Origin: Clostridia bacterium
GTDB taxonomy: Bacteria > Bacillota > Clostridia > Oscillospirales > Acutalibacteraceae
Direction: 5' to 3'
Length of the DNA: 64,000 nt
NCBI GenBank assembly: GCA_017442225.1
Contig: JAFSAR010000014.1
Span: forward strand, 1 to 64,000
Below are positions 1-64,000 of this stretch, one piece after another (the stretch's first letter is position 1; the number at the start of each line of letters is the position of its first letter). The translations under genes were made by a program, and so were the position numbers. The notes beneath the pieces are model-generated. The model saw only the letters and a list, made by a program, of their open reading frames with translations. It did no database searches and had not been told where the DNA came from.

Positions 1-379
1 TGGAGCATATGACAATATAAAAACATATAATTGGGTTATTCAATTTGACGAAAAAGCAATTGGTTCAATAAGTGTTGTTCGAATCAGTGATAAGTGCGAA
101 TATGCTGAACTTGGTTATTGTTTGGGTTATTCTTATTGGAACAAAGGATTTATGTCAGAGGCAGCAAAAGCAGTTATTGATTATCTGTTTTCTGAAATAG
201 GTGTTAATCGTGTAGGCATATCTCATGCTGTTGAAAATCTTGGTTCGGGTAAGGTCGCCCAAAAATGTGGTATGAGTTACGAGGGAACTAAACGAGAATA
301 TTTTAAAACCTCAACAGGTAAATTTGTTGATATAGCAGACTACGGTATTTTAAGAAGTGAGTGGAGAATTAATAAATAA
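1..379 (+). CDS. GNAT family N-acetyltransferase, C-terminal part (5' end outside window)
   Basis: The reading frame is open from base 2 and ends at the TAA at 377-379, so the N-terminus lies upstream of the window. The visible 125 residues match the RimJ/RimL-like GNAT group: a strand ending in AELGYCLGYSYWNKGFMSEA, which carries the acetyl-CoA-binding turn, then a helix and NLGSGKVAQKCGMSYEGT, the usual xNxxSxxxxxKxGF-type motif. Members transfer an acetyl group to a protein N-terminus or a small amine; the substrate cannot be read from the sequence. A strong terminator follows at 430-464, so it ends its transcription unit. Confidence 0.85.
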   Translation, partial: GAYDNIKTYNWVIQFDEKAIGSISVVRISDKCEYAELGYCLGYSYWNKGFMSEAAKAVIDYLFSEIGVNRVGISHAVENLGSGKVAQKCGMSYEGTKREYFKTSTGKFVDIADYGILRSEWRINK

Positions 380-429
380 ATCTTGGTTTTCAGGCACATT
401 TAATTCGTGCCATTAAGTTCAAAACTCCC

Positions 430-464
430 AAAAATCCTGTTCACGTAAGTGGGCGGGATTTTTA
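430..464 (+). terminator. Intrinsic terminator after the GNAT gene
   Basis: A 15-bp stem (430-444 with 449-463, including three G-U pairs) closes on a GTAA tetraloop and runs into T-rich DNA. The arms begin AAAAATCC and end GGATTTTT. It lies 50 bases after the GNAT stop codon. Confidence 0.8.
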
Positions 465-570
465 CTTTTTACCTTTTCACTCTTCACTTTTCACTAAAGA
501 AAACTTTACAACGGGATTTTCGGAAAGTAAAAAGAAAATTAAATATTATAAATATCACCTAAAACGTAAC

Positions 571-600
571 AAAAGCACTTAGAATTTTCTAAGTGCTTTT
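571..600 (-). terminator. Terminator after gpsA (probably works in both directions)
   Basis: A perfect 12-bp inverted repeat, AAAAGCACTTAG at 571-582 and its complement at 589-600, with a 6-base loop. It ends in four T on either strand and sits 4 bases beyond the gpsA stop codon, so it closes the DUF512-der-plsY-gpsA operon. Confidence 0.75.
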
Positions 601-604
601 ACTG

Positions 605-1588
605 TTATCTTTCTTTTCCCTTTGGTCTTGTCATAAGTTCTTTTACCGCTAAGTCAGGACGATAGCCTTCATACAACACCTTATAACAGGAATTGATTAT
701 TGGTAACTCTACCCCATATTTTTGACCTAACTGATACGCCATTAGGGTTGCATAGTAGCCCTCAACCGTACCAACCTCAGCTAATGCCTGCTCTACGGGC
801 ACACCATTACCAACCTTATTACCAAAGCGGTTATTACGGCTGTGCTGTGAAGTACAGGTTACAACCAAATCGCCAATACCCGTAAGACCCATAAAGGTAC
901 GTTCGTCTGCGCCCATACATACGCCAAGATTAGCCATTTCACTAAGACCGCGTGTAATGAGCGCGGCTTTGGTGTTATCGCCGAGACCAAAGCCATCGCT
1001 TATACCGGCACAAACAGCGATAACGTTTTTAAGTGCGCCACCAATCTCGACTCCAATCGTATCATTTGAAGTATAAATTCGTAAATTTTCACTAGAAAGC
1101 ACGTCTTGAACAATTGAAGCTGCTGTAAAGCTTTTTGAGGAAGCAACAAGTGAGGTTGGTATCATACGTGCCACCTCTTCGGCATGTGACGGACCCGATA
1201 AAACACAAATTTTATCATTTGGTAATTCCTCGCGAATAACCTCAGAAAGCCTTTTTAGAGTCTGTTTTTCAAAACCCTTTGCAACATTTACAACAATTCC
1301 GTGATTTTCAACACTTGCCAATTGATTTGCGACGCTGCGAACAGCAACAGAAGGACAAGCGATTATTGAAATCAATGAATTATTAGCACAACTTATATCA
1401 GAAGTAATAGTAATATTATCGGGAATATTAATATTGGGTAGAAGCTTAACGTTTTCACGATATTGATTAAGAGAGTTAACCTCTTGCTCAAAAGGTGACC
1501 AAAGCGCAACCTCGTGACCGCAATTAAATGCTGATATCGCAAGAGCCGTTCCCCAACCGCCTGAGCCTAAAACAGTAATTTTTGCCAT
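605..1588 (-). CDS. gpsA: NAD(P)H-dependent glycerol-3-phosphate dehydrogenase
   Basis: The 327-residue product reduces dihydroxyacetone phosphate to sn-glycerol 3-phosphate in the cytoplasm, supplying the backbone for phospholipids. The N-terminal Rossmann motif GSGGWGTA is at residues 8-15. The family signature around the catalytic lysine (GGALKNVIA, K187) and the C-terminal TGIGDLVVT segment are present, and length is normal. A GGAGGT ribosome site lies in the 3' end of plsY, one base upstream of which plsY stops. The next gene in the pathway, plsY, is immediately upstream, so the two steps from DHAP to lysophosphatidic acid are co-transcribed. Confidence 0.97.
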   Translation of the reverse strand: MAKITVLGSGGWGTALAISAFNCGHEVALWSPFEQEVNSLNQYRENVKLLPNINIPDNITITSDISCANNSLISIIACPSVAVRSVANQLASVENHGIVVNVAKGFEKQTLKRLSEVIREELPNDKICVLSGPSHAEEVARMIPTSLVASSKSFTAASIVQDVLSSENLRIYTSNDTIGVEIGGALKNVIAVCAGISDGFGLGDNTKAALITRGLSEMANLGVCMGADERTFMGLTGIGDLVVTCTSQHSRNNRFGNKVGNGVPVEQALAEVGTVEGYYATLMAYQLGQKYGVELPIINSCYKVLYEGYRPDLAVKELMTRPKGKER

Positions 1589-1589
1589 A

Positions 1590-2234
1590 TTATTTTTTAC
1601 CTCCGATAGAAAGCTTCTTTTCGGTGCCGTTTATAAGTCGCTTGATATTTTCGCTGTGTTTTGAGATAACCAATATACCCATAGCTATTGCAAGTACTGC
1701 CTGCGGCCAGAAAAGAGCTGGGTCATTTATATAATGGAATATCATTGTGCAGCTAACCACTGTAATCGCTGCAGCAATAGAGCTTACAGATACAATACGG
1801 GTAATGAAAACTCCTAAAGCAAAAACTGCAAGACCAATTAAGATAGCTGGCCAACAACAAACGGCAAAAATGCCTACGCTTGTAGCAATACCTTTTCCGC
1901 CTTTAAATTGAAAAAATATTGGAAAAACGTGACCTAACATACAAGCAAAACCACATAAAAAGGCGCCGTAAACTGCCCACTCATCACCGTTTTCAAACAC
2001 ATTTTTAAATACGAGTTTACCAATATAACAAGCAATGAAACCTTTTAATACGTCACACAAAAAAGTGAGCGCACCAAGCTTGAATCCGCCAGTTCGCATA
2101 ACATTTGTAGTACCCGCATTACCGCTACCAAGCTCACGAACATCCTTCTTCATAAAAATTTTCGAAAAAACAACAGCAAAGCTGATACTGCCTAGTAAAT
2201 AGGCTAAAATCACGGTTAAAACTGCATACATCAT
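1590..2234 (-). CDS. plsY: Acyl-phosphate:glycerol-3-phosphate acyltransferase
   Basis: PlsY is a small polytopic membrane enzyme that moves an acyl group from acyl-phosphate to the 1 position of glycerol 3-phosphate, the first committed step of phospholipid synthesis in Firmicutes. The 214 residues contain the conserved loops AYLLGSISFAV, GSGNAGTTNVMR and GHVFPIFFQFKGGKGIATS, with five or so hydrophobic segments. The start codon overlaps the der stop as ATGA, which implies translational coupling, and gpsA follows after one base. Confidence 0.97.
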   Translation of the reverse strand: MMYAVLTVILAYLLGSISFAVVFSKIFMKKDVRELGSGNAGTTNVMRTGGFKLGALTFLCDVLKGFIACYIGKLVFKNVFENGDEWAVYGAFLCGFACMLGHVFPIFFQFKGGKGIATSVGIFAVCCWPAILIGLAVFALGVFITRIVSVSSIAAAITVVSCTMIFHYINDPALFWPQAVLAIAMGILVISKHSENIKRLINGTEKKLSIGGKK

Positions 2235-3559
2235 TTTGCGTTTTTGTCTCCTCTCTCACGGATAACAAACCTTACGGGTGTACCCTCTAAGCCAAAGGTT
2301 GAACGAATTTGATTTTCAAGATAACGTTGATATGAAAAATGGAACAATTCTGCATTGTTGCAGAAGCATACAAAGGTAGGCGGACAGGTTGAAGCCTGTG
2401 TCATATAGTAAATTTTAAGACGCTTACCTTTATCGGAAGGCGGTTGTACACGCGCTGTGGCATCTGCCAATATGTCATTGAGCTTACCTGTTGAAATACG
2501 CATCGTATTTTGTGTGCGCACATAGTTTATAAGCTCAAAGAGTCGATCAAGACGCTGACCTGTTTTTGCGGAAATAAAAATTATAGGGGCATAAGGCATA
2601 AACGAAAAATCAATCATCAGCTTCTTACGGTAGTTATCCATAGTCTGACCGTCTTTTTCAACAATATCCCATTTATTTACAGCGATAATACACGCCTTGC
2701 CCTCTTCGAGAGCAAGACCTGCCACCTTTGAGTCCTGTTCGGTAAATCCATCTTTGCCGTCAATCATAATTACACAAACATCTGAGCGCTCAATAGCCAT
2801 TTTGGCGCGTATTACACTGTATTTTTCAATTTTGTCTTCAACCTTACTATTTCGGCGAAGACCCGCTGTGTCGATAAAGTTGAACTTACCGAATTTGTTT
2901 TCAACAAGTGAATCGATAGCGTCGCGCGTAGTACCTGCAATATCAGAAACAATTACACGTTCTTCTCCTGTTATTTTGTTTACAAGAGATGATTTACCCG
3001 CATTTGGCTTGCCTATAACCGCAACATTTATAACATCCTCGTCATCTTCATCACTTATATCGGGTAAAAATTCATAAGCCGCGTCAAGTAAATCACCTGT
3101 TCCGTGACCGTGTACTGATGATACGGCAATTGGGTCTCCGAGTCCAAGATTATAAAATTCATAAAATTCGGGCGGGACATCGCCGATTTTATCGCATTTG
3201 TTTACACACAAAATAATAGGCTTGCCGCTTTTAAGAAGCATAGAGGCAATCTCGGCATCGGTCGCAGTAACACCCGTCTGCATATCACAGACCATAATAA
3301 TTACATTTGCGGTGTCGATAGCAAGCTGTGCCTGTGAGCGCATACCCGACAGTATAATATCATTTGTTTTTGGCTCGATACCGCCTGTATCAACGAGCAT
3401 AACCTTTCTGCCCTGCCACTCGGTATCACCGTAAATACGGTCACGTGTAACACCAGGGGTGTCGTCAACTATCGAAAGGCGCTTGCCAATAATTTTATTA
3501 AATAAAGTGGATTTTCCAACATTCGGTCTGCCGACCACCGCAATAATCGGTTTTGCCAT
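2231..3559 (-). CDS. der: Ribosome assembly GTPase Der (EngA)
   Basis: Der has two tandem GTPase domains and a C-terminal KH-like domain and acts in late assembly of the 50S subunit. The first P-loop GRPNVGKST is at residues 10-18, with DTGG at 57-60 and NKCD at 120-123. The second P-loop GKPNAGKSS starts at residue 183 and is followed by DTAG and NKWD. The C-terminal third is the basic KH-like region. The 442-residue length is typical. It is second in a four-gene operon starting with a DUF512 protein, a common neighbour of der in Clostridia. Confidence 0.98.
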   Translation of the reverse strand: MAKPIIAVVGRPNVGKSTLFNKIIGKRLSIVDDTPGVTRDRIYGDTEWQGRKVMLVDTGGIEPKTNDIILSGMRSQAQLAIDTANVIIMVCDMQTGVTATDAEIASMLLKSGKPIILCVNKCDKIGDVPPEFYEFYNLGLGDPIAVSSVHGHGTGDLLDAAYEFLPDISDEDDEDVINVAVIGKPNAGKSSLVNKITGEERVIVSDIAGTTRDAIDSLVENKFGKFNFIDTAGLRRNSKVEDKIEKYSVIRAKMAIERSDVCVIMIDGKDGFTEQDSKVAGLALEEGKACIIAVNKWDIVEKDGQTMDNYRKKLMIDFSFMPYAPIIFISAKTGQRLDRLFELINYVRTQNTMRISTGKLNDILADATARVQPPSDKGKRLKIYYMTQASTCPPTFVCFCNNAELFHFSYQRYLENQIRSTFGLEGTPVRFVIRERGDKNAK

Positions 3560-3564
3560 CTCTA

Positions 3565-4866
3565 TTACCTCCCTAATATTCCATCTACCAATTCAAAGCC
3601 GTTATTATCAATCGGCATTATACTTACGTTAAGTTTTTCTGACAGTTCTTTTACCGTGATGCTGTCAAGGAACATATCGCCCTCGGCGCGAAGCATACTT
3701 GACGGTATAAGTAAAGTATCGCCCAAATTCTTATCTTTTAACTGATCGTAAATATCTGCAGCTGTAACAAGTCCCGCAACGGTAATTCTTTCGCCAAAAA
3801 AGTTGTTTTTTATATCGTACACGTCGCATTTAAGTCCGCTGTATTTTTGTTCGCACTTATTTGCAATTTCACGCAGCAAAGGATATGCCGCAACACCTGT
3901 TGCAATAGAGATATGACGGTCACAACTACCTTGCTCTATGTAAGCAAGCGCTTCCTCAACCTCAGATTTAAGCAAAGCCCACAGGCCGACACCGTTTTCA
4001 AGCTGTAAAAAACCACCGTAAAAGTCGGCAGACGGGATATCCCTGCCTGACAAAAGATAAAACTCATCCGAGCCGTAAATGCGTCGCTCGCCATATTTTT
4101 GCGTCGATTTTTCGGCATATTCATCAATAATGTCAAGCACCTGAGTAGCGGTGCCCTTATTAAACGGCACAAGCTCTGTCAGCCCATCACGGTATTTTGT
4201 AAGCCCTACGGGCACCGCGGCGATACACTCCATATTTTCAAGCTCCAACAAATCATCAAGACTGCGGCGAAGTTCGTCACCGTCATTGTAATCGGGGCAC
4301 AGCACTAGTTGGCTGTTCATTTTTATACCCGCATCATTAAATCGGCGCATAACGTCTAACACCTTGCCCGCGTTTTTATTGGTCATCATTTTTACGCGTA
4401 GTTCGGGATTTGTGGTATGAACAGATATATTTATCGGGCTTATATGCATTTTTATAATGCGTTCAATTTCGTGCTCGGTAATGTTGGTAAGCGTGATATA
4501 ATTACCGAATAAAAACGAAAGGCGCGAGTCATCATCTTTAAAATAAAGGCTCTCACGAAGTCCCTTTGGCAACTGGTCAATAAAACAAAAAACACACTTG
4601 TTTTTGCAGGAACGTTTTTCGTCCATCAGATAGGTATCAAATACCATTCCAAGCTCGTCATACTCGCCTTTTTTTATTTTAATGGTTTTTACTTTACCTT
4701 TTGAATTGATTATTTCAGCAATAACTTTTTCGTTATTCTGGTAAAAGCGATAGTCGAGCACGTCCATTATTATATTACCGTTTAACGACACTAACGTATC
4801 GCCCGATTTTATACCCGCTTTGTGCGCAGGACTTTTCTTTTCAATATCTTTGATTATAACAGACAT
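3565..4866 (-). CDS. DUF512 family protein: PDZ domain plus radical SAM-like iron-sulfur domain
   Basis: The product has 433 residues. An N-terminal PDZ-like domain (about residues 1-70, with SPAHKAGIKSGDTLVSLNG) is followed by a radical SAM-type core with C87, C91 and C94 in the order C-x3-C-x2-C, and then the C-terminal DUF512 region ending in LIPSSMLR and a conserved tail. The family is widespread in Clostridia and usually sits beside der and plsY, as here. Its reaction is unknown. The cysteine spacing is the standard one for binding a 4Fe-4S cluster and S-adenosylmethionine, which is inference. It is the first gene of its operon, with its own promoter at 4890-4918 and an AAGGCGGTGA ribosome site. 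Confidence 0.9.
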   Translation of the reverse strand: MSVIIKDIEKKSPAHKAGIKSGDTLVSLNGNIIMDVLDYRFYQNNEKVIAEIINSKGKVKTIKIKKGEYDELGMVFDTYLMDEKRSCKNKCVFCFIDQLPKGLRESLYFKDDDSRLSFLFGNYITLTNITEHEIERIIKMHISPINISVHTTNPELRVKMMTNKNAGKVLDVMRRFNDAGIKMNSQLVLCPDYNDGDELRRSLDDLLELENMECIAAVPVGLTKYRDGLTELVPFNKGTATQVLDIIDEYAEKSTQKYGERRIYGSDEFYLLSGRDIPSADFYGGFLQLENGVGLWALLKSEVEEALAYIEQGSCDRHISIATGVAAYPLLREIANKCEQKYSGLKCDVYDIKNNFFGERITVAGLVTAADIYDQLKDKNLGDTLLIPSSMLRAEGDMFLDSITVKELSEKLNVSIMPIDNNGFELVDGILGR

Positions 4867-4889
4867 ACCTTCACCGCCTTTAAATATAT

Positions 4890-4918
4890 ATTATAAGTTA
4901 CTTTTACACAAAAAACAA
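4890..4918 (-). promoter_or_regulatory. Promoter of the DUF512-der-plsY-gpsA operon
   Basis: On the minus strand, TTGTTT (4918-4913) and TATAAT (4895-4890) are 17 bp apart. The -35 box overlaps the edge of the rpmF terminator by two bases, so the two transcription units are packed end to end. Confidence 0.6.
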
Positions 4919-4942
4919 GAGGAGGATTTTGCTCCTCCTCTT
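4909..4942 (-). terminator. Terminator after rpmF
   Basis: A 10-bp stem of AAGAGGAGGA (4917-4926) and its complement (4933-4942) with a 6-base loop. On the minus strand it is followed directly by a GTTTTTTG run. It lies 10 bases past the rpmF stop. Confidence 0.85.
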
Positions 4943-4952
4943 AAAAAACAAA

Positions 4953-5135
4953 TTATTCCGCGATTTCAACAACCTGACGACCGTTATATTTGCCGCAAGC
5001 AGTGCAAATTCTGTGGGGACGCTTGTAAGCGCCGCAATCAGAACATCTTACCAATGTAGGAGCGGTAAGCTTCCATAAGTTGTTTCTTCTCTTGTCTCTT
5101 CTTGCTTTAGAAGTTTTTCTCTTCGGTACTGCCAT
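4953..5135 (-). CDS. rpmF: 50S ribosomal protein L32
   Basis: L32 is a small structural protein of the large subunit. The 60-residue product starts MAVPKRKTSKARR and carries a four-cysteine zinc ribbon, CSDCGAYKRPHRICTACG. The ATG at 5135 is chosen because AAGGAGGTG lies just upstream of it and every L32 begins M-A-V-P; a GTG three codons further upstream is out of place. The zinc-ribbon (C+) form suggests a zinc-replete paralogue. It is co-transcribed behind the yceD-like gene, the usual arrangement in bacteria. Confidence 0.97.
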   Translation of the reverse strand: MAVPKRKTSKARRDKRRNNLWKLTAPTLVRCSDCGAYKRPHRICTACGKYNGRQVVEIAE

Positions 5136-5170
5136 TTTCAGCACCTCCTTAACTTAGTAATTATAAAGAA

Positions 5171-5668
5171 TCAATTATCAAGTAATTCCATAAGCTTGGC
5201 AAGGCGTGGGTCTACTTCTTTTGTAGAACAACCGCACTCACCTTCGTTTAAGTTTTTGCCGCATTTAAAGCAAATGCCTTTGCAATCTTCACTGCACAGA
5301 TGTTTGCTGGGCAAATCCAAAATGACTTCAGAATACACAAACTCGTCCACATCTAATTTCATATCCGGCACAGTGATAATTGTGTCACTTTCCTGTCTCT
5401 CTATAGCAGTGGCAAGCAATTTATCAACGATAACGGTATGGTTGTGCGCGGCATCAACACCGCAACGGTCACAAGGAGCCGCGAAGGTATATTCAACGTT
5501 TAAATTCAAAGACACAACACTTGCTTTGTTTGACACGGCACCGTTAATTTTTACGAGTTTTTTGAGCGGATAGTTACCCATAAAATCAACGTCACTCATA
5601 TCAAGCGAATGCTCAATACTCAGTACCGAGCCTTCGTTGGCAAAGATGCGTTTTAAATCAAGAATCAT
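5171..5668 (-). CDS. yceD: YceD/DUF177 family protein, large-subunit rRNA accumulation protein
   Basis: This 165-residue protein belongs to the DUF177 family, which is nearly always encoded just before rpmF and is linked to 23S rRNA accumulation in E. coli and plants. The family pattern is visible: a beta-rich N-terminus, CDRCG in the middle, then LCSEDCKGICFKCGKNLNEGECGC at the end, where the cysteines could bind a metal. The ATG at 5668 has GAGGTG five bases upstream; a GTG four codons earlier has no ribosome site, so I take 5668. Its promoter is at 5706-5734. Confidence 0.9.
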   Translation of the reverse strand: MILDLKRIFANEGSVLSIEHSLDMSDVDFMGNYPLKKLVKINGAVSNKASVVSLNLNVEYTFAAPCDRCGVDAAHNHTVIVDKLLATAIERQESDTIITVPDMKLDVDEFVYSEVILDLPSKHLCSEDCKGICFKCGKNLNEGECGCSTKEVDPRLAKLMELLDN

Positions 5669-5705
5669 ACTGCACCTCACAAAATGACCTTAAGTCACGA
5701 ACTAT

Positions 5706-5734
5706 ATTATATATATCCGCACCTATTTTGTCAA
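5706..5734 (-). promoter_or_regulatory. Promoter of yceD-rpmF
   Basis: On the minus strand TTGACA (5734-5729) and TATAAT (5711-5706) are separated by 17 bp, a perfect match to the housekeeping consensus. The leader to the yceD ATG is about 30 bases. Confidence 0.8.
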
Positions 5735-5787
5735 GCACAATTTCCATAATTTTTATAAAATTTTCTGGATTTAACAAGATTAAGTAA

Positions 5788-5816
5788 TTGACATTTACAA
5801 ACAAAAAAGATATAAT
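5788..5816 (+). promoter_or_regulatory. Promoter of guaB
   Basis: TTGACA at 5788-5793 and TATAAT at 5811-5816 are 17 bp apart, a full consensus match. The predicted leader is only about 30 bases, too short to hold a purine riboswitch. An AAAGGTG ribosome site precedes the ATG at 5854. Confidence 0.8.
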
Positions 5817-5853
5817 TGAAAAATATAAAATTTAAGAAAGGTGTTGTACGCAA

Positions 5854-7362
5854 ATGGCTTACTACTTTAACGAAGTTTCGCACACTTTTAACGAGTATTT
5901 ATTGGTTCCCGGTTATTCGTCATCAGAGTGTGTTCCTGCAAATGTATCACTTAAAACTCCCCTTGTTAAATTTAAAAAGGGCGAACAACCCGCAATATCA
6001 ATGAACATACCGATGGTATCTGCAATTATGCAGGCCGTATCGGGCGAAAAATTGGCGGTAGCGCTTGCTCGCGAGGGCGGCGTATCCTTTATATACGGCT
6101 CACAAACCGTAGAGGACGAAGCCGCTATGGTGGCGCGCGCAAAAGCGTATAAGGCGGGTTTTGTTGTAAGCGCATCAAACGTAACGCCCGACAGCACCTT
6201 GCAGGATATATTAAACCTTAAGGAAAAGAATGGTTTTTCAACTGTAGCCGTTACATCCGACGGCACCGCAAACGGCAAGCTTTTAGGTATTGTTACAAGC
6301 CGTGACTACCGTGTAAGTCGTATGGACAAGTCTACATCTGTAGCTGATTTTATGACGCCTTTCGATAAGCTTGTTGTTGGTGACGAAACCACAACACTAA
6401 AACAAGCAAATGACATCATTTGGGATAATAAGTTAAATTCATTGCCTATCGTTGACGCTGACGGTAATCTTAAATACTTTGTTTTTAGAAAAGACTACGA
6501 TGCGCACAAAGAAAATCCCAACGAATTACTTGATAGTAAAAAACGTTACATCGTTGGCGCAGGTATAAATACACGTGACTATGCCCAGCGTGTTCCCGCC
6601 CTTATAAATGCGGGCGCAGATGTGCTTTGCATTGACTCGTCCGAGGGCTTTAGCGAATGGCAAAAACTTACTATCGCCTGGATTCGCGAGCATTACGGCG
6701 ACAGCGTTAAGGTTGGTGCTGGAAACGTCGTTGATGCCGAGGGCTTCCGTTTTCTTGCTGACTGCGGAGCCGACTTTATTAAAGTAGGTATCGGTGGTGG
6801 TTCAATCTGTATCACACGCGAAACAAAGGGTATCGGACGCGGACAGGCTACCGCGCTGATTGAGGTTTGTAAAGCGCGTGATGAATACTTTAAAGAAACA
6901 GGCGTATACGTTCCTGTTTGTTCTGACGGCGGTATCGTTCACGACCACCACATTACGCTCTCACTTGCTATGGGCGCTGACTTTGTTATGCTTGGTCGTT
7001 ACTTTGCCCGATTTGACGAAAGCCCCTCTAACAAGGTTCGCCTTAACGGTAGTTATTACAAGGAATATTGGGGCGAAGGCTCTGCCCGTGCGCGTAACTG
7101 GCAACGTTATGACCTTGGCGGTGATAAAAAATTATCTTTTGAGGAGGGCGTTGACTCTTACGTTCCTTATGCAGGCGCTTTAAAAGACAACGTTGCGTTA
7201 TCACTCAGCAAGGTAAAATCTACAATGTGTAACTGCGGCGCACTCACAATTCCCGAATTTCGTGACAAAGCAAAGCTGACCCTCGTATCGGCTACAAGTA
7301 TTGTCGAAGGCGGCGCGCACGACGTTATCCAAAAAGAAACTTCACTCGGCACAATTAAATAA
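5854..7362 (+). CDS. guaB: IMP dehydrogenase
   Basis: The enzyme oxidises IMP to XMP with NAD, the committed step to GMP. The 502 residues form a TIM barrel with two CBS domains inserted at about residues 105-215. IDSSEG (260-265) and the catalytic-loop cysteine C319 are present. The loop reads GGGSICITR instead of the usual GPGSICTTR, and the flap segment reads KGIGRGQ, as in a distinct clostridial subgroup, so the function is assigned by family with slightly less certainty than for a canonical GuaB. It is monocistronic, with its own promoter and a terminator at 7374-7401. Confidence 0.93.
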
Positions 7363-7373
7363 TATGCTATGTA

Positions 7374-7401
7374 AAGACCCCGACCGATTGGTCGGGGTCT
7401 T
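7374..7401. terminator. Bidirectional terminator between guaB and spoVM
   Basis: A perfect 12-bp stem, AAGACCCCGACC (7374-7385) and complement (7390-7401), with a GATT loop. It is 11 bases after the guaB stop on the plus strand and 6 bases after the spoVM stop on the minus strand, so it can serve both. Confidence 0.85.
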
Positions 7402-7407
7402 ATGTAT

Positions 7408-7491
7408 TTATACATTTTGCTTCTTTATACCGAATATCATTCGCAAAATTCCACTTAAAATTTTCGGACTCTTAACAAGTACTACTTTCAT
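7408..7491 (-). CDS. spoVM: Stage V sporulation protein M (SpoVM), 27 residues
   Basis: The product is MKVVLVKSPKILSGILRMIF plus GIKKQNV. It aligns without gaps to B. subtilis SpoVM (26 residues, recalled from memory): M1, K2, K7, P9, K10, L12, G14, I15, R17 and G21 agree, including P9, which is needed for function there. SpoVM is an amphipathic helix that recognises the convex forespore membrane and anchors the SpoIVA coat base layer. GGAGGG lies 8 bases before the ATG. The gene is too short for most gene finders. It follows the 50-residue membrane protein gene by 14 bases and ends at a shared terminator. Confidence 0.85.
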   Translation of the reverse strand: MKVVLVKSPKILSGILRMIFGIKKQNV

Positions 7492-7505
7492 TAAATAACC
7501 CTCCA

Positions 7506-7658
7506 TTAGTGCTTACAGCAGGATATACCGAGTATGATTACCCAAATTGCAAGTATACCGACTAAAAATTTAGGAGGGCAAAAACAGCTTATCAGTAATC
7601 CCACAGCGAAAACAATCGCTATAATCCCCTTGTTTGCGTTGTTACCTTTTCTACGCAT
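7506..7658 (-). CDS. Small membrane protein of unknown function, cotranscribed with spoVM
   Basis: The 50-residue product begins MRRKGNNANKGIIAIVFAVG, continues with LLISCFCPPKFLVGILAIWV and ends IILGISCCKH. It is a basic N-terminus of about 10 residues, two hydrophobic helices (about 12-25 and 31-46) separated by CFCPPK, and a CC near the end. The first ATG (7664) touches the GGAGGG ribosome site; the second, at 7658, has the right 6-base spacing and is preferred. I do not recognise a named family. Its position 14 bases before spoVM suggests a role in sporulation or coat assembly, which is inference from context only. Confidence 0.65.
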   Translation of the reverse strand: MRRKGNNANKGIIAIVFAVGLLISCFCPPKFLVGILAIWVIILGISCCKH

Positions 7659-7716
7659 TTTCATCCCTCCGTTATTACATAATAAGCTAAAAACGAAAAA
7701 ATGTTACAAAAGCCAA

Positions 7717-7751
7717 AAAAACGGCCTGATTTTATCAATCAAGCCGTTTTT
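7717..7751 (-). terminator. Terminator after tsf
   Basis: AAAAACGGC (7717-7725) pairs with GCCGTTTTT (7743-7751), and an inner TGATT/AATCA pair extends the stem across one mismatch. A long T run on the plus side and T-rich DNA on the minus side make it usable in both directions. It is 18 bases past the tsf stop. Confidence 0.8.
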
Positions 7752-7768
7752 TTTTGAATTATTTAATA

Positions 7769-8680
7769 TTATTTTACCATGCTTGCAACTTCGGCTGCGA
7801 AGTCGTCAACGCGCTTTTCAATGCCTTCGCCCTTTTCCATACGAACAAAGTCAACAAGCTTAACGTCAACGCCCATTTCTTTAGCGCAGTTTGCAACATA
7901 CTTGCCAACATTGATGTCGCCATCCATAACGAATGCCTGCTCAACAAGGCAGTTTTCTTTGTAATATTTGCCGATTTTACCCTCAACAATTTTACCGAGA
8001 ACTGCATCAGGCTTGTTAGCCATTTTGGGATCCTCTTTCATTTGTGAAATAAGGATTTCTTTTTCTTTTGCGATAACCTCTGCAGGAACAGAAGCCTCAT
8101 CAAGATAACTTGGGTTCATAGCAGCAATCTGCATTGCAACATTTTTACCCATAGTGATGAATGCGTCGCTTGAAGCGTCAACATTACCATCAAATTTAAC
8201 AAGAACACCGATTTTGCCGCCTGCGTGAACATAGTTTACAACGTTACCTTCAAAGCGAACAAAACGACGGATTTTTATGTTTTCACGAACTTTAAGGAAG
8301 AGTTCCTGAACCATTTCTTCAACGGTCTGACCGTTTGATACGCAAGCGTTAAGCGCGTCAACATCAGCAGGATTCTGCTCAGCGATAACCTTTGCTACCT
8401 TAAGTGCCAATTCCTTAAACTCGTCACCACCAGCAACGAAGTCGGTTTCTGCATTAAGCTCTACAGCAACACCTACGCCGTTTTCGCAGATAGCACAAAC
8501 AGTACCCTCGGCAGCAATTCTGCTTGCCTTTTTAGCCTGAGATGCAAGACCCTTCTCACGAAGATAGTCAACAGCTGCATCCATATCGCCATTGCACTCT
8601 ACGAGCGCCTTTTTGCAGTCCATCATACCGCAACCGGTTTTTTCTCTTAAAGCCTGAACGTCTTTAGCAGTAAAAGCCAT
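7769..8680 (-). CDS. tsf: Translation elongation factor Ts
   Basis: EF-Ts exchanges GDP for GTP on EF-Tu. The 303-residue product starts with the family signature, an N-terminal UBA-like domain with LREKTGCGMMDCKKAL at residues 11-26. The dimerisation core with AELNAETDFVAGG follows. A GGAGAT ribosome site precedes the ATG. It follows rpsB by about 30 bases, the standard rpsB-tsf pair, and ends at the terminator at 7717-7751. Confidence 0.98.
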   Translation of the reverse strand: MAFTAKDVQALREKTGCGMMDCKKALVECNGDMDAAVDYLREKGLASQAKKASRIAAEGTVCAICENGVGVAVELNAETDFVAGGDEFKELALKVAKVIAEQNPADVDALNACVSNGQTVEEMVQELFLKVRENIKIRRFVRFEGNVVNYVHAGGKIGVLVKFDGNVDASSDAFITMGKNVAMQIAAMNPSYLDEASVPAEVIAKEKEILISQMKEDPKMANKPDAVLGKIVEGKIGKYYKENCLVEQAFVMDGDINVGKYVANCAKEMGVDVKLVDFVRMEKGEGIEKRVDDFAAEVASMVK

Positions 8681-8713
8681 AGTATTATATCTCCTTTAGA
8701 GTAGTATTTCAAA

Positions 8714-9460
8714 TTATTCAGCAGCTTCTTCAGCTACTTCTTCAGCAGCCTCTTCAACTGCAGCAGTGCCCATCTCTTCACCCTGTCTGCCTTCGATAAC
8801 GGCAGCAGCGATAGTCTCAGCAATGAGTTTTACAGCGCGGATAGCGTCGTCGTTACCAGGAATAACTGCGTCGATTTCATCAGGATCGCAGTTTGTGTCT
8901 ACGATAGCGATAATCGGAATACCGAGCTTCTTTGCTTCAGCAACAGCGATTCTCTCTTTACGTGGGTCAACGATGAAGAGCGCGCCGGGAATCTTGTTCA
9001 TATTCTGGATACCGCCGATGAACTTTTCAAGCTTTTCAATTTCGAGAGTAAGTGTTGCAACTTCCTTTTTAGGAAGAAGGTCGAATGTACCGTCATCACG
9101 CATTGCACGAAGCTGCTCAAGACGAGCGATACGGGTACGGATAGTGCTGAAGTTTGTAAGCATACCGCCGAGCCAACGAGCGTTTACGTAAGGCATGCCG
9201 CAGTGCTCTGCTTCTTCTTTAACAGAATCCTGAGCCTGTTTCTTTGTACCTACAAAAAGGATATCGCCGCCTGCTGCTGCGATGTCGCGAGCAAACAAGT
9301 AAGCCTCGTTAAGCTTCTTAACGGTCTTTTGAAGATCGATAATGTAGATACCGTTTCTTTCTGTGAAAATGTACTCAGCCATTTTCGGATTCCAACGTCT
9401 TGTCTGGTGACCAAAGTGTACACCTGCTTCAAGAAGTTGTTTCATTGATACAACTGCCAT
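8714..9460 (-). CDS. rpsB: 30S ribosomal protein S2
   Basis: The 248-residue product begins [20 protein letters not shown] and contains all S2 signatures, including TRRWNPKM and [12 protein letters not shown], followed by an acidic alanine/glutamate tail. The ATG at 9460 has AGGAGG 8 bases upstream. An in-frame upstream ATG would add 14 residues that no S2 protein has and would run through that ribosome site, so it is rejected. The roughly 125-base leader can form a stable hairpin (9504-9535). Confidence 0.98.
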
Positions 9461-9503
9461 AATTTTTTCCTCCTGAGGTTTTTCCTCCATCATGTCACGC
9501 ACC

Positions 9504-9535
9504 AGGTATTGACCTTTGTATCAGCGGTCACACCT
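9504..9535 (-). promoter_or_regulatory. Hairpin in the rpsB leader, possible S2 autoregulatory element
   Basis: In the transcript AGGT-G-TGACC pairs with GGTCA-AT-ACCT across a small internal loop, with an 11-base apical loop. It lies about 50-80 bases downstream of the predicted start site, followed by a second short GAGG/CCTC stem directly before the AGGAGG ribosome site. Many bacteria regulate rpsB-tsf through S2 binding to the leader. I cannot match this one to a described motif, so the function is inferred. Confidence 0.4.
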
Positions 9536-9592
9536 CTACCTGCATAAGACATAATGTGTGTAATATTTTGCCACCTTTACAGTAGCCGATAT

Positions 9593-9621
9593 AGTATAGC
9601 ACAATGCTTTATAAAATGCAA
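9593..9621 (-). promoter_or_regulatory. Promoter of rpsB-tsf
   Basis: On the minus strand TTGCAT (9621-9616) and TATACT (9598-9593) are 17 bp apart. The -35 box starts only 11 bases after the stop codon of the WYL regulator gene, and no terminator lies between, so read-through from the upstream 16-gene run is also possible. Confidence 0.65.
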
Positions 9622-9631
9622 GTGTTTTTTG

Positions 9632-10633
9632 CTACTTTTTATAAATTTCTAATATCTTCTCTGCCCTGTTTTTGATTTTATCGCGCAGTTCGGTGGGGAT
9701 TATGACCTCGATATTTGCGCCATAATTCATAATCCACGTAGCAAGAGCGTCACTTACAGCTGCCTTGGCAGTAAAATCAAAGGTTTTATCGGTTACGTTG
9801 GTAATAAAAATCTTATCGCCGAAGCGGTCGGTTACCTGCTCTAACATTTTGTTACTGCAACGCAGTTTTATTTCCTGCATATTGCCGCCAAACATACCGA
9901 ACAGCTTTTTTGTATAATCGGCAACGTCAAAGGTATCGCGATAATCACTGACCTCGCTAAAATGGCGCATCGGCTCGTCAATTATCTCAACTGAATGAAT
10001 ACGGTCAATACGCAAATTCATAAGGTTGTCGTATTTTTCATAATTGCCTATAAGATAATAATAGTCAAACTGCCACGTCATAGCGTATGGGCTGACAGTG
10101 CGGGTTTTAGATTCTGTAGTAATCTGTCTGCCCTCGTGCAGCACGCGCTTGCTGTAGGTGAATCTGATTTTTTTACCTTCCTCGATAGCGGTATTGATAC
10201 GGTCAATATTATAAAACAGTTCTTCGTTTTTGGTTTTATTACTGCTGTCGATATAGATTGCGCTGATATTGCGTTTGGTTTGGTGTTTGCTTAACAATCG
10301 GTCAAGCTTCGAAGTAAGCTCACGAGTTTTCTTTTCACTGATAAATTTTGCTGTGCGTACAGCATCGCCAAGCAAAAAGACCTCGGGCAATTCAAAATCA
10401 CGGCTTGCTAAAAAGTAGCCGTTTTTTGGCACGCGGGTCTGTATAATATCGTAACCGAAAGATATAAGGCACTCGATATCGTCATAAATAGCTTTACGCT
10501 CAGCCGTTATATCATAGGCGGAAAGCTTTTCGCATATTTCGGTTGCCGATAAGGGATGCTCCTCGTCGGTAAGCTCGGTTAAAATTTTTATAATATAAAG
10601 CAGTTTTACCTTTTGCCCTCTTCTTGCTGCCAT
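9632..10633 (-). CDS. WYL domain transcriptional regulator
   Basis: The 333-residue protein has an N-terminal winged-helix domain (about 1-80, with LSATEICEKLSAYDITAERKAIYDDIECL), a WYL domain in the middle (about 140-230, with TVSPYAMTWQFDYYYLIGN in place of the literal W-Y-L) and a C-terminal WCX-like extension. WYL proteins are ligand-sensing DNA-binding regulators, some answering nucleic acid or second-messenger ligands. Its target cannot be read here. It overlaps the preceding RNase M5-like gene by 28 bases and is last in the long operon. Confidence 0.88.
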   Translation of the reverse strand: MAARRGQKVKLLYIIKILTELTDEEHPLSATEICEKLSAYDITAERKAIYDDIECLISFGYDIIQTRVPKNGYFLASRDFELPEVFLLGDAVRTAKFISEKKTRELTSKLDRLLSKHQTKRNISAIYIDSSNKTKNEELFYNIDRINTAIEEGKKIRFTYSKRVLHEGRQITTESKTRTVSPYAMTWQFDYYYLIGNYEKYDNLMNLRIDRIHSVEIIDEPMRHFSEVSDYRDTFDVADYTKKLFGMFGGNMQEIKLRCSNKMLEQVTDRFGDKIFITNVTDKTFDFTAKAAVSDALATWIMNYGANIEVIIPTELRDKIKNRAEKILEIYKK

Positions 10634-11211
10634 AATTCCACCGCCTTAAAAAATTCATCATATTCAAAAATTGCATTTATACAGTCTAAAAAAGCATTTC
10701 CCGACATATTAGTCGGCAAATTAAGATACAGCGCAAGGTTTTGACGCTTTTGAGCGCTATTTTCTCTGCCAGAAAGTCCTAAGGCATACATATCGGTTTT
10801 GGTAATTTTCCTAACCGATTTAGTCACAATATCACTGCCTGTTATACCGCTACGCGCAAGCGCGTCAATTAGTGTTTGTTGCGACATTCCCTCAACACCC
10901 AAAAAGCCCTCTTTAGAAGACTTGTTTTTACGTTTTTCTTTACCGATAAGCTGCGGCACGTAAACGTTGATTATACTGCCCTCGTGGCAAATTTGCTTTA
11001 AATGTGAGCGGATAACCGCGCCCGCGCTGTCCGAATCGGTAATAACCACAATACCATGTTTTTGAGCAAGTAATCTTATTAGTTCGCGCTTTTCGGTATC
11101 CTTAAAAATAGCAAAACCGTTTGTTGCGATAATGGTAGCGTCTATAATATTTTCGAGCGTGATCTTATCATACTTGCCTTCAACTATTACCGCTTGACTA
11201 AGCCTAATCAA
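10606..11211 (-). CDS. Toprim domain protein, RNase M5-like (DUF4093)
   Basis: About 201 residues. The Toprim signature is clear: AVIVEGKYDK with the catalytic glutamate near the N-terminus, and VVITDSDSAG with the DxD pair. The C-terminal half resembles DUF4093 proteins, which are annotated as RNase M5-like, the enzyme maturing 5S rRNA. The start is uncertain. TTG at 11211 is preferred because AAAGGG lies 8 bases upstream and it leaves the few residues before the Toprim strand that the family has; a TTG at 11241 has no ribosome site. It overlaps the holA stop by 8 bases. Confidence 0.75.
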   Translation of the reverse strand: MIRLSQAVIVEGKYDKITLENIIDATIIATNGFAIFKDTEKRELIRLLAQKHGIVVITDSDSAGAVIRSHLKQICHEGSIINVYVPQLIGKEKRKNKSSKEGFLGVEGMSQQTLIDALARSGITGSDIVTKSVRKITKTDMYALGLSGRENSAQKRQNLALYLNLPTNMSGNAFLDCINAIFEYDEFFKAVELWQQEEGKR

Positions 11212-12259
11212 CTGACTCACCCTTTGCGATAATATAGACAAGCTTTACCGTAAGTTGCTCAAGCACGGCGCGAGGCTCTGCGCCAAAGCTTTTAAGCGCT
11301 TTATCGGCGTCCGCAAGCGCTGAGAGACTTAGCCGTAGTTTTGCGCTGTTAAAGCTTTTTAGGTTTTGCGCAGCTCTGTCAATCAAAAAAAACTTATTTT
11401 TTGGATATTTAAAATCTGCGGCGATATCCGCTTTTGAAACACCCTTGATATTGGCGGTATAGGCGCGATATATATCTACGTAGCTTGACGCCGCGGTGCT
11501 TAAAATAATCATAGGCTCTACGCGCATAAAAAACATATCGTCGAGCATTGTAAGAGCTGCCGACACGTTACCGCAAAGTATCTGCTTTACGTATTCATAA
11601 ACCGAAGCGTCAACCGATTTTACAGCAATTTGCTCTACAATTTCCTTGGAAATATCTCCGCTACCCACAAAGGCGCAAAGCTTGTTTAGTTCGTTTTGCA
11701 GAGTGCATAAATCGTTGCCCGATATTTCGATTAAATATCGCGCGGCAATCTCACCGAAATTGCAACCGCGTTTTCTGGCGCCGTCAGACAGCATTTTAAC
11801 AAGAGCAGTAATACTGCGGTGGTTAACCTCCGCAATTGTACCGCCAACCTTTTCAACTGCGGCTAGTATCTTTTTTTCTTTAGCGCCGCGTTTAGCGTCA
11901 AAATCTACGGTATCAAAGCAGATTACCAGAACGCAGGTGTCGTTGGCGCACGATATCAACTCAAGCAGTCGATCAAAATCGCTTTTTGCAGCATGTTCAA
12001 AATCGAAATCAGTCAGCGTAACACACTTACGCTCTGCCATCATAGGAAACTGATTTACAGCGTCAAAAACCTCCTGCAAATCACAGTCACACTCAAATTT
12101 TTGCAAATTAAAGAACGGGTCGCCGTCGTATGATTTTTTTGCCAAAGAGTCCTTATAATAATTTTTAAGATATGAATCGTCGCCAAAAATAAGATATACA
12201 GGCGCAAAATGTTTTGCTGATATATCTTTTCTTAAAACTTCCTCATACACTATTGGCAT
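11204..12259 (-). CDS. holA: DNA polymerase III delta subunit
   Basis: HolA opens the sliding clamp as part of the clamp loader. The 351-residue product has the family N-terminus APVYLIFGDDSYLKNYY, an AAA-like domain that lacks a working P-loop as usual, and the C-terminal collar segment with KNKFFLIDRAAQNL. It overlaps the 3' end of comEC by 17 bases; comEC-holA adjacency is widespread in Firmicutes and supports the call. Confidence 0.93.
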   Translation of the reverse strand: MPIVYEEVLRKDISAKHFAPVYLIFGDDSYLKNYYKDSLAKKSYDGDPFFNLQKFECDCDLQEVFDAVNQFPMMAERKCVTLTDFDFEHAAKSDFDRLLELISCANDTCVLVICFDTVDFDAKRGAKEKKILAAVEKVGGTIAEVNHRSITALVKMLSDGARKRGCNFGEIAARYLIEISGNDLCTLQNELNKLCAFVGSGDISKEIVEQIAVKSVDASVYEYVKQILCGNVSAALTMLDDMFFMRVEPMIILSTAASSYVDIYRAYTANIKGVSKADIAADFKYPKNKFFLIDRAAQNLKSFNSAKLRLSLSALADADKALKSFGAEPRAVLEQLTVKLVYIIAKGESVD

Positions 12260-13718
12260 TTAAATCACTTCTTTTCTTTTTAAATTCGTAGTAATACATA
12301 TAGCCGATAACCGCCGCAATAACAAGCAACGACCATAAGAATGCGCTTTGTGGCAGTACAGCGACGGTTACTGGTAATTCTGCAAGCGTGTTTATCAATA
12401 ATACGATAAAGCGCGAACACAAGCCCGCAATCCATAATAAAAGTTCGCCAAGTATTTTTACAATAGGTATAACCGATATTATCAGCACGACTATATTTAA
12501 AATCAGCGCTATCATCACGGGATATGAAATCACCAAATTTGTAATCGGCGATATAATCGACACGTATCCAAATATTTTTATCGTTACAGGCAAGGTAAAA
12601 ATTATAGCAAAAACCGAGCACAAAACCGTGCTTAGTAAGGTTTTTACGATTTTTGACGAAATATTAAACCGCTCGGTAATAACACGGTAATAGAATGGTA
12701 CCGCCCAAATAATTGCAAGGGTGGATAAAACAGACAATTGAAATGATACGTTAAAAATTGTAAACGGCGCGCCAATAAGCACCGCTGTAACCGCAGTTAA
12801 AAGCGAACTGAGCGAATCATTCTCACGGTTAAACACAGGCGCAAGACCCGCGATAACAAACATAACCCCTGCTCTTGATATCGACATTGTAAAACCGCAA
12901 ACAGCAGAAATCAATACAACCGCTGCAACCGATAACAAACTACGTATATATTTATTATAAAACATTCGGTCTACACACCAAAATATCGCCATCATAATAA
13001 TGGACAGATGCATACCCGACACAACAATTATGTGGCTGATACCCGTGGTTTTTACGTTTTCTGAAAACTCATCGCTCAGCAAGGTTTTATCACCCGTTGT
13101 AAGCGCCACCAAGAGCCCCGCAGTATCACCTGAAAAAAGCGAAGACACCGTTTCTTTTGCGTAGGCGCGTATGTTACCCGCAATTTTATAAAAGCCGTTG
13201 CTGTCCCCCGATTTTTCAAGCGCGACAACGCTTGCCGTAGCATATATGCCGTTGCTGTAATCATAAAGTCTGTACTCGTCGTATCGATCAATAGCGCTAA
13301 GTTTTATAGTAGCGTCAACAATATTGCCCATTTTAAGTTCTGTTTGCTTATAATCAAACACAAAATACTTTGTATTTTGGGGTAAGATGCTGTTACCTTC
13401 AACCTTTAACGTCACGGTGTTAAAATTTTCGTAAGCCTCGGGCTCTGATACAACCAGAAATCTGCCGTCTATCTTTTGGTTATCATATCGGTTTATATTA
13501 TCAATATGATTAAACTGAAAATACAAACTAAGAGCAAATATAACAATCGCCGATGCGACCGTTATGTATTTATATTTTTTATAAAATATGGCAGTTGCAA
13601 GCATTATTAACGCTATTGCGATAACAACAAACGCCAGCAAATTTACAAAAAGGGATATTGCGGCCGCAACACAACACGTAAGCGCCGCAAAAAACATAGG
13701 TCTTTTCAGAATATCCAT
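12243..13718 (-). CDS. comEC: ComEC/Rec2-type DNA uptake channel, without the metallo-beta-lactamase domain
   Basis: The 491-residue membrane protein has three N-terminal helices, a DUF4131-like OB domain (about 75-170) and the Competence domain with ALTTGDKTLLSDEF and IIVVSGMHLSI, followed by a run of membrane helices. It would form the inner-membrane channel for single-stranded DNA in transformation. Family members of about 750 residues add a C-terminal metallo-beta-lactamase nuclease domain; this one stops after the last helices at a basic tail. The start shares one base with the mntP stop. Confidence 0.9.
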   Translation of the reverse strand: MDILKRPMFFAALTCCVAAAISLFVNLLAFVVIAIALIMLATAIFYKKYKYITVASAIVIFALSLYFQFNHIDNINRYDNQKIDGRFLVVSEPEAYENFNTVTLKVEGNSILPQNTKYFVFDYKQTELKMGNIVDATIKLSAIDRYDEYRLYDYSNGIYATASVVALEKSGDSNGFYKIAGNIRAYAKETVSSLFSGDTAGLLVALTTGDKTLLSDEFSENVKTTGISHIIVVSGMHLSIIMMAIFWCVDRMFYNKYIRSLLSVAAVVLISAVCGFTMSISRAGVMFVIAGLAPVFNRENDSLSSLLTAVTAVLIGAPFTIFNVSFQLSVLSTLAIIWAVPFYYRVITERFNISSKIVKTLLSTVLCSVFAIIFTLPVTIKIFGYVSIISPITNLVISYPVMIALILNIVVLIISVIPIVKILGELLLWIAGLCSRFIVLLINTLAELPVTVAVLPQSAFLWSLLVIAAVIGYMYYYEFKKKRSDLNANSV

Positions 13719-14290
13719 TACAGAATTAATATACCTAAATGCTCAAGTAATATCTTTGCGCCGATAAGTATTAAAATAACACCGCCTGCAAGCTCGGCCT
13801 TTGATTTGTAAACTGCGCCGAACCTGTGACCGATAAAAACACCGACAGCCGATAAAATAAAGGTCGTGACACCGATAACCAAAACCGACCAAAGAATTGA
13901 TGCAAGAGTTTCTATTCCGTCTATTGCAAAAGCTATACCCGCCGCCATTGCATCTATGCTTGTGGCGATAGCCATTATAAACAGTTCTTTAATGTCAAAG
14001 TCGCCGCAATCGTCATCGTCGCCCTTAAATGATTCATAAATCATTTTGCCGCCTATAAATACCAGCAATGCAAAGGCGACCCAATGGTCAAAGCTCTCGA
14101 TATATTCCTTAAAACTGTGACCGAGCATCCAACCGATAAACGGCATCAACGCCTGAAAACCGCCAAAGAATAACGCAATAAGTCCCATTTGCTTATAGTT
14201 GAGTTTCTGCATTTTAAGGCCTTTGCAAATGGCAACGGCAAAAGCATCCATAGAAAGCGCCACACCCGTTAAAAATACGGTAACAAACAT
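13718..14290 (-). CDS. mntP: Manganese efflux pump MntP family
   Basis: The 190-residue protein has six predicted membrane segments and the two repeated family motifs, ALSMDAFAVAICKG at residues 11-24 and ATSIDAMAAGIAFA in the second half, with the aspartates thought to carry the metal. MntP exports Mn(II). No yybP-ykoY riboswitch is seen upstream; the gene is 17 bases after rsgA inside the operon. Which metal it exports is inferred from the family. Confidence 0.92.
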   Translation of the reverse strand: MFVTVFLTGVALSMDAFAVAICKGLKMQKLNYKQMGLIALFFGGFQALMPFIGWMLGHSFKEYIESFDHWVAFALLVFIGGKMIYESFKGDDDDCGDFDIKELFIMAIATSIDAMAAGIAFAIDGIETLASILWSVLVIGVTTFILSAVGVFIGHRFGAVYKSKAELAGGVILILIGAKILLEHLGILIL

Positions 14291-14307
14291 AAAATCATCC
14301 TAAAAAT

Positions 14308-15192
14308 TTATTTTTGCTTAGTATTCCAAGCGGTAACGTCTTTTAGTTCAGTCATTAAAGCGACGTAACTGTCGTGACGTGATTTTTGAATATCTCCGCC
14401 TTTTACCGCTTGCAAAACGGCGCAACCTTTTTCCGTAGTATGAGAACAAGACGTAAATTTGCATCCGTCAACGTAGTCGCTGAAATCGGGAAAACAATAA
14501 GCGAGCGACTGCTTAAAATCATATAAATCCTCATTTGTATCTACGGTAGAAAAACCAGGTGTGTCAACAACGTACGCGCCGTCGCCAACAAAAAAAAGTT
14601 CGGTATGACGGGTTGTGTGTCTGCCGCGACCAAGCTTGTCGCTTACCTCGCCTGTTTTTAACTGTAATTTTGGAAACAACGCGTTTAATATACTTGACTT
14701 ACCAACGCCCGAATTGCCCGAAAAGGCGCAGACGCTGCCTTTCATTTCGTCTTTTAGCCGAGCAATACCGATATTTTCTTTTGCCGAGACGATAAACGTT
14801 TTAAAGCCTGCCGCAGTATAGATTTTATAAAATTCATCAAAACTTCCCATATCGGATTTATTAAAAACGATTATAGGCTCTATATTGTTATACACTGCAA
14901 GCGCCGTAAGCCTGTCAATCATAAGTGTATCGGGCGCAGGAGTGCTGAAAGCAGACACAATAAACAGCTTATCAATATTGGCAACTAATGGTCGGTTAAA
15001 CAGATTTTTTCTCTCACATATACCTTCAACTATGCCGCGTGTATTATCGGTTAACGCAAATTCTACTGTATCACCCACAACAGGGGAAACTCCCGCTTTG
15101 CGAAAGTTTCCCCTGGCTTTACATTCGTATACATTACCGTCGCAAGCGACGTAGTAAAAGCCGGAAATTGCTTTAATCAGTATACCTGTCAT
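14308..15192 (-). CDS. rsgA: Small-subunit assembly GTPase RsgA (YloQ/CpgA)
   Basis: RsgA is a circularly permuted GTPase that checks the decoding centre late in 30S assembly. The 294 residues show an OB domain, the permuted G motifs NKSD then SGNSGVGKSSILNAL, the catalytic loop GRGRHTTRH, DTPGF, and the C-terminal zinc site with CKFTSCSHTTEKGC. It follows pknB by 3 bases, the same pairing as prkC-cpgA in B. subtilis, where the kinase phosphorylates this GTPase. Confidence 0.97.
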   Translation of the reverse strand: MTGILIKAISGFYYVACDGNVYECKARGNFRKAGVSPVVGDTVEFALTDNTRGIVEGICERKNLFNRPLVANIDKLFIVSAFSTPAPDTLMIDRLTALAVYNNIEPIIVFNKSDMGSFDEFYKIYTAAGFKTFIVSAKENIGIARLKDEMKGSVCAFSGNSGVGKSSILNALFPKLQLKTGEVSDKLGRGRHTTRHTELFFVGDGAYVVDTPGFSTVDTNEDLYDFKQSLAYCFPDFSDYVDGCKFTSCSHTTEKGCAVLQAVKGGDIQKSRHDSYVALMTELKDVTAWNTKQK

Positions 15193-15195
15193 ATT

Positions 15196-17346
15196 TTACT
15201 CTGCATCCGGACACGTATGTTCAGCATCTTTGTGATATACCGTGTCGCAATCTTCACAGGTCTTGTGGTCTGCATCAGTATGAGTTTTACCGTCGGTAAG
15301 TTCAACACCGCAAACATCACAAACGGTCGGTTCTATGTCAGATGATGTTGTAGAAACATACTTTTTATAATCGGTCTTTTTGTTTATCTCGGTAGTTTTA
15401 TCCTTTGAAGCATCCACCTTAACAGTAGCATAGTTATAGTATTCTTCATCGGTTCCAAAACGAACTTTAACCGTATATTCAAGTTCCTTTTCTGTGCCTG
15501 TCATCTTTTCAAAAGTGTAAGAACTCTTCTCAGAAAAAGCAAGTTTTTCGCTCTCTTTTATCATCTTGCCTTCCGACCAGAGTGATACGTAACCCGTTGA
15601 TTCATAATTGGTAAAGTCACTTCTTATCGCAACGGTTGGCGCAAAGGTGTAATTGGTAACGCCTGTGCTTACGTAAATCTTGATAGTCGTACCCTCGGGC
15701 ACCTGCTCGCTCGAGTTAGCGTCAGGCTCTTGAGCAATAACGTAACCCTTCGGATACTCTTTTTCGCTGGCAGTAAGGTCGCGCGGCTCGCTTTCTACTA
15801 CAAGACCTAATTTTTCAATATCGGCCTTTGCCTTCTCTTCGGTAAGACCTACAACGTTGGGTATGTCAAGCATCTTGGTTGCTTTACCTGTACTTACGTA
15901 AACCGTAATTTCGGCGCCCTCTGCCATAACGGTAGTGCGCGCAGGCTCGGTTTTTATAACAAGACCTGCCTCAACCTCATCGTCGGCTACTTCTTTTACA
16001 TTGGTAACAAAACCTTTTGACTTAAGCTCAGACACGGCGTAAGATTCGGTTTTACCGTAAACGTCGGGAACCTTAACGTTAGTCTGACCCGTGCTTACGT
16101 AAAGCGTAATTGCAGCGCCGTTTTTAAGTTTTTTGCCTGCGGACTGTGACTGGTCGCAAACAACGCCAATCTCATATTCCTCGCTTGCGGTATATTCCCA
16201 CTCAATCTCAAAGGAATTAAAGTTTTCGTGCTGCTTTACATCTTCGATTGTCATACCGATAAACTTAGGACACTCTATCTCAGCGCCCGTGCCCTTGAAT
16301 AACTTTGGCACAAAAATTATTGCAAGAATGATAATCGCAATAATAAGAGCAGATGCTATACCCGCGAGTATCGGTATCATATTATTCTTTTCTTTAACCT
16401 CTTCTACCTCATCATCTTCTTCCTCGACAACAGCTGACGCAGGGGTTGAAGAGATAAGAGTATCTACAAATTTTGTGGGTGCATTATCCACAAAATATGA
16501 ATAATCAAAGGTTGATTCGGGGTCTTTTTTAAACTGCTCTAAATCGCAAAGCAACTCAGACGCCGACTGATAACGGCGTTCGGGTGTTTTTTGCATAGCG
16601 TGCATTGTAATCTGTTCAAGGCCTACAGGAATAGCAGGGTTTATCTCGGTAGGCAACTTAGGATCGCGCTGAAGCTGCATAATAGCAACCGACACTGCGC
16701 TTTCAGCCTCAAACGGCAACTGACCTGTAAGCATCTCGTAAAGCATAACGCCTACAGAGTAGATATCTGCCTTTTCGTCGGTCTTTTCGCCACGAGCCTG
16801 TTCAGGACTGATATAATGCACAGAGCCTATTGCCTTATCGGTAATGGTGCGCTGTTCATTTCTTGCAAAACGCGCGATACCAAAGTCGGCAACCTTAATG
16901 GTACCGTCGGAAAGCACCATAATGTTCTGCGGTTTAACGTCACGGTGAACGATGCCCTTATCGTGAGCGTGCTGCAAGCCCTTTAAAATCTGAATTGTAA
17001 AGTATACGGCATCTTTCCATCTGAGGCTACCTTGACGCTCGATAAACTCTTTTAGGGTGATACCGTCTATGTATTCCATAACGATATACTGAATAAGGTC
17101 GCCAAAGCTTACATCATAAACCTTTACAATATTTGGGTGTGAAAGCACCGCAATCGCCTTTGATTCGTTTTTAAATCGACGGATAAACTCTTCATTGGAA
17201 ACAAATTCTTCTTTAAGAATTTTAATGGCAACCGTGCGATTTTCAACGTTGTCGTGCGCTTTATACACAACAGCCATACCGCCAACGCCTATAATTTCCT
17301 GAATTTCATATCGTCCGTCTAAGCGCTTACCTACAAATCTATCCAT
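15196..17346 (-). CDS. pknB: PASTA-domain Ser/Thr protein kinase with a cysteine-rich extracellular tail
   Basis: The 716-residue protein is a PrkC/Stk1-type receptor kinase. The kinase domain (about 10-275) has the glycine loop at 20-25, K42, HRD at 134-136 and DFG at 154-156. A single membrane helix is at about 323-347. Three PASTA repeats (about 355-565) bind muropeptides or lipid II in known members, linking the cell wall to growth or germination. After a beta-rich domain, residues 676-716 hold two CxxC pairs and several histidines, a zinc-ribbon-like tail on the outer face, which is unusual for the family. The partner phosphatase gene is 21 bases upstream. Confidence 0.95.
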   Translation of the reverse strand: MDRFVGKRLDGRYEIQEIIGVGGMAVVYKAHDNVENRTVAIKILKEEFVSNEEFIRRFKNESKAIAVLSHPNIVKVYDVSFGDLIQYIVMEYIDGITLKEFIERQGSLRWKDAVYFTIQILKGLQHAHDKGIVHRDVKPQNIMVLSDGTIKVADFGIARFARNEQRTITDKAIGSVHYISPEQARGEKTDEKADIYSVGVMLYEMLTGQLPFEAESAVSVAIMQLQRDPKLPTEINPAIPVGLEQITMHAMQKTPERRYQSASELLCDLEQFKKDPESTFDYSYFVDNAPTKFVDTLISSTPASAVVEEEDDEVEEVKEKNNMIPILAGIASALIIAIIILAIIFVPKLFKGTGAEIECPKFIGMTIEDVKQHENFNSFEIEWEYTASEEYEIGVVCDQSQSAGKKLKNGAAITLYVSTGQTNVKVPDVYGKTESYAVSELKSKGFVTNVKEVADDEVEAGLVIKTEPARTTVMAEGAEITVYVSTGKATKMLDIPNVVGLTEEKAKADIEKLGLVVESEPRDLTASEKEYPKGYVIAQEPDANSSEQVPEGTTIKIYVSTGVTNYTFAPTVAIRSDFTNYESTGYVSLWSEGKMIKESEKLAFSEKSSYTFEKMTGTEKELEYTVKVRFGTDEEYYNYATVKVDASKDKTTEINKKTDYKKYVSTTSSDIEPTVCDVCGVELTDGKTHTDADHKTCEDCDTVYHKDAEHTCPDAE

Positions 17347-17367
17347 ATTATAGCACTATCCTTTCAA

Positions 17368-18093
17368 TCAGTGAGATATCACGGCTGCGGTTATATTATC
17401 TCTGCCGCCGTTTTGGTTAGCTTCTTTAACTAATAAATCTGTTATTTTATCTGAAGCATTGTCATTTACAATGCGTAAGATACTGTCCTGTGTCGCATAA
17501 TTACTGAGTCCGTCGGTACAAAGTAAAATTTTGTCGTTTTCACCTAAATCGACGCAGTAACCGTCGCTTAGAACGTTTCCTTCAACACCAAGCGCGCGGG
17601 TTATAACGTTTTTTTCGGGATGAACTCGCGCTTCCTCGGGTGACAATTTTCCGCTTTCTACCAAAGATTGCACAACCGAATGATCACGCGTAAGCTGAAC
17701 AAGGTTATCGTTTACAATATACGCGCGGCTGTCACCTACGTTGCAGATTATCGCCTGCGCCTCGCGTACTACAGCAACCACGGCGGTAGTACCCATACCT
17801 TTTAACTGTTCGTCCTTTTGCGATAAGGTAAACACCTCAAGGTTTGCCGAAGATATGGCGTTATCTATAAGTCGTGTTATATCATCGGAGGTCATAGAAG
17901 AATTATAGGCATTAAGAACGTATTGCGATATTATCTCAACAGCGGTTTTGCTCGCTATATCGCCCGCGCTTGCGCCGCCCATACCGTCGCACACAACGGC
18001 CAGAACTGCGCCGTCGGACAAGGTGTTGATATAAAAAGCGTCCTGATTGATGCTGCGCACTTTACCCTTATCGGTTTTAGCAAATACTTGCAC
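17368..18093 (-). CDS. PP2C-type Ser/Thr protein phosphatase, partner of the PASTA kinase
   Basis: The 241-residue protein has the PP2C metal-binding motifs RSINQDAF near the N-terminus, VCDGMGGASAGDIAS, VGDSRAY, LCTDGLSNY and GGRDNIT at the end. Homologues (PrpC/Stp1) reverse phosphorylation by the kinase encoded next door. The start is a GTG at 18093 with GGAGG nine bases upstream, overlapping the end of rlmN by 17 bases. Confidence 0.96.
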   Translation of the reverse strand: MQVFAKTDKGKVRSINQDAFYINTLSDGAVLAVVCDGMGGASAGDIASKTAVEIISQYVLNAYNSSMTSDDITRLIDNAISSANLEVFTLSQKDEQLKGMGTTAVVAVVREAQAIICNVGDSRAYIVNDNLVQLTRDHSVVQSLVESGKLSPEEARVHPEKNVITRALGVEGNVLSDGYCVDLGENDKILLCTDGLSNYATQDSILRIVNDNASDKITDLLVKEANQNGGRDNITAAVISH

Positions 18094-19132
18094 CGTCTAT
18101 TTCCTCCTTTGTTTTCTTTTTAAGCTGACCGCAGGATGCGTCAATATCAGCGCCAAGCGTACGCCGTATTGTTGCAGTAACACCAAGCAATTCAAGTTTT
18201 TTCTGAAAAGCAATAATAGCCTTGCGGTCGGGTTTTTTAAACGTATTCTCTTTTACTGGATTGGCAGGTATTAAATTAACGTGACACATTATACCACGAA
18301 GTCTTTGCGCCAACTCTTTAGCGCAGGCGTCACTGTCGTTGATACCCTCAATCAATGCGTATTCAAATGAAATTCGTCTTGTAGTCACCTTTTGATATTC
18401 ATAGCACGCGCGAAGCAACTCGTCAATATTCCATTTTTTATTAACAGGCATCGTTTGGTTTCTTATCTCGTCATTGGGCGCGTGAAGCGATATTGACAAG
18501 GTAATCGGCAGATTATACTCTGCAAGCTTTTTTATTCCGCTTACGACACCCGACGTTGAAAGTGATATATGACGAAGTCCGATATTAAGCCCGTTTTCAT
18601 CGCTTACAAGTTTTAAAAAACGTATGCTGTTGTCAAAATTATCAAGCGGCTCGCCCATACCCATCATAACAACGTTTGATATGCGGATATTGTTATCTCT
18701 CTGCGCGTAGGTTATCTGTGCCAACATTTCAGAAGCAGTAAGATTTCGTGTGAGTCCATAAAGACCTGATGCGCAAAACTTGCAACCCATACGACAACCA
18801 ACCTGTGTTGAAATACAAACAGTATAACCGTGTTCGTATTTCATAAGGACTGATTCAATCAGTTCGCCGTCGTAAAGCTCGTAAACGTATTTTACGGTGC
18901 CGTCAATTTTCGACACATATTTACGCAGCGGAGTAACAGTAGCAATATAACAACTCTCGCTTAAACGCTCACGTAAAGAAAGAGGTATATTGGTCATCTC
19001 ATCAAAACTATCTACTCCCGACTGCAACCATTTAAAAATCTGCAACGCGCGGAATTTTGGTTGAGATAAATCAAGTACCAGTTGTGTTACAGCCTCTAAA
19101 TTCATAGAGCGGATATCAAGTTTATTAGAAAT
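18077..19132 (-). CDS. rlmN: Dual-specificity 23S rRNA/tRNA adenine-C2 methyltransferase RlmN, probable ATT start
   Basis: RlmN is a radical SAM enzyme that methylates A2503 of 23S rRNA and A37 of some tRNAs. GCRMGCKFCASG carries the CxxxCxxC cluster site, and GMGEPLDN and SLHAPNDEIRN are family signatures. The start is unusual. The first good ATG (19105) has no ribosome site and cuts off the conserved N-terminus, whereas an ATT at 19132 has AGGTGA with ideal spacing and gives M-SNKLDIRSMNLEA, matching the usual RlmN beginning. A TTG further up (19186) lies inside rsmB. The enzyme call is secure; the start is inference. Confidence 0.93.
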   Translation of the reverse strand: MSNKLDIRSMNLEAVTQLVLDLSQPKFRALQIFKWLQSGVDSFDEMTNIPLSLRERLSESCYIATVTPLRKYVSKIDGTVKYVYELYDGELIESVLMKYEHGYTVCISTQVGCRMGCKFCASGLYGLTRNLTASEMLAQITYAQRDNNIRISNVVMMGMGEPLDNFDNSIRFLKLVSDENGLNIGLRHISLSTSGVVSGIKKLAEYNLPITLSISLHAPNDEIRNQTMPVNKKWNIDELLRACYEYQKVTTRRISFEYALIEGINDSDACAKELAQRLRGIMCHVNLIPANPVKENTFKKPDRKAIIAFQKKLELLGVTATIRRTLGADIDASCGQLKKKTKEEIDGASIC

Positions 19133-19136
19133 AATA

Positions 19137-20408
19137 TCACCTGCTTTTTTGCAAGAGCGCACAGTAAAAACCGTCGGTGCCGTCAATGTGCGGCATAAAG
19201 GTATGATGGTATTTTAACTCATATTGGGGGTGTTTGTCAAGAAAACCCTGTATAACGTCCTCATTCTCGCACTTTCTGAGCGTGCAGGTAGAGTACAAAA
19301 TGCGTCCGTTTTTCTTTAAATATGACGCCGCATTTGCGAGAATTTTGCTTTGTATAAGCGTAATATCTATATACTCACTCGTATCCTTATACTTGATTTC
19401 GGGTTTACGACGGATAACGCCAAGTCCTGAACAAGGCGCGTCACACAGTATTGCATCAAATTGACCGAGCATCTCATTTTTAACCGTAGCGTCATTTTGC
19501 TGTACAGCAATATTGTTGATCCCTAAACGCTTTGCGCCTTTTTTTATTAGTTCCACGCGCTTTTCATATAAGTCACAAGCGACTACTTTGCCGCTGTTTT
19601 TCATATATTGCGCCATTGTAAAGGTTTTACCACCTGGGGCTGCGCAAATATCAAGCACGTTTTCATTCTCACGTGGATTAAGTATAGATACTGCGGTTTG
19701 CGAAGCCAAATCCTGAACGTGAAAAAGCCCGTCGCGATAACAAGAATTTTTTGTTACATCAATACCGCCCACAATCTCTAAAGCATTGTCAAGCGATGTC
19801 GCTTTAGTAGCAATACCCTCAAGCAATAACTTATCTGCGAGTGAAGCCACGTCGGTTTTTAACGTGTTTACACGAAGTATAACGGGCGGTGTAAGCAAAG
19901 AATGCTCTAATAAAGATATTGTATCGTCAATGCCGTAATCGTCTGCAAAACTTTCTATTATCCACTCGGGACAGGAATATTTAACACACAAAGAATGAAC
20001 GTCTCTACCGTCGGGTATCGTATATCCCTCACGCAAAATGCTACGAAGCACTCCGTTTACAAAGCCCGCAAGATGCTTTTGTTTGGAATTTTTAACGAGC
20101 TTTACCGCTTCATTTACCGCCGCGCTGTCGGGTATTTTTTCCATAAACATTATCTGAAAGAGCGCCATACGCAAATTTTCAAGCGCTGACGGCGCTACCT
20201 TTTTAAGCGGTGTTTTGATATATTTTTCCAACACAAAATCAAGCGTAATCGTGCGTTCAAGCACACCGTAAAAAATTGCGGTTACAAGCGACTTATCCGC
20301 CGCTGACAAATTCGCCTCACTTAAAAATTTATTAAGCGTTATATTTGAATATGCGCTTTGGCGTACTTCGAGCAGTGCGTTAAGCGCAATTTTTCGAGCG
20401 TTAGCCAT
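19137..20408 (-). CDS. rsmB: 16S rRNA m5C967 methyltransferase RsmB (Sun)
   Basis: The 423-residue protein has an N-terminal NusB-like RNA-binding domain (about 1-135) and a Rossmann methyltransferase domain with ICAAPGGKTFTMAQ, then the catalytic DAPCSGLGVIRRKPE and STCTLRKCENE, which supply the two cysteines of RNA m5C enzymes. It follows fmt after one base, the order found in B. subtilis and most Firmicutes. Confidence 0.97.
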   Translation of the reverse strand: MANARKIALNALLEVRQSAYSNITLNKFLSEANLSAADKSLVTAIFYGVLERTITLDFVLEKYIKTPLKKVAPSALENLRMALFQIMFMEKIPDSAAVNEAVKLVKNSKQKHLAGFVNGVLRSILREGYTIPDGRDVHSLCVKYSCPEWIIESFADDYGIDDTISLLEHSLLTPPVILRVNTLKTDVASLADKLLLEGIATKATSLDNALEIVGGIDVTKNSCYRDGLFHVQDLASQTAVSILNPRENENVLDICAAPGGKTFTMAQYMKNSGKVVACDLYEKRVELIKKGAKRLGINNIAVQQNDATVKNEMLGQFDAILCDAPCSGLGVIRRKPEIKYKDTSEYIDITLIQSKILANAASYLKKNGRILYSTCTLRKCENEDVIQGFLDKHPQYELKYHHTFMPHIDGTDGFYCALLQKSR

Positions 20409-20409
20409 T

Positions 20410-21333
20410 TTATTCTACAACCGTTCCAAGTTCAATTTTATGACCGTTGAGCATCATTTTAGCACTCATTGGCTTTGCGCCCTCGGGTTGTACCGTTATA
20501 AGCTCAACCGAGCCGTCTTTACAAGAAATGACGAGCTTATCGTCTGTTTTAATTACGATACCGCATTCTTTTGCCGTAAGGTGTGATTTTGTAGCCTTTA
20601 TTACCTTTATACGCTTACCGTTTATAAAACAGAACGCACAAGGCCAGGAATAAAATCCGCGCACCGCGTTACAAATTTCGTCTGCTGTTTTTGTAAAATC
20701 AAGATGCGCCATTTCTTTTTTTATAATTGGTGCGTAGCTTGCTTTACTTTCGTCCTGTTCAACGGGGGAAAGCAGTCCCTCCTCTGCTTTTTTAAGGGTA
20801 GATATCATTAAATCAGCAGATATAACGGACAGTCTATCAAACAATTCTTCGGCGGTTTCCTCGTCACCGATATCAACAACAGCAGTCTCTAAAATGTCGC
20901 CCGTATCCATACCCTCGTCCATCTGCATAGTGGTAACACCCGTCTGCTTATCACCGTTTACAATTGCCCATTGTATTGGCGCAGAGCCACGAAACTTTGG
21001 CAGTAACGACGCATGACCGTTAATACAACCAAAACGTGGCAAATCTAAAATTTCTTTTGGTAATATTTTACCGTATGCCACAACCACAATAACGTCAGGA
21101 TTTAGTTCTTTTAAGACTTTGTAAGCCTCGCCGTCGCGCAGGTTTTTGGGTTGAAAAACAGGGATACCGTATTTTCCTGCCAAGACCTTAGTTTCGGGCG
21201 GGGTTAAAATTTGCTTTCTACCAACGGGCTTATCGGGTTGCGCAAAAACTGCCGCTATTTCATATTTTTCATCAATAAGTTTTTGAAGAGTTACAGCCGC
21301 ATAATCGGGCGTACCCATAAAAACAACTCGCAT
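20410..21333 (-). CDS. fmt: Methionyl-tRNA formyltransferase
   Basis: Fmt formylates initiator Met-tRNA. The 307-residue product starts MRVVFMGTPDYAAVTLQKLI and has the catalytic HASLLPKFRGSAPIQWAI with the conserved N, H and D (MDEGMDTGDIL) elements. The ATG at 21333 has AGGAG upstream; an earlier in-frame codon at 21381 would lie inside def and is rejected. It pairs functionally with the deformylase encoded 4 bases upstream. Confidence 0.97.
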   Translation of the reverse strand: MRVVFMGTPDYAAVTLQKLIDEKYEIAAVFAQPDKPVGRKQILTPPETKVLAGKYGIPVFQPKNLRDGEAYKVLKELNPDVIVVVAYGKILPKEILDLPRFGCINGHASLLPKFRGSAPIQWAIVNGDKQTGVTTMQMDEGMDTGDILETAVVDIGDEETAEELFDRLSVISADLMISTLKKAEEGLLSPVEQDESKASYAPIIKKEMAHLDFTKTADEICNAVRGFYSWPCAFCFINGKRIKVIKATKSHLTAKECGIVIKTDDKLVISCKDGSVELITVQPEGAKPMSAKMMLNGHKIELGTVVE

Positions 21334-21337
21334 AAAT

Positions 21338-21787
21338 TTAGTTTCTCCTTTTTGCGTGGTCAATATAAAGCACGCCGTCAAGATGGTCGATTTCGTGACA
21401 AAGTGCGCGAGCTTTTAACCCCTCTCCTGTAACAGTAAAGTTTTCTCCGTATCGGTTTTGCGCGCGGACTGTCACCTTCATTGGACGAGTCACAATCTCG
21501 CTTCTGTCGGGAATTGAAAGACAGCCCTCGTTGCCCGTCTGAACTTCCTCGCTTTTTTCTGTAATTACAGGATTGATAAGCTCGATAAGCCCGTCACCAA
21601 CGTCGATTACGCAGTATCTGCGTAAAACGCCAATCTGCGGCGCCGCAAGACCCACACCCTCTGCGCCGTACATAGTTTCCTTCATATCGTCAAGTGTCTG
21701 ATGTAGTCTTTCATCAAAGTTAAGCTGTGTGCGGCATATCTTGCGCAGCACGTCGTCACCAATTTTTACAATATTGCGTTTTGCCAT
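21338..21787 (-). CDS. def: Peptide deformylase
   Basis: Removes the formyl group from nascent proteins. The 149-residue product has the three metal-site motifs: GVGLAAPQIG, EGCLSIPD and HEIDHLDG, with one cysteine and two histidine ligands. Length fits the short type of PDF. It follows priA by 14 bases and precedes fmt, the usual arrangement. Confidence 0.97.
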   Translation of the reverse strand: MAKRNIVKIGDDVLRKICRTQLNFDERLHQTLDDMKETMYGAEGVGLAAPQIGVLRRYCVIDVGDGLIELINPVITEKSEEVQTGNEGCLSIPDRSEIVTRPMKVTVRAQNRYGENFTVTGEGLKARALCHEIDHLDGVLYIDHAKRRN

Positions 21788-21801
21788 AAAAATCCTCTTT
21801 T

Positions 21802-24225
21802 TTAAATAATATTTTCGGGGTTGATATCAACACCGATATATGTATCTTTCTTTAACTTAATATCCGTAGCGGCGCGAATCATATCACGAAAACGCGCGCT
21901 GTTTTTTGTCTTTATAATAATTCGGTATCTGTATTTGTTGTTGACCTTTGGTACCGATGCGGGTGCAGGACCTAAGATAATAAGTTTTATGTCATTATAC
22001 TCGTTCGCTACCGCCTGCTTTATCTTTGCAAAAACCTGATTTATCGTATCAGCAGCAATATTTACATCAAAAGACTGTACGTAAATCATACAGATATCGC
22101 AATATGGTGGAAAAATCATAAGCTTGCGGTTTGCAATTTCTTCTTTAAAAAATGCGTCGTAATCCTGCTGCTGCGCGAGCGAAATTACGTTGTTATCAGT
22201 ATCGTTGGTCTGTATAACCGCAACGCCGGCGTCATTTGACCTACCCGCGCGACCAACAACCTGCGTAAGCAGAGAAAAAGTGCGTTCATAACCGCGATAA
22301 TCGTCGCTATACAACGCGTGATCGGCGCCTATTACGCCAACAACCGTCACTCGCGGAAAATCAAGTCCCTTTGCCACCATCTGTGTGCCAAGCATTATAT
22401 CGTACTCACCGTTTGCAAAAGCGGTAAGGTAGTTTGAATACGAATCGCGCGCGCCTGTGCTGTCGGCATCAAGACGTAAAATACGCGCACTCGGAAAAAG
22501 TGATTTAAGCTCCTCCTCAAGTTTTTGTGTGCCCGAGCCTGAAAAATGAAAAAACTCTCCGCCACATTCTGGACACTTTTTCGGTATTTCGTACGAAGCG
22601 CCGCAATAATGGCACATAAGGCGGCGATTTGCAGAATGGTACGTCAGCGATATACTGCAATTATCACAGCTTGCTACCCAACCGCAGCTGCTACAACTGA
22701 CGTATGTATTATGCCCGCGGCGGTTAAGCAAAACTATTGCCTGTTTTTTATTGTTTAAGGCTTGCTCAATTCTAACTGCAAGCTCGCGGCTGATATCTGA
22801 TGAATTACCGTCGACCAATTCCTTACGCATATCTACAAGATTAACCTCAGGCAGTACCGCTTTGCCGTAACGTTCTTTTAATGTAAAAAGTTTATACTTA
22901 CCCGAAATCGCGTTACTGTAGCTTTCTACCGAAGGCGTAGCCGAAGCCAAACATAAAAGGCAATTATGATATGCCGACCTGAACCGCGCAAGGTCACGCG
23001 CATGAAAACGCGGAGACATTTCTGATTTATAGGTGTGCTCCTGCTCTTCATCAATGATTATCAGACCAAGCTTAGAAAAAGGCGCAAATACGGCGCTACG
23101 AGTGCCTATTGCAATAAGAGCCTTGCCCTGCTTTATGCGATTATATTCATCCATTCGGGCTCCCAGCGACATAGCGCTGTGAAAAACCGCAATTTTGCTG
23201 CCGTAACGCTCGCTGAAAATTTTTATCATTTGAGGCGTCAAGGCAATTTCGGGCACCATTATAATAACTCCCTCGCCCCGAGCCGATACCTCGTCAACCA
23301 ATTTTAAGAACACTTTTGTCTTTCCGCTGCCCGTAACACCGTAAAGCAAGGCGGTTTCTCCGCTTGCAGACTGTGAAAGCGCAGATAAGCCGTCAAAGGC
23401 TGCTTGCTGTTCATCGGTAAGTTTGATTTCCTCGCGGTTAATTTTTGCGCCGCTTACATAAGGCAGACGAAATTCCTGCTTTTCAAAGGAAATTAAAACG
23501 CCCTTTTTCTCGAGAGTATTAATAACCGACACGGAAACACCCGTAAAGTATTGCAGTTCTTTAACCGATACGCTTCCCGCCGCGTCTACAATATCGTATA
23601 TTTCCTGCTGACGCTCTGTAAGCTTTACCGTATTGGTGTTTTCGACGTTAATCTTTACCCAGCGACGCGTAATATCCTGCATACGGCGTGTGGGTACCTG
23701 ATTTTTTATAACAGCCTGCTTTTCAAATAACGAGTTTAGTATATCAACAGCATCATCAAAAAACTGTTCAAGCTTTTTGAGAGGTTGCTCGCCCGACTCT
23801 GCCAAAAATTCAAAAATATCTCTTTCAGTCTCGTTTAAAAGAGACATAGAGCAAAACTCACAGTTTACCGAATAATAATCTGTAAGGCGGTAATTGAGTC
23901 CTGCGGGCAGCATGGTATGTATCGCGTCAAAATATGTGCAAAAAACATTATTTTTAAGCCATTTGCACATTTTAAGCATTTCATCACTCAATATGGGCTC
24001 ATTATCGGTAACGGATAAAATTTCTTTGGTTTTAGGGGTAGTTTCACCCTCAGAAACACTTAAAATCATACCTTGTTTTTTTATGTTTCCCTTACCAAAG
24101 GGTACTGTAACTCTACAGCCTGCCTGCGCTTTTTCTTTTAAGCAATCGGGCACCAAATAAGTATAGCGCTTATCAAAAGAGCCGGCAGCACCGTCTATTA
24201 CAATTTCTGCAACTAAACGATACAT
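21802..24225 (-). CDS. priA: Primosomal replication restart helicase PriA
   Basis: PriA reloads the replisome at stalled forks. The 807-residue protein has an N-terminal 3'-end-binding domain, a winged helix, Walker A GVTGSGKTKVF near residue 293, DEEQ in place of the common DEEH, and eight zinc-binding cysteines beginning CSSCGWVASCDNC and ending CPECGG. Helicase motifs such as GTQMVAKGLDFPRV and QVVGRAGR are intact. Length is typical. Confidence 0.98.
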   Translation of the reverse strand: MYRLVAEIVIDGAAGSFDKRYTYLVPDCLKEKAQAGCRVTVPFGKGNIKKQGMILSVSEGETTPKTKEILSVTDNEPILSDEMLKMCKWLKNNVFCTYFDAIHTMLPAGLNYRLTDYYSVNCEFCSMSLLNETERDIFEFLAESGEQPLKKLEQFFDDAVDILNSLFEKQAVIKNQVPTRRMQDITRRWVKINVENTNTVKLTERQQEIYDIVDAAGSVSVKELQYFTGVSVSVINTLEKKGVLISFEKQEFRLPYVSGAKINREEIKLTDEQQAAFDGLSALSQSASGETALLYGVTGSGKTKVFLKLVDEVSARGEGVIIMVPEIALTPQMIKIFSERYGSKIAVFHSAMSLGARMDEYNRIKQGKALIAIGTRSAVFAPFSKLGLIIIDEEQEHTYKSEMSPRFHARDLARFRSAYHNCLLCLASATPSVESYSNAISGKYKLFTLKERYGKAVLPEVNLVDMRKELVDGNSSDISRELAVRIEQALNNKKQAIVLLNRRGHNTYVSCSSCGWVASCDNCSISLTYHSANRRLMCHYCGASYEIPKKCPECGGEFFHFSGSGTQKLEEELKSLFPSARILRLDADSTGARDSYSNYLTAFANGEYDIMLGTQMVAKGLDFPRVTVVGVIGADHALYSDDYRGYERTFSLLTQVVGRAGRSNDAGVAVIQTNDTDNNVISLAQQQDYDAFFKEEIANRKLMIFPPYCDICMIYVQSFDVNIAADTINQVFAKIKQAVANEYNDIKLIILGPAPASVPKVNNKYRYRIIIKTKNSARFRDMIRAATDIKLKKDTYIGVDINPENII

Positions 24226-24256
24226 ACCGAACCCCCCTTAAAAATATAAAATTTGA

Positions 24257-24439
24257 TTAGATAAGCTCTTTTTCTTTTGCAATTTTGTTTATTGCAATAC
24301 TAACGGGCTTTTCAAGCAAAATTTCCTCATCAGCCTCTGCTTTGTTTGCAATTTCTCGCGCACAGTTTGCAATCTCAGTTACAAGACCGTAGCGGTTTTC
24401 ATAGTTTTCGATAAGTTTTCCAATTGCGGGGTTTAACAT
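24257..24439 (-). CDS. rpoZ: RNA polymerase omega subunit
   Basis: Omega helps assemble the beta' subunit. The 60-residue product contains the family core MLNPAIGKLIENYENRYGLV and CAREIANKA. Two ATGs three codons apart are possible (24448 and 24439); GGAAGG is 2 bases before the first and 11 before the second, so neither spacing is ideal, and the second gives the usual N-terminus. The gmk-rpoZ order is standard, though the coaBC gene that often follows is missing here. Confidence 0.9.
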   Translation of the reverse strand: MLNPAIGKLIENYENRYGLVTEIANCAREIANKAEADEEILLEKPVSIAINKIAKEKELI

Positions 24440-24460
24440 AGTATACATTTCCTTCCAAAA

Positions 24461-25066
24461 TTATTTATTTAAAATTTTATTTATTAACTCAAAATTGCGG
24501 TCGGTTTTGAATTTATCAACCGACATTATCTTGACAAAATCATCTGCCGCTGTTTCAAGGTCATCGTTTACAACAATATAGTCGTAATCTTTAGCACTTG
24601 CAATTTCACGAAGCGCTTCGTTTAAACGTTTTTCTATAACCTCGGCGCTGTCGGTACCTCTGCCCGTAAGTCTTTTCTTTAAAACCTCAAGTGAAGGCGG
24701 CATTATAAATATGCTTACTGCCTCAGGCATTTTTCCGCGTATCTGCTCAGCGCCGTTAACGTCAACCTCAATCAACATATCTTTGCCGTTTTCGATGCAG
24801 TTTATAACAGGCGCTTTAGGTGTGCCATAATAATTGCCGACAAACACGTTGTGTTCAAGTAGTTCGTCATTTTTAATCATCTGCTCAAAACGCTCGCGTG
24901 AAATAAAGTTATACTTTTCGCCCTCTACCTCACCGGGACGCATATCGCGTGTTATAGAAGATATCGAAAAGGCAATATCTGGCTGCTTTTCAAAAACCTT
25001 TTTCATAACGCTGTCTTTGCCCGAGCCCGACGGACCCGAAATAATATATACTCTGCCTTTATTCAT
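24461..25066 (-). CDS. gmk: Guanylate kinase
   Basis: Phosphorylates GMP to GDP. The 201-residue product starts [20 protein letters not shown], with the P-loop at residues 11-18, and has [20 protein letters not shown] for GMP binding. The ATG at 25066 overlaps the end of remA and has GAGGAGG 6 bases upstream; a codon at 25099 further up has no support. The remA-gmk overlap suggests translational coupling. Confidence 0.97.
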
Positions 25067-25328
25067 CGGTATCCTCCTCATCACCAACAGCATTTTCATC
25101 GCTTAATCGGTTTGCCACCGTTTCAGATTGCAAATAGGTCAAAATTATATGGTCGCTGTCGGTAATAATTACGGCGCGTGTCCTTCTACCGTGGGTAGCG
25201 TCAATAAGTGTGCCGCGCTCTTTAGCATCCTGAATAATACGCTTTATGGGAGCCGACTCGGGACTCACTATCGCTATCATTCTGTTAGCCGATACTAGAT
25301 TACCAAAGCCTATATTTACAAGTCGCAT
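25059..25328 (-). CDS. remA: RemA/DUF370 family DNA-binding regulator
   Basis: The 89-residue product has the full RemA signature, [20 protein letters not shown], then [26 protein letters not shown] and an acidic tail. In B. subtilis RemA oligomers activate biofilm matrix and osmolyte genes. It is conserved next to gmk across spore-forming Firmicutes, including many with no known matrix genes, so the regulon here is unknown. Confidence 0.93.
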
Positions 25329-25338
25329 AAATTACCCC

Positions 25339-26217
25339 TTATTCTATATTCTGAATTTGTTCGCGGATTTTTTCAATTTCAGATTTAATGTCAACCACAA
25401 CCTTGGTGATTTCCATATCCTGACATTTAGAACCGATTGTATTGGTCTCGCGATTCATTTCCTGAACAATAAAATCAAGCTTTCTGCCAATAACGCCGCC
25501 CTCATCAAGCATAGAACAAAGTGACGCGATATGACTGCGAAGTCGTACGGTTTCTTCGGCAACGGCGATCTTGTCGGCAAAAATAGCGGTTTCAGTTATA
25601 AGACGTTGCTCGTCAATCTGAACGTCGCCGATAAGCTCTCTCATTCTCTGCTCGATTTTTTCGCGATATTCACGCACCGTCTGCGGTGAACGTTGTTCGA
25701 CAAAATCGACCTGAGCGAGTATGTAGTCGGCTCTGCTTTTAACGTCGGTGACAAGTCGCTCACCCTCAAGCGCGCGAGCCGCAACAAAGTTGTCAATCGC
25801 CTCTGCAGTAGCCTCGGTTACCGCCTTTTTTATCAGTTCTTCGTCAAGATCACGTTTTTTTACGGTAAATATCTCTGTGTTGCCAACGATTGATGAAGCC
25901 TTGATATCATCTTTAAGCTTATAATCCTTAGCAAACTTGTGAAGCGCGCTGATATATGCATCGGCATACGCCTCGTTAACGGCAAGCTCAATCGATTTTG
26001 CAGAGGTATCCTCAAACTGAACGTTAAGCTCTACCTTACCGCGAGAAATTTTTTGCTGGCATAGGGTTTTCAACGTATCGTCCAAAAATTGAAAAGAACG
26101 GGGCATTCGTGAGCTGTACTCAAAATACCTATGGTTTACTGATTTAATCTCAACAGTAATATTAAAATCTTGCTCTGTTGCTTTACCGCGACCAAAGCCT
26201 GTCATACTTGTTACCAT
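25339..26217 (-). CDS. YicC family protein, probable endoribonuclease
   Basis: The 292-residue product begins MVTSMTGFGRGKA and ends with the DUF1732 tail GRKLDFIVQEMNREINTIGSK-like segment, here GRKLDFIVQEMNRETNTIGS. E. coli YicC and its homologues have been described as endoribonucleases acting on small RNAs. The ATG at 26217 is preferred over an upstream codon at 26238 because GGTGG precedes it and the family starts there. It is the first gene of the 16-gene run, with a promoter at 26258-26286. Confidence 0.93.
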   Translation of the reverse strand: MVTSMTGFGRGKATEQDFNITVEIKSVNHRYFEYSSRMPRSFQFLDDTLKTLCQQKISRGKVELNVQFEDTSAKSIELAVNEAYADAYISALHKFAKDYKLKDDIKASSIVGNTEIFTVKKRDLDEELIKKAVTEATAEAIDNFVAARALEGERLVTDVKSRADYILAQVDFVEQRSPQTVREYREKIEQRMRELIGDVQIDEQRLITETAIFADKIAVAEETVRLRSHIASLCSMLDEGGVIGRKLDFIVQEMNRETNTIGSKCQDMEITKVVVDIKSEIEKIREQIQNIE

Positions 26218-26257
26218 ATTTTCCACCACGCATAGCAATCGTATTTTAATTCATTGT

Positions 26258-26286
26258 ATTATATCAAAAAAAAGTGAAAAAGTCAA
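26258..26286 (-). promoter_or_regulatory. Promoter of the yicC-to-WYL operon
   Basis: On the minus strand TTGACT (26286-26281) and TATAAT (26263-26258) are 17 bp apart. The leader is about 35 bases. I find no other equally good promoter or any strong terminator between here and the WYL gene stop at 9632. Confidence 0.75.
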
Positions 26287-26336
26287 ATAATATATATAAT
26301 ATATTTGTGCTTAAAAATAAAATTTTTATAAAACTC

Positions 26337-26365
26337 TTGACTGATTAAAGTTTTTGTGTTATTAT
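26337..26365 (+). promoter_or_regulatory. Promoter of tRNA-Gly
   Basis: TTGACT (26337-26342) and TATTAT (26360-26365) are 17 bp apart, and the tRNA starts 17 bases after the -10 box. The DNA between this promoter and the divergent yicC promoter is nearly pure A/T. Confidence 0.7.
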
Positions 26366-26381
26366 ATACCCCGCAACACAC

Positions 26382-26456
26382 GCAGGTGTAGTTCAATGGC
26401 TAGAATTCCAGCCTTCCAAGCTGGCTATGTGGGTTCGATTCCCATCACCTGCTCCA
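26382..26456 (+). tRNA. tRNA-Gly, anticodon TCC, CCA encoded
   Basis: The cloverleaf folds by eye: acceptor GCAGGTG (26382-26388) with CACCTGC (26446-26452), D-arm, anticodon stem CCAGC/GCTGG around the loop CTTCCAA with anticodon TCC, and a T-arm with GGTTCGATTCC. The discriminator is T and CCA is encoded (26454-26456). It decodes GGA and GGG, probably all glycine codons by wobble. A terminator follows after one base. Confidence 0.96.
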
Positions 26457-26457
26457 A

Positions 26458-26491
26458 AATAGAAGCTATGCCTTTAGGTGTAGCTTCTATT
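26458..26491. terminator. Terminator of tRNA-Gly and, on the other strand, of the 5' nuclease operon
   Basis: AATAGAAGCTA (26458-26468) pairs with its complement (26481-26491), with an inner CCT/AGG pair. A T run follows on the plus strand. On the minus strand it lies 12 bases past the nuclease stop. Confidence 0.8.
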
Positions 26492-26502
26492 TTTTAGTTT
26501 TT

Positions 26503-27345
26503 CTATTTTAGTCCTATTCCCTTAAGAACCTCGTTTGTAGTTATGCCTCTATAATTATAGTAAAGTTCATCAATAGTAAATGGCAACCGAGCCGAAGCGT
26601 CAAGTTTGATTAACTTGTAGTTTGTATTTAGCCTTTCGGTGTTTCTGATTACCGACTCTTTTATTAAGGGCTTTTGGATACTGTCTGCGTTTGCAAGTAT
26701 ATTTTGCAATGTGCCAAACTGCCCGAGCAGTAATGCGGCGGTTTTTGGCCCTATCTTATCAGCGCCCTTGATATTATCTGCCGTGTCGCCTGTAAGCGAT
26801 TTAAAATCGGCATACTGCGTAGGCTTAATACCTAACCTTTGGTTTACATATTCGGGTGTGCAAATAACGGTATTATCACCGCGGTATCTGAGCACCGACA
26901 CATTATCAGTTATAAGTTGAAAGAAATCACTGTCAAAAGAGGAGATAAAAATCTCATTTTCCTGACCGTAGGTATAAGCGTACGCCGCGATTAAATCGTC
27001 GGTTTCGCTTGTCGTGGTTTCGGTGTGCTTTATACCAAGATAATCAAGCGCCGCATACACATCGGAAAGCTGTGAAAAGGGGTTTTCAGCTTCGGGAAGA
27101 TCGCTGTAATCAGTTCTGTTTGCTTTATAGCCGCTATCAAGCGCGGTGCGGTCGTTTTGATGCTCGCCGTCAAACAACACTACCACGTGAGAGGGATTCG
27201 TCATACGTATTATTTTAAGCAACGCGCCAACAAATCCGAGTGTTCCTTGAATAGCAATACCACGCTCGTTTACTATTCTTGCCGGCATACCAAAAAACAT
27301 CTGAAAATGCAGGTTACTACCGTCAACAATCAATAATCTGCTCAT
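26503..27345 (-). CDS. Stand-alone 5'-3' exonuclease (PolA N-terminal nuclease domain homologue)
   Basis: The 280-residue protein matches the FEN/5' nuclease fold of DNA polymerase I: LLIVDGSNL at the start, VVVLFDG with a metal aspartate, the arch region DYSDLPEAENPFSQ, SETDDLIAAYA, ISSFDSDFFQLI and the helix-hairpin-helix GDTADNIKGADKIGPKTAALLL. It should remove RNA primers or flaps. Such free-standing copies occur beside a full-length polA elsewhere in many Firmicutes. The ATG overlaps the stop of the upstream fusion gene as ATGA, so the two are translated together. Confidence 0.92.
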   Translation of the reverse strand: MSRLLIVDGSNLHFQMFFGMPARIVNERGIAIQGTLGFVGALLKIIRMTNPSHVVVLFDGEHQNDRTALDSGYKANRTDYSDLPEAENPFSQLSDVYAALDYLGIKHTETTTSETDDLIAAYAYTYGQENEIFISSFDSDFFQLITDNVSVLRYRGDNTVICTPEYVNQRLGIKPTQYADFKSLTGDTADNIKGADKIGPKTAALLLGQFGTLQNILANADSIQKPLIKESVIRNTERLNTNYKLIKLDASARLPFTIDELYYNYRGITTNEVLKGIGLK

Positions 27346-28613
27346 AGCAAAAACTTCTCCGCATCATTAATTACTTTACTGCAACCGTTTGGTAGGGTTT
27401 GTTTGGCTTTTTCGGTGTCGAGCCACTGAAAACTTATTATTTCATTGTGGTCGATATTAAGCGCGCCGTTATATTCCGCAAGGAACAATACCACCGTTTT
27501 TTGTTTTTCGCCCGACCTTGTTAGAAATTTATAATTTATTTCGGCTTTAAATCCGTCAATAAGCTCGGTCTTTATACCCGTTTCTTCAAAAAGCTCGCGC
27601 AAAGCGCAGTCCTTTTCGCTTTCATATGCTTCAATATGCCCTTTCGGCACGCTGTAACTACCCGACAGATTTTGCAAAAGGCAAAGATATTCCCTTTTTT
27701 CGTCTTGTGTTCTAAAAACCACAACCCCACAGGATTTCTGATAAATTGCCTCAACGTAGGTTTTATAATATTTCTCTTGAAAATGTATAGCTTCGGCGAT
27801 TTCGGCTTGATTAAAAATAATGCTTTCTGGCGCGGCAATCAGCTTGTCCTCTACGTCATTTTCACGGTGAACAATGCCTATAACCTTAGCGCGATATTCA
27901 CTGACAGGCTTGTCCACGCCCAATAGATAGACGTCAAGCTCTTCCCCGTCGCCGCCTAAAACACCCTCGATATATCCGTAATTTATAGGGTATGTCAAGC
28001 TGTAATTTTCTTTTTGGTGCACGTAGCCTATCGGCCTGTCAATTTTCATATCCACAGTTTTGCCAAGATAAGATTTAACAAGCGCTTTACGGAGCGTGTA
28101 AACTATAAAATCGTGCTTTCCTTTAAGATATTTTTCTCTGCCATTGTCAATTGGCGCTTCTGCGACAAGGGACACCTTTAAGTCCTCATACTGTTTTGCA
28201 ATATCGGGGTTTTTGTTGAGATAGTCACGGAAGTTTATATAATTTATCCAGTCCATACTGCCACTCATTACAATATGTATAAAATGGGTCTGTAAATCTC
28301 CTGTGCCGTCGTAAAGACTGCCACTTGCAAATAGCAGCTGCTCGCCAAGGTCAGAATTTGGGCGGTAATAAAAGCCCGCCGCCTCTAACTGTTTTTTGTA
28401 CACAAGAACATCGTCAAAACAATCAACGGCAATAGCTATATCAATTATCGGCTTTGCCTTTATGGTTTTTATTGCGGTGCTGCCAACGTGCTGAATATCA
28501 CGAATTACAGGACCTAATATTTTTTTAAGACGCATAATTGTGTTCTGCGCCTCTGTTTCCCACTGCTTTTCGTGGTTGCAAAGCACGACCGTACCACGTT
28601 TTAAGCCTATCAT
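27342..28613 (-). CDS. Three-domain protein: GrpB-like, inorganic pyrophosphatase-like and Nudix hydrolase
   Basis: 423 residues in three parts. Residues 1-175 are a GrpB/UPF0157 nucleotidyltransferase-fold domain (IQHVGSTAIKTIKAKPIIDI). Residues about 186-284 resemble family I inorganic pyrophosphatase: IDRPIGYVHQ, YPINYGYIEG and GDGEELDVYLLG keep most metal and phosphate residues, though one metal aspartate is E224. Residues 295-423 are a Nudix domain with a complete Nudix box (G325, E331, R339, E340, E343, E344, G346). A cleanup role on nucleoside-diphosphate compounds is inference. Promoter at 28641-28669; the 5' nuclease gene overlaps its stop. Confidence 0.88.
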   Translation of the reverse strand: MIGLKRGTVVLCNHEKQWETEAQNTIMRLKKILGPVIRDIQHVGSTAIKTIKAKPIIDIAIAVDCFDDVLVYKKQLEAAGFYYRPNSDLGEQLLFASGSLYDGTGDLQTHFIHIVMSGSMDWINYINFRDYLNKNPDIAKQYEDLKVSLVAEAPIDNGREKYLKGKHDFIVYTLRKALVKSYLGKTVDMKIDRPIGYVHQKENYSLTYPINYGYIEGVLGGDGEELDVYLLGVDKPVSEYRAKVIGIVHRENDVEDKLIAAPESIIFNQAEIAEAIHFQEKYYKTYVEAIYQKSCGVVVFRTQDEKREYLCLLQNLSGSYSVPKGHIEAYESEKDCALRELFEETGIKTELIDGFKAEINYKFLTRSGEKQKTVVLFLAEYNGALNIDHNEIISFQWLDTEKAKQTLPNGCSKVINDAEKFLL

Positions 28614-28640
28614 ACCAACACCCCCCTGAATATGCTTTTA

Positions 28641-28669
28641 ATTTTAGCATAACTTTAAAGGTATTGCAA
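28641..28669 (-). promoter_or_regulatory. Promoter of the fusion protein/5' nuclease operon
   Basis: On the minus strand TTGCAA (28669-28664) and TAAAAT (28646-28641) are 17 bp apart, about 20 bases before the GGGGGGTG ribosome site of the fusion gene. Confidence 0.6.
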
Positions 28670-28693
28670 TGCGAATTATAATTTTTGTCGTAG

Positions 28694-28715
28694 GGAACAA
28701 CCTGTGTGTTGTTCC
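28694..28715. repeat. Small intergenic palindrome (GGAACAAC stem)
   Basis: GGAACAAC (28694-28701) pairs with GTTGTTCC (28708-28715) across 6 bases, preceded by TAG and followed by GTA. The style (a GTAGGG start and a palindrome of about 20-50 bases) is that of the larger palindrome at 31443-31492, so it may be a degraded member of an intergenic repeat family. Confidence 0.45.
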
Positions 28716-28732
28716 GTAAAATTATGCATTCT

Positions 28733-28752
28733 AAATTGTGCATTGTGCATTT
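28733..28752. repeat. Short TTGTGCAT direct repeat
   Basis: Two near-identical ATTGTGCAT units in tandem. Related units occur inverted at 35471-35499 and again at 35611-35620. The spread in three intergenic places suggests a dispersed short repeat; I see no function. Confidence 0.4.
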
Positions 28753-28764
28753 AATAAATAATAC

Positions 28765-28793
28765 TTGCAACTTTTGGTATTTCAATTTATAAT
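28765..28793 (+). promoter_or_regulatory. Promoter of the DUF4364 gene
   Basis: TTGCAA (28765-28770) and TATAAT (28788-28793) are 17 bp apart, and AAAGGAG precedes the ATG at 28822. Confidence 0.7.
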
Positions 28794-28821
28794 ATAAAAG
28801 ATATCTAAAGGAGATTGAATT

Positions 28822-29370
28822 ATGGAAAGAGATGCATCGGGCGCGGGTGTTGCGCGCGGCGGCTTATTCAGCACAGCCGAAATTAAAATTTTGATATGCT
28901 ATATTTTAAATGCGATAAACGAGCCTGTCCCTGTGGATATGCTTGCTAATGTTTTACATTATGAGGGTATTGCCAACGCTTTTGAGGTAAGCGACGCTAT
29001 TGTGTCACTGTCTGCAAGAGGACAGATTGCCGCTACCGACGTGCTGGAGCAAACCTACGTTATAACTGACAGCGGTCGCGAAACTGCCGAAACGCTGAAA
29101 TCCTCGCTTTCTTCGGTCGTGAAAGAACGCGCGTACTTAGCCGTTATGAAGATGTTTGCCAAGTTTAAAAACGCAAAGGACAACATTTTTGAAATCACAA
29201 AAGAAAATGGCGCGACATATTTAAGCTGTTCGGCAATTGACGGCGGCAAGCCTTTTATTACGGTAAAATTGCTTATAACCGACGAAGAACAGGCTGGGTT
29301 TATACGCGAAAGATTTTTAGAAAACCCCGCAAAAATTTATTCTAAAATTATTGAAATGTTGACGCAATAA
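28822..29370 (+). CDS. DUF4364 family protein, winged-helix-like
   Basis: The 182-residue protein fits DUF4364, a family found mostly in Clostridia: an N-terminal helix-turn-helix-like half (TAEIKILICYILNAINEPVPVDMLANVL, then AIVSLSARGQI with a wing-like stretch TYVITDSGRETA) and a C-terminal alpha/beta half. A role as a transcription factor is suggested by the fold only. It is a single-gene unit with its own promoter and terminator, and the start has AAAGGAG seven or eight bases upstream. Confidence 0.8.
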   Translation: MERDASGAGVARGGLFSTAEIKILICYILNAINEPVPVDMLANVLHYEGIANAFEVSDAIVSLSARGQIAATDVLEQTYVITDSGRETAETLKSSLSSVVKERAYLAVMKMFAKFKNAKDNIFEITKENGATYLSCSAIDGGKPFITVKLLITDEEQAGFIRERFLENPAKIYSKIIEMLTQ

Positions 29371-29402
29371 ACGGGAGGGATTGCCCCTCCCGTACATTTT
29401 AT
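29371..29402 (+). terminator. Terminator of the DUF4364 gene
   Basis: ACGGGAGGG (29371-29379) pairs with CCCTCCCGT (29385-29393) and runs into ACATTTTAT. It begins directly after the stop codon and probably also helps end transcription arriving from the opposite strand. Confidence 0.8.
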
Positions 29403-29806
29403 TATATATACTTTTTATGTTTGTTTTTATTAACCCCCGTTATACCACCGACAAGTGACGACAACATCATAATAATAAAATGAAAGAGTGTGTTAATCGA
29501 CAGTCCGTTACCAAGTATTAGTGACAGCGCGGTAATCACCGTAAACACAACGCTACCGATAATCAGCCCCACAAGATACCCCTTATCCCCTATTTTTTTA
29601 GCGGTGTGACGGGCGGCAATGAAGCAACCGATCGCCACGCTGACAGTCGCAAAGGGCGTGGCATAAGCGCGATCAATATTTAAAAACAATAAAACGGCAG
29701 AAAAAATCAGCATCATCACAAGGCTTACCAGCACACCGAGTATTGCGCCTGATAAATAGGCTATTTTTTTATTTACAGTATCTTTTTTTGAAAAATCATC
29801 AGACAT
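29402..29806 (-). CDS. TIGR04086 family membrane protein (DUF3792)
   Basis: The 134-residue protein has four hydrophobic segments (about 15-40, 45-65, 77-97, 103-124) and a basic C-terminus ending NKNKHKK. It resembles the TIGR04086/DUF3792 family, which in Clostridia is typically encoded after yajC, as here. Function unknown. Its ribosome site is the 3' arm of a stable hairpin (29812-29842), so expression may be damped. Confidence 0.8.
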   Translation of the reverse strand: MSDDFSKKDTVNKKIAYLSGAILGVLVSLVMMLIFSAVLLFLNIDRAYATPFATVSVAIGCFIAARHTAKKIGDKGYLVGLIIGSVVFTVITALSLILGNGLSINTLFHFIIMMLSSLVGGITGVNKNKHKKYI

Positions 29807-29811
29807 AAAAA

Positions 29812-29842
29812 TCCCTCCGCTTAAATTATATAAGCAGAGGGA
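29812..29842 (-). promoter_or_regulatory. Hairpin with U-run that contains the ribosome site of the TIGR04086 gene
   Basis: A 12-bp stem (29842-29831 with 29823-29812, one G-U pair) with a 7-base loop lies between yajC and the next gene. In the transcript the 3' arm contains the GGAGGG ribosome site and is followed by UUUUU and then directly the AUG. It could be a partial terminator after yajC, a translation block, or both. Confidence 0.6.
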
Positions 29843-29854
29843 ACTTTTTATTAC

Positions 29855-30211
29855 TTATTTAGATACAGTATCATCGTGGACAGTAAGGTTTTGCTGCATT
29901 GCCCAACGAGCAATCGTCATTTTGCTGTGGTCGCTTTTTGACTCGATTACGATGGAGTCCTCTTTTAAAGAAATTACTCTTCCGTAAATACCGCCGATTG
30001 TGATAATCTCGTCGCCAACCTGCAAATTCTCACGCATTTTCTTTTCTTCCTTTTCCTTTTTCTTCTGAGGACGGATGATAAAGAAATACATAGCCAAAAA
30101 CATAACGCCAAACATTATAATCGGCATAAGCAGACCGCCTGCGCCACCCGGTTGCGCATCACCTGATGCTGTATTAGCCGCAGCATCTAATAAAATCCAA
30201 TTGAAATTCAT
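29855..30211 (-). CDS. yajC: Preprotein translocase accessory subunit YajC
   Basis: YajC is the small partner of SecDF in protein export. The 118-residue product has one membrane helix (about residues 28-46) followed by the signature FFIIRPQKKKEKE and LQVGDEIITIGGIYGRVI, then a soluble domain. The extracytoplasmic N-terminus is small and glycine-rich. It has its own promoter at 30246-30274 and sits after queA-tgt as in many bacteria. Confidence 0.96.
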   Translation of the reverse strand: MNFNWILLDAAANTASGDAQPGGAGGLLMPIIMFGVMFLAMYFFIIRPQKKKEKEEKKMRENLQVGDEIITIGGIYGRVISLKEDSIVIESKSDHSKMTIARWAMQQNLTVHDDTVSK

Positions 30212-30245
30212 AACATTTAAACCTCCAAAAATATTAACAAAATGT

Positions 30246-30274
30246 ATTATACATAATGTAAACTATAAATGCAA
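30246..30274 (-). promoter_or_regulatory. Promoter of yajC
   Basis: On the minus strand TTGCAT (30274-30269) and TATAAT (30251-30246) are 17 bp apart. It starts 16 bases after the tgt stop codon, so yajC can be transcribed independently of queA-tgt. Confidence 0.7.
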
Positions 30275-30289
30275 GGATAATTTTGTAAA

Positions 30290-31420
30290 TTAAATTCTTC
30301 TACCTAAAATTTCTTCTTGTTCAGCTTTAAACTCAGCAAAACGACCTTCATCAAGCGCCTTGCGAATATCGGTCATAAGATTATTATAAAACCATAAATT
30401 ATGCATAACGAGTAATCTTTGAGATAACATTTCCGTGCTTTTAAGCAGATGACGGATATACGCCTTACTGTAGCGCTGACACACTGGACAGCCGCAGTTC
30501 TCATCAATTGGAGTCATATCGTATTCATACTTTTTGTTATTGATATTTATAATTCCCTTTGATGTAAAAAGATGACCGTGTCGTGCGTTGCGGCTGGGCA
30601 TTACGCAGTCAAAAAGGTCAACGCCGCGCTCTACTGCGTTAAGAATATTAAGCGGTGTACCGACACCCATAAGATAGCGTATCTTATTTTGTGGCATATG
30701 AGGCGTTACGTGTTCAATTACGTCGTACATAACTTCGGCAGGCTCACCCACGGCCAAGCCGCCTATTGCATAACCGTCAAGGTCAAGATCGGCAATTTCT
30801 TTCATATGGTTTATACGCAAATCGTTATAGGTGCAGCCCTGATTTATACCAAATAGCATCTGCTCGCGATTGATTGTACTTTCAAGTGAATTAAGCTGAT
30901 GCATTTTTGTTTTGCAACGTTCGAGCCAGCGTGTAGTGCGCTCACAAGATGCCTTTGAATAACTATATTCGGCAGGATTTTCAACGCACTCATCAAAAGC
31001 CATTGCTATAGTAGAGCCAAGATTTGACTGAATTTGCATACTTTCCTCGGGACCCATAAATATTTTCTTGCCGTCTACATGGCTGTGAAAGGTTACGCCC
31101 TCCTCTTGTATATGACGTAAAGCGGCGAGTGAAAACACTTGAAATCCGCCACTGTCGGTAAGAATAGGACCCTCCCAAGTGGTGAATTTGTGCAGTCCAC
31201 CGCAATCGCGCACAACCTCGTCACCAGGGCGAATATGCAGATGGTAAGTATTGCTTAACATTACCTGACAGCCTATCTCTTTTAAATCCTCTGCAGATAC
31301 GGCTCCCTTTATTGCGCCCGCTGTTGCAACATTCATAAAAGCGGGTGTCTGAACGGTACCACGGTTGGTAACAAACTCACCTCGCCGCGCGCCGTTTTTA
31401 TCACTGATTAGTTTATACAT
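30290..31420 (-). CDS. tgt: tRNA-guanine transglycosylase (queuine/preQ1)
   Basis: Tgt swaps guanine-34 for preQ1 in tRNAs with GUN anticodons. The 376-residue product has TDSGGFQVFSL with the catalytic aspartate, the second aspartate in DLFDCVMPSRNARHG, and the zinc-binding C-terminal motif with CGCPVCQRYS. It is separated from queA by an 84-base gap that holds a palindromic repeat. The upstream preQ1 synthesis genes are not in this window. Confidence 0.98.
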   Translation of the reverse strand: MYKLISDKNGARRGEFVTNRGTVQTPAFMNVATAGAIKGAVSAEDLKEIGCQVMLSNTYHLHIRPGDEVVRDCGGLHKFTTWEGPILTDSGGFQVFSLAALRHIQEEGVTFHSHVDGKKIFMGPEESMQIQSNLGSTIAMAFDECVENPAEYSYSKASCERTTRWLERCKTKMHQLNSLESTINREQMLFGINQGCTYNDLRINHMKEIADLDLDGYAIGGLAVGEPAEVMYDVIEHVTPHMPQNKIRYLMGVGTPLNILNAVERGVDLFDCVMPSRNARHGHLFTSKGIININNKKYEYDMTPIDENCGCPVCQRYSKAYIRHLLKSTEMLSQRLLVMHNLWFYNNLMTDIRKALDEGRFAEFKAEQEEILGRRI

Positions 31421-31442
31421 AAAATCTCCTAGGTTTTATTTT

Positions 31443-31492
31443 GTAGGGGTCATTCACGAATGACCCGCGGACGATTCGTGAATCGCCCCTAC
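31443..31492. repeat. 50-base palindromic intergenic repeat between tgt and queA
   Basis: Two 19-base arms (31443-31461 and 31474-31492) pair except for one mismatch and one G-T, around a GC-rich 12-base centre. The ends are GTAGGGG and CCCCTAC. This is the form of non-autonomous palindromic repeats scattered between genes in many Clostridia. The arms contain no coding sequence. Confidence 0.7.
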
Positions 31493-31504
31493 GAATTATA
31501 ATTA

Positions 31505-32527
31505 TTATAAAATGAGCATTGCGTCGCCGAAACTGAAAAATCTGTATTGTTCTTCTACAGCGATTTTGTATGCGTTCATTGTGTTTTCATAGCCTGCAAA
31601 GGCAGAAACCAGCATTATAAGTGTGCTTTCGGGTAGATGAAAATTAGTAATTAGACCGTCCATACACTTAAATTCATATCCAGGATAAATAAATATTCCC
31701 GTATCGTCGCTACACTCGCACATTTTGCCGTGCTTCTGGGCAACACTCTCTACCGTGCGACAGCTTGTGGTGCCGACGCATATTACTCTACCGCCGTTTT
31801 GTTTGGTCTGATTGATTATATCGGCGGTATCGCGCGGCATATAATAATGCTCGGTGTGCATTTTGTGCTCAGTTATATCGTCAACCTTAACAGGTCTGAA
31901 CGTGCCAAGACCTACGTGCAGCGTAACATATACCACTTTTACACCTTTTGCCTTAATTATTTCAAGTAATTCAGGGGTAAAATGCAGTCCCGCTGTAGGC
32001 GCTGCGGCAGAGCCAAGCTCTTTTGAATATACTGTTTGATAACGCTCGCGGTCAGCAAGTTTTTCCTTTATATAAGGCGGCAAGGGCATCTGCCCTACCT
32101 TGTCAAGCGTGGCAAAAAATTCGCCCTCACACTTAAACTCTATAACGCGGTTACCGTCGGGTAAAACCTCACGCACCGTGGCGGACAGTACATCACTAAA
32201 AATAAACTCGCGATCAACCTTTGCTTTTTTACCCGGACCTGCTAAGCACTCCCAAGTATAAAGGTCATATTGTTTAAGTAAAACAAACTCAACCACTGCA
32301 CCCGTATCGGCGGCTGTACCGTAAAGACGCGCGGGCAGTACACGAGTGTTGTTAAGCACGAGGCAGTCGCCCTCGCGTAAAAAATCTGGCAGACTACTGA
32401 ACTTATCGTGAGCAACCTCACCACTTTTACGGTCAAGGCGCAGCATCCTGGAACTGTCACGCGGAAAAATCGGCGTCTGTGCAATAAGACTTTCGGGCAA
32501 ATCGTAATAAAAATCGCTTTTTTTCAT
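31505..32527 (-). CDS. queA: S-adenosylmethionine:tRNA ribosyltransferase-isomerase
   Basis: QueA builds epoxyqueuosine on preQ1-modified tRNA, the step after Tgt. The 340-residue product has the family landmarks [37 protein letters not shown] and [18 protein letters not shown]. Start at 32527 has a short leader; I see no convincing promoter between it and the divergent asd promoter, so its transcription start is unclear. Confidence 0.98.
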
Positions 32528-32571
32528 ATAATTTTACCAATAACTTTCTTGTTTTAAATATATATTTTGGT

Positions 32572-32600
32572 TTGACAAATAGATGCATAAATGCTATTAT
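32572..32600 (+). promoter_or_regulatory. Promoter of asd-dapA-dapB
   Basis: TTGACA (32572-32577) and TATTAT (32595-32600) are 17 bp apart. The leader to the asd ATG is about 70 bases, too short for a lysine riboswitch. Confidence 0.75.
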
Positions 32601-32676
32601 TTAATTGAATTATATTATATTGCAAAATTATGTCAATTTCAACACAAATTTTGCTTTTTATCAGGAGGACCCTAAA

Positions 32677-33759
32677 ATGAAAAATTACAATGTAGGTATT
32701 ATAGGCGCTACAGGTATGGTAGGTCAGAGATTTGCTCTACTTCTTGCTGACCACCCTTGGTTTAAGGTAACCTGTCTTGCTGCAAGTCCAAGAAGTGCCG
32801 GTAAAACATACACCGAAGCTGTCGGCAACCGTTGGGCTATGACCTCGCCTATGCCCGAGAATTTAAAGGATATGATGGTTTACGACGCAGTAGCAGATAT
32901 AGATACAATAGTTTCAAAGGTAGACTTTGTTTTCTGCGCCGTAGATATGAAAAAGGATGAAATCAAAACATTTGAAGAAATGTATGCTAAGCACGAGTGC
33001 CCTGTTGTATCCAACAACTCGGCTCACCGCTTTACATCAGACGTTCCTATGGTTATCCCCGAGCTTAACCCCGAGCATCTCGATGTAATTGAGGCACAGC
33101 GCAAGCGACTCGGCACAAAGCGTGGTTTTGTGGCAGTTAAGTCTAACTGCTCACTTCAAAGTTACGTTCCCGCCCTTTTCCCGCTTGATAAAGAATTCGG
33201 CGTTGAAAAATGCCTCGTTTGCACGTATCAGGCAATTTCTGGTGCAGGCAAAACCTTTGAACGTTGGCCTGAAATGGTAGATAACGTTATCCCCTATATC
33301 GGCGGTGAGGAAGAAAAGAGCGAAAAAGAACCACTTAAAATCTGGGGTAAAGTTGAAAACGGCGAGATTAAACTTGCAGATAGTCCTAAATTCACAGCGC
33401 AGTGCCTGCGTGTTCCTGTTTCTGACGGTCATATGGCGGCTGTGTTTGTAACCTTTAAGAATAAACCTACCAAAGAGCAGATACTAAAAGTATGGGAAAG
33501 CTTCTCTGGTGTTCCACAGGAGTTGGAATTACCCCACGCGCCCAAGCAGTTCTTAAATTACTTTGTTGAAGATAATATGCCGCAGACTAAAATTCACCGC
33601 GACCTTGAAGGTGGTATGGCGGTATCTGTCGGTCGTTTACGTGAGGACAGTCAGTACGACTACAAGTTTGTTTGCCTTTCGCACAACACCTTGCGTGGCG
33701 CGGCAGGCGGCGCGGTGCTTCTTGCCGAGCTTCTTGCAGCAAAGGGTTATATGGACTAA
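32677..33759 (+). CDS. asd: Aspartate-semialdehyde dehydrogenase
   Basis: Makes aspartate semialdehyde for lysine, diaminopimelate, threonine and methionine. The 360-residue product is of the archaeal/fungal-like type: GIIGATGMVGQRF for NADPH, VKSNCSLQSYVPAL with the active-site cysteine, and the conserved GAGKTFERWPEMVDN segment. The ATG at 32677 has AGGAGG upstream; an in-frame ATG at 32605 would lie in the leader and adds unrelated residues. First gene of asd-dapA-dapB. Confidence 0.96.
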   Translation: MKNYNVGIIGATGMVGQRFALLLADHPWFKVTCLAASPRSAGKTYTEAVGNRWAMTSPMPENLKDMMVYDAVADIDTIVSKVDFVFCAVDMKKDEIKTFEEMYAKHECPVVSNNSAHRFTSDVPMVIPELNPEHLDVIEAQRKRLGTKRGFVAVKSNCSLQSYVPALFPLDKEFGVEKCLVCTYQAISGAGKTFERWPEMVDNVIPYIGGEEEKSEKEPLKIWGKVENGEIKLADSPKFTAQCLRVPVSDGHMAAVFVTFKNKPTKEQILKVWESFSGVPQELELPHAPKQFLNYFVEDNMPQTKIHRDLEGGMAVSVGRLREDSQYDYKFVCLSHNTLRGAAGGAVLLAELLAAKGYMD

Positions 33760-33795
33760 TATACAAACAAATCTTAATTTAATGAGGTGTTTTTA

Positions 33796-34686
33796 ATGAA
33801 AAAAAGAATTTTCACGGGAGCAGCCACCGCATTGGTTACCCCTATGAACGCTGATGGCAGCGTAAATTTCGGACGTTTAAAAACACTTGTTAACGAGCAA
33901 ATTGACGGCGGTATTGACGCGCTTGTTATCTGCGGTACTACGGGTGAAAAATCGACGCTGCGCTATGACGAGCATCTTCGCGTTATCGAAGAATCGGTAA
34001 ATGCCGCCGACGGCAGAGTGCCGATTATTGCAGGCACAGGTAGCAACGACACCGTGTATTCGGTAGAGCTTTGTGACGATGCAGCAAACGTTGGCGCAGA
34101 CGCATTTTTGATGGTAACGCCGTATTACAATAAAACCTCACAAGCAGGTCTTGTAGCGCATTATAACTATATTGCCGACCGTGTTAGTAAGCCTATAATT
34201 CTTTATAATGTACCCTCCAGAACGGGCGTTAATATAAAGCCCGAAACCTATAAGGAGTTAAGTAAACATCAGAATATCGTGGCTACCAAAGAAGCAAGCG
34301 GTGACCTGTCGCTGATTGCCGAAATCAAATACCTTTGCGGTGACGATTTAGATATTTACTCGGGCAATGACGACCAGACCGTGCCGATTATGTCGCTTGG
34401 CGGTATTGGTATTATATCGGTGCTGTCAAACATTGCACCTAAGGTAATGCACGATATTTGTGAGCTATATCTTAACGGCTACACACAGGCGGCGGCTGAA
34501 CTACACCTTAAGCATATTGGACTTATGAACGCTATGTTTTGCGACGTGAACCCCATACCCGTTAAAGAGGCGATGAATATGTTAGGACTCGACGTTGGTC
34601 CTTGCAGAATGCCGCTTTACCCGACAAGTGAGGCAAACAAAGCACTTTTAAAAGAAAAGCTTGCAGAGTGCGGGTTTATGATTTAA
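33796..34686 (+). CDS. dapA: 4-hydroxy-tetrahydrodipicolinate synthase (first copy)
   Basis: Condenses pyruvate and aspartate semialdehyde. The 296-residue TIM-barrel protein has GTTGEKSTL, YNVPSRTGVN with the catalytic tyrosine, and VATKEASGD with the Schiff-base lysine. The ATG at 33796 has GAGGTG six bases upstream; a GTG three codons earlier is part of that ribosome site. It sits between asd and dapB. A second dapA lies at 45886, behind a lysine riboswitch. Confidence 0.97.
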   Translation: MKKRIFTGAATALVTPMNADGSVNFGRLKTLVNEQIDGGIDALVICGTTGEKSTLRYDEHLRVIEESVNAADGRVPIIAGTGSNDTVYSVELCDDAANVGADAFLMVTPYYNKTSQAGLVAHYNYIADRVSKPIILYNVPSRTGVNIKPETYKELSKHQNIVATKEASGDLSLIAEIKYLCGDDLDIYSGNDDQTVPIMSLGGIGIISVLSNIAPKVMHDICELYLNGYTQAAAELHLKHIGLMNAMFCDVNPIPVKEAMNMLGLDVGPCRMPLYPTSEANKALLKEKLAECGFMI

Positions 34687-34713
34687 AAAAACAATTTTGG
34701 ATGTGAAAAACAA

Positions 34714-35469
34714 ATGATAAACATTTTACTTTCGGGCGCTTGCGGAAAAATGGGAAATGCCGTAGCGCGCTGTGTAGCAGAGGATGAAGACCTTAAAATT
34801 ATTGCGGGCGTCGATAAGGCAGAAATGCTTTGCGACTTCCCTATCTATAAATCCTTTGATGACGTTAAGTCTATTCCCGACGTTATAATTGACTTTTCAC
34901 ACGTTGCGGTGCTTGACAGTCTTATCACGTTTGCTGTAAAAAACAACGTACCTGTTATTCTTGCAACAACAGGCTACAACGCAGAGCAGATTGAAAAAAT
35001 CAAAAATACAGCAAACAAGATCCCCGTATTCTTTACCGCAAACATGTCGCTTGGCGTAAATTTGCTGTGTTCCTTGGCAAAGAGCGCCGCAAAGATTTTG
35101 GGCAGCAACTTTGATGTGGAAATCATTGAAAAGCACCATAATCAAAAGATCGATGCGCCGTCGGGTACCGCTTTAATGCTGGCAAATGCAGTAAACCAAG
35201 TTTTTGACGATAAATATACATACGAGTATGACCGTCACTCAAAACGTCAGAAGCGCACAAAAAGCGAAATTGGTATCCACGCAATACGCGGCGGCACAAT
35301 AGTCGGCGAGCATGACGTAATATTTGCAGGTCACGACGAGGTAATTACCCTATCGCACGCGGCTCAGTCAAAAGAAGTGTTTGCCGCCGGCGCTGTAAAG
35401 GCAGCAAAGTTTATTGTTGGAAAGCCCGTTGGTATGTATGATATGGGAAGCATATTAAATTTAAAGTAA
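34714..35469 (+). CDS. dapB: 4-hydroxy-tetrahydrodipicolinate reductase
   Basis: Reduces the DapA product to tetrahydrodipicolinate. The 251-residue product has the NAD(P) motif SGACGKMG near the start, EKHHNQKIDAPSGTA with catalytic H and K, and the C-terminal GKPVGMYDM. Its ribosome site is weak (GGATGTG), which may depend on coupling with dapA. The operon ends at the terminator at 35504. Confidence 0.97.
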   Translation: MINILLSGACGKMGNAVARCVAEDEDLKIIAGVDKAEMLCDFPIYKSFDDVKSIPDVIIDFSHVAVLDSLITFAVKNNVPVILATTGYNAEQIEKIKNTANKIPVFFTANMSLGVNLLCSLAKSAAKILGSNFDVEIIEKHHNQKIDAPSGTALMLANAVNQVFDDKYTYEYDRHSKRQKRTKSEIGIHAIRGGTIVGEHDVIFAGHDEVITLSHAAQSKEVFAAGAVKAAKFIVGKPVGMYDMGSILNLK

Positions 35470-35470
35470 T

Positions 35471-35499
35471 GCACAATTCAAAATGCACAATACACAATT
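35471..35499. repeat. Short ATGCACAAT-type repeat after dapB
   Basis: Three related units (GCACAATTC, GCACAATAC, CACAATTA) in tandem, the inverse of the ATTGTGCAT units at 28733-28752 and 35611-35620. No coding content and no known function. Confidence 0.4.
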
Positions 35500-35503
35500 A
35501 TAT

Positions 35504-35551
35504 AAGCATAAGCACCTACCAATCACTATAGTAGGTGCTTATGCTTTTTAC
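35504..35551 (+). terminator. Terminator of asd-dapA-dapB
   Basis: A perfect 16-bp stem (35504-35519 with 35531-35546) with an 11-base loop and a T run (CTTTTTA) at the end. Confidence 0.88.
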
Positions 35552-35572
35552 ATAATATTTATCTTTTGAATG

Positions 35573-35599
35573 AAAGCCTCCTCTTTAAGCAGAGGCTTT
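35573..35599 (-). terminator. Terminator of the nusB-tyrS operon
   Basis: AAAGCCTC (35573-35580) pairs with GAGGCTTT (35592-35599), 20 bases beyond the stop of the last gene of the minus-strand operon. The T run is weak, so confidence is moderate. Confidence 0.6.
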
Positions 35600-35618
35600 A
35601 GTGTTAATCAATTGTGCA

Positions 35619-35939
35619 TTATTTTCGGTAGTAGGTATAATACGCTGTGACTGTGTCATAATTACCGCTGACGGTGTTTTGACCTTCAACAGTGACACCG
35701 TCGCCGCTCATCAAAAGATAATACTTCGAGTCGACTACAGGGCAAACGAAAACATCAATAACACCGCAAATGATACGTATTTTATCGTCTACTACGGCTA
35801 TTCTGCCAGCCTTGCCTACAATATCATAGGTAACGGTGCCGTCAGGGTGTGAGTTACGTTTGGTTACATATTTAACCTCTCTACCGTCAAAGGTTTTAAG
35901 CAACTGTTCGTTTTTCGGTTTTTTCTTAAAAAGTCCCAT
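35619..35939 (-). CDS. Conserved-looking hypothetical protein, 106 residues
   Basis: I do not recognise a family. The product starts MGLFKKKPKNEQLLKTFDGR, is basic at the N-terminus, and continues as alternating beta-strand-like stretches (VTYDIVGKAGRIAVVDDKIRIICG, DVFVCPVVDSKYYLLMSGDGVTVEG), ending in aromatic residues. It has no signal peptide or membrane helix. The ATG shares one base with the tyrS stop, so it is probably translated by re-initiation; this and its operon position argue that it is real. A small all-beta fold is a guess. Confidence 0.65.
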   Translation of the reverse strand: MGLFKKKPKNEQLLKTFDGREVKYVTKRNSHPDGTVTYDIVGKAGRIAVVDDKIRIICGVIDVFVCPVVDSKYYLLMSGDGVTVEGQNTVSGNYDTVTAYYTYYRK

Positions 35940-37162
35940 TATTCAACCACAAACTTAATTATAACCTTTTTGCCCTTTTTCACGATAATACCGTCAGCAA
36001 AATCGTCGGGTGTGAAGGACTGTGATGGATTGGTTGCTTTTTCGTCGTTTACAGCAACACCGCCCTGCACAACAAGTCGACGTGCTTCACCGTTTGATGC
36101 CGCCATACCGCCCTTTACCATTACTGATAAAAGACCTATTTTGCCGTCTGTAAAATCATCGACAGTAAGGGTTACCGTAGGCATATTTTCGTGGCTTCCT
36201 ACACCTGCAAACACGGCGCGAGCCGTCTCCTGCGCTTTGTTTGCCTCTTCCTCGCCGTGAACGAGCTTTGTAAGTTCAAAAGCTAAAATCTCTTTAGCAG
36301 TATTTAACTGACTGCCTTCCCAAGAATCCATTTCATCAATCTGCTCAAGCGGCAAGAAGGTAAGCATACGGATGCACTTAAGCACGTCGGCATCGCCTAC
36401 GTTACGCCAATACTGATAGAAATCGTAGGGAGATGTCTTATCGGGGTCAAGCCAAACGGCGCCACCAACGGTTTTGCCCATCTTTTTACCCTCTGAGTTA
36501 AGAAGCAAGGTGATGGTCATAGCGTGAGCGTCTTTGCCTAACTTCTTACGTATAAGCTCGGTACCGCCCAGCATATTAGACCACTGGTCGTCACCGCCGA
36601 ACTGCATATTGCAGCCATATTCGGTAAAGAGATGATAAAAGTCATAAGACTGCATTATCATATAGTTAAATTCAAGGAAAGATAGTCCCTTTTCCATACG
36701 TTGCTCATAGCAACGGGCGCGAAGCATATTATTAACCGAGAAATGCGCGCCAACCTCGCGAAGCATATCAATATAGTTAAGCCCAAGCAACCAATCGGCA
36801 TTGTTTACCATAATCGCTTTATCGTCGCCAAATTCTATAAAACGCTCCATCTGCCGCTTAAAGCAGTCGCAGTTGTGCTGAATTGTTTCGGGTGTCATCA
36901 TAGAGCGCATATCGGTTCTGCCCGAAGGGTCTCCAATATATGCGGTACCGCCGCCTATAAGTACTACAGGACGGTTACCTGCCATCTGCAAACGCTTCAT
37001 AAGGCAAAGCGCCATAAAATGACCAACGTGCAAACTGTCAGCGGTGGGGTCAAAACCTATATAAAAGGTAGCTTTACCGTTGTTTACCATTTCTCTGATT
37101 TCTTTTTCGTCGGTAACCTGCGCTATAAGTCCGCGGGCTACGAGCTCTTCATAAATACCCAT
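35939..37162 (-). CDS. tyrS: Tyrosyl-tRNA synthetase
   Basis: Charges tRNA-Tyr. The 407-residue product has the class I motif SLHVGHFMAL, the tyrosine-binding region with YDFYHL, KKMGKTVGG in place of the more common KMSKS loop, and a C-terminal S4 domain (VQGGVAVNDEKA). The ATG at 37162 has AGGAG upstream and overlaps recN's end closely; the in-frame codon at 37183 would lie in recN. There is no T-box leader because the gene is internal to an operon. Confidence 0.97.
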   Translation of the reverse strand: MGIYEELVARGLIAQVTDEKEIREMVNNGKATFYIGFDPTADSLHVGHFMALCLMKRLQMAGNRPVVLIGGGTAYIGDPSGRTDMRSMMTPETIQHNCDCFKRQMERFIEFGDDKAIMVNNADWLLGLNYIDMLREVGAHFSVNNMLRARCYEQRMEKGLSFLEFNYMIMQSYDFYHLFTEYGCNMQFGGDDQWSNMLGGTELIRKKLGKDAHAMTITLLLNSEGKKMGKTVGGAVWLDPDKTSPYDFYQYWRNVGDADVLKCIRMLTFLPLEQIDEMDSWEGSQLNTAKEILAFELTKLVHGEEEANKAQETARAVFAGVGSHENMPTVTLTVDDFTDGKIGLLSVMVKGGMAASNGEARRLVVQGGVAVNDEKATNPSQSFTPDDFADGIIVKKGKKVIIKFVVE

Positions 37163-37163
37163 T

Positions 37164-38825
37164 TTATTTTTTACTCCTATCAAGCAATTCCTTTGCGGAA
37201 TTGTATAAATTTTCTGTTATATCAGTACCCGACATAATACGGGCAATCTCACGAATACGGTTTTCATAATCGAGCGACGCGACGTTTGTATACGTGCGGT
37301 CGTTTGAGACGCTCTTTTCAATAAGCAGATGATTCTGAGCGTATGCCGCAATCTGCGCTAAGTGTGTGACGCAAATTACCTGACGGTTGTCTGCCACCCC
37401 TTGCAGTTGAAGACCGACTTTGTCTGCCGCTCTGCCGCTGATGCCCGTATCAATCTCGTCGAATATAAGCGTATCAACATCATCCTTGTCGGCAAGCACG
37501 CTTTTTATTGCAAGCATTATACGCGAAAGTTCACCGCCCGAGGCAATTTTGTGTAGCGGTTTAACGTTCTCGCCCGCGTTTGCGCTGATTAAAAACTCTA
37601 CCGCATCACAGCCGTGTTTTGAATACCTGTCTTTATTTACGTTGATTGCAAATTGAACATTCGGCATATCAAGCTGACACAACACTTCACTTACCTGTTT
37701 AGAAAACTGCTCTGCCGCTTTTACACGTGTCTCGGTCAGTTTTTCTCCAAGAGATATAAGCCGCTCGGTAGAGGCATCAAGCTCGTCACTTAGCTCTGCT
37801 ATACGCTTATCCGAGCAAACGATTTTGTCAAGCTCTGCCTTTGACTTTTCTAAGAAGACAAGCATTTTTTGCTCGTCATTGCCGTATTTTAGCATAAGGC
37901 GGTGCAAGGTGTCAAGCCTTTCGCGCAATTTATCGGCATCTAAATCGCGATAGAGGTCGTTATCGGTAAATGCGCGAATTTCGGCTGAAATATCCTGCAG
38001 ATTAGCAAGCGTCTCTGCAAGACGCGCGCCTAAAGCGTAAAAGTCATCATTTTTTGCGCCGTCGATATATTTTTGCGCATTTCTTACAAGCGATACCGCG
38101 CCGTCGGCATTTTCACTGCCGTCAAGACAAAAAGCAGCGTCATTTAAACAAGCTACTGTTTTTTCGTAATTGTCGGCAATAGTTAACTTGCGTTTAATAT
38201 CCGCTAATTCCCCTACGGTGATATTAGCATCTTCAAGTTCCTTAATCTGATACTGTAAAATCTCGGTGCGGCGCAGTTTTTCGCCCTCATCAGTCTCCTG
38301 TGCGTTAAGCTCACGACGAACCGCATTAAAGTGCTTGAATTCGCTATAATATTCCTGCCGCTCTGCCTGATTTTCAGCAATTAGGTCAAGATAGATATAA
38401 TAATTATCGGGGTCAAGCAGTCTCTGATTATCGTGCTGACCGTGAATATTGATAAGATTTTTCGCAATCTCTTTAAGCACGGTGGCAGTCACAGGTCTGC
38501 CGTTAATCTTGATTGAGCCGCCGCCCAAGGTAAGGATTCGGGTTATAAGCAGATTACCGTCACAGTCAAGCTCATAGCCATTGTCTGTAATCAGGCTTTT
38601 TGATACTTCCGACAAATCGCCGAAAACTGCCGATACCACCGCCTTGTCACAGCCTGCTCTTATTAAATCCTTGGAGGTGCGCTCGCCCAGAACAGCATTT
38701 ATTGCGTCTATTATAATAGATTTTCCCGCGCCCGTCTCACCCGTTAACGCGTTAAATCCATCTTCAAAATCAATATCGGTTTTTTCAATTACCGCGATAT
38801 TTTCGATATGCAAAGATTTTATCAT
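37164..38825 (-). CDS. recN: DNA repair protein RecN
   Basis: RecN is an SMC-like ATPase recruited early to double-strand breaks. The 553 residues have Walker A GETGAGKSIII at about 30-40, long coiled-coil arms in the middle (about 160-370), the signature KIASGGELSRIMLAIK and Walker B DTLIFDEIDTGISG. Length is normal. It follows argR, as in B. subtilis. Confidence 0.98.
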   Translation of the reverse strand: MIKSLHIENIAVIEKTDIDFEDGFNALTGETGAGKSIIIDAINAVLGERTSKDLIRAGCDKAVVSAVFGDLSEVSKSLITDNGYELDCDGNLLITRILTLGGGSIKINGRPVTATVLKEIAKNLINIHGQHDNQRLLDPDNYYIYLDLIAENQAERQEYYSEFKHFNAVRRELNAQETDEGEKLRRTEILQYQIKELEDANITVGELADIKRKLTIADNYEKTVACLNDAAFCLDGSENADGAVSLVRNAQKYIDGAKNDDFYALGARLAETLANLQDISAEIRAFTDNDLYRDLDADKLRERLDTLHRLMLKYGNDEQKMLVFLEKSKAELDKIVCSDKRIAELSDELDASTERLISLGEKLTETRVKAAEQFSKQVSEVLCQLDMPNVQFAINVNKDRYSKHGCDAVEFLISANAGENVKPLHKIASGGELSRIMLAIKSVLADKDDVDTLIFDEIDTGISGRAADKVGLQLQGVADNRQVICVTHLAQIAAYAQNHLLIEKSVSNDRTYTNVASLDYENRIREIARIMSGTDITENLYNSAKELLDRSKK

Positions 38826-38835
38826 ATTAAATCCC

Positions 38836-39288
38836 TTACATCATTTTTTTTAGTTCGTTTGTAAGCATTCCTGCCTGCGCTTCACTGCGGGTTACTATAA
38901 AAATTGTATCGTCGCCCGCTATCGTGCCAAGCATCATATCGTTATACATAGCGTCAAGCGCCACGCAAACGCTTGATGCCATACCCGCCATACACTTGAT
39001 AACAATATCGTTAAGCGCGTAGTCAACACTTGTGGCATAACGTGAAAAGATTTCACGAAAATGCGCAAAGGATTGCTTATCGGTATCACGCAGCTCACTG
39101 CTTACGTAACGGTAATTTCCTGACGCGTCGTGACCTTTTATAAGACGAAGCTCTTTTATATCGCGGGATACAGTAGACTGCGTTACCTTAAAGCCTGCCG
39201 CAAGCAACAGATTTTGTATATCGTCTTGTGTAAGAACTATGTTATTGGCAATTATTTCAAGAATTTTTTGCTGTCTTTTTCTTTTCAT
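38836..39288 (-). CDS. argR: Arginine repressor ArgR/AhrC
   Basis: The 150-residue protein has a winged-helix N-terminal half (GFKVTQSTVSRDIKELRLIK) and a C-terminal hexamerisation and arginine-binding half ending in GTIAGDDTIFIVTRSEAQA, with the GDDT arginine motif. It controls arginine genes when arginine is bound. The argR-recN pair is conserved across Firmicutes. I see no clear ARG-box pair in the window. Confidence 0.96.
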   Translation of the reverse strand: MKRKRQQKILEIIANNIVLTQDDIQNLLLAAGFKVTQSTVSRDIKELRLIKGHDASGNYRYVSSELRDTDKQSFAHFREIFSRYATSVDYALNDIVIKCMAGMASSVCVALDAMYNDMMLGTIAGDDTIFIVTRSEAQAGMLTNELKKMM

Positions 39289-39290
39289 TT

Positions 39291-40142
39291 TTATTTACTG
39301 CTCCTTGCGTCACGGAATTTAAGGGATAGCGTTTTATAAAAAGATCGGTCATTTATGCGCACAAGCTTTACCGCATTTTTTGATCGTGTAATATAAATTT
39401 CGGTAAAGGGCTTAATGTTTGTAACCTTTCGTCCGTCAACCGATAAACAAATGTCGGTCCTTTTTTTAGAATATGCCTTTAATTTTACTTGCTTTTCGCC
39501 GTCAATTAAAATCGGTTTTGCCGCCAATGAATGCGAGCAAATAGGCGTAAGACATACACACTTCATCGTCGGGTCAATAACGGGCCCCCCCGCCGACATA
39601 GAATACGCGGTAGAGCCCGTAGGCGTTGCTGCGATAAGACCGTCGGCATGATAGGTTATAACGTCTCCGCCGTCTACAGAAGCGGTGACGTCGATTATTC
39701 TTGAGAGGTATCCGCTACTGATTACCGCATCGTTAAGCGCCTCATATTCACCGATAACGTTGCCGTTTTCTTTTACGGTAATATTTAGCATCATACGTTC
39801 TTCAATGGTGTATTCCCCTGTTTTTAACTTTGAAAGCAGATTGTATTCGTTTTGTTCAATATTGGCAAGATACCCTACTCTGCCTGCATTTATGCCGAGC
39901 ACCGCCTTACCGTCATGCGCGGCGCGCTTTGCAAAGCGGATAATTGTTCCATCACCGCCAATTGTGATAATAACGTCGGCAATTTTATAGAGTTCGTCCT
40001 GAGGGGCGTGTTCATAGCCCGCGCAACAAATATCGTCGGGTAAATAGGCGGTAATACCGCACTCTTTAAAAAACTCAGCCATTTTCTCAACCGTTTCGGA
40101 TGAGCCGCGTTTATCAAGATTTGGAATAACAGCTACTATCAT
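39291..40142 (-). CDS. nadK: NAD kinase
   Basis: Phosphorylates NAD to NADP. The 283-residue product has the GGDGT motif in ITIGGDGTIIRFAK, ALNDAVISSG, and TPTGSTAYSMSAGGPVIDP with the second nucleotide-binding loop. Its ATG shares one base with the tlyA stop (TAATG). It sits between tlyA and argR, a common clostridial order. Confidence 0.97.
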   Translation of the reverse strand: MIVAVIPNLDKRGSSETVEKMAEFFKECGITAYLPDDICCAGYEHAPQDELYKIADVIITIGGDGTIIRFAKRAAHDGKAVLGINAGRVGYLANIEQNEYNLLSKLKTGEYTIEERMMLNITVKENGNVIGEYEALNDAVISSGYLSRIIDVTASVDGGDVITYHADGLIAATPTGSTAYSMSAGGPVIDPTMKCVCLTPICSHSLAAKPILIDGEKQVKLKAYSKKRTDICLSVDGRKVTNIKPFTEIYITRSKNAVKLVRINDRSFYKTLSLKFRDARSSK

Positions 40143-40951
40143 TACACACCCTCCTTTAAAGCGCTGTAGGATGCTTCAACCACCGTAGTTGCATCATAAT
40201 CGGCAACCGAGGGGTTATCATCCTTTTGAATATAGCACAGATATTCTATATTGCCTTCTGGACCCTTAATAGGCGAAAAATCGAGTCCTAAAAGCGAAAA
40301 ATTGTTTTCTTTGATTATATTGATAATTTTTTCAATTACGGCTATATGTACCGCCTTGTCGCGTACAACGCCTTTTTTACCAACGTTTTCTTTCCCCGCC
40401 TCAAACTGCGGTTTTATAAGACAAACAGCTTTACCGCCATCCTTTAAGAGCGTTCTCATAACGGGAATTATAAGTGACAGCGATATAAACGAAACGTCAA
40501 CCGAAGCAAAATCCAATTCGTCGGGAACCTGCTCGCGCGTTACATATCGAAAATTAGTACGTTCAAGGTTTATAACACGCTTGTCGGTACGAAGCTTCCA
40601 CGCAAGCTGACCGTAACCTACGTCAATAGAATAAACCTTTTTAGCACCGTTTTGCAGCATACAGTCGGTAAAACCGCCCGTTGAGGCGCCTATGTCCGCG
40701 CAGATAAAACCGTCAAGAGCGAGTTCAAAGCTTTTCATTGCCTTTTCAAGCTTAAGACCTCCTCGACTTACGTATTTAAGCGTTTCGCCACGTACCTCTA
40801 TTATATCGTCGGGTTTAATATTTACGCCCGCTTTATCGGATTTCTGATTGTTTACATAAACAATACCCGACATTATAATTGCCTTGGCTTTTTCACGGCT
40901 TTCTGCAAAGCCGCGGCTTACCAGCGCGCAATCTAATCTTTCTTTTTCCAT
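40142..40951 (-). CDS. tlyA: TlyA family rRNA 2'-O-methyltransferase
   Basis: The 269-residue protein has an N-terminal S4 RNA-binding domain (MEKERLDCALVSRGFAESRE) and a Rossmann domain with ADIGASTGGFTDCML for SAM and the K-D-K-like catalytic residues (FASVDVSFISL, LIKPQFEAG). TlyA methylates cytidines in 16S and/or 23S rRNA; some members are called haemolysins by history. It shares a base with the dxs stop. Confidence 0.94.
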   Translation of the reverse strand: MEKERLDCALVSRGFAESREKAKAIIMSGIVYVNNQKSDKAGVNIKPDDIIEVRGETLKYVSRGGLKLEKAMKSFELALDGFICADIGASTGGFTDCMLQNGAKKVYSIDVGYGQLAWKLRTDKRVINLERTNFRYVTREQVPDELDFASVDVSFISLSLIIPVMRTLLKDGGKAVCLIKPQFEAGKENVGKKGVVRDKAVHIAVIEKIINIIKENNFSLLGLDFSPIKGPEGNIEYLCYIQKDDNPSVADYDATTVVEASYSALKEGV

Positions 40952-42777
40952 TATTTACCTACTATTTCTATCATTGACTCAGTGTCAAGTTTATATTTTT
41001 TAAGCGCTGACGGTATTGTAGAAGCTCCCACAAATTCGTTACCGATAGCATAAATGTTATATTTGCCGCTGTAACCTCTTTGCAAAAGTCGGCTACCGAT
41101 ATGCTCGCCTATACCGCCCGAGAGGATCCCCTCTTCAAAGAAATAAATTTCTTTGTAATTTATCAAATATTCAACAACTTTTTCTTCAATTGGATATATC
41201 TTGTTTAACTTTATAATATCGACGTTATCAAGCGATTTTTGAGCCTCAACGGCAAAGTTAAAAATTCTGCCATAGGTTACAATTGCCTTTTCGCCGCTAT
41301 TATCAAGAACGGTATAATCTCCGCCGATTTCACCGTCAAAGTTATTATTTTCTACCCCTCGGGGATAGCGGATAACGCTTAGTTCTTTTTTATCGGCAGT
41401 ATCAGCAATCAGATTTTTAAGTTCCCTGTAATAACAGGGTGAATAGATATTTACGTTTGGTATGGTCGACAAGTATGCCACATCAAAAACGCCCTGATGG
41501 CTTTCTCCATCATCGCCTACAATACCCGCGCGGTCAACGAGTAATTTTATCGGCACGTTTGCGATTGCCGCATCATGAAGTACCTGATCATATCCACGCT
41601 GTAAAAACGTAGAATAAACTGCAAAATACGGTATCATACCGCCTGAGACGAGCCCCGCCGCAAAGGTTACAGCGTGTTGTTCGGCGATGCCAACGTCAAA
41701 AAATCTTGACCTGTATTTTTCCGCAAAATCAGAAAGTCCCGTACCCTCAGTCATAGCGGCAGTAATTGCACAGACCTTTTTGTTATTCGCCGCAAGCTCG
41801 CACAAAGCCTCGCCCGCAACGTCAGAATAGGTTTTACATTTTGATACATCTTTGCCCTTGCCAATATCAAATGAGGATACGCCGTGATAATCCTTTGGCT
41901 GATTTTCGGCGTAGGAATATCCCTTACCCTTGGTTGTCACAACATGCACAAGAGTAGGTTGGTTATAACTTTTTGCAATGGTAAAAAGTCTTTCCATAGC
42001 CTCGGTATCGTGACCGTCAACGGGTCCTAAATAATTAAATCCAAGACTTGTGAATATATTATTTTTGTAAACAAGACTTTTGAAAGCCTCTTTAACAGAA
42101 AAAACAAAATTGTGAATGGGTTTGCCGATAAGCGGCAACTTTAAAAGCAAGGTGCTTACCGCAAATTTCATTTTGTGATAGCCCTTGCGGTTGCGCATTT
42201 TTGTAAAAGCACGCGGCATTGCACCGACGTTTCGCGAAATAGACATTTTGTTATCGTTGAGTACCACGATAAAATTACCTTTTTTAGCGCCCGCGTTGTT
42301 AAGCGCCTCATAAGCCATACCGCCCGTCATTGCGCCATCGCCGATAACGGCTATCGCGGTTCCACCCTCACCCGACAATACTTTTGCCTTATATATGCCG
42401 TACGCCGCCGAAATTGAATTACTGCTGTGTCCCGTTACAAATGGGTCGTGTACGCTCTCCTGAGGACGCATAAAACCTGATATACCGCCCTCTTTACGCA
42501 GAGTAGCAAAGCGATGGAGTCTGCCTGTTAAAAGCTTGTGAGCGTAAGACTGATGCCCAACGTCAAAAATTATAGCGTCGTGTGGTGAAGAAAATACCCT
42601 GTGCAAAGCGACCGTCAACTCAACAGCGCCGAGGCTTGACGCCAGATGACCGCCGTTTTTTGAAACAACGTCAATTATTTCGCCGCGTATTTCATTACAC
42701 AGCAAATCAATCTCACACTTATTCAATTTTTTAACGTCTTCGGGAGATTTTATATTATTTAAAATTTTGTGTTCCAA
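40951..42777 (-). CDS. dxs: 1-deoxy-D-xylulose-5-phosphate synthase
   Basis: First enzyme of the MEP isoprenoid pathway, a thiamine-diphosphate transketolase-type enzyme. The 608 residues have GHQSYAHKLLTGR, VIGDGAMTGGMAYEALNNAG with the ThDP motif, the FDVGIAEQHAV glutamate motif and LVDRAGIVGDDGESHQG. Length is near the usual 620. With ispA next door it supplies prenyl diphosphates for cell-wall carriers. Confidence 0.98.
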   Translation of the reverse strand: MEHKILNNIKSPEDVKKLNKCEIDLLCNEIRGEIIDVVSKNGGHLASSLGAVELTVALHRVFSSPHDAIIFDVGHQSYAHKLLTGRLHRFATLRKEGGISGFMRPQESVHDPFVTGHSSNSISAAYGIYKAKVLSGEGGTAIAVIGDGAMTGGMAYEALNNAGAKKGNFIVVLNDNKMSISRNVGAMPRAFTKMRNRKGYHKMKFAVSTLLLKLPLIGKPIHNFVFSVKEAFKSLVYKNNIFTSLGFNYLGPVDGHDTEAMERLFTIAKSYNQPTLVHVVTTKGKGYSYAENQPKDYHGVSSFDIGKGKDVSKCKTYSDVAGEALCELAANNKKVCAITAAMTEGTGLSDFAEKYRSRFFDVGIAEQHAVTFAAGLVSGGMIPYFAVYSTFLQRGYDQVLHDAAIANVPIKLLVDRAGIVGDDGESHQGVFDVAYLSTIPNVNIYSPCYYRELKNLIADTADKKELSVIRYPRGVENNNFDGEIGGDYTVLDNSGEKAIVTYGRIFNFAVEAQKSLDNVDIIKLNKIYPIEEKVVEYLINYKEIYFFEEGILSGGIGEHIGSRLLQRGYSGKYNIYAIGNEFVGASTIPSALKKYKLDTESMIEIVGK

Positions 42778-42791
42778 AATTCAAACATCCT

Positions 42792-43667
42792 TTAATAGTT
42801 GCGTTCAAGTAGGTATGCGGCTAACTCTTTAAGATTTGTAGTGTCGCCGTCGAAATGCTCTAAACACTCGTATGCTTCATCGGTATATTTTTTTGCAAGC
42901 TCGCGGCAGTATTCCACACCAAGTCTTACAACAATGGTATCTTTATCATTCTTTTCGTCGCTACCAACAGGCTTGCCAAGTATTTTTGCGTCACCCTGAC
43001 AGTCCAGAATATCGTCGATTATCTGAAAAGCAACGCCTAATTTCTCCCCAAATTTTTCTGCTATGCTAACAAGCTCATCCTCTACGCCCGCAAGAATACA
43101 ACCGATAGCGCACGCGGTTTTAAGCAACGCGCCTGTTTTGAGTCGATACATATCAAAAAGCACGCTGTCATCAGCATCTTCATCCAGCGACATATCAATC
43201 ATCTGACCGCCGATCATACCCGAAACTCCTGCAGATGCTGACAAATGCGCAAGCGCTTTTACCACACGTTCTGACGGTATGCCCATTGTTTTTGCCGCTA
43301 CAGAAAAAGCCTCGGTAAGCAGAGCGTCACCGCAAAGAAGCGCCGTACTCTCGCCAAACGCCTTATGGCAAGAGGGTTTCCCACGACGAAAATCGTCATT
43401 ATCCATACACGGCAAATCGTCGTGAACGAGTGAATACGAGTGTATCATTTCGAGCGCGCAGGCAAAATTGTAAGCGCAATCATCATTACCTCCGCAGAGC
43501 TTATAAAACTCTAACATCAGCACAGGTCTTATACGCTTGCCACCGTTTAAAACAGAATAATGGCACGCGCGCAAAACCTTGTCATAAAGCTGACCGCTTT
43601 CAGATAGTATAATATCCAGACGTGAATCAAGACGCGCCTGATATTCTTTAATTAGTGATTCAACCAT
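42792..43667 (-). CDS. ispA: Farnesyl/geranyl diphosphate synthase
   Basis: The 291-residue protein is a trans-prenyl synthase with the first aspartate-rich motif DDLPCMDNDDFRRGKPSCH and the second DDILD. Chain length is probably C15, from family and neighbours. The ATG at 43667 overlaps the xseB stop by 8 bases, with GAGGAG 10 bases before it; a GTG three codons earlier is almost touching that site. Confidence 0.96.
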   Translation of the reverse strand: MVESLIKEYQARLDSRLDIILSESGQLYDKVLRACHYSVLNGGKRIRPVLMLEFYKLCGGNDDCAYNFACALEMIHSYSLVHDDLPCMDNDDFRRGKPSCHKAFGESTALLCGDALLTEAFSVAAKTMGIPSERVVKALAHLSASAGVSGMIGGQMIDMSLDEDADDSVLFDMYRLKTGALLKTACAIGCILAGVEDELVSIAEKFGEKLGVAFQIIDDILDCQGDAKILGKPVGSDEKNDKDTIVVRLGVEYCRELAKKYTDEAYECLEHFDGDTTNLKELAAYLLERNY

Positions 43668-43875
43668 TATTATCACGCTCCTCTTCCGCCTCAGTCAGCG
43701 CCACAATTTTTTGCTTTGCCGACTCAAGATACCCAGAGCAATCCTTTGAAAGCATTACGCCCTTTTCAAAAAGAGCGATTGACTCATCAAGAGATATCTG
43801 CTCATTTTCCAGACTGTTCGCTATTTTTTCTAACTCTTTTATTGACTTTTCAAAATCAAAATCCTTTGAAACCAT
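43660..43875 (-). CDS. xseB: Exodeoxyribonuclease VII small subunit
   Basis: The 71-residue helical protein has the XseB signature FEKSIKELEKIANSLENEQI and LDESIALFEKGV. It binds the long helix of XseA. xseA lies 5 bases upstream in the operon and ispA overlaps its end. Confidence 0.96.
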   Translation of the reverse strand: MVSKDFDFEKSIKELEKIANSLENEQISLDESIALFEKGVMLSKDCSGYLESAKQKIVALTEAEEERDNNG

Positions 43876-43880
43876 AAAAC

Positions 43881-45086
43881 TTATCCTTTTGAGTTTATTT
43901 TTTCAACCGCGCAATCAAAACTGCCGTCACAAACCGTTACGGTAATGTTATCACCGACGTTAAGGTTCTTCACGCTGTCTACAACTTCTCCGCCCTTGGC
44001 TACTACCGAAAAGCCTCTAGCCATAACCTTTAGTGGACTCAGCGCATCAATTCGAGCAGCAAGTCGCGACGCAGTACTTTGAGCATTTTGCATTTTCCGA
44101 TTTATGCAGTTTGCCAGTCTGTCGGTGATACGGTCAATGTCGAGCTGTCTTTTTTCAAAAACACGCTCAATATTTGAGGGACTTACCCTGCCCTGCAAGG
44201 CTTTAAAACGCGTATCATAACAACTGTATTTAAACGATACCCTGCTTTTTAACAGGTCAGTTAATGCATCTATCTTGCCATGCAGGTCGCGCATATCGGG
44301 CACAGCAAGCTCTGCCGCGTGTGACGGGGTTGACGCGCGCACGTCGGCAACAAAATCACAGATAGTAAAATCTGTTTCGTGACCAACCGCAGATATCACG
44401 GGAAACGGAGACTCGTAAAGCTTGCGAGCCAGAGCCTCGTCGTTAAAGCAGTGTAAGTCTTCAGCGCTGCCTCCACCGCGACCGATAATTATGGCATCAA
44501 TGCCGTCAAGCATATATACGCGGTCAAGTGTTTTTATCATATCGCGAGATGCCATATCACCCTGCACAAGTACGGGGCACATAACAATCTCGCAACGCGG
44601 ATAACGGCTACTGGTTATGTTTAAAATATCCTTAACTGCGGCGCCCGTATCAGAGGTTATAACCGCAATTCGTTTTGGATATTTTACAAGCGGTCTTTTA
44701 CTATCACGGTCAAAAAGCCCTTCTGCCTCTAACTTTTCTTTTACTTGCTTAAAGGCAAGCGCTAAATCACCCTCACCCACGGGGTGCATTTCTTCGGCAT
44801 AAAACTGATATTGCCCATCCTTTTCGTAAAGCGATACTCTGCCTTTAAGGATTACGGCAAGACCATCCTCTACCTCAAACTTAACGCGTGACGCGGCACT
44901 GCGGAACATAACGCACCGCACTGATGCATTCTGGTCTTTTAAGGTAAAATACCAATGCCCGCTTGAAAAATGATTTTTAAAGTTAGAAATCTCACCGCTT
45001 ACATTAATACAGGTAAGACGCGGGTCGTTTTCGATAAGCGATTTTACGTAGGTATTAAGCTGGGATACCGTTATTGAATTAAGCAT
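43881..45086 (-). CDS. xseA: Exodeoxyribonuclease VII large subunit
   Basis: Single-strand-specific nuclease. The 401 residues have an N-terminal OB domain (CINVSGEISNFKNHFSSGHWYF), the catalytic domain with RIAVITSDTGAAVKDIL, GRGGGSAEDLHCFNDE and GHETDFTICDFVAD, and a C-terminal coiled coil. It overlaps nusB by 8 bases. Confidence 0.98.
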   Translation of the reverse strand: MLNSITVSQLNTYVKSLIENDPRLTCINVSGEISNFKNHFSSGHWYFTLKDQNASVRCVMFRSAASRVKFEVEDGLAVILKGRVSLYEKDGQYQFYAEEMHPVGEGDLALAFKQVKEKLEAEGLFDRDSKRPLVKYPKRIAVITSDTGAAVKDILNITSSRYPRCEIVMCPVLVQGDMASRDMIKTLDRVYMLDGIDAIIIGRGGGSAEDLHCFNDEALARKLYESPFPVISAVGHETDFTICDFVADVRASTPSHAAELAVPDMRDLHGKIDALTDLLKSRVSFKYSCYDTRFKALQGRVSPSNIERVFEKRQLDIDRITDRLANCINRKMQNAQSTASRLAARIDALSPLKVMARGFSVVAKGGEVVDSVKNLNVGDNITVTVCDGSFDCAVEKINSKG

Positions 45087-45474
45087 TTTGTTTTGCCACG
45101 GTTGAAAGAATTCCGTTTATAAACGACGCATCCTCTTTTGATGCATATTTTTTTGCAAGCTCAACCGCCTCATTTATTGAAACGGAAACGGGAATTTCGT
45201 CGTAAAATTCCATCTCAAAAAGCGCAAGACGTAAGACAGCAAGCGCTGTTTTGGTAATACGGTTTATACTCCAGCCTACAGCGTTTTGTGAAATAATACC
45301 GTCTATTTTTTCTATGTTCTCAAATACGCCAAAAAACACCTTTTTAACGTATTTGTCAGCCTTTATATCGCGAACCTCTTCGGCTAAAGAAATTATATCC
45401 TCCAAAGCGTCGTCATTAAATTCTTTTTCAAAAATCAAAATAAAAGCTTCTTCTCGGGCTTGCTTACGGGTCAT
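45079..45474 (-). CDS. nusB: Transcription antitermination factor NusB
   Basis: NusB with S10 promotes rRNA antitermination. The 131-residue product starts MTRKQAREEAFILIFEKEF and ends with the family block INEAVELAKKYASKEDASFINGIL. The ATG at 45474 follows an AAAGG site with long spacing; earlier in-frame codons up to 45531 would begin inside the promoter's start region. First gene of a long operon. Confidence 0.95.
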   Translation of the reverse strand: MTRKQAREEAFILIFEKEFNDDALEDIISLAEEVRDIKADKYVKKVFFGVFENIEKIDGIISQNAVGWSINRITKTALAVLRLALFEMEFYDEIPVSVSINEAVELAKKYASKEDASFINGILSTVAKQNA

Positions 45475-45514
45475 AATGCACCAACCTTTTAAACATTCAT
45501 AGTTATACACATAC

Positions 45515-45543
45515 AGTATACTACAAAACACTGCCTATTTCAA
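45515..45543 (-). promoter_or_regulatory. Promoter of the nusB-tyrS operon
   Basis: On the minus strand TTGAAA (45543-45538) and TATACT (45520-45515) are 17 bp apart, about 40 bases before the nusB ATG. Confidence 0.7.
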
Positions 45544-45601
45544 GGCAAAAAGGTAAAAAATATTCATTTTTTATGAATATATGCATAATTTTATTTTGCT
45601 G

Positions 45602-45630
45602 TTGACAAATAAATCGGTTTGTGCTATACT
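45602..45630 (+). promoter_or_regulatory. Promoter of the riboswitch-dapA-ddh unit
   Basis: TTGACA (45602-45607) and TATACT (45625-45630) are 17 bp apart. Transcription would start just before the first paired region of the lysine riboswitch. Confidence 0.8.
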
Positions 45631-45637
45631 TTCACTC

Positions 45638-45800
45638 AAATGATAGAGGCGCATTTAGTCAAGAGTAGCGTGCTTTACACGGTTGCCAAAACCGCGCGCA
45701 AAAGGGGCTGATGCCGAAGCGGGAGCCGTGGCGGGCGCTCAGCTGGCAACTCAGATAACATCTGTTTTGCTGTCGCAGAAATGCGGAGTGCTATTCATTC
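45638..45800 (+). ncRNA. Lysine riboswitch (L box)
   Basis: The core conserved by L boxes is readable: ATAGAGGCGC after the 5' P1 strand (45641-45652), AAGAGTA at 45661-45667, and AAAAGGGGCTGATGCCGAAG at 45700-45719. A closing strand CTATTCATT (45791-45799) pairs with AATGATAG with one bulge. A terminator follows at 45836. It is expected to switch off dapA and ddh when lysine is abundant. The boundaries are by eye. Confidence 0.85.
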
Positions 45801-45835
45801 TGATTAACGGTATTTTTATATTAGATTTATCGGAA

Positions 45836-45866
45836 GGTAGCAGCACGTATGCAGCTATCTCTTTTT
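45836..45866 (+). terminator. Riboswitch-controlled terminator before the second dapA
   Basis: GGTAGC (45836-45841) pairs with GCTATC (45854-45859), with an inner GCA/TGC pair, followed by TCTTTTT. It is placed between the lysine aptamer and the GGAGG ribosome site of the second dapA, as an expression platform should be. Confidence 0.75.
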
Positions 45867-45885
45867 ATGTTTTGGAGGAACTTTT

Positions 45886-46773
45886 ATGAAAAACACAGTA
45901 TTTTTAGGAGCAGCTACGGCGATTGTGACACCACTAAACGAAAACGGCATAGATTTTGACGCTTTTGGCAAACTAATTGAGTGGCAGATAGCCGCGGGTA
46001 TTGACGCAATCGTTGCGGCAGGTACCACGGGCGAAGGCTCTACCCTTACAGATGAAGAACACAAGGCTGTTATTAAGTTTTGTGTTGACAAGGTTGCAGG
46101 TAGAGTTCCCGTTATTGCGGGTACAGGCTCAAACGATATCGCGTATGCCATAAGCCTTACAAAATATGCGTGTGAGGTTGGCGCCGACGCAATGTTGCTT
46201 GTAACCCCATATTACAACAAAGCAACACAGAATGGTCTCATTAAGTCTTTCACCGCTATTGCAGACGCAAGCACCAAGCCTTGTATCCTTTATAACGTGC
46301 CAAGCAGAACAGGCTGTAATATAAAGCCTGAAACCTGCGCAATACTTGCAAAGCACCCAAATATTGTGGCGATTAAAGAAGCAAGCGGTGATATTTCACA
46401 GGTGGCGGCAATCTCCCGCCTTTGCGGAGACAAGCTTGATATTTACTCGGGCAACGACGATCAAATCGTGCCTGTAATGTCGCTTGGCGGCAAGGGTGTA
46501 ATATCGGTGCTTTCTAATCTGTTGCCTCGTGAAACGTCCGAAATGTGTCATAGCTACCTTACGGGCGACATAGAAACCGCGCGTGAGATGCAGCTTAAAT
46601 ACTTGCCGCTTATCGACTCGCTGTTCTGCGAGGTTAACCCCATTCCCGTAAAGGCTGCTATGGCTGCTATGGGTTATTGTGATAATTATTTACGTCTTCC
46701 CTTGACTGCTATGGAAGAAGCAAACGAAAAAAGGCTTCTCACCGATATGCGTAACTGCGGTGTTAAGTTTTAA
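45886..46773 (+). CDS. dapA: 4-hydroxy-tetrahydrodipicolinate synthase (second copy, lysine-controlled)
   Basis: The 295-residue product has the same catalytic motifs as the copy at 33796: GTTGEGSTL, YNVPSRTGCN and VAIKEASGD. The two are clearly paralogous over their whole length. This one is behind the lysine riboswitch and is followed by diaminopimelate dehydrogenase, so it is probably dedicated to lysine and cell-wall precursor supply. GGAGG is 8 bases before the ATG. Confidence 0.97.
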   Translation: MKNTVFLGAATAIVTPLNENGIDFDAFGKLIEWQIAAGIDAIVAAGTTGEGSTLTDEEHKAVIKFCVDKVAGRVPVIAGTGSNDIAYAISLTKYACEVGADAMLLVTPYYNKATQNGLIKSFTAIADASTKPCILYNVPSRTGCNIKPETCAILAKHPNIVAIKEASGDISQVAAISRLCGDKLDIYSGNDDQIVPVMSLGGKGVISVLSNLLPRETSEMCHSYLTGDIETAREMQLKYLPLIDSLFCEVNPIPVKAAMAAMGYCDNYLRLPLTAMEEANEKRLLTDMRNCGVKF

Positions 46774-46802
46774 AATTTATTTCAGCAAAGAAGGTCCTTT
46801 TT

Positions 46803-47780
46803 ATGAAAATTGCAATCTACGGTTACGGTAATTTAGGTAAAGGTGTTGAGTGCGCGGTAAACGCTGCGCCCGACGCAGAGCTTTTTGGTGTTTTTACGCG
46901 CCGCGCGCCTAATACGGTAAAAACTGTCAGCGGCGCTAAGGTTTATCACGTAGATGATATTTTAAAATATGAGACAGAAATCGACGTTGTAATAATCTGC
47001 GGCGGCTCAGCTACCGACCTGCCCACAATGACACCGTCACTTGCCGAGCATTTTAACGTAATAGACAGTTTTGACACCCACGCTAGAATACCCGAGCACT
47101 TCGACAACGTTGATAATGTTGCAAAGACCACCAATCACACAGCGCTTATCTCGGGCGGTTGGGACCCAGGTATGTTTTCAATTAACCGTCTTTACGCTTC
47201 GTCAATATTACCCAACGGCAAGGACTATACCTTCTGGGGCAAGGGTGTAAGCCAAGGTCATTCTGACGCTATCCGCCGTATTGACGGCGTTAAGGATGCG
47301 AGGCAGTACACCGTGCCGATTAGCGCGGCGCTCGACGCTGTAAGAAGCGGTGCAAACCCCGAGCTGACAACCCGCGAAAAGCATCTTCGCGAATGCTTTG
47401 TAGTAGCCGAGGAAGGCGCCGACAAGGCAAAAATTGAAAACGATATCAAAACTATGCCCAACTACTTTGCCGATTATGATACAATAGTTCATTTTATCAG
47501 CGAGGAAGAGCTGCAGCGCGACCACGCGACACTTCCACACGGTGGCTTTGTTATAAGAACAGGTACGACGGGTGTAAACCACGAAAACAAGCATATCATT
47601 GAATATAGCCTAAAGCTTGATTCTAACCCCGAATTTACCGCAAGCGTGCTCGTAGCGTATGCAAGAGCAGTAAACAAGTTATATAACCGCGGCGATTACG
47701 GATGCAAAACGGTATTTGATATCGCGCCAGCCGACCTATCCCCTCTGTCAGCCGAGGAAATCAGAAAAACTATGTTATAA
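46803..47780 (+). CDS. ddh: meso-Diaminopimelate D-dehydrogenase
   Basis: Converts tetrahydrodipicolinate directly to meso-diaminopimelate with NADPH and ammonia, bypassing the acyl branches. The 325-residue product has the dinucleotide motif IYGYGNLGKGVE, then VIDSFDTHARIPEH and SGGWDPGMFSINRLYA, and VSQGHSDAIRRIDGVKDARQ, all typical of Ddh. It follows the second dapA by 29 bases with its own AAGGTCC-like ribosome site. Confidence 0.97.
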   Translation: MKIAIYGYGNLGKGVECAVNAAPDAELFGVFTRRAPNTVKTVSGAKVYHVDDILKYETEIDVVIICGGSATDLPTMTPSLAEHFNVIDSFDTHARIPEHFDNVDNVAKTTNHTALISGGWDPGMFSINRLYASSILPNGKDYTFWGKGVSQGHSDAIRRIDGVKDARQYTVPISAALDAVRSGANPELTTREKHLRECFVVAEEGADKAKIENDIKTMPNYFADYDTIVHFISEEELQRDHATLPHGGFVIRTGTTGVNHENKHIIEYSLKLDSNPEFTASVLVAYARAVNKLYNRGDYGCKTVFDIAPADLSPLSAEEIRKTML

Positions 47781-47820
47781 TGGCTATTTCTATGCCAAAT
47801 CAAAGATGTTGTAAAACCAC

Positions 47821-47856
47821 AAGACCTCTGACCGAGTCGGAGGTCTTGATTTTTTT
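47821..47856 (+). terminator. Terminator of dapA-ddh
   Basis: A 12-bp stem, AAGACCTCTGAC (47821-47832) with 47836-47847, a CGA loop and a run of seven T after GAT. Confidence 0.88.
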
Positions 47857-47859
47857 CTC

Positions 47860-47888
47860 TTGTTTTAAATAACCTTTTGTTGTATAAT
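47860..47888 (+). promoter_or_regulatory. Promoter of tdk
   Basis: TTGTTT (47860-47865) and TATAAT (47883-47888) are 17 bp apart, directly downstream of the ddh terminator and about 25 bases before the tdk ribosome site. Confidence 0.7.
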
Positions 47889-47919
47889 TGAAATATCAAA
47901 CAACAAAGGGACGGATAAA

Positions 47920-48552
47920 ATGTCTAAGTTATATTTTAAATTCGGCGCTATGGGTTCCTCAAAAACCGCTAACGCGCTGATGACTCGTTTTAACTATCTC
48001 GAAAAAAATCACAGCGTATGGTTGGTAAAGCCCCAAACCGACAACCGTGATGATTACGTAGATGAAAACGGCAACGTTGTAACAACCGTAAAATCAAGAA
48101 TCGGTTTGTCTGCCCCCGCAAGCGTAATAAAAGATGACGACGATATCACAAAGCTCATCTGCAGCGCGCAGGCAGATATCGTGCAAGAAGACGAAGTAGT
48201 TAAAACCTCAAAAATAGACGTTGTTATTTGCGACGAATGTCAGTTTCTTTCCGAAAAGCAAATCGATCAATTAAAATATATTGCCGAGAATATGGATATC
48301 ACGGTTTTGTGCTTTGGTCTGCGCTCCGATTTTCGCACAAAGCTGTTCCCAGGTAGCAAAAGGCTTTTTGAAATTGCTGACAGCATTACCGAGATTAAGT
48401 CAATCTGCGAATGCGGTAAAAAAGCCATTGTAAACGCCCGCTTTGACTCTAACGGCAATCTTGTAACCGAGGGCGCCCAGGTAGATATCGGCGGCAACGA
48501 AAAATACAAGAGTATGTGTTGGTCGTGCTGGCAAAAACTGCAAAATAAGTAA
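47920..48552 (+). CDS. tdk: Thymidine kinase (type II)
   Basis: Phosphorylates deoxythymidine for salvage. The 210-residue product has the P-loop [20 protein letters not shown] with Walker [15 protein letters not shown] (lasso region) and two cysteine pairs for zinc, CECG and CWSC. It is a single-gene unit between its own promoter and terminator. Confidence 0.96.
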
Positions 48553-48557
48553 AAATT

Positions 48558-48587
48558 ACGAGAGTTCAGCAAAGAACTCTCGTTTTT
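48558..48587 (+). terminator. Terminator of tdk
   Basis: ACGAGAGTTC (48558-48567) pairs with GAACTCTCGT (48574-48583), followed by TTTTATATTTT. Confidence 0.85.
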
Positions 48588-48602
48588 ATATTTTCTCACT
48601 CA

Positions 48603-48631
48603 TTGACAAATAATAGTAAAAATGGTATTAT
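48603..48631 (+). promoter_or_regulatory. Promoter of glyA
   Basis: TTGACA (48603-48608) and TATTAT (48626-48631) are 17 bp apart. The leader is about 45 bases, too short for a glycine riboswitch. Confidence 0.75.
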
Positions 48632-48683
48632 ATTTAAGATTATAAAATGGTATATTATACCGTTAAAAATAAGGAGAATTGAA

Positions 48684-49925
48684 ATGAACTTTTTTGATGA
48701 ACTTAAAAATTATGACAGTGAGGTTTTTGCGGCTTGTGATGCAGAGCTTAACCGACAGCAAGGCAATATTGAGCTTATAGCATCCGAGAACATCGTATCA
48801 AAAGCCGTACTGCTTGCAGCCGGCGGCGTGCTTACAAACAAATATGCTGAAGGCTACCCCACAAAAAGATATTATGGTGGTTGTCAGTGCGTTGACGTTG
48901 TTGAGGATATTGCACGCGAGCGCGCTAAAAAGTTATTCGGCGCAGAGCATGCCAATGTTCAACCACACAGTGGCGCCAACGCAAACCTTGCGGTATTTTT
49001 TGCACTGCTTCAGCCAGGCGATACCGTAATGGGTATGAATTTGCAGCAGGGCGGTCATCTGTCACACGGCTCGCCCGTTAACATTTCGGGTAAATATTTT
49101 AACATTGTACCTTACGGTGTTGATAACGAAACTGAAACTATTGATTACGAAAACGTACGCAAAATTGCGCTTGAGTGCAAGCCTAAAATGATTCTTGCGG
49201 GCGCCAGCGCATATTCAAGAACCATCGACTTTAAAAAATTCCGTGAAATTGCAGACGAGGTTGGAGCTTACCTTATGGTAGATATGGCGCATATCGCGGG
49301 TCTTGTAGCGGCAGGACTTCATCCGTCGCCTGTTCCTTATGCTGACGTTGTAACCACCACCACACATAAAACTTTACGTGGACCTCGCGGCGGTATGATT
49401 TTGTGCCGTGAAGAACTTGCTAAGCAAATTGACAAGGCTGTATTCCCCGGTACACAGGGCGGTCCGCTTATGCACATTATTGCGGCAAAGGCCGTTGCCC
49501 TCGGCGAAGCGCTTACCGACGAATTCAAAGCCTATCAGCAGCAGATTGTAAAAAATGCCGCAACACTTGCAGAGGCGCTAAAGAAAAAAGGTATTGAACT
49601 CGTATCGGACGGTACAGATAATCACCTTATGCTTTTAAAGCTTACAAATTTCGGCATTTCGGGCAAAGAGCTTGAACATCGTCTTGACGAGGTTCACATC
49701 ACCGCCAACAAAAACACAATACCAAACGACCCCAATAGCCCGTTTGTAACAAGCGGCTTGCGTATAGGTACGCCCGCTGTTACTGCGCGCGGCTTTAAGG
49801 AAAAAGAAATGTTGCTTATTGCCGATTGGATCAAGGACATTATCACCGATTTTGACGGTAACCGCGAACGTATCACTGCTGAGGTTCAAGCCCTTTGTAA
49901 GCAATTCCCGATCTACAACGACTAA
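48684..49925 (+). CDS. glyA: Serine hydroxymethyltransferase
   Basis: Interconverts serine and glycine, loading one-carbon units on folate. The 413-residue product has [35 protein letters not shown] and the PLP lysine motif [16 protein letters not shown]. The ATG at 48684 has AAGGAG 7 bases upstream; an in-frame ATG at 48603 lies in the promoter. No terminator separates it from the P-type ATPase 36 bases later. Confidence 0.98.
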
Positions 49926-49961
49926 TAAATTAAGTTAAATCTTCACAAACGGAGTGATATA

Positions 49962-52553
49962 ATGATTTGGCACAGTTCAGAGATACAGGACGTATTAAAT
50001 CAACTGTCGGTTACAAAAGAAAACGGACTTGCAAACGCTGTCGCGCTTGAACGGTTGGAGATTTACGGAAAAAACACAACCTCCGTCACCGATAAGACAA
50101 GCCTTTTCTCACGATTTTTATCTCAACTAAAAAACAAGGTTGTATATTTCTTGGTTGCTGTATCAATAATTTCTTTTATTGTAAGTCTTGTTTACAACCA
50201 AAACGATTTTTATTTTCCGTTGCTTATTATCGCGATTGTTCTGCTTAACGCTTTTATAAGCTCATTTCATCTGCACAAATGCGACGAGGCGCTTGATGAT
50301 ATTCAAAACGCAGCAAACCCCACCGTTACGGTAATTCGGGACGGCAGTGAAAAGCAGATACCGTCAGAAATGTTGGTGCCGGGTGATATTATGCTGCTAC
50401 ATGAAGGCGATTATATCACCGCCGACTCGCGAATTATAGAGGCTGACGGTTTTCGCTGTAACGAGGCAATTCTTTCGGGCGAAATTATTCCCGTAGAAAA
50501 AATTGCCGATATTACTGTAGAAGATATCGCAAGTGTAATCGAACGTAAAAATATGATCTTTTCGGGTTGCAGCGTTGCTCACGGACGCGCTACGGTTATT
50601 GTAGTTGAAACGGGACTCAACACCGAAATTGGCAAACAAACCGACATAAGCCGTCAGACTAATTCGGAAACGCTCCCCATAACCGACACGCTGCAAAACA
50701 GCGGTAAAATTATCAATATGGCGGTTCTCGCCTTTTGCTTTATTGCGTTTATAATTGGACTTATACAGAACTTTAACGCCGACGCTCCCTTTGCTACCGT
50801 CACTGTTGACGCGCTTATGAATGCGGTAGCGCTCGGTATATGCGCTATGCCCGAAAGTCTGCCCGCTATATCCACCATAGTTATTGCGCTTGGCGTAAAG
50901 CGTATGATTGACGATAATATAATCATCAAAAACACCAAGGCTCTTGAAATGCTTGGTAAAACCGAAGTTATATGTGTTGATAAAACAGGTATACTTACCA
51001 AAAACAATATGGAGCTCAGTTGTATTTTTGATGGCGAACAATTAACAGATTTAGCAACCGATACCCTGCCCGAAAAATCGGCAGGCGTCTTACAGCTTGC
51101 CGTAGCCTGCTCGATGTTAGAAAACGACTCCACCGAAACGGCAATTGAAAATGCCGGCGTTAAATATTTGTCGCTTTCACGTGAAGAGGTTGGCAACCTT
51201 TTTCCCCGACTGTCAGCAATACCGTTTGACAGCGTGCGAAAGTCAATGACAAGCATAAATATGATAAGTGGCAGGCCTGTCGCTATCGTAAAGGGCGCGC
51301 CCGAAATTGTCGTACCCAAATGCTCTCTTGCTGAAAAAGATAAGGTTTTAGAGCTTTGCAACACCTTAGCGGAAAAATCATACCGCGTTTTGTGTATCGC
51401 GCTGAAGCCTCTTGACGAGGTGCCCGCTAACCCCGATGCTGAAACGATTGAAACAAATCTTACCTTTGTAGGTCTTTTAGGCATTAATGACCCACCGCAA
51501 TCCGACACGGTAGAGGCCATAAACACCTGTAATATTGCGGGTATACACACTATAATGATTACGGGCGATAATATCCTTACCGCTAAGGCGATAGCGCGAA
51601 GAATAGGTATTCTGACCGATGATGCTCAGGCAATTACAGGCGCCGAGCTTGACAAAATGTCTGACGAACGGCTTGCCGAAGCGATAGAAAACTACACAGT
51701 ATTTGCGCGCATAACCCCCGAAGATAAAATCAGGATTATCAAAGCGTGGCAAACGGGCGGTAAAATAGTAGCTGTTACGGGTAATGGTTTTGAGGATGCT
51801 GATGCGTTATCGATTGCCGATATTGGTTGCACAGTCGGTCAGTTTGGCGCCGATGCCGCCAAAGGTAACGCTGACGTAATTGTTAAAAACAAAAAGTTTA
51901 TATCGGTTGTAAACGCGATCCGTGAAAGCCGCGCGCTGTTCGACAACGTTAAAAAGTCAGTTTCTTATCTGCTTGCCTGCAATTTCGGTGAAATTGCCGC
52001 TTACCTTTTAGGTATGATAATCTTTGGTATGCCGCCGCTTGCCGCGGTACAGCTGCTGTGGATTAACCTGCTGACTGACAGTACATCGGTTATTTCTCTG
52101 ACGGTCGAAAACTCAGAGCCTAACGTTATGCACAAAAAGCCGCTCACGCTCTCGGGTCACCTTTTCAGTCGTAACGCACTTTTAAATATTTTAAGCGATG
52201 CGATGGTGATTGCGGTTTTGACCCTTATCGCTTTTGCAGTAGGCGGAGTAACGGCTGGCACAACAATGGCATTTGCCACACTGTCTATGGTGCAGATTTT
52301 CCATTCATTCAATATGAAAACACAACAGTCTCTCATTAAAGCCGATTTTAAATCAAACAAATTTATGAATTTCTCATCGGGTTTAGTGTTGTTCATTTCA
52401 ATGTTCCTGGTACTGACACCCGCAGGCGCTGTATTCGGTCTTGTACAACTTGGCGGCGAACAGTTCCTTTTGAGTTTGTTGCTGTCAATTGTCATAATTC
52501 CAATCAGTGAAATCAAAAAGATTGCCATGGTAAAAATCGTAAGCAAAGAATAA
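49962..52553 (+). CDS. P-type cation-transporting ATPase, Ca2+-type, with altered catalytic motifs
   Basis: The 863-residue protein has the full layout: actuator domain, about ten membrane segments, a P domain and an N domain with KGAPE (444-448). Transport-site residues look retained (PESLP near 297-301; NLLTD in M6). The catalytic motifs are not canonical: DKTGI (340-344) for DKTGT, TGNGFED (606-612) for TGDGVND so the Mg-binding aspartate is N608, and LSGEI (171-175) for LTGES. Either a diverged but active pump or a protein that no longer cycles normally. Possibly co-transcribed with glyA. Confidence 0.9.
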   Translation: MIWHSSEIQDVLNQLSVTKENGLANAVALERLEIYGKNTTSVTDKTSLFSRFLSQLKNKVVYFLVAVSIISFIVSLVYNQNDFYFPLLIIAIVLLNAFISSFHLHKCDEALDDIQNAANPTVTVIRDGSEKQIPSEMLVPGDIMLLHEGDYITADSRIIEADGFRCNEAILSGEIIPVEKIADITVEDIASVIERKNMIFSGCSVAHGRATVIVVETGLNTEIGKQTDISRQTNSETLPITDTLQNSGKIINMAVLAFCFIAFIIGLIQNFNADAPFATVTVDALMNAVALGICAMPESLPAISTIVIALGVKRMIDDNIIIKNTKALEMLGKTEVICVDKTGILTKNNMELSCIFDGEQLTDLATDTLPEKSAGVLQLAVACSMLENDSTETAIENAGVKYLSLSREEVGNLFPRLSAIPFDSVRKSMTSINMISGRPVAIVKGAPEIVVPKCSLAEKDKVLELCNTLAEKSYRVLCIALKPLDEVPANPDAETIETNLTFVGLLGINDPPQSDTVEAINTCNIAGIHTIMITGDNILTAKAIARRIGILTDDAQAITGAELDKMSDERLAEAIENYTVFARITPEDKIRIIKAWQTGGKIVAVTGNGFEDADALSIADIGCTVGQFGADAAKGNADVIVKNKKFISVVNAIRESRALFDNVKKSVSYLLACNFGEIAAYLLGMIIFGMPPLAAVQLLWINLLTDSTSVISLTVENSEPNVMHKKPLTLSGHLFSRNALLNILSDAMVIAVLTLIAFAVGGVTAGTTMAFATLSMVQIFHSFNMKTQQSLIKADFKSNKFMNFSSGLVLFISMFLVLTPAGAVFGLVQLGGEQFLLSLLLSIVIIPISEIKKIAMVKIVSKE

Positions 52554-52557
52554 AATT

Positions 52558-52591
52558 TTAAACCCTCTGTGAAATTCACAGAGGGTTTTAG
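52558..52591. terminator. Bidirectional terminator between the P-type ATPase and mgtE
   Basis: AACCCTCTGT (52561-52570) pairs with ACAGAGGGTT (52578-52587); the loop GAAATTC may add another pair. It is flanked by A and T runs on both sides and lies just past both stop codons. Confidence 0.85.
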
Positions 52592-52592
52592 T

Positions 52593-53972
52593 TTACAGCA
52601 CCAAAATTGCCGCTATACCAAAGTAAATTAAAAGTGATACGGCGTCAAGAATTGTAGTAACCAATGGGCTCGCCATTACAGCTGGGTCAAGTCCTAATTT
52701 CTTTGCAACGATAGGTAGCACGGCGCCAAGCATTTTTGCAACAATTATGACAAAAATAAGCGTCAGACAAATGGTTGCCATCTGTGCAAGTTCAACACCC
52801 GTATCAAAGGTGTGTAGCCACAAAAAATCTACAAGATAAAGCTTTATAAAATTAATAACACCCAAAATAATACCAATTATCACGGCAACACGCAATTCTT
52901 TCCAAATGACCTTAAAAATATCTTTAAACTCGATATCGCCAAGACTCAAAGCGCGTATAACCGAAACCGAAGTCTGACTGCCCGCATTACCGCCCGTACC
53001 CATAAGCATTGGTATAAAGGCAACAAGTGCAATACACTGCGCAAGCCGCGCCTCAAAGCTTGAGATAATGGCGCCTGTAAAAGTTGCAGAAATCATAAGA
53101 AACAACAGCCACGGTATACGCGAACGAAAGGTTTCGAAAACACCCGTTTTAAGATACGTCCTTTCGCTCGGCAAAATAGCCGCCATCTTTTCGATGTCTT
53201 CTGATGCTTCTTCCTGCATAACATCGATAGCGTCGTCAACCGTGATAAGACCGACAAGTCTGCGCTCTTTATCAACTACAGGAAGCGCCAACATATCGTA
53301 GCGGTCAAACAGGGATACCACCTCACCCTTGTCATCGAGGGTGTTTGCATAGATTACGTTTTCATCCATCAAATCCTTAACAATACAGTCTTTTTTGTTA
53401 AGAAGCAAATCTCTGAGCGATACAGTACCCAGAAGATTACGGCGGCTGTCAATAACGTAACAGGTATAAATCGTTTCGGTATCAATACCCTTGTTTCTGA
53501 TGCGGTCAAGCGCTTCATCCACCGTCATATTCTTTTTAAGGTCGATATACTCGGTGGTCATAATGCTGCCCGCGCTGTCATCGGGGTAAGCAAGCAACTG
53601 ATTTATCATACGTCGCGTATTAGCATCGGTATGCCTTAAAATACGCTTTGCCACACTCGCAGGCATTTCTTCGATAAGGTCAACGGTATCATCCATAAAC
53701 AACTCGTCAAGCACTTCGCGTAACTCGTTATCGCTAAAGGCATTTACAAGCAGCTCTTGTTTATCGCTGTCAAATTCGACAAAAACCTCTGCCGCAAGCT
53801 CTTTTGGCAAAATACGAAATAATACGGGTATTTCCTTATCCTTTGCCTCCTCAAAAATCTCGGCAATATCAGCAGGCTGCATTTCGGAAAGTATTTCTTT
53901 AAGCTCTACAAATTGCCTGTTTTCAATGAGTTTAAATATTTGCTCTTCAAGCTCAAAAATCCTTTCATCCAT
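52593..53972 (-). CDS. mgtE: MgtE-type magnesium channel
   Basis: The 459-residue protein has a helical N domain (about 1-125), two CBS domains (about 130-250) that sense cytosolic Mg2+, a connecting helix and five membrane helices, with the selectivity region PMLMGTGGNAGSQ. The ATG at 53972 has GGAGG 8 bases upstream; the in-frame codon at 53999 is in the leader hairpin. The leader is about 58 bases, too short for an M-box riboswitch, but it holds a stable hairpin (53997-54025). Confidence 0.96.
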   Translation of the reverse strand: MDERIFELEEQIFKLIENRQFVELKEILSEMQPADIAEIFEEAKDKEIPVLFRILPKELAAEVFVEFDSDKQELLVNAFSDNELREVLDELFMDDTVDLIEEMPASVAKRILRHTDANTRRMINQLLAYPDDSAGSIMTTEYIDLKKNMTVDEALDRIRNKGIDTETIYTCYVIDSRRNLLGTVSLRDLLLNKKDCIVKDLMDENVIYANTLDDKGEVVSLFDRYDMLALPVVDKERRLVGLITVDDAIDVMQEEASEDIEKMAAILPSERTYLKTGVFETFRSRIPWLLFLMISATFTGAIISSFEARLAQCIALVAFIPMLMGTGGNAGSQTSVSVIRALSLGDIEFKDIFKVIWKELRVAVIIGIILGVINFIKLYLVDFLWLHTFDTGVELAQMATICLTLIFVIIVAKMLGAVLPIVAKKLGLDPAVMASPLVTTILDAVSLLIYFGIAAILVL

Positions 53973-53996
53973 GATACAACCTCCTTTTTTAAGTGG

Positions 53997-54025
53997 CAAA
54001 ACCCTATCTGTACGACAGGGTTTTG
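53997..54025 (-). promoter_or_regulatory. Hairpin in the mgtE leader
   Basis: CAAAACCCT (54025-54017 in transcript order) pairs with AGGGTTTTG (54005-53997) around an 11-base loop that contains CUGU..ACAG-type complementarity. It begins a few bases after the predicted transcription start and ends about 10 bases before the ribosome site. It lacks a T run in the mgtE direction. It might also stop transcripts coming from spoVAD. Confidence 0.5.
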
Positions 54026-54036
54026 TTGTCTTTATT

Positions 54037-54065
54037 ATTATAATATTTCTAACTCAAAATGTCAA
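54037..54065 (-). promoter_or_regulatory. Promoter of mgtE
   Basis: On the minus strand TTGACA (54065-54060) and TATAAT (54042-54037) are exactly 17 bp apart, a perfect consensus, two bases after the spoVAD stop codon. Confidence 0.8.
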
Positions 54066-54067
54066 TT

Positions 54068-55081
54068 TTATATTTTTATATTTACAAGATGCGATATACC
54101 TGGAATTGTTTCGCCCTGTAGTGATGAGGTCGGCGACATAAGCGCACCCGTGGACATAAACAATATGTTTTTAAAATCACCCGACTCAAAACGGTGCATT
54201 ACAAAAGAGTTTAACACTGCCGCGCTGCAACCGCAGCCTGAGCCACCTGCATGAACGTCCTGTGTTTCACGGTCAAATATCAACAGACCGCAATCACTAT
54301 GACGGCAGCGGATATCTATTCCATCGCTTTCGAGCAATTCATAAAGCAAATCGGTACCTACTTTTCCAAGGTCGCCCGTAATCACCAAATCATAATCATG
54401 AAGCGTGGTGCCCGTATCCTGTAAAAAATGCTTTATTGTAGAGGCAGCAGACGGTGCCATTGCCGCGCCCATATTGTTGGTATCAGTAACACCTAAATCT
54501 TCAATTTCGCCGAAGCAGACAGCGTTTATATACGGTTTGCCTTCCCTCTTTTCTCTTGACAAAATAGTCGCGCCCGAACCAGTTACCGTCCACTGCGCTG
54601 TCTGTGGGCGCACAGCTCCGTATTCAAGCGGAAAACGATATTGCCGCTCGGCAGAGCAAAAGTGCGATGATGTCACCGCCGCGGCGCAATCGGCGGCGCC
54701 GCTATCTACCATAATAGATGCGAGTGATAAACCTAAAGTCATTGTAGAACACGCGCCGTAAAGACCGATAAGTGGTATACCCTTTGCGCGCAGTCCAAAG
54801 TATGAACCTATACACTGATTAAGCAGGTCGCCCGCAAAAATCATTTTAATGTCGTTTTCGTTTTTATCCGCCTTGCGCATTGCGGTTTCAAGGGCGATTT
54901 TTTGTAAGAGACTTTCGGCTTTTTCGTAAGACTCTTCACCGAAACGGCTGTCATCATCATGCGCGTCAAACTCGTGACCTAAGGGTCCCTCATATTCTTT
55001 TTTACCTACAACCGAGCCGTATCCGATTATATAAGGCTTGTTATCTAAAATTATTGTGCGTTTTCCTATTCTTTTCGACAT
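54068..55081 (-). CDS. spoVAD: Stage V sporulation protein AD
   Basis: SpoVAD is a thiolase-fold protein of the SpoVA channel, which moves dipicolinic acid into the spore and binds it. The 337-residue product begins MSKRIGKRTIILDNKPYIIG and carries the family landmarks GYGSVVGKKEYEGPLG, FAGDLLNQCIG, YGACSTM and GGSGCGCSA. The ATG at 55081 has AGAGGT upstream; earlier in-frame codons lie in the araD terminator. It stands apart from spoVAC and spoVAE, which are not in the window. A perfect 10-bp inverted repeat surrounds its ribosome site. Confidence 0.95.
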   Translation of the reverse strand: MSKRIGKRTIILDNKPYIIGYGSVVGKKEYEGPLGHEFDAHDDDSRFGEESYEKAESLLQKIALETAMRKADKNENDIKMIFAGDLLNQCIGSYFGLRAKGIPLIGLYGACSTMTLGLSLASIMVDSGAADCAAAVTSSHFCSAERQYRFPLEYGAVRPQTAQWTVTGSGATILSREKREGKPYINAVCFGEIEDLGVTDTNNMGAAMAPSAASTIKHFLQDTGTTLHDYDLVITGDLGKVGTDLLYELLESDGIDIRCRHSDCGLLIFDRETQDVHAGGSGCGCSAAVLNSFVMHRFESGDFKNILFMSTGALMSPTSSLQGETIPGISHLVNIKI

Positions 55082-55115
55082 AAACACTAACCTCTTTGTT
55101 TTTTTGTTAGTGTTT
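55082..55115 (-). promoter_or_regulatory. Inverted repeat around the spoVAD ribosome site
   Basis: AAACACTAAC (in transcript order, 55115-55106) and GTTAGTGTTT (55091-55082) are perfect 10-base arms around a 14-base A-rich loop. The second arm ends directly at the AUG and includes the last bases of the AGAGGU ribosome site. It could be an operator for a dimeric repressor or an RNA hairpin that limits translation. Confidence 0.55.
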
Positions 55116-55125
55116 GCAGGCAAAA

Positions 55126-55164
55126 TAAAAATATCCCATATCAAGAAATTTTGATATGGGATAT
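55126..55164 (-). terminator. Terminator after the araBAD operon
   Basis: ATATCCCATATCAA (55131-55144) pairs with its complement (55151-55164), and on the minus strand the hairpin is followed by TTTTTATTTT. It starts 6 bases past the araD stop. Confidence 0.85.
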
Positions 55165-55169
55165 AAAAT

Positions 55170-55859
55170 TTACTTTTGTCCGTAATAAGCATCTTTGCCG
55201 TGCTTGCGCAGATAATGCTTATCTAAAAGTTCCTGCTGCATAGCATTTACATTGTTGTTAAGTTTCTCTGTGTGAAAAGCCATAAACGCAAGTTCCTCTA
55301 ACACAACAGCATTATGCACAGCATTAAATGGGTCTGTACCCCAAGCAAACGGACCGTGAGAATTCACTAAAACGGCAGGAATCTTGGCGGCTGATTTATC
55401 CTTAAAGGTCTCAACGATTACGTTACCGGTTTCCTTTTCATATTCGTCTGCTATTTCCCCAGGTGTCATCTTGCGGGTGCAAGGAATTTCACCATAAAAA
55501 TAGTCACCATGGGTAGTGCCGTATGCAGGAATGCCTCTGCCCGCTTGCGCCCAGATAGTAGCCCAGCGAGAATGCGTGTGCACAATGCCACCTATATTTT
55601 TAAACGCTTTATATAAGCATAAATGTGTTGCCGTATCAGAAGATGGTTTCCATTTGCCCTCTACCACATTACCTTGGAGGTCAACAACAACCATATCGTC
55701 AGCAGTCATATTGTCGTACTCTACACCGCTTGGTTTTATAACAACAAGACCGCTTTCACGATCGATGCCCGAAACATTACCCCAAGTAAAAGTGACAAGA
55801 CCATATTTGGGTAACTCAAGATTTGCCTTTAATACCTTTTCTTTAAGTTGTTCTAACAT
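55170..55859 (-). CDS. araD: L-ribulose-5-phosphate 4-epimerase
   Basis: Converts L-ribulose 5-phosphate to D-xylulose 5-phosphate. The 229-residue class II aldolase-type protein has [30 protein letters not shown] and the zinc histidines in YGTTHGDYF and SHGPFAWG. The ATG at 55859 has GAGGAG 7 bases upstream and overlaps nothing; the codon at 55886 is inside araA. Last gene of araB-araA-araD. Confidence 0.97.
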
Positions 55860-55870
55860 AAGGTTTCTCC

Positions 55871-57340
55871 TCATTTTAACTTCCAAGCTAAGTCATTTAA
55901 GAATAATTCTTTTTCGAGTGACTCTACCGTGGTATCTTTGGTTATATGCACAAATTCAATATCCATCATTCGTGCCCAATCTCGCATTTGCTCGGCTGAT
56001 ACATCATAAGAAAGCACAGTATGATGCGCACCGCCGGCTGTTATCCAACATTCTATGCTATCGGTAAGATTTGGCATAGCACGCCACATAACACGAGCTA
56101 CAGGCAGATTAGGCATTGGCATAATGGGTTTAACACAAACTATATCTTGACAAATAAGGCGCAAACGTCCACCCATATCAACAAGTGACACAACTATTGC
56201 ATCGCCCTGCTTACCCTCAAACACAAGACGCGCCGGGTCCTTTTCGTTCATACCGATACCAAGATGATGAGTTTCTATTCTCGGTTTTACGTCGGTTGCC
56301 GCAAGGCTTGGGCAAACCTCAAGCATATGTGCGCCGAGCGAATATTCTTCGCCATCTGCTAAATGGTATGTATAATCCTCCATAAAAGCGGATGCTCCAT
56401 TGCCTCCCTCGCCCATAGCTTTCATAATGGCAGTTATTGCAGATACTTTCCAGTCGCCCTCGCCACCATAACCGTAGCCCTGAGCCATTAAGTGCTGCGA
56501 AGCAAGACCTGGTAGCTGCTCCATACCGTATAAATCCTGAAATGTATTAGAAAATGCTTTGCAATCCTCACGGTCAAGCATCTTCTTTATTGCAATTTCC
56601 TCACGCGCTTGGTAGCGTATAGCATCAATATTATCGGTAGCAATATCATACTTTGCCGAGTACACAGCCACAAGTGCGTCAATTTCAGCTTCGGTAACAG
56701 CATTCATTTCTTTAACCAAATCGCCTACAGCCCAGGTATTTACCTGCCAACCAAGCTTGGTTTGAACCTCTACCTTATCGCCTTCGGTAACGGCAACCTC
56801 ACGCATATTATCGCCAAAACGCATTACTTTCATTGATTTCGAAACGGCAACACCAACAGCCGCTTTCATCCAGTCACCTATACGTTTATGAACCTTTTGG
56901 TCCTGCCAATAGCCCGCAATAACCTTTCGGGGCATACGAAGACGTGCTGCAACAAATCCGTGCTCACGGTCACCGTGAGCTGCCTGATTAAGATTCATAA
57001 AGTCCATATCTATCTCGTCATTTGGAATTTCTTTATTATACTGAGTAGCAAAATGACAATATGGTTTTTGCAAAGTGGCAAGTCCGTTAATCCACATTTT
57101 GGATGGTGAAAACGTGTGACACCAAGTAATAATACCCGCGCAAGAATCGTCGAAATTAGCTTCTCTTACAATGTCAGTAATTTCTTTATTAGTCTTTGCG
57201 GTAACTTTATAAATTAAAGGATAAGGCAAACTTTTACTTAATTGTTCTGCCATTTCTTTGGCACGGATTTCTACAGTTTCTAATACCTCTGGTCCATATA
57301 AAAACTGTGAACCTACTATAAACCAAAAATTATATTTCAT
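55871..57340 (-). CDS. araA: L-arabinose isomerase
   Basis: Isomerises L-arabinose to L-ribulose. The 489-residue product has [36 protein letters not shown], a metal glutamate region and [13 protein letters not shown], and SGGAHHTV-like [13 protein letters not shown]. The ATG at 57340 has AAGGAG upstream; the codon at 57364 lies in araB. Length is the normal 490-500. Confidence 0.98.
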
Positions 57341-57353
57341 AATTCGTTTCTCC

Positions 57354-58880
57354 TTATAAAACATCTACTGCTGTTTGTTCAACCTTAAGCAGTTGCTTAT
57401 ATTTTTCTATATAAACATTAAATCCCTGAACGTCAGATTCATTTGGCTCTAATGTTGTGCTTATTGCATCAGCAAATACACGATTATTAAGATAATCTTC
57501 AAGTGTTTCGCCGTTAGATTTTTGAGCCATATATGCCGATAGTAACGCCATACCAAAAGGCCCGCCCTCGCCCGCTGTTTGCATACAGGTAACAGGCGCA
57601 TTACAAGCCGCCGCCATATATCTCTGGCCCACTATGGGTGTTTTAAATAAACCTCCGTGAGCAGTAAGACTTTTAATTTCCACATTTTCTTTTGCTAAAA
57701 TATCCATACCGATTTTTAGCGTTGACATTGTAGAATAAAGGGTTGCGCGGAAGAAATTTGCAAGTGTAAATTTAGCGTTTGGTGTGCGAACAACAAGCGG
57801 TCTGCCTGCGTCAAAATGAGTAACACCCTCGCCTGCCATATAATTGCAAACCAAAACACCGCCGCAGTCAACGTCACCCTCAAGTGATTTTTCATAAAGC
57901 TTGGTATATAAATCTGCTGATGACAGCTTTGCGCCAAACAATTCTGCCGTTTCTTTTAAAATGTAACCCCAAGCATTTGAATCGTTGGTGCAGTTATTGC
58001 AATGCACCATAGCGACGGGTTTACCTGTGGGAGTTGTTACCATATCTATTTCTTCATACACGCTTTCGAGCGCCTTTTCGAGTACGACCATTGAAAAGAT
58101 TGACGTACCGGCCGAAACATTGCCCATTTTTGCTGCCACAGCATTTGTTGCTGTCATTCCGGTACCAGCATCACCCTCGGGTGGAGCAACAGCGGTTCCT
58201 ACGGGCAACAAGTCATCAAGTAGTTGTGCGCCTGACTCGGTAAGTTCACCGGCGTTTTGGCCTGCTACTAACACATTTGGGAGGATGTCCTCTAATTCCC
58301 AAGGTAGATTATATTTTGAAATAAGTGTATTAAACTTCTCCACCATTTTGCCGTCATAACATAAATTTTCGCTATCAATTGGAAATATGCCCGAAGCTTC
58401 ACCTATACCTACAACATTAACGCCTGTAAGCACATAGTGAATATATCCTGCAAGGGTGGTTATATGCGCAATCTTTGGAATGTGTTCTTCACCGCCTAGT
58501 ATTGCCTGATACAAATGAGCAATACTCCAACGTTGCGGAATATTAAAAGCGAAAAGCCCTGTAAGTTCATCGGCCGCCTGAGCAGTTATGGTATTTTGCC
58601 AAGTTCGGAAAGGAACTAACAAATTCCAATCTTTATCAAAAGCCAAATAACCATGCATCATGCCCGACAGGCCCATAGCCTTAACACTATCACGGTTTTT
58701 GATATTTTTAATCGCTGTTTTAAGACCTAAAAACGCCTCGTCTAAATCATAAGTCCATATTCCATCCTTGAACTCAGACACCCAGGTATAGTCACCCGAA
58801 GATATTGGTTTATAACTTTGGTCAATAGCAATCGCCTTGATTCTGGTAGAGCCGAGTTCTATTCCAAGATACATATCCAT
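57354..58880 (-). CDS. araB: L-ribulokinase, FGGY family
   Basis: The 508-residue sugar kinase has LGIELGSTRIKAIAID at the N-terminus, GLSGMMHGYLAFD, the substrate-binding RTWQN, PPEGDAGTGMTATNA and a GGLFKTPIVGQ motif in the second half. FGGY kinases vary in substrate; ribulokinase is assigned because it opens the araBAD operon. It is of the clostridial type, shorter than the enterobacterial AraB (about 560). Ribosome site GGCGAT is modest. Confidence 0.9.
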   Translation of the reverse strand: MDMYLGIELGSTRIKAIAIDQSYKPISSGDYTWVSEFKDGIWTYDLDEAFLGLKTAIKNIKNRDSVKAMGLSGMMHGYLAFDKDWNLLVPFRTWQNTITAQAADELTGLFAFNIPQRWSIAHLYQAILGGEEHIPKIAHITTLAGYIHYVLTGVNVVGIGEASGIFPIDSENLCYDGKMVEKFNTLISKYNLPWELEDILPNVLVAGQNAGELTESGAQLLDDLLPVGTAVAPPEGDAGTGMTATNAVAAKMGNVSAGTSIFSMVVLEKALESVYEEIDMVTTPTGKPVAMVHCNNCTNDSNAWGYILKETAELFGAKLSSADLYTKLYEKSLEGDVDCGGVLVCNYMAGEGVTHFDAGRPLVVRTPNAKFTLANFFRATLYSTMSTLKIGMDILAKENVEIKSLTAHGGLFKTPIVGQRYMAAACNAPVTCMQTAGEGGPFGMALLSAYMAQKSNGETLEDYLNNRVFADAISTTLEPNESDVQGFNVYIEKYKQLLKVEQTAVDVL

Positions 58881-58902
58881 AAAATCGCCTGCCTTTTAAT
58901 TT

Positions 58903-58931
58903 ATTGTATTTATTATGCTTTTACATAACAA
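58903..58931 (-). promoter_or_regulatory. Promoter of araB-araA-araD
   Basis: On the minus strand TTGTTA (58931-58926) and TACAAT (58908-58903) are 17 bp apart, about 23 bases before the araB ATG. The remaining 78 bases to the divergent regulator gene are A/T-rich and hold two TATAAT-like boxes on the plus strand (58974-58979 region), but no clear operator pair that I can name. Confidence 0.55.
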
Positions 58932-59009
58932 GAAATTTTATGTTTGAATATAGACATTTGTTGATATAATTGATATAATAATTTTGAGAAACGGCGGTGA
59001 TATAGAATT

Positions 59010-59858
59010 ATGTTAGGAATTTATGAAAAACGTCGCTTTACAGACGGTGAAAAAATCTGGCTTGGCAGTTATAGAAATCTTACCAATGTATTGCATTGGC
59101 ATTTTGAATGTGAAATCATAAGAGTTATTAAAGGCAACGCCGAAATCAAAATAGGCGACTTTTGCTTTGCCACCAAAGAAAACGATTGCTTTTTCTGCGC
59201 GGGTGAGGAACTGCACTATATAATCAGCAAAACCGACACATTGATGGATGTTATGATTTTTGATGAAGAGATAGTCAGGGGTATCGCAGACAAATACGTT
59301 CTTGCAACGCCAAAATTGTCAGACAATACAGCAATACAAAAAGGTATTGAACAAATAAAAAAAGAACTTTCGGCAAAAGAATCTTTTTATTGCGAAGCGA
59401 TTGAAAACTGTGCAAAGGAACTTATTATTAATATTTTCCGCAACAACTGTCATAAATCTCGTAATGATAACTCACAGTTTTATAAAAATCTTATCAGCAA
59501 AATAAATGACGAAGCTGCGTTTATAACATTTGACGATGCTGTTCAATATTCGGGATACAGCGCTTCACATTTTTCAAAAATGTTTAAAAGGCTTTCGGGA
59601 ATGAATTTTTCAGAATATATTAATGTTATCAGAGTGGAAAATGCTATTACCATGCTACGTAATAACAACAATTTTTCTATGACAACCATTTCTTCAAAAT
59701 GTGGATTTTCTACCGTAAGAAACTTTAACCGCGTGTTCAAAAAGATAACAGGATATTCCCCTTGTTCACTGCCAAAAAACTTTATAATTGATACTGGTCT
59801 CCGCATCTCAAAAAGTGAAAGCTTTGATCCTACGGATAAAAATTCAATACTGATATAA
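59010..59858 (+). CDS. AraC family transcriptional regulator, divergent from araBAD
   Basis: The 282-residue protein has an N-terminal cupin-like sensor half (about 1-110: LHWHFECEIIRVIKGNAEI) and a C-terminal double helix-turn-helix (about 175-270: FDDAVQYSGYSASHFSKMFKRLSGMNFSEYIN and ISSKCGFSTVRNFNRVFKKITGYSP). It probably senses a pentose and controls araBAD and perhaps the flanking glycosidases; that target is inferred from position. Many Firmicutes use AraR (GntR/LacI type) for arabinose, so an AraC-type protein is notable. Confidence 0.92.
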   Translation: MLGIYEKRRFTDGEKIWLGSYRNLTNVLHWHFECEIIRVIKGNAEIKIGDFCFATKENDCFFCAGEELHYIISKTDTLMDVMIFDEEIVRGIADKYVLATPKLSDNTAIQKGIEQIKKELSAKESFYCEAIENCAKELIINIFRNNCHKSRNDNSQFYKNLISKINDEAAFITFDDAVQYSGYSASHFSKMFKRLSGMNFSEYINVIRVENAITMLRNNNNFSMTTISSKCGFSTVRNFNRVFKKITGYSPCSLPKNFIIDTGLRISKSESFDPTDKNSILI

Positions 59859-59905
59859 AAAGTTAAGGCACCTTAATGTGTGATAAGGTGCCTTAACTTT
59901 TTATT
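59857..59905. terminator. Bidirectional terminator between the AraC regulator and the rhamnosidase
   Basis: An 18-bp stem, 59857-59874 with 59884-59901, ends in T runs on both strands. Its outer bases include the stop codons of both converging genes. Confidence 0.88.
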
Positions 59906-62375
59906 TTATTATATACTCACCAGCCGATAGTTCGAACATCATCTTGCCGTCAATTATTTCGCCGTCAAGTTCTTTTGCTGTAAAGGTTATGCCGTTTATT
60001 TCTATGGCTTTTTGACCGCAAAGTAATGGGAATTCAACACAAGCACTGCCGTCGGGTATTACACAATGCCATACAAAACGTTCCTCCTCGTAATGCCAGT
60101 CACTTATAATATCACGGTAGGTTGCCTTTACGCTGGTAATTCGGGTCTGACCGTCAGGAATTTCACAATCTTTACGTGTGTCGGGCATAGGCGCCAATAT
60201 AAAACGCTCATCAAAGCCAACACAATCGGGGTCGGGCCTGATACCAGCCACATACGCGTACATCCACTCGGCAACTGCACCATAGGAGTAATGGTTGAAG
60301 GAGTTCATTTTAACCGCGCCAAAGCCGTCTTTTTTTGTGTATGAATTCCAACGTTCCCAAATAGTTGTGGCACCCTGTTTTACACTATATAACCAAGATG
60401 GATCTGCATCTTGCAAAAGCAAACTATATGCCAAATTATTAAGTCCCACTTTAGCAAGGGTTTGATTAAGCAGGCCCGTACCGATAAAACCGGTAGACAA
60501 GGTGTAGTTATTGTCAATTATTTTCTTTTCAAGATTTTTAATTGCATTCTCTCGCACTTTACCATCTAACATATCAAAAGCAAGTGGAAGTATGTATGCG
60601 GTTTGACTTTTCTCTAAAATTTCATCATCTACTACATATTTTTCATAAAATACATTTAGTATTTTTTTGCTCAAATCAGCGTAATATTTCTCTTTATCCG
60701 CTTTACCTAAAATGTCTGAAAATTTTTGCATTAATACCGCGTTGTTATAGTTAAAACAAAACGAAATATAGCTCTTACTGGTTTCTTCATAACTAAGCCA
60801 GTCACCATATCCACCGCGTGCCACATTTAGACCAAAGTTTTTGTCAATATAATCCATATAATATTCCATAGAGCTATATTGACGTTCTATGACTTTTTTA
60901 TCACCGAACATAAGCCATAGACGGTACGGAATGATAAGTCCCGCATCACCCCAAGCGGTAGAACCCAGCATACCTTTTTCAAAAACAGCAGGACAAATAT
61001 CGGCATAAGCACCGTCACGCTCATTCTGTGAATCGCTCATATCTACTAAATATTTGCCTAAAAACTTGTCGGTATCAGCAATATATGATGCTGCGCCGCA
61101 AAAGATTTGGGTATCGCCTGTCCAACCGTAACGCTCGTCTCGCTGTGGACAATCGGTGGGTATGCCAAGATAGTTACCCTTCATACCGCGAACAATATTT
61201 TTGTAAAGTTTATTAACAAGTGAATTAGAACACTCAAAATCGCCTGTATATTCTAAATCCGCACTTAAAACCTCGGCTGTGATACACTCTATATTAATAT
61301 CTTTATCAGCCGTAATTTCCATATATCTAAAACCATAAAATGTATGCAAAGGTCTTATTATATTAAGTTGACGACGACTGCTTGTCGATGCCGCTACATA
61401 GTTAAAGCGCGCAAGCGCAGAACGGTAGTTTGCAATATATAAACTTCCCTTTGGTCCGTCATTTCCGCGTGATATATCCCCGCTGTCGTTTAGCATTTCA
61501 GCAAAGAGGCATTTAACCTCTGTACCGTTTAAAGCATTTATTGCAAGCGACGGCCGACCAACAACATCCTCGCCAAAATCAAGAAGCATTGTCTGCCCCG
61601 CCTTGAGCGTGATACACTCGCAATTCTCACCAACGGATTTTTTTACCGTCTTTATTTCACCATAATCTGTGCCGTTATCTTTTGTACCGCGATAAACCAC
61701 AGCGCTCTTCGGTGCTATATACTCGCAAATTTTTACCTTTTGTCCCTCGAAATCTACAATGTCACATGTGTAATCGGTAAATTTTTGGGCCATTACCCAT
61801 TCTATACTTTCGGGGAAGCACAAAGGGTCTTTAATGGTTGCATCAAAATATTCGCCATCCCATATATCTGCATAAAGCACAGGACCGCAAATTGCAGTAT
61901 TCCAACTTTCATCAGTAGCAATTATCTCACTTGTGCCATCTTTATATGTAATTTCAATTTCGGCGCAAAGTGCTGTTTTTTTATAGCCATAATAACCAAT
62001 AGAAATACGACTCGACCACCAACCCGTTGATACACGCGCACCAAACGTGTTAACGCCTTTTTTCTTAATACAAGATAAAATATCGTACTCATATTCAAAA
62101 ACACGATGCCTATAATCAGTCCAAAGAGGTGTAAGCTCGTCTTCTGTTATATGGTGACCGTTTAAAACCGCCTCGAAATTTCCTAGTGAAGTAATGCGCA
62201 AAACGGCAGATTTAACAGGTTTTTTTAATGAAAACTGCTTCATAACGGTAAGCAAACCATCGGTTTTAGGTATATCGTTATCCCGAGTGTTAAGTATTTT
62301 TCCCCACTCGTTTTTCTCCAGATGGTAAAAATCATCACTCATTTTGGAAGTTGTTATAAATACGCCCTTTTTCAT
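59901..62375 (-). CDS. Alpha-L-rhamnosidase, GH78 family
   Basis: The 824-residue protein has beta-sandwich domains in the first 330 residues (including LWTDYRHRVFEYEYDI), the (alpha/alpha)6 catalytic domain with PTDCPQRDERYGWTGDTQIF, where the acid residues lie, GDWLSYE and ATTIWERWNS, and a C-terminal sandwich. No signal peptide is seen, so the substrate is probably imported oligosaccharides or glycosides. Its ATG at 62375 is assigned over an in-frame TTG at 62399; the ribosome site AAGGA is loosely spaced. Confidence 0.93.
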   Translation of the reverse strand: MKKGVFITTSKMSDDFYHLEKNEWGKILNTRDNDIPKTDGLLTVMKQFSLKKPVKSAVLRITSLGNFEAVLNGHHITEDELTPLWTDYRHRVFEYEYDILSCIKKKGVNTFGARVSTGWWSSRISIGYYGYKKTALCAEIEITYKDGTSEIIATDESWNTAICGPVLYADIWDGEYFDATIKDPLCFPESIEWVMAQKFTDYTCDIVDFEGQKVKICEYIAPKSAVVYRGTKDNGTDYGEIKTVKKSVGENCECITLKAGQTMLLDFGEDVVGRPSLAINALNGTEVKCLFAEMLNDSGDISRGNDGPKGSLYIANYRSALARFNYVAASTSSRRQLNIIRPLHTFYGFRYMEITADKDINIECITAEVLSADLEYTGDFECSNSLVNKLYKNIVRGMKGNYLGIPTDCPQRDERYGWTGDTQIFCGAASYIADTDKFLGKYLVDMSDSQNERDGAYADICPAVFEKGMLGSTAWGDAGLIIPYRLWLMFGDKKVIERQYSSMEYYMDYIDKNFGLNVARGGYGDWLSYEETSKSYISFCFNYNNAVLMQKFSDILGKADKEKYYADLSKKILNVFYEKYVVDDEILEKSQTAYILPLAFDMLDGKVRENAIKNLEKKIIDNNYTLSTGFIGTGLLNQTLAKVGLNNLAYSLLLQDADPSWLYSVKQGATTIWERWNSYTKKDGFGAVKMNSFNHYSYGAVAEWMYAYVAGIRPDPDCVGFDERFILAPMPDTRKDCEIPDGQTRITSVKATYRDIISDWHYEEERFVWHCVIPDGSACVEFPLLCGQKAIEINGITFTAKELDGEIIDGKMMFELSAGEYIIK

Positions 62376-62417
62376 AATACGGCACGTCCTTTTATACAAT
62401 AAATTTTATTTAGCAAA

Positions 62418-62446
62418 ATTTTATCATATTATTATTGATTTTTCAA
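62418..62446 (-). promoter_or_regulatory. Promoter of the rhamnosidase gene
   Basis: On the minus strand TTGAAA (62446-62441) and TAAAAT (62423-62418) are 17 bp apart. It overlaps the proposed promoter of the divergent GH43 gene. Confidence 0.6.
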
Positions 62447-62463
62447 GCACTTGATATTAAAAT
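62435..62463 (+). promoter_or_regulatory. Possible promoter of the GH43 gene
   Basis: TTGATT (62435-62440) and TAAAAT (62458-62463) are 17 bp apart. The leader would be only about 9 bases and begin at the GGTGAT ribosome site, which makes this call tentative. Confidence 0.4.
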
Positions 62464-62478
62464 AAGTATGGTGATTTT

Positions 62479-63324
62479 ATGAAACTTAGTGAAATTAATA
62501 TACGCGACCCGTTTATTTTAGCCTTTAACAATAAATATTTTATGTATGGTTCTCGTGTTGGTGTTCAAACAGGTTTTGACGTTTACGAAAGTATTGACCT
62601 TGAAAACTGGAGTGAGCCAAAAAGCGTTTTTGAAATAACCGATAAATTTTGGGGTGCGTGTGATGCTTGGGCACCCGAAGTGCACTACTACAATAATCGT
62701 TTTTATATGTTTGCATCTTTCAAAGCCGAGGACAAATGCCGTGGCACACAAATTTTGGTTTGCGATTTGCCTGACGGATTATTTGTCCCTATAACCAAAA
62801 ATCCAATCACTCCAAGTGATTGGGAGTGTCTTGACGGTACGTTTTATGTAGACAAGCAAGGTAATCCGCATATTGTATTTTGTCACGAATGGGTGCAGAT
62901 TGAAAACGGAACCGTGTGCGAAATGCAGTTATCCTCCGATCTTACTTGTGCAGTAAGCAAACCAAGAATTCTTTGGAGTGCAAAAGACTATAAAGCCGTT
63001 TGTATAGTTGGCAAAGATATTAAAGGATACGTTACCGACGGACCGTTTTTGTATCGCAACCATAATGATAAACTTTTGGCTATATGGTCATCATTTAATA
63101 AAGACGGATATACCGCTCTGGTATCGCAAAGTGATAACGGTGATATTAACGGTAATTGGAGTGTTTGCAAAACACCGCTTTCGGCAGTTGACGGCGGTCA
63201 CGGTATGATATTTAAGGCCTTTGACGGTAAAGATTATTTTATAATGCACAAACCCAACACCGCTTTTCTTGAACGACCGGTAATTACCGAGCTTAAAGAA
63301 AACAACGGAAATATATTTATATAA
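62479..63324 (+). CDS. Glycoside hydrolase family 43 protein
   Basis: The 281-residue five-bladed beta-propeller protein has the general-base aspartate D10 in NIRDPFIL, WAPEVHYYNNRFYMF, the modulating D119 in LDGTFYVD, and VTDGPFLYR at 185-193, where most GH43 enzymes have E-G-P with the acid glutamate. GH43 enzymes cut arabinofuranosides, arabinans or xylosides. There is no signal peptide, so it likely acts inside the cell on imported oligosaccharides. Confidence 0.88.
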   Translation: MKLSEINIRDPFILAFNNKYFMYGSRVGVQTGFDVYESIDLENWSEPKSVFEITDKFWGACDAWAPEVHYYNNRFYMFASFKAEDKCRGTQILVCDLPDGLFVPITKNPITPSDWECLDGTFYVDKQGNPHIVFCHEWVQIENGTVCEMQLSSDLTCAVSKPRILWSAKDYKAVCIVGKDIKGYVTDGPFLYRNHNDKLLAIWSSFNKDGYTALVSQSDNGDINGNWSVCKTPLSAVDGGHGMIFKAFDGKDYFIMHKPNTAFLERPVITELKENNGNIFI

Positions 63325-63328
63325 ACAA

Positions 63329-63357
63329 AAAAGAGGCTTGAAATTCAAGTCTCTTTT
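63329..63357. terminator. Bidirectional terminator between GH43 and the radical SAM gene
   Basis: AAAAGAGGCTTGAA (63329-63342) pairs with TTCAAGTCTCTTTT (63344-63357), one G-T pair, a tight loop. It covers the stop codon of the minus-strand radical SAM gene. Confidence 0.75.
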
Positions 63358-64000
63358 AAATATTTATCAAGATAATTTAACACTGTCTTTTTATCCGCCG
63401 ACCAGAACGGCGCTACAAGGTCACGCTTTGCACCGTCGCCTGTTATTCGATGAACAACAATATGCGGTGGCAAAACTGATATGCATTTTTTTAAAATTAC
63501 GGCATACTGCTCAAGTGTAAGGCACTCAAATTTACCGTTTTTGTATTCTTTTTCAAGGTCGGTATTTTTGAGAACGTGAAGAAGATGGAATTTAACCCCA
63601 TTTGTTCCTGCCGCTACAGCATCAAGCGTAGTTTTTACAGCATCGTCAGCCGTTTCAAAAGGCAGGCCGATTATTATGTGGGTTACAACGTCTATTCCTG
63701 CATCTTCCAGCCGTTTTACAGCATCAAAATAAACCTGTGTTTTATAACCTCGTCTTATATATTCTACACTCTTTTCATTTGTGGTTTGAAGTCCTAATTC
63801 AATGCTTACGGGTTTGATTTTGTTTATTTCTTTTAAAAGTGATATAACATCATCGCCCAGACAATCAGGACGAGTGCCTATGGATAAACCAACAATATAA
63901 TCAGGTTTTATAGCTTCATAATAAATCTTTTTAAGTTTTTCAATAGGTGCGTATGTGTTTGTAAACGACTGAAAATATGCAATGTATTTTCCGCTTTTGT
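63345..64000 (-). CDS. TIGR01212 family radical SAM protein, C-terminal part (5' end outside window)
   Basis: The minus-strand frame from 63998 to the TGA at 63347-63345 is open for 218 codons with no internal start needed, so the N-terminus and its cysteine cluster lie beyond base 64000. Landmarks of the family are KYIAYFQSFTNTYAP, VGLSIGTRPDCL, ELGLQTTNEKSVEYIRRGY, THIIIGLPFET, FHLLHVLKNTDL and PHIVVHRITGDG. E. coli YhcC belongs here; the reaction is unknown. Confidence 0.92.
   Translation of the reverse strand, partial: KSGKYIAYFQSFTNTYAPIEKLKKIYYEAIKPDYIVGLSIGTRPDCLGDDVISLLKEINKIKPVSIELGLQTTNEKSVEYIRRGYKTQVYFDAVKRLEDAGIDVVTHIIIGLPFETADDAVKTTLDAVAAGTNGVKFHLLHVLKNTDLEKEYKNGKFECLTLEQYAVILKKCISVLPPHIVVHRITGDGAKRDLVAPFWSADKKTVLNYLDKYLKET

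Follow-up and report, generated by a model that had tools for sequence, protein, structure and literature searches.

The open reading frame on the minus strand at positions 7408-7491 of the window, i.e., of the whole analysed stretch of 64,000 nucleotides, is in all probability spoVM, the second gene of a unit that is opened by a small gene termed p52, comes with a promoter-like element and terminators of its own, and has been relocated several times. The spoVM gene as such is an expected find in the window and the wider interest lies with p52. Tentatively, and at somewhat less than even chances, p52 is taken to represent an unrecognised family of small membrane proteins that serves as a dedicated partner of clostridial SpoVM, the pair being ancestral and p52 revealing divergent SpoVMs in many clostridia so far regarded as devoid of it, including variants in which the helix-kinking Pro9 is replaced by Pro8 or lost.

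Identification of spoVM

The following features define the gene.

7408-7491, minus strand: spoVM (P0001), 27 codons plus stop, assigned from NF033436, the alignment with 2mvh, single copy and dN/dS
7499-7504, minus strand: ribosome-binding site GGAGGG of spoVM, read from the sequence, 7 nt before the ATG

The ATG of spoVM lies at 7491-7489, the stop ends at 7408 and the product is MKVVLVKSPKILSGILRMIFGIKKQNV. The plus strand of this segment is interrupted by a stop, and the open frame is found on the minus strand only. The preliminary description had given the same coordinates, which hold, and had left the strand unstated; it had placed a 27-codon spoVM between guaB and tsf, of which the gene itself stands and the direct adjacency to tsf does not, as p52 (7506-7664) intervenes.

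A search of the peptide against NCBIfam revealed a match to the curated equivalog model of SpoVM, NF033436, with 50.2 bits (E 1.9e-13) at a cut-off of 31. The search of Pfam, which has no SpoVM model, gave no matching model. The sole PDB match was B. subtilis SpoVM (2mvh), aligned gap-free over residues 1-22 and weak if taken alone (E 0.19); K2, K7, P9, K10, L12, G14, I15, R17 and G21 were identical, which are all nine residues of the gap-free B. subtilis alignment claimed before. The functional residues K2, P9 and I15 are present, and position 6 is a hydrophobic V (I in B. subtilis); K2, position 6, P9 and I15 are known to matter in B. subtilis SpoVM (PMC5607322). The hydrophobic moment of the helix after the proline was 0.55 (0.46 in B. 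subtilis), a value reached by 5.9% of shuffled sequences.

A profile search of the organism's own genome (1.56 Mb, 25 contigs, 97% complete) revealed 7408-7491 as the sole match and no second spoVM, a second copy being one of two findings that had been named as refuting the assignment, the other being a frame unconserved in relatives. The GGAGGG located 7 nt 5' of the ATG conforms with the good ribosome site noted earlier, and similar sites precede spoVM in most same-genus relatives. An alternative start giving 32 codons (ATG at 7506) overlaps the ribosome site and was discarded. Judged from its sequence, the 27-codon frame is a genuine spoVM and a plain member of the known family. The preliminary remark that such genes are routinely missed agrees with the literature, where common misses of SpoVM are put down to its small size (PMC3533761).

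Conservation within the genus

Of 60 other genomes assigned to the genus, 51 carry the gene; several of the nine that gave no match are less complete. Over 46 sequences, the entropy at the three codon positions was 0.57/0.06/1.08 bits, and the median pairwise dN/dS was 0.108 (pairs with dS 0.05-1.5). The frame is thus conserved in relatives, and spoVM evolves under purifying selection. A chance open reading frame or a decayed remnant might be suspected from the mere 27 codons and from Pfam having no model; the NF033436 score of 50.2 bits, the dN/dS of 0.11 and the conserved ribosome sites and start speak against this. The conservation tests refute such an origin, to which we assign next to no probability.

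The upstream gene p52

Two features were located directly upstream of spoVM.

7506-7664, minus strand: p52, small two-helix membrane protein, assigned from position, dN/dS, profile searches and model
7665-7670, minus strand: ribosome-binding site GGAGGG of p52, read from the sequence

A gap of 14 nt separates the p52 stop from the start of spoVM. The first ATG of p52 is at 7664 and a second one, which gives a protein of 50 aa, at 7658; the latter is the likelier start because GGAGGG abuts the first ATG and sits 6 nt before the second. p52 is found directly 5' of spoVM in the window and in 50 of 51 same-genus loci, the exception ending at a contig edge, and the gap between the two genes was 11-27 nt in the 45 same-genus loci measured.

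Searches of Pfam and NCBIfam with p52 of the window gave no curated match above cut-off (best Pfam matches, DUF6249 and DUF5510, below cut-off); for other p52 members the same collections yielded scattered weak matches only, and the PDB no relative. A single-sequence AlphaFold model predicted helices at residues 8-28 and 32-50 with moderate confidence (pLDDT 76.5, pTM 0.42), a quality insufficient as a basis for fold comparison. The sequence of p52 is variable; a pair of hydrophobic helices, along with a conserved P and G, is retained from family to family. With a dN/dS of ~0.19, the p52 protein sequence is under purifying selection.

These data bear on the idea that p52 is a cis-acting translational leader that opens the spoVM ribosome site, in which case its peptide sequence would matter little and the linkage would be regulatory only. 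While the short stop-start gap would suit coupling and both genes are tiny, the selection on the protein, the persisting helices with their conserved residues and the ribosome site that spoVM has of its own argue against a leader, making this role quite unlikely.

p52 and SpoVM-like genes beyond the genus

In other families of the order, a small hydrophobic open reading frame was seen by eye 5' of spoVM in most loci. A p52 profile built from genus and order members was run over 1418 open reading frames from class-level spoVM loci, where it selected the one directly upstream of spoVM nearly everywhere it scored. Applied without use of spoVM, the p52 profile matched 45 of 147 genomes of the class; p52 and NF033436 matches, obtained with independent models, were adjacent in all eight class genomes having both. 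When 199 genomes from the phylum were searched with a broader p52 profile, matches appeared in the window's own genome and in 15 additional ones.

Upon inspection of the 44 p52 loci outside the genus (29 from the class, 15 from the phylum), a SpoVM-like open reading frame was seen directly downstream of p52 in every one (44/44). A SpoVM-HMM trained on SpoVMs found without p52 had its best match of the locus at most 60 nt downstream of p52 in 42 of 44 cases; in the other two, which scored 3.4 bits only, the distance was 63 nt. A strict SpoVM pattern was present downstream of p52 in 14/29 loci versus 0/428 control stretches. Most of the SpoVM-like frames beside p52 went unreported by NF033436 at the threshold used, and one of ten that were rescored passed the cut-off.

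Pro9 has been described as the only fully conserved residue of SpoVM (PMC5607322). It is absent from seven SpoVM-like frames downstream of p52 (L298, L299, L301, L302, L304, L306, L321), six of which carry Pro8 instead. The seventh, from G238 (MKVVVVKGSKFWGFVLRKMFHIKKEQ), is without any proline, yet p52 and spoIVA adjoin it.

Of the 45 p52-positive genomes, 42 also have SpoIVA (Fisher p 4e-4), and in at least 10 genomes (e.g., G111, G141, G229, G238) spoIVA is no more than ~4 kb away from p52 or spoVM. In G111, G141 and G229, spoIVA is divergent from p52-spoVM with ~200-210 bp between the matches. Three genomes, G137, G145 and G178 (94-99% complete), have p52 without a SpoIVA match; a SpoVM-like frame follows p52 in both loci read, G137 and G178.

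Galperin et al. (2012) reported several clostridia in which no SpoVM could be identified, and raised the question of whether distant versions exist (PMC3533761). The p52 profile, which points to SpoVM-like frames in 44/44 examined loci outside the genus, bears on this question, and provides spore biologists with a marker by which overlooked spoVM genes can be flagged and with a candidate for a partner protein.

Relocation of the p52-spoVM unit

The surroundings of the unit in the window comprise the following genes.

5854-7362, plus strand: guaB-like gene, open reading frame of 502 aa, convergent with spoVM, name consistent with the sequence
7769-8680, minus strand: tsf, open reading frame of 303 aa, upstream neighbour, 503 encoded relatives in genome contigs
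13718-14290: mntP, follows the window's rsgA
14308-15192, minus strand: rsgA (cpgA homologue), assigned from the open reading frame and relatives in other genomes
15196-17346: prkC, precedes the window's rsgA

The preliminary description had proposed that spoVM moved next to guaB and that neighbours in related genomes be compared; the comparison was run and supports a relocation, in which p52 took part. The order prkC-rsgA-p52-spoVM, corresponding to the neighbourhood of B. subtilis cpgA, is kept in 32 of 51 same-genus relatives. The clade of the window has p52-spoVM beside guaB (window, G004, G006, G009, G011, G033, G034, G056), and rsgA of the window is followed by mntP. The remaining sites are after an mgtC-like (5) or mgtE-like gene (3), before yceD (2) or elsewhere, the mgtC-like and mgtE-like labels being read from the gene sequence.

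On a SpoIVA tree of 49 genomes with six context labels, at least 9 label changes were required compared with 19.2 for shuffled labels. The mgtC-context group formed one clade (100/98) and the guaB context required 2-3 changes. We conclude that the p52-spoVM pair moved as one unit several times within the genus, and the guaB position therefore reflects one relocation of the intact unit. Two points were absent from the preliminary description, namely the two-gene unit with p52 and the location of rsgA, on the same strand, just 6.8 kb upstream of spoVM.

Between 5854 and 9502 of the window, guaB and rpsB-tsf are convergent, whereas they are divergent in many relatives (guaB on the minus and rpsB-tsf on the plus strand, e.g., in L038 and L043). 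This difference in orientation implies that the region around spoVM was rearranged.

Promoter-like element and terminators

Three putative signals flank the unit.

7679-7707, minus strand: promoter-like element GTAACA-17-TATTAT upstream of p52, from a consensus scan
7715-7753, minus strand: terminator-like hairpin that splits tsf from p52-spoVM
7374-7401, listed on the plus strand: terminator-like hairpin in the spacer of the convergent pair spoVM and guaB, with a 12-pair symmetric stem and an A/T-rich tail on each side

Of 45 same-genus loci, 39 had the motif GTAAC-N16/17-NWTAYWNTR 5' of p52 versus 0.01 expected from resampled sequence, and the other six were mostly near misses by eye. The element persists even between loci whose upstream DNA is unrelated, and so moved together with the unit. 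A genome-wide scan for the strict form of the element returned its own site only; a looser form gave 7 sites compared with 8 in the reversed control. As this is no enrichment, no regulon is claimed. An assignment of the element to sigmaK or sigmaE was dropped, as a sigmaA-type promoter fits too.

At 13 of the 17 spoIVA loci read in the genus (L269-L284, L288), a sigmaE-like motif, RTCATW-N13-17-CATANNWT, was present upstream of the gene. Upstream of p52-spoVM, this motif was found in 0 of 45 same-genus loci, and the two coat-anchor genes may thus be switched on differently.

The shared promoter-like element and terminators, together with the cotranscription known from C. difficile (PMC5607322), would also be explained if p52 and spoVM were sporulation genes with nothing but their regulation in common, performing unrelated functions in the membrane and held together through one promoter. 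Co-regulation alone, however, rarely maintains a gene order over this many families and through repeated relocations. We regard this explanation as rather unlikely, if less so than a translational leader.

Plausible sporulation genotype and possible role of p52

The organism's own genome encodes SpoIVA (TIGR02836, 709 bits; cut-off 459.9) and Spo0A (290.7 bits, above cut-off). Its best sigmaE match scored 310.9 bits, below the curated cut-off of 348.6, and its SpoIIID match 109.2 bits, narrowly under the cut-off of 111.5. With SpoIVA and Spo0A encoded and sigmaE and SpoIIID closely matched, a coat-anchoring role is plausible, as is a sporulation genotype of this uncultured organism as far as its gene content indicates. 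Among the 147 class genomes sampled, NF033436 matched 29, each of which has SpoIVA.

It is known that SpoVM inserts into the outer forespore membrane, a surface of positive curvature, and recruits SpoIVA (PMC5607322). By analogy with B. subtilis, we infer that the mother cell would synthesise the peptide, which would take up position as an amphipathic helix on the convex surface of the outer forespore membrane and there recruit the ATPase SpoIVA, whose polymer would found the spore coat. p52 may sit in the same membrane and assist SpoVM insertion, stability or SpoIVA anchoring.

Among the roles considered for p52, the most likely, if just short of an even chance, is ranked ahead of co-regulation and of a translational leader: p52 would be a functional partner of SpoVM in the outer forespore membrane that helps to insert or stabilise SpoVM or tethers SpoIVA. 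Such a partnership would account for an adjacency that persists through relocations and deep divergence, seen in 51 same-genus and 44 further loci, with pair and promoter-like element staying together through several moves. The co-occurrence of p52 with SpoIVA and the proximity of spoIVA in at least 10 genomes point in the same direction. On the other hand, 3 of the 45 p52-positive genomes are without a SpoIVA match, and the p52 sequence is variable. In C. difficile, moreover, a spoVM mutant is nearly normal, and an insertion in the upstream gene CD25622, polar on spoVM, has the same mild phenotype as spoVM loss with nothing visible added (PMC5607322). It follows from these mild phenotypes that the importance of p52 may be small.

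Comparison with known systems

SpoVM of the window resembles that of B. subtilis in M1-K2, K7, P9, K10, L12, G14, I15, R17, G21 and the hydrophobic position 6, as well as in its similar length, single copy and the presence of SpoIVA in the same genome. It differs in having V for I at position 6 and 27 instead of 26 residues. Unlike in B. subtilis, the gene has p52 directly upstream and adjoins guaB, lying outside the prkC-cpgA cluster.

In C. difficile, a gene for a 50-aa protein, CD25622, shares a sigmaE-dependent transcript with spoVM, and SpoVM binds SpoIVA (PMC5607322). As in the window, a frame of ~50 codons immediately precedes spoVM in the same orientation, and SpoVM is accompanied by SpoIVA; judged by their description, CD25622-spoVM and p52-spoVM look like the same arrangement. 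A search of the open-access literature found CD25622 named in no other paper, and within the limits of that search the breadth of a p52-type upstream gene seems unreported. CD25622 was reported as primarily conserved in Peptostreptococcaceae (PMC5607322), whereas the p52-spoVM arrangement occurs in many families. This suggests that an upstream gene regarded as confined to the family of C. difficile is widespread, and its function could therefore be tested in easier hosts.
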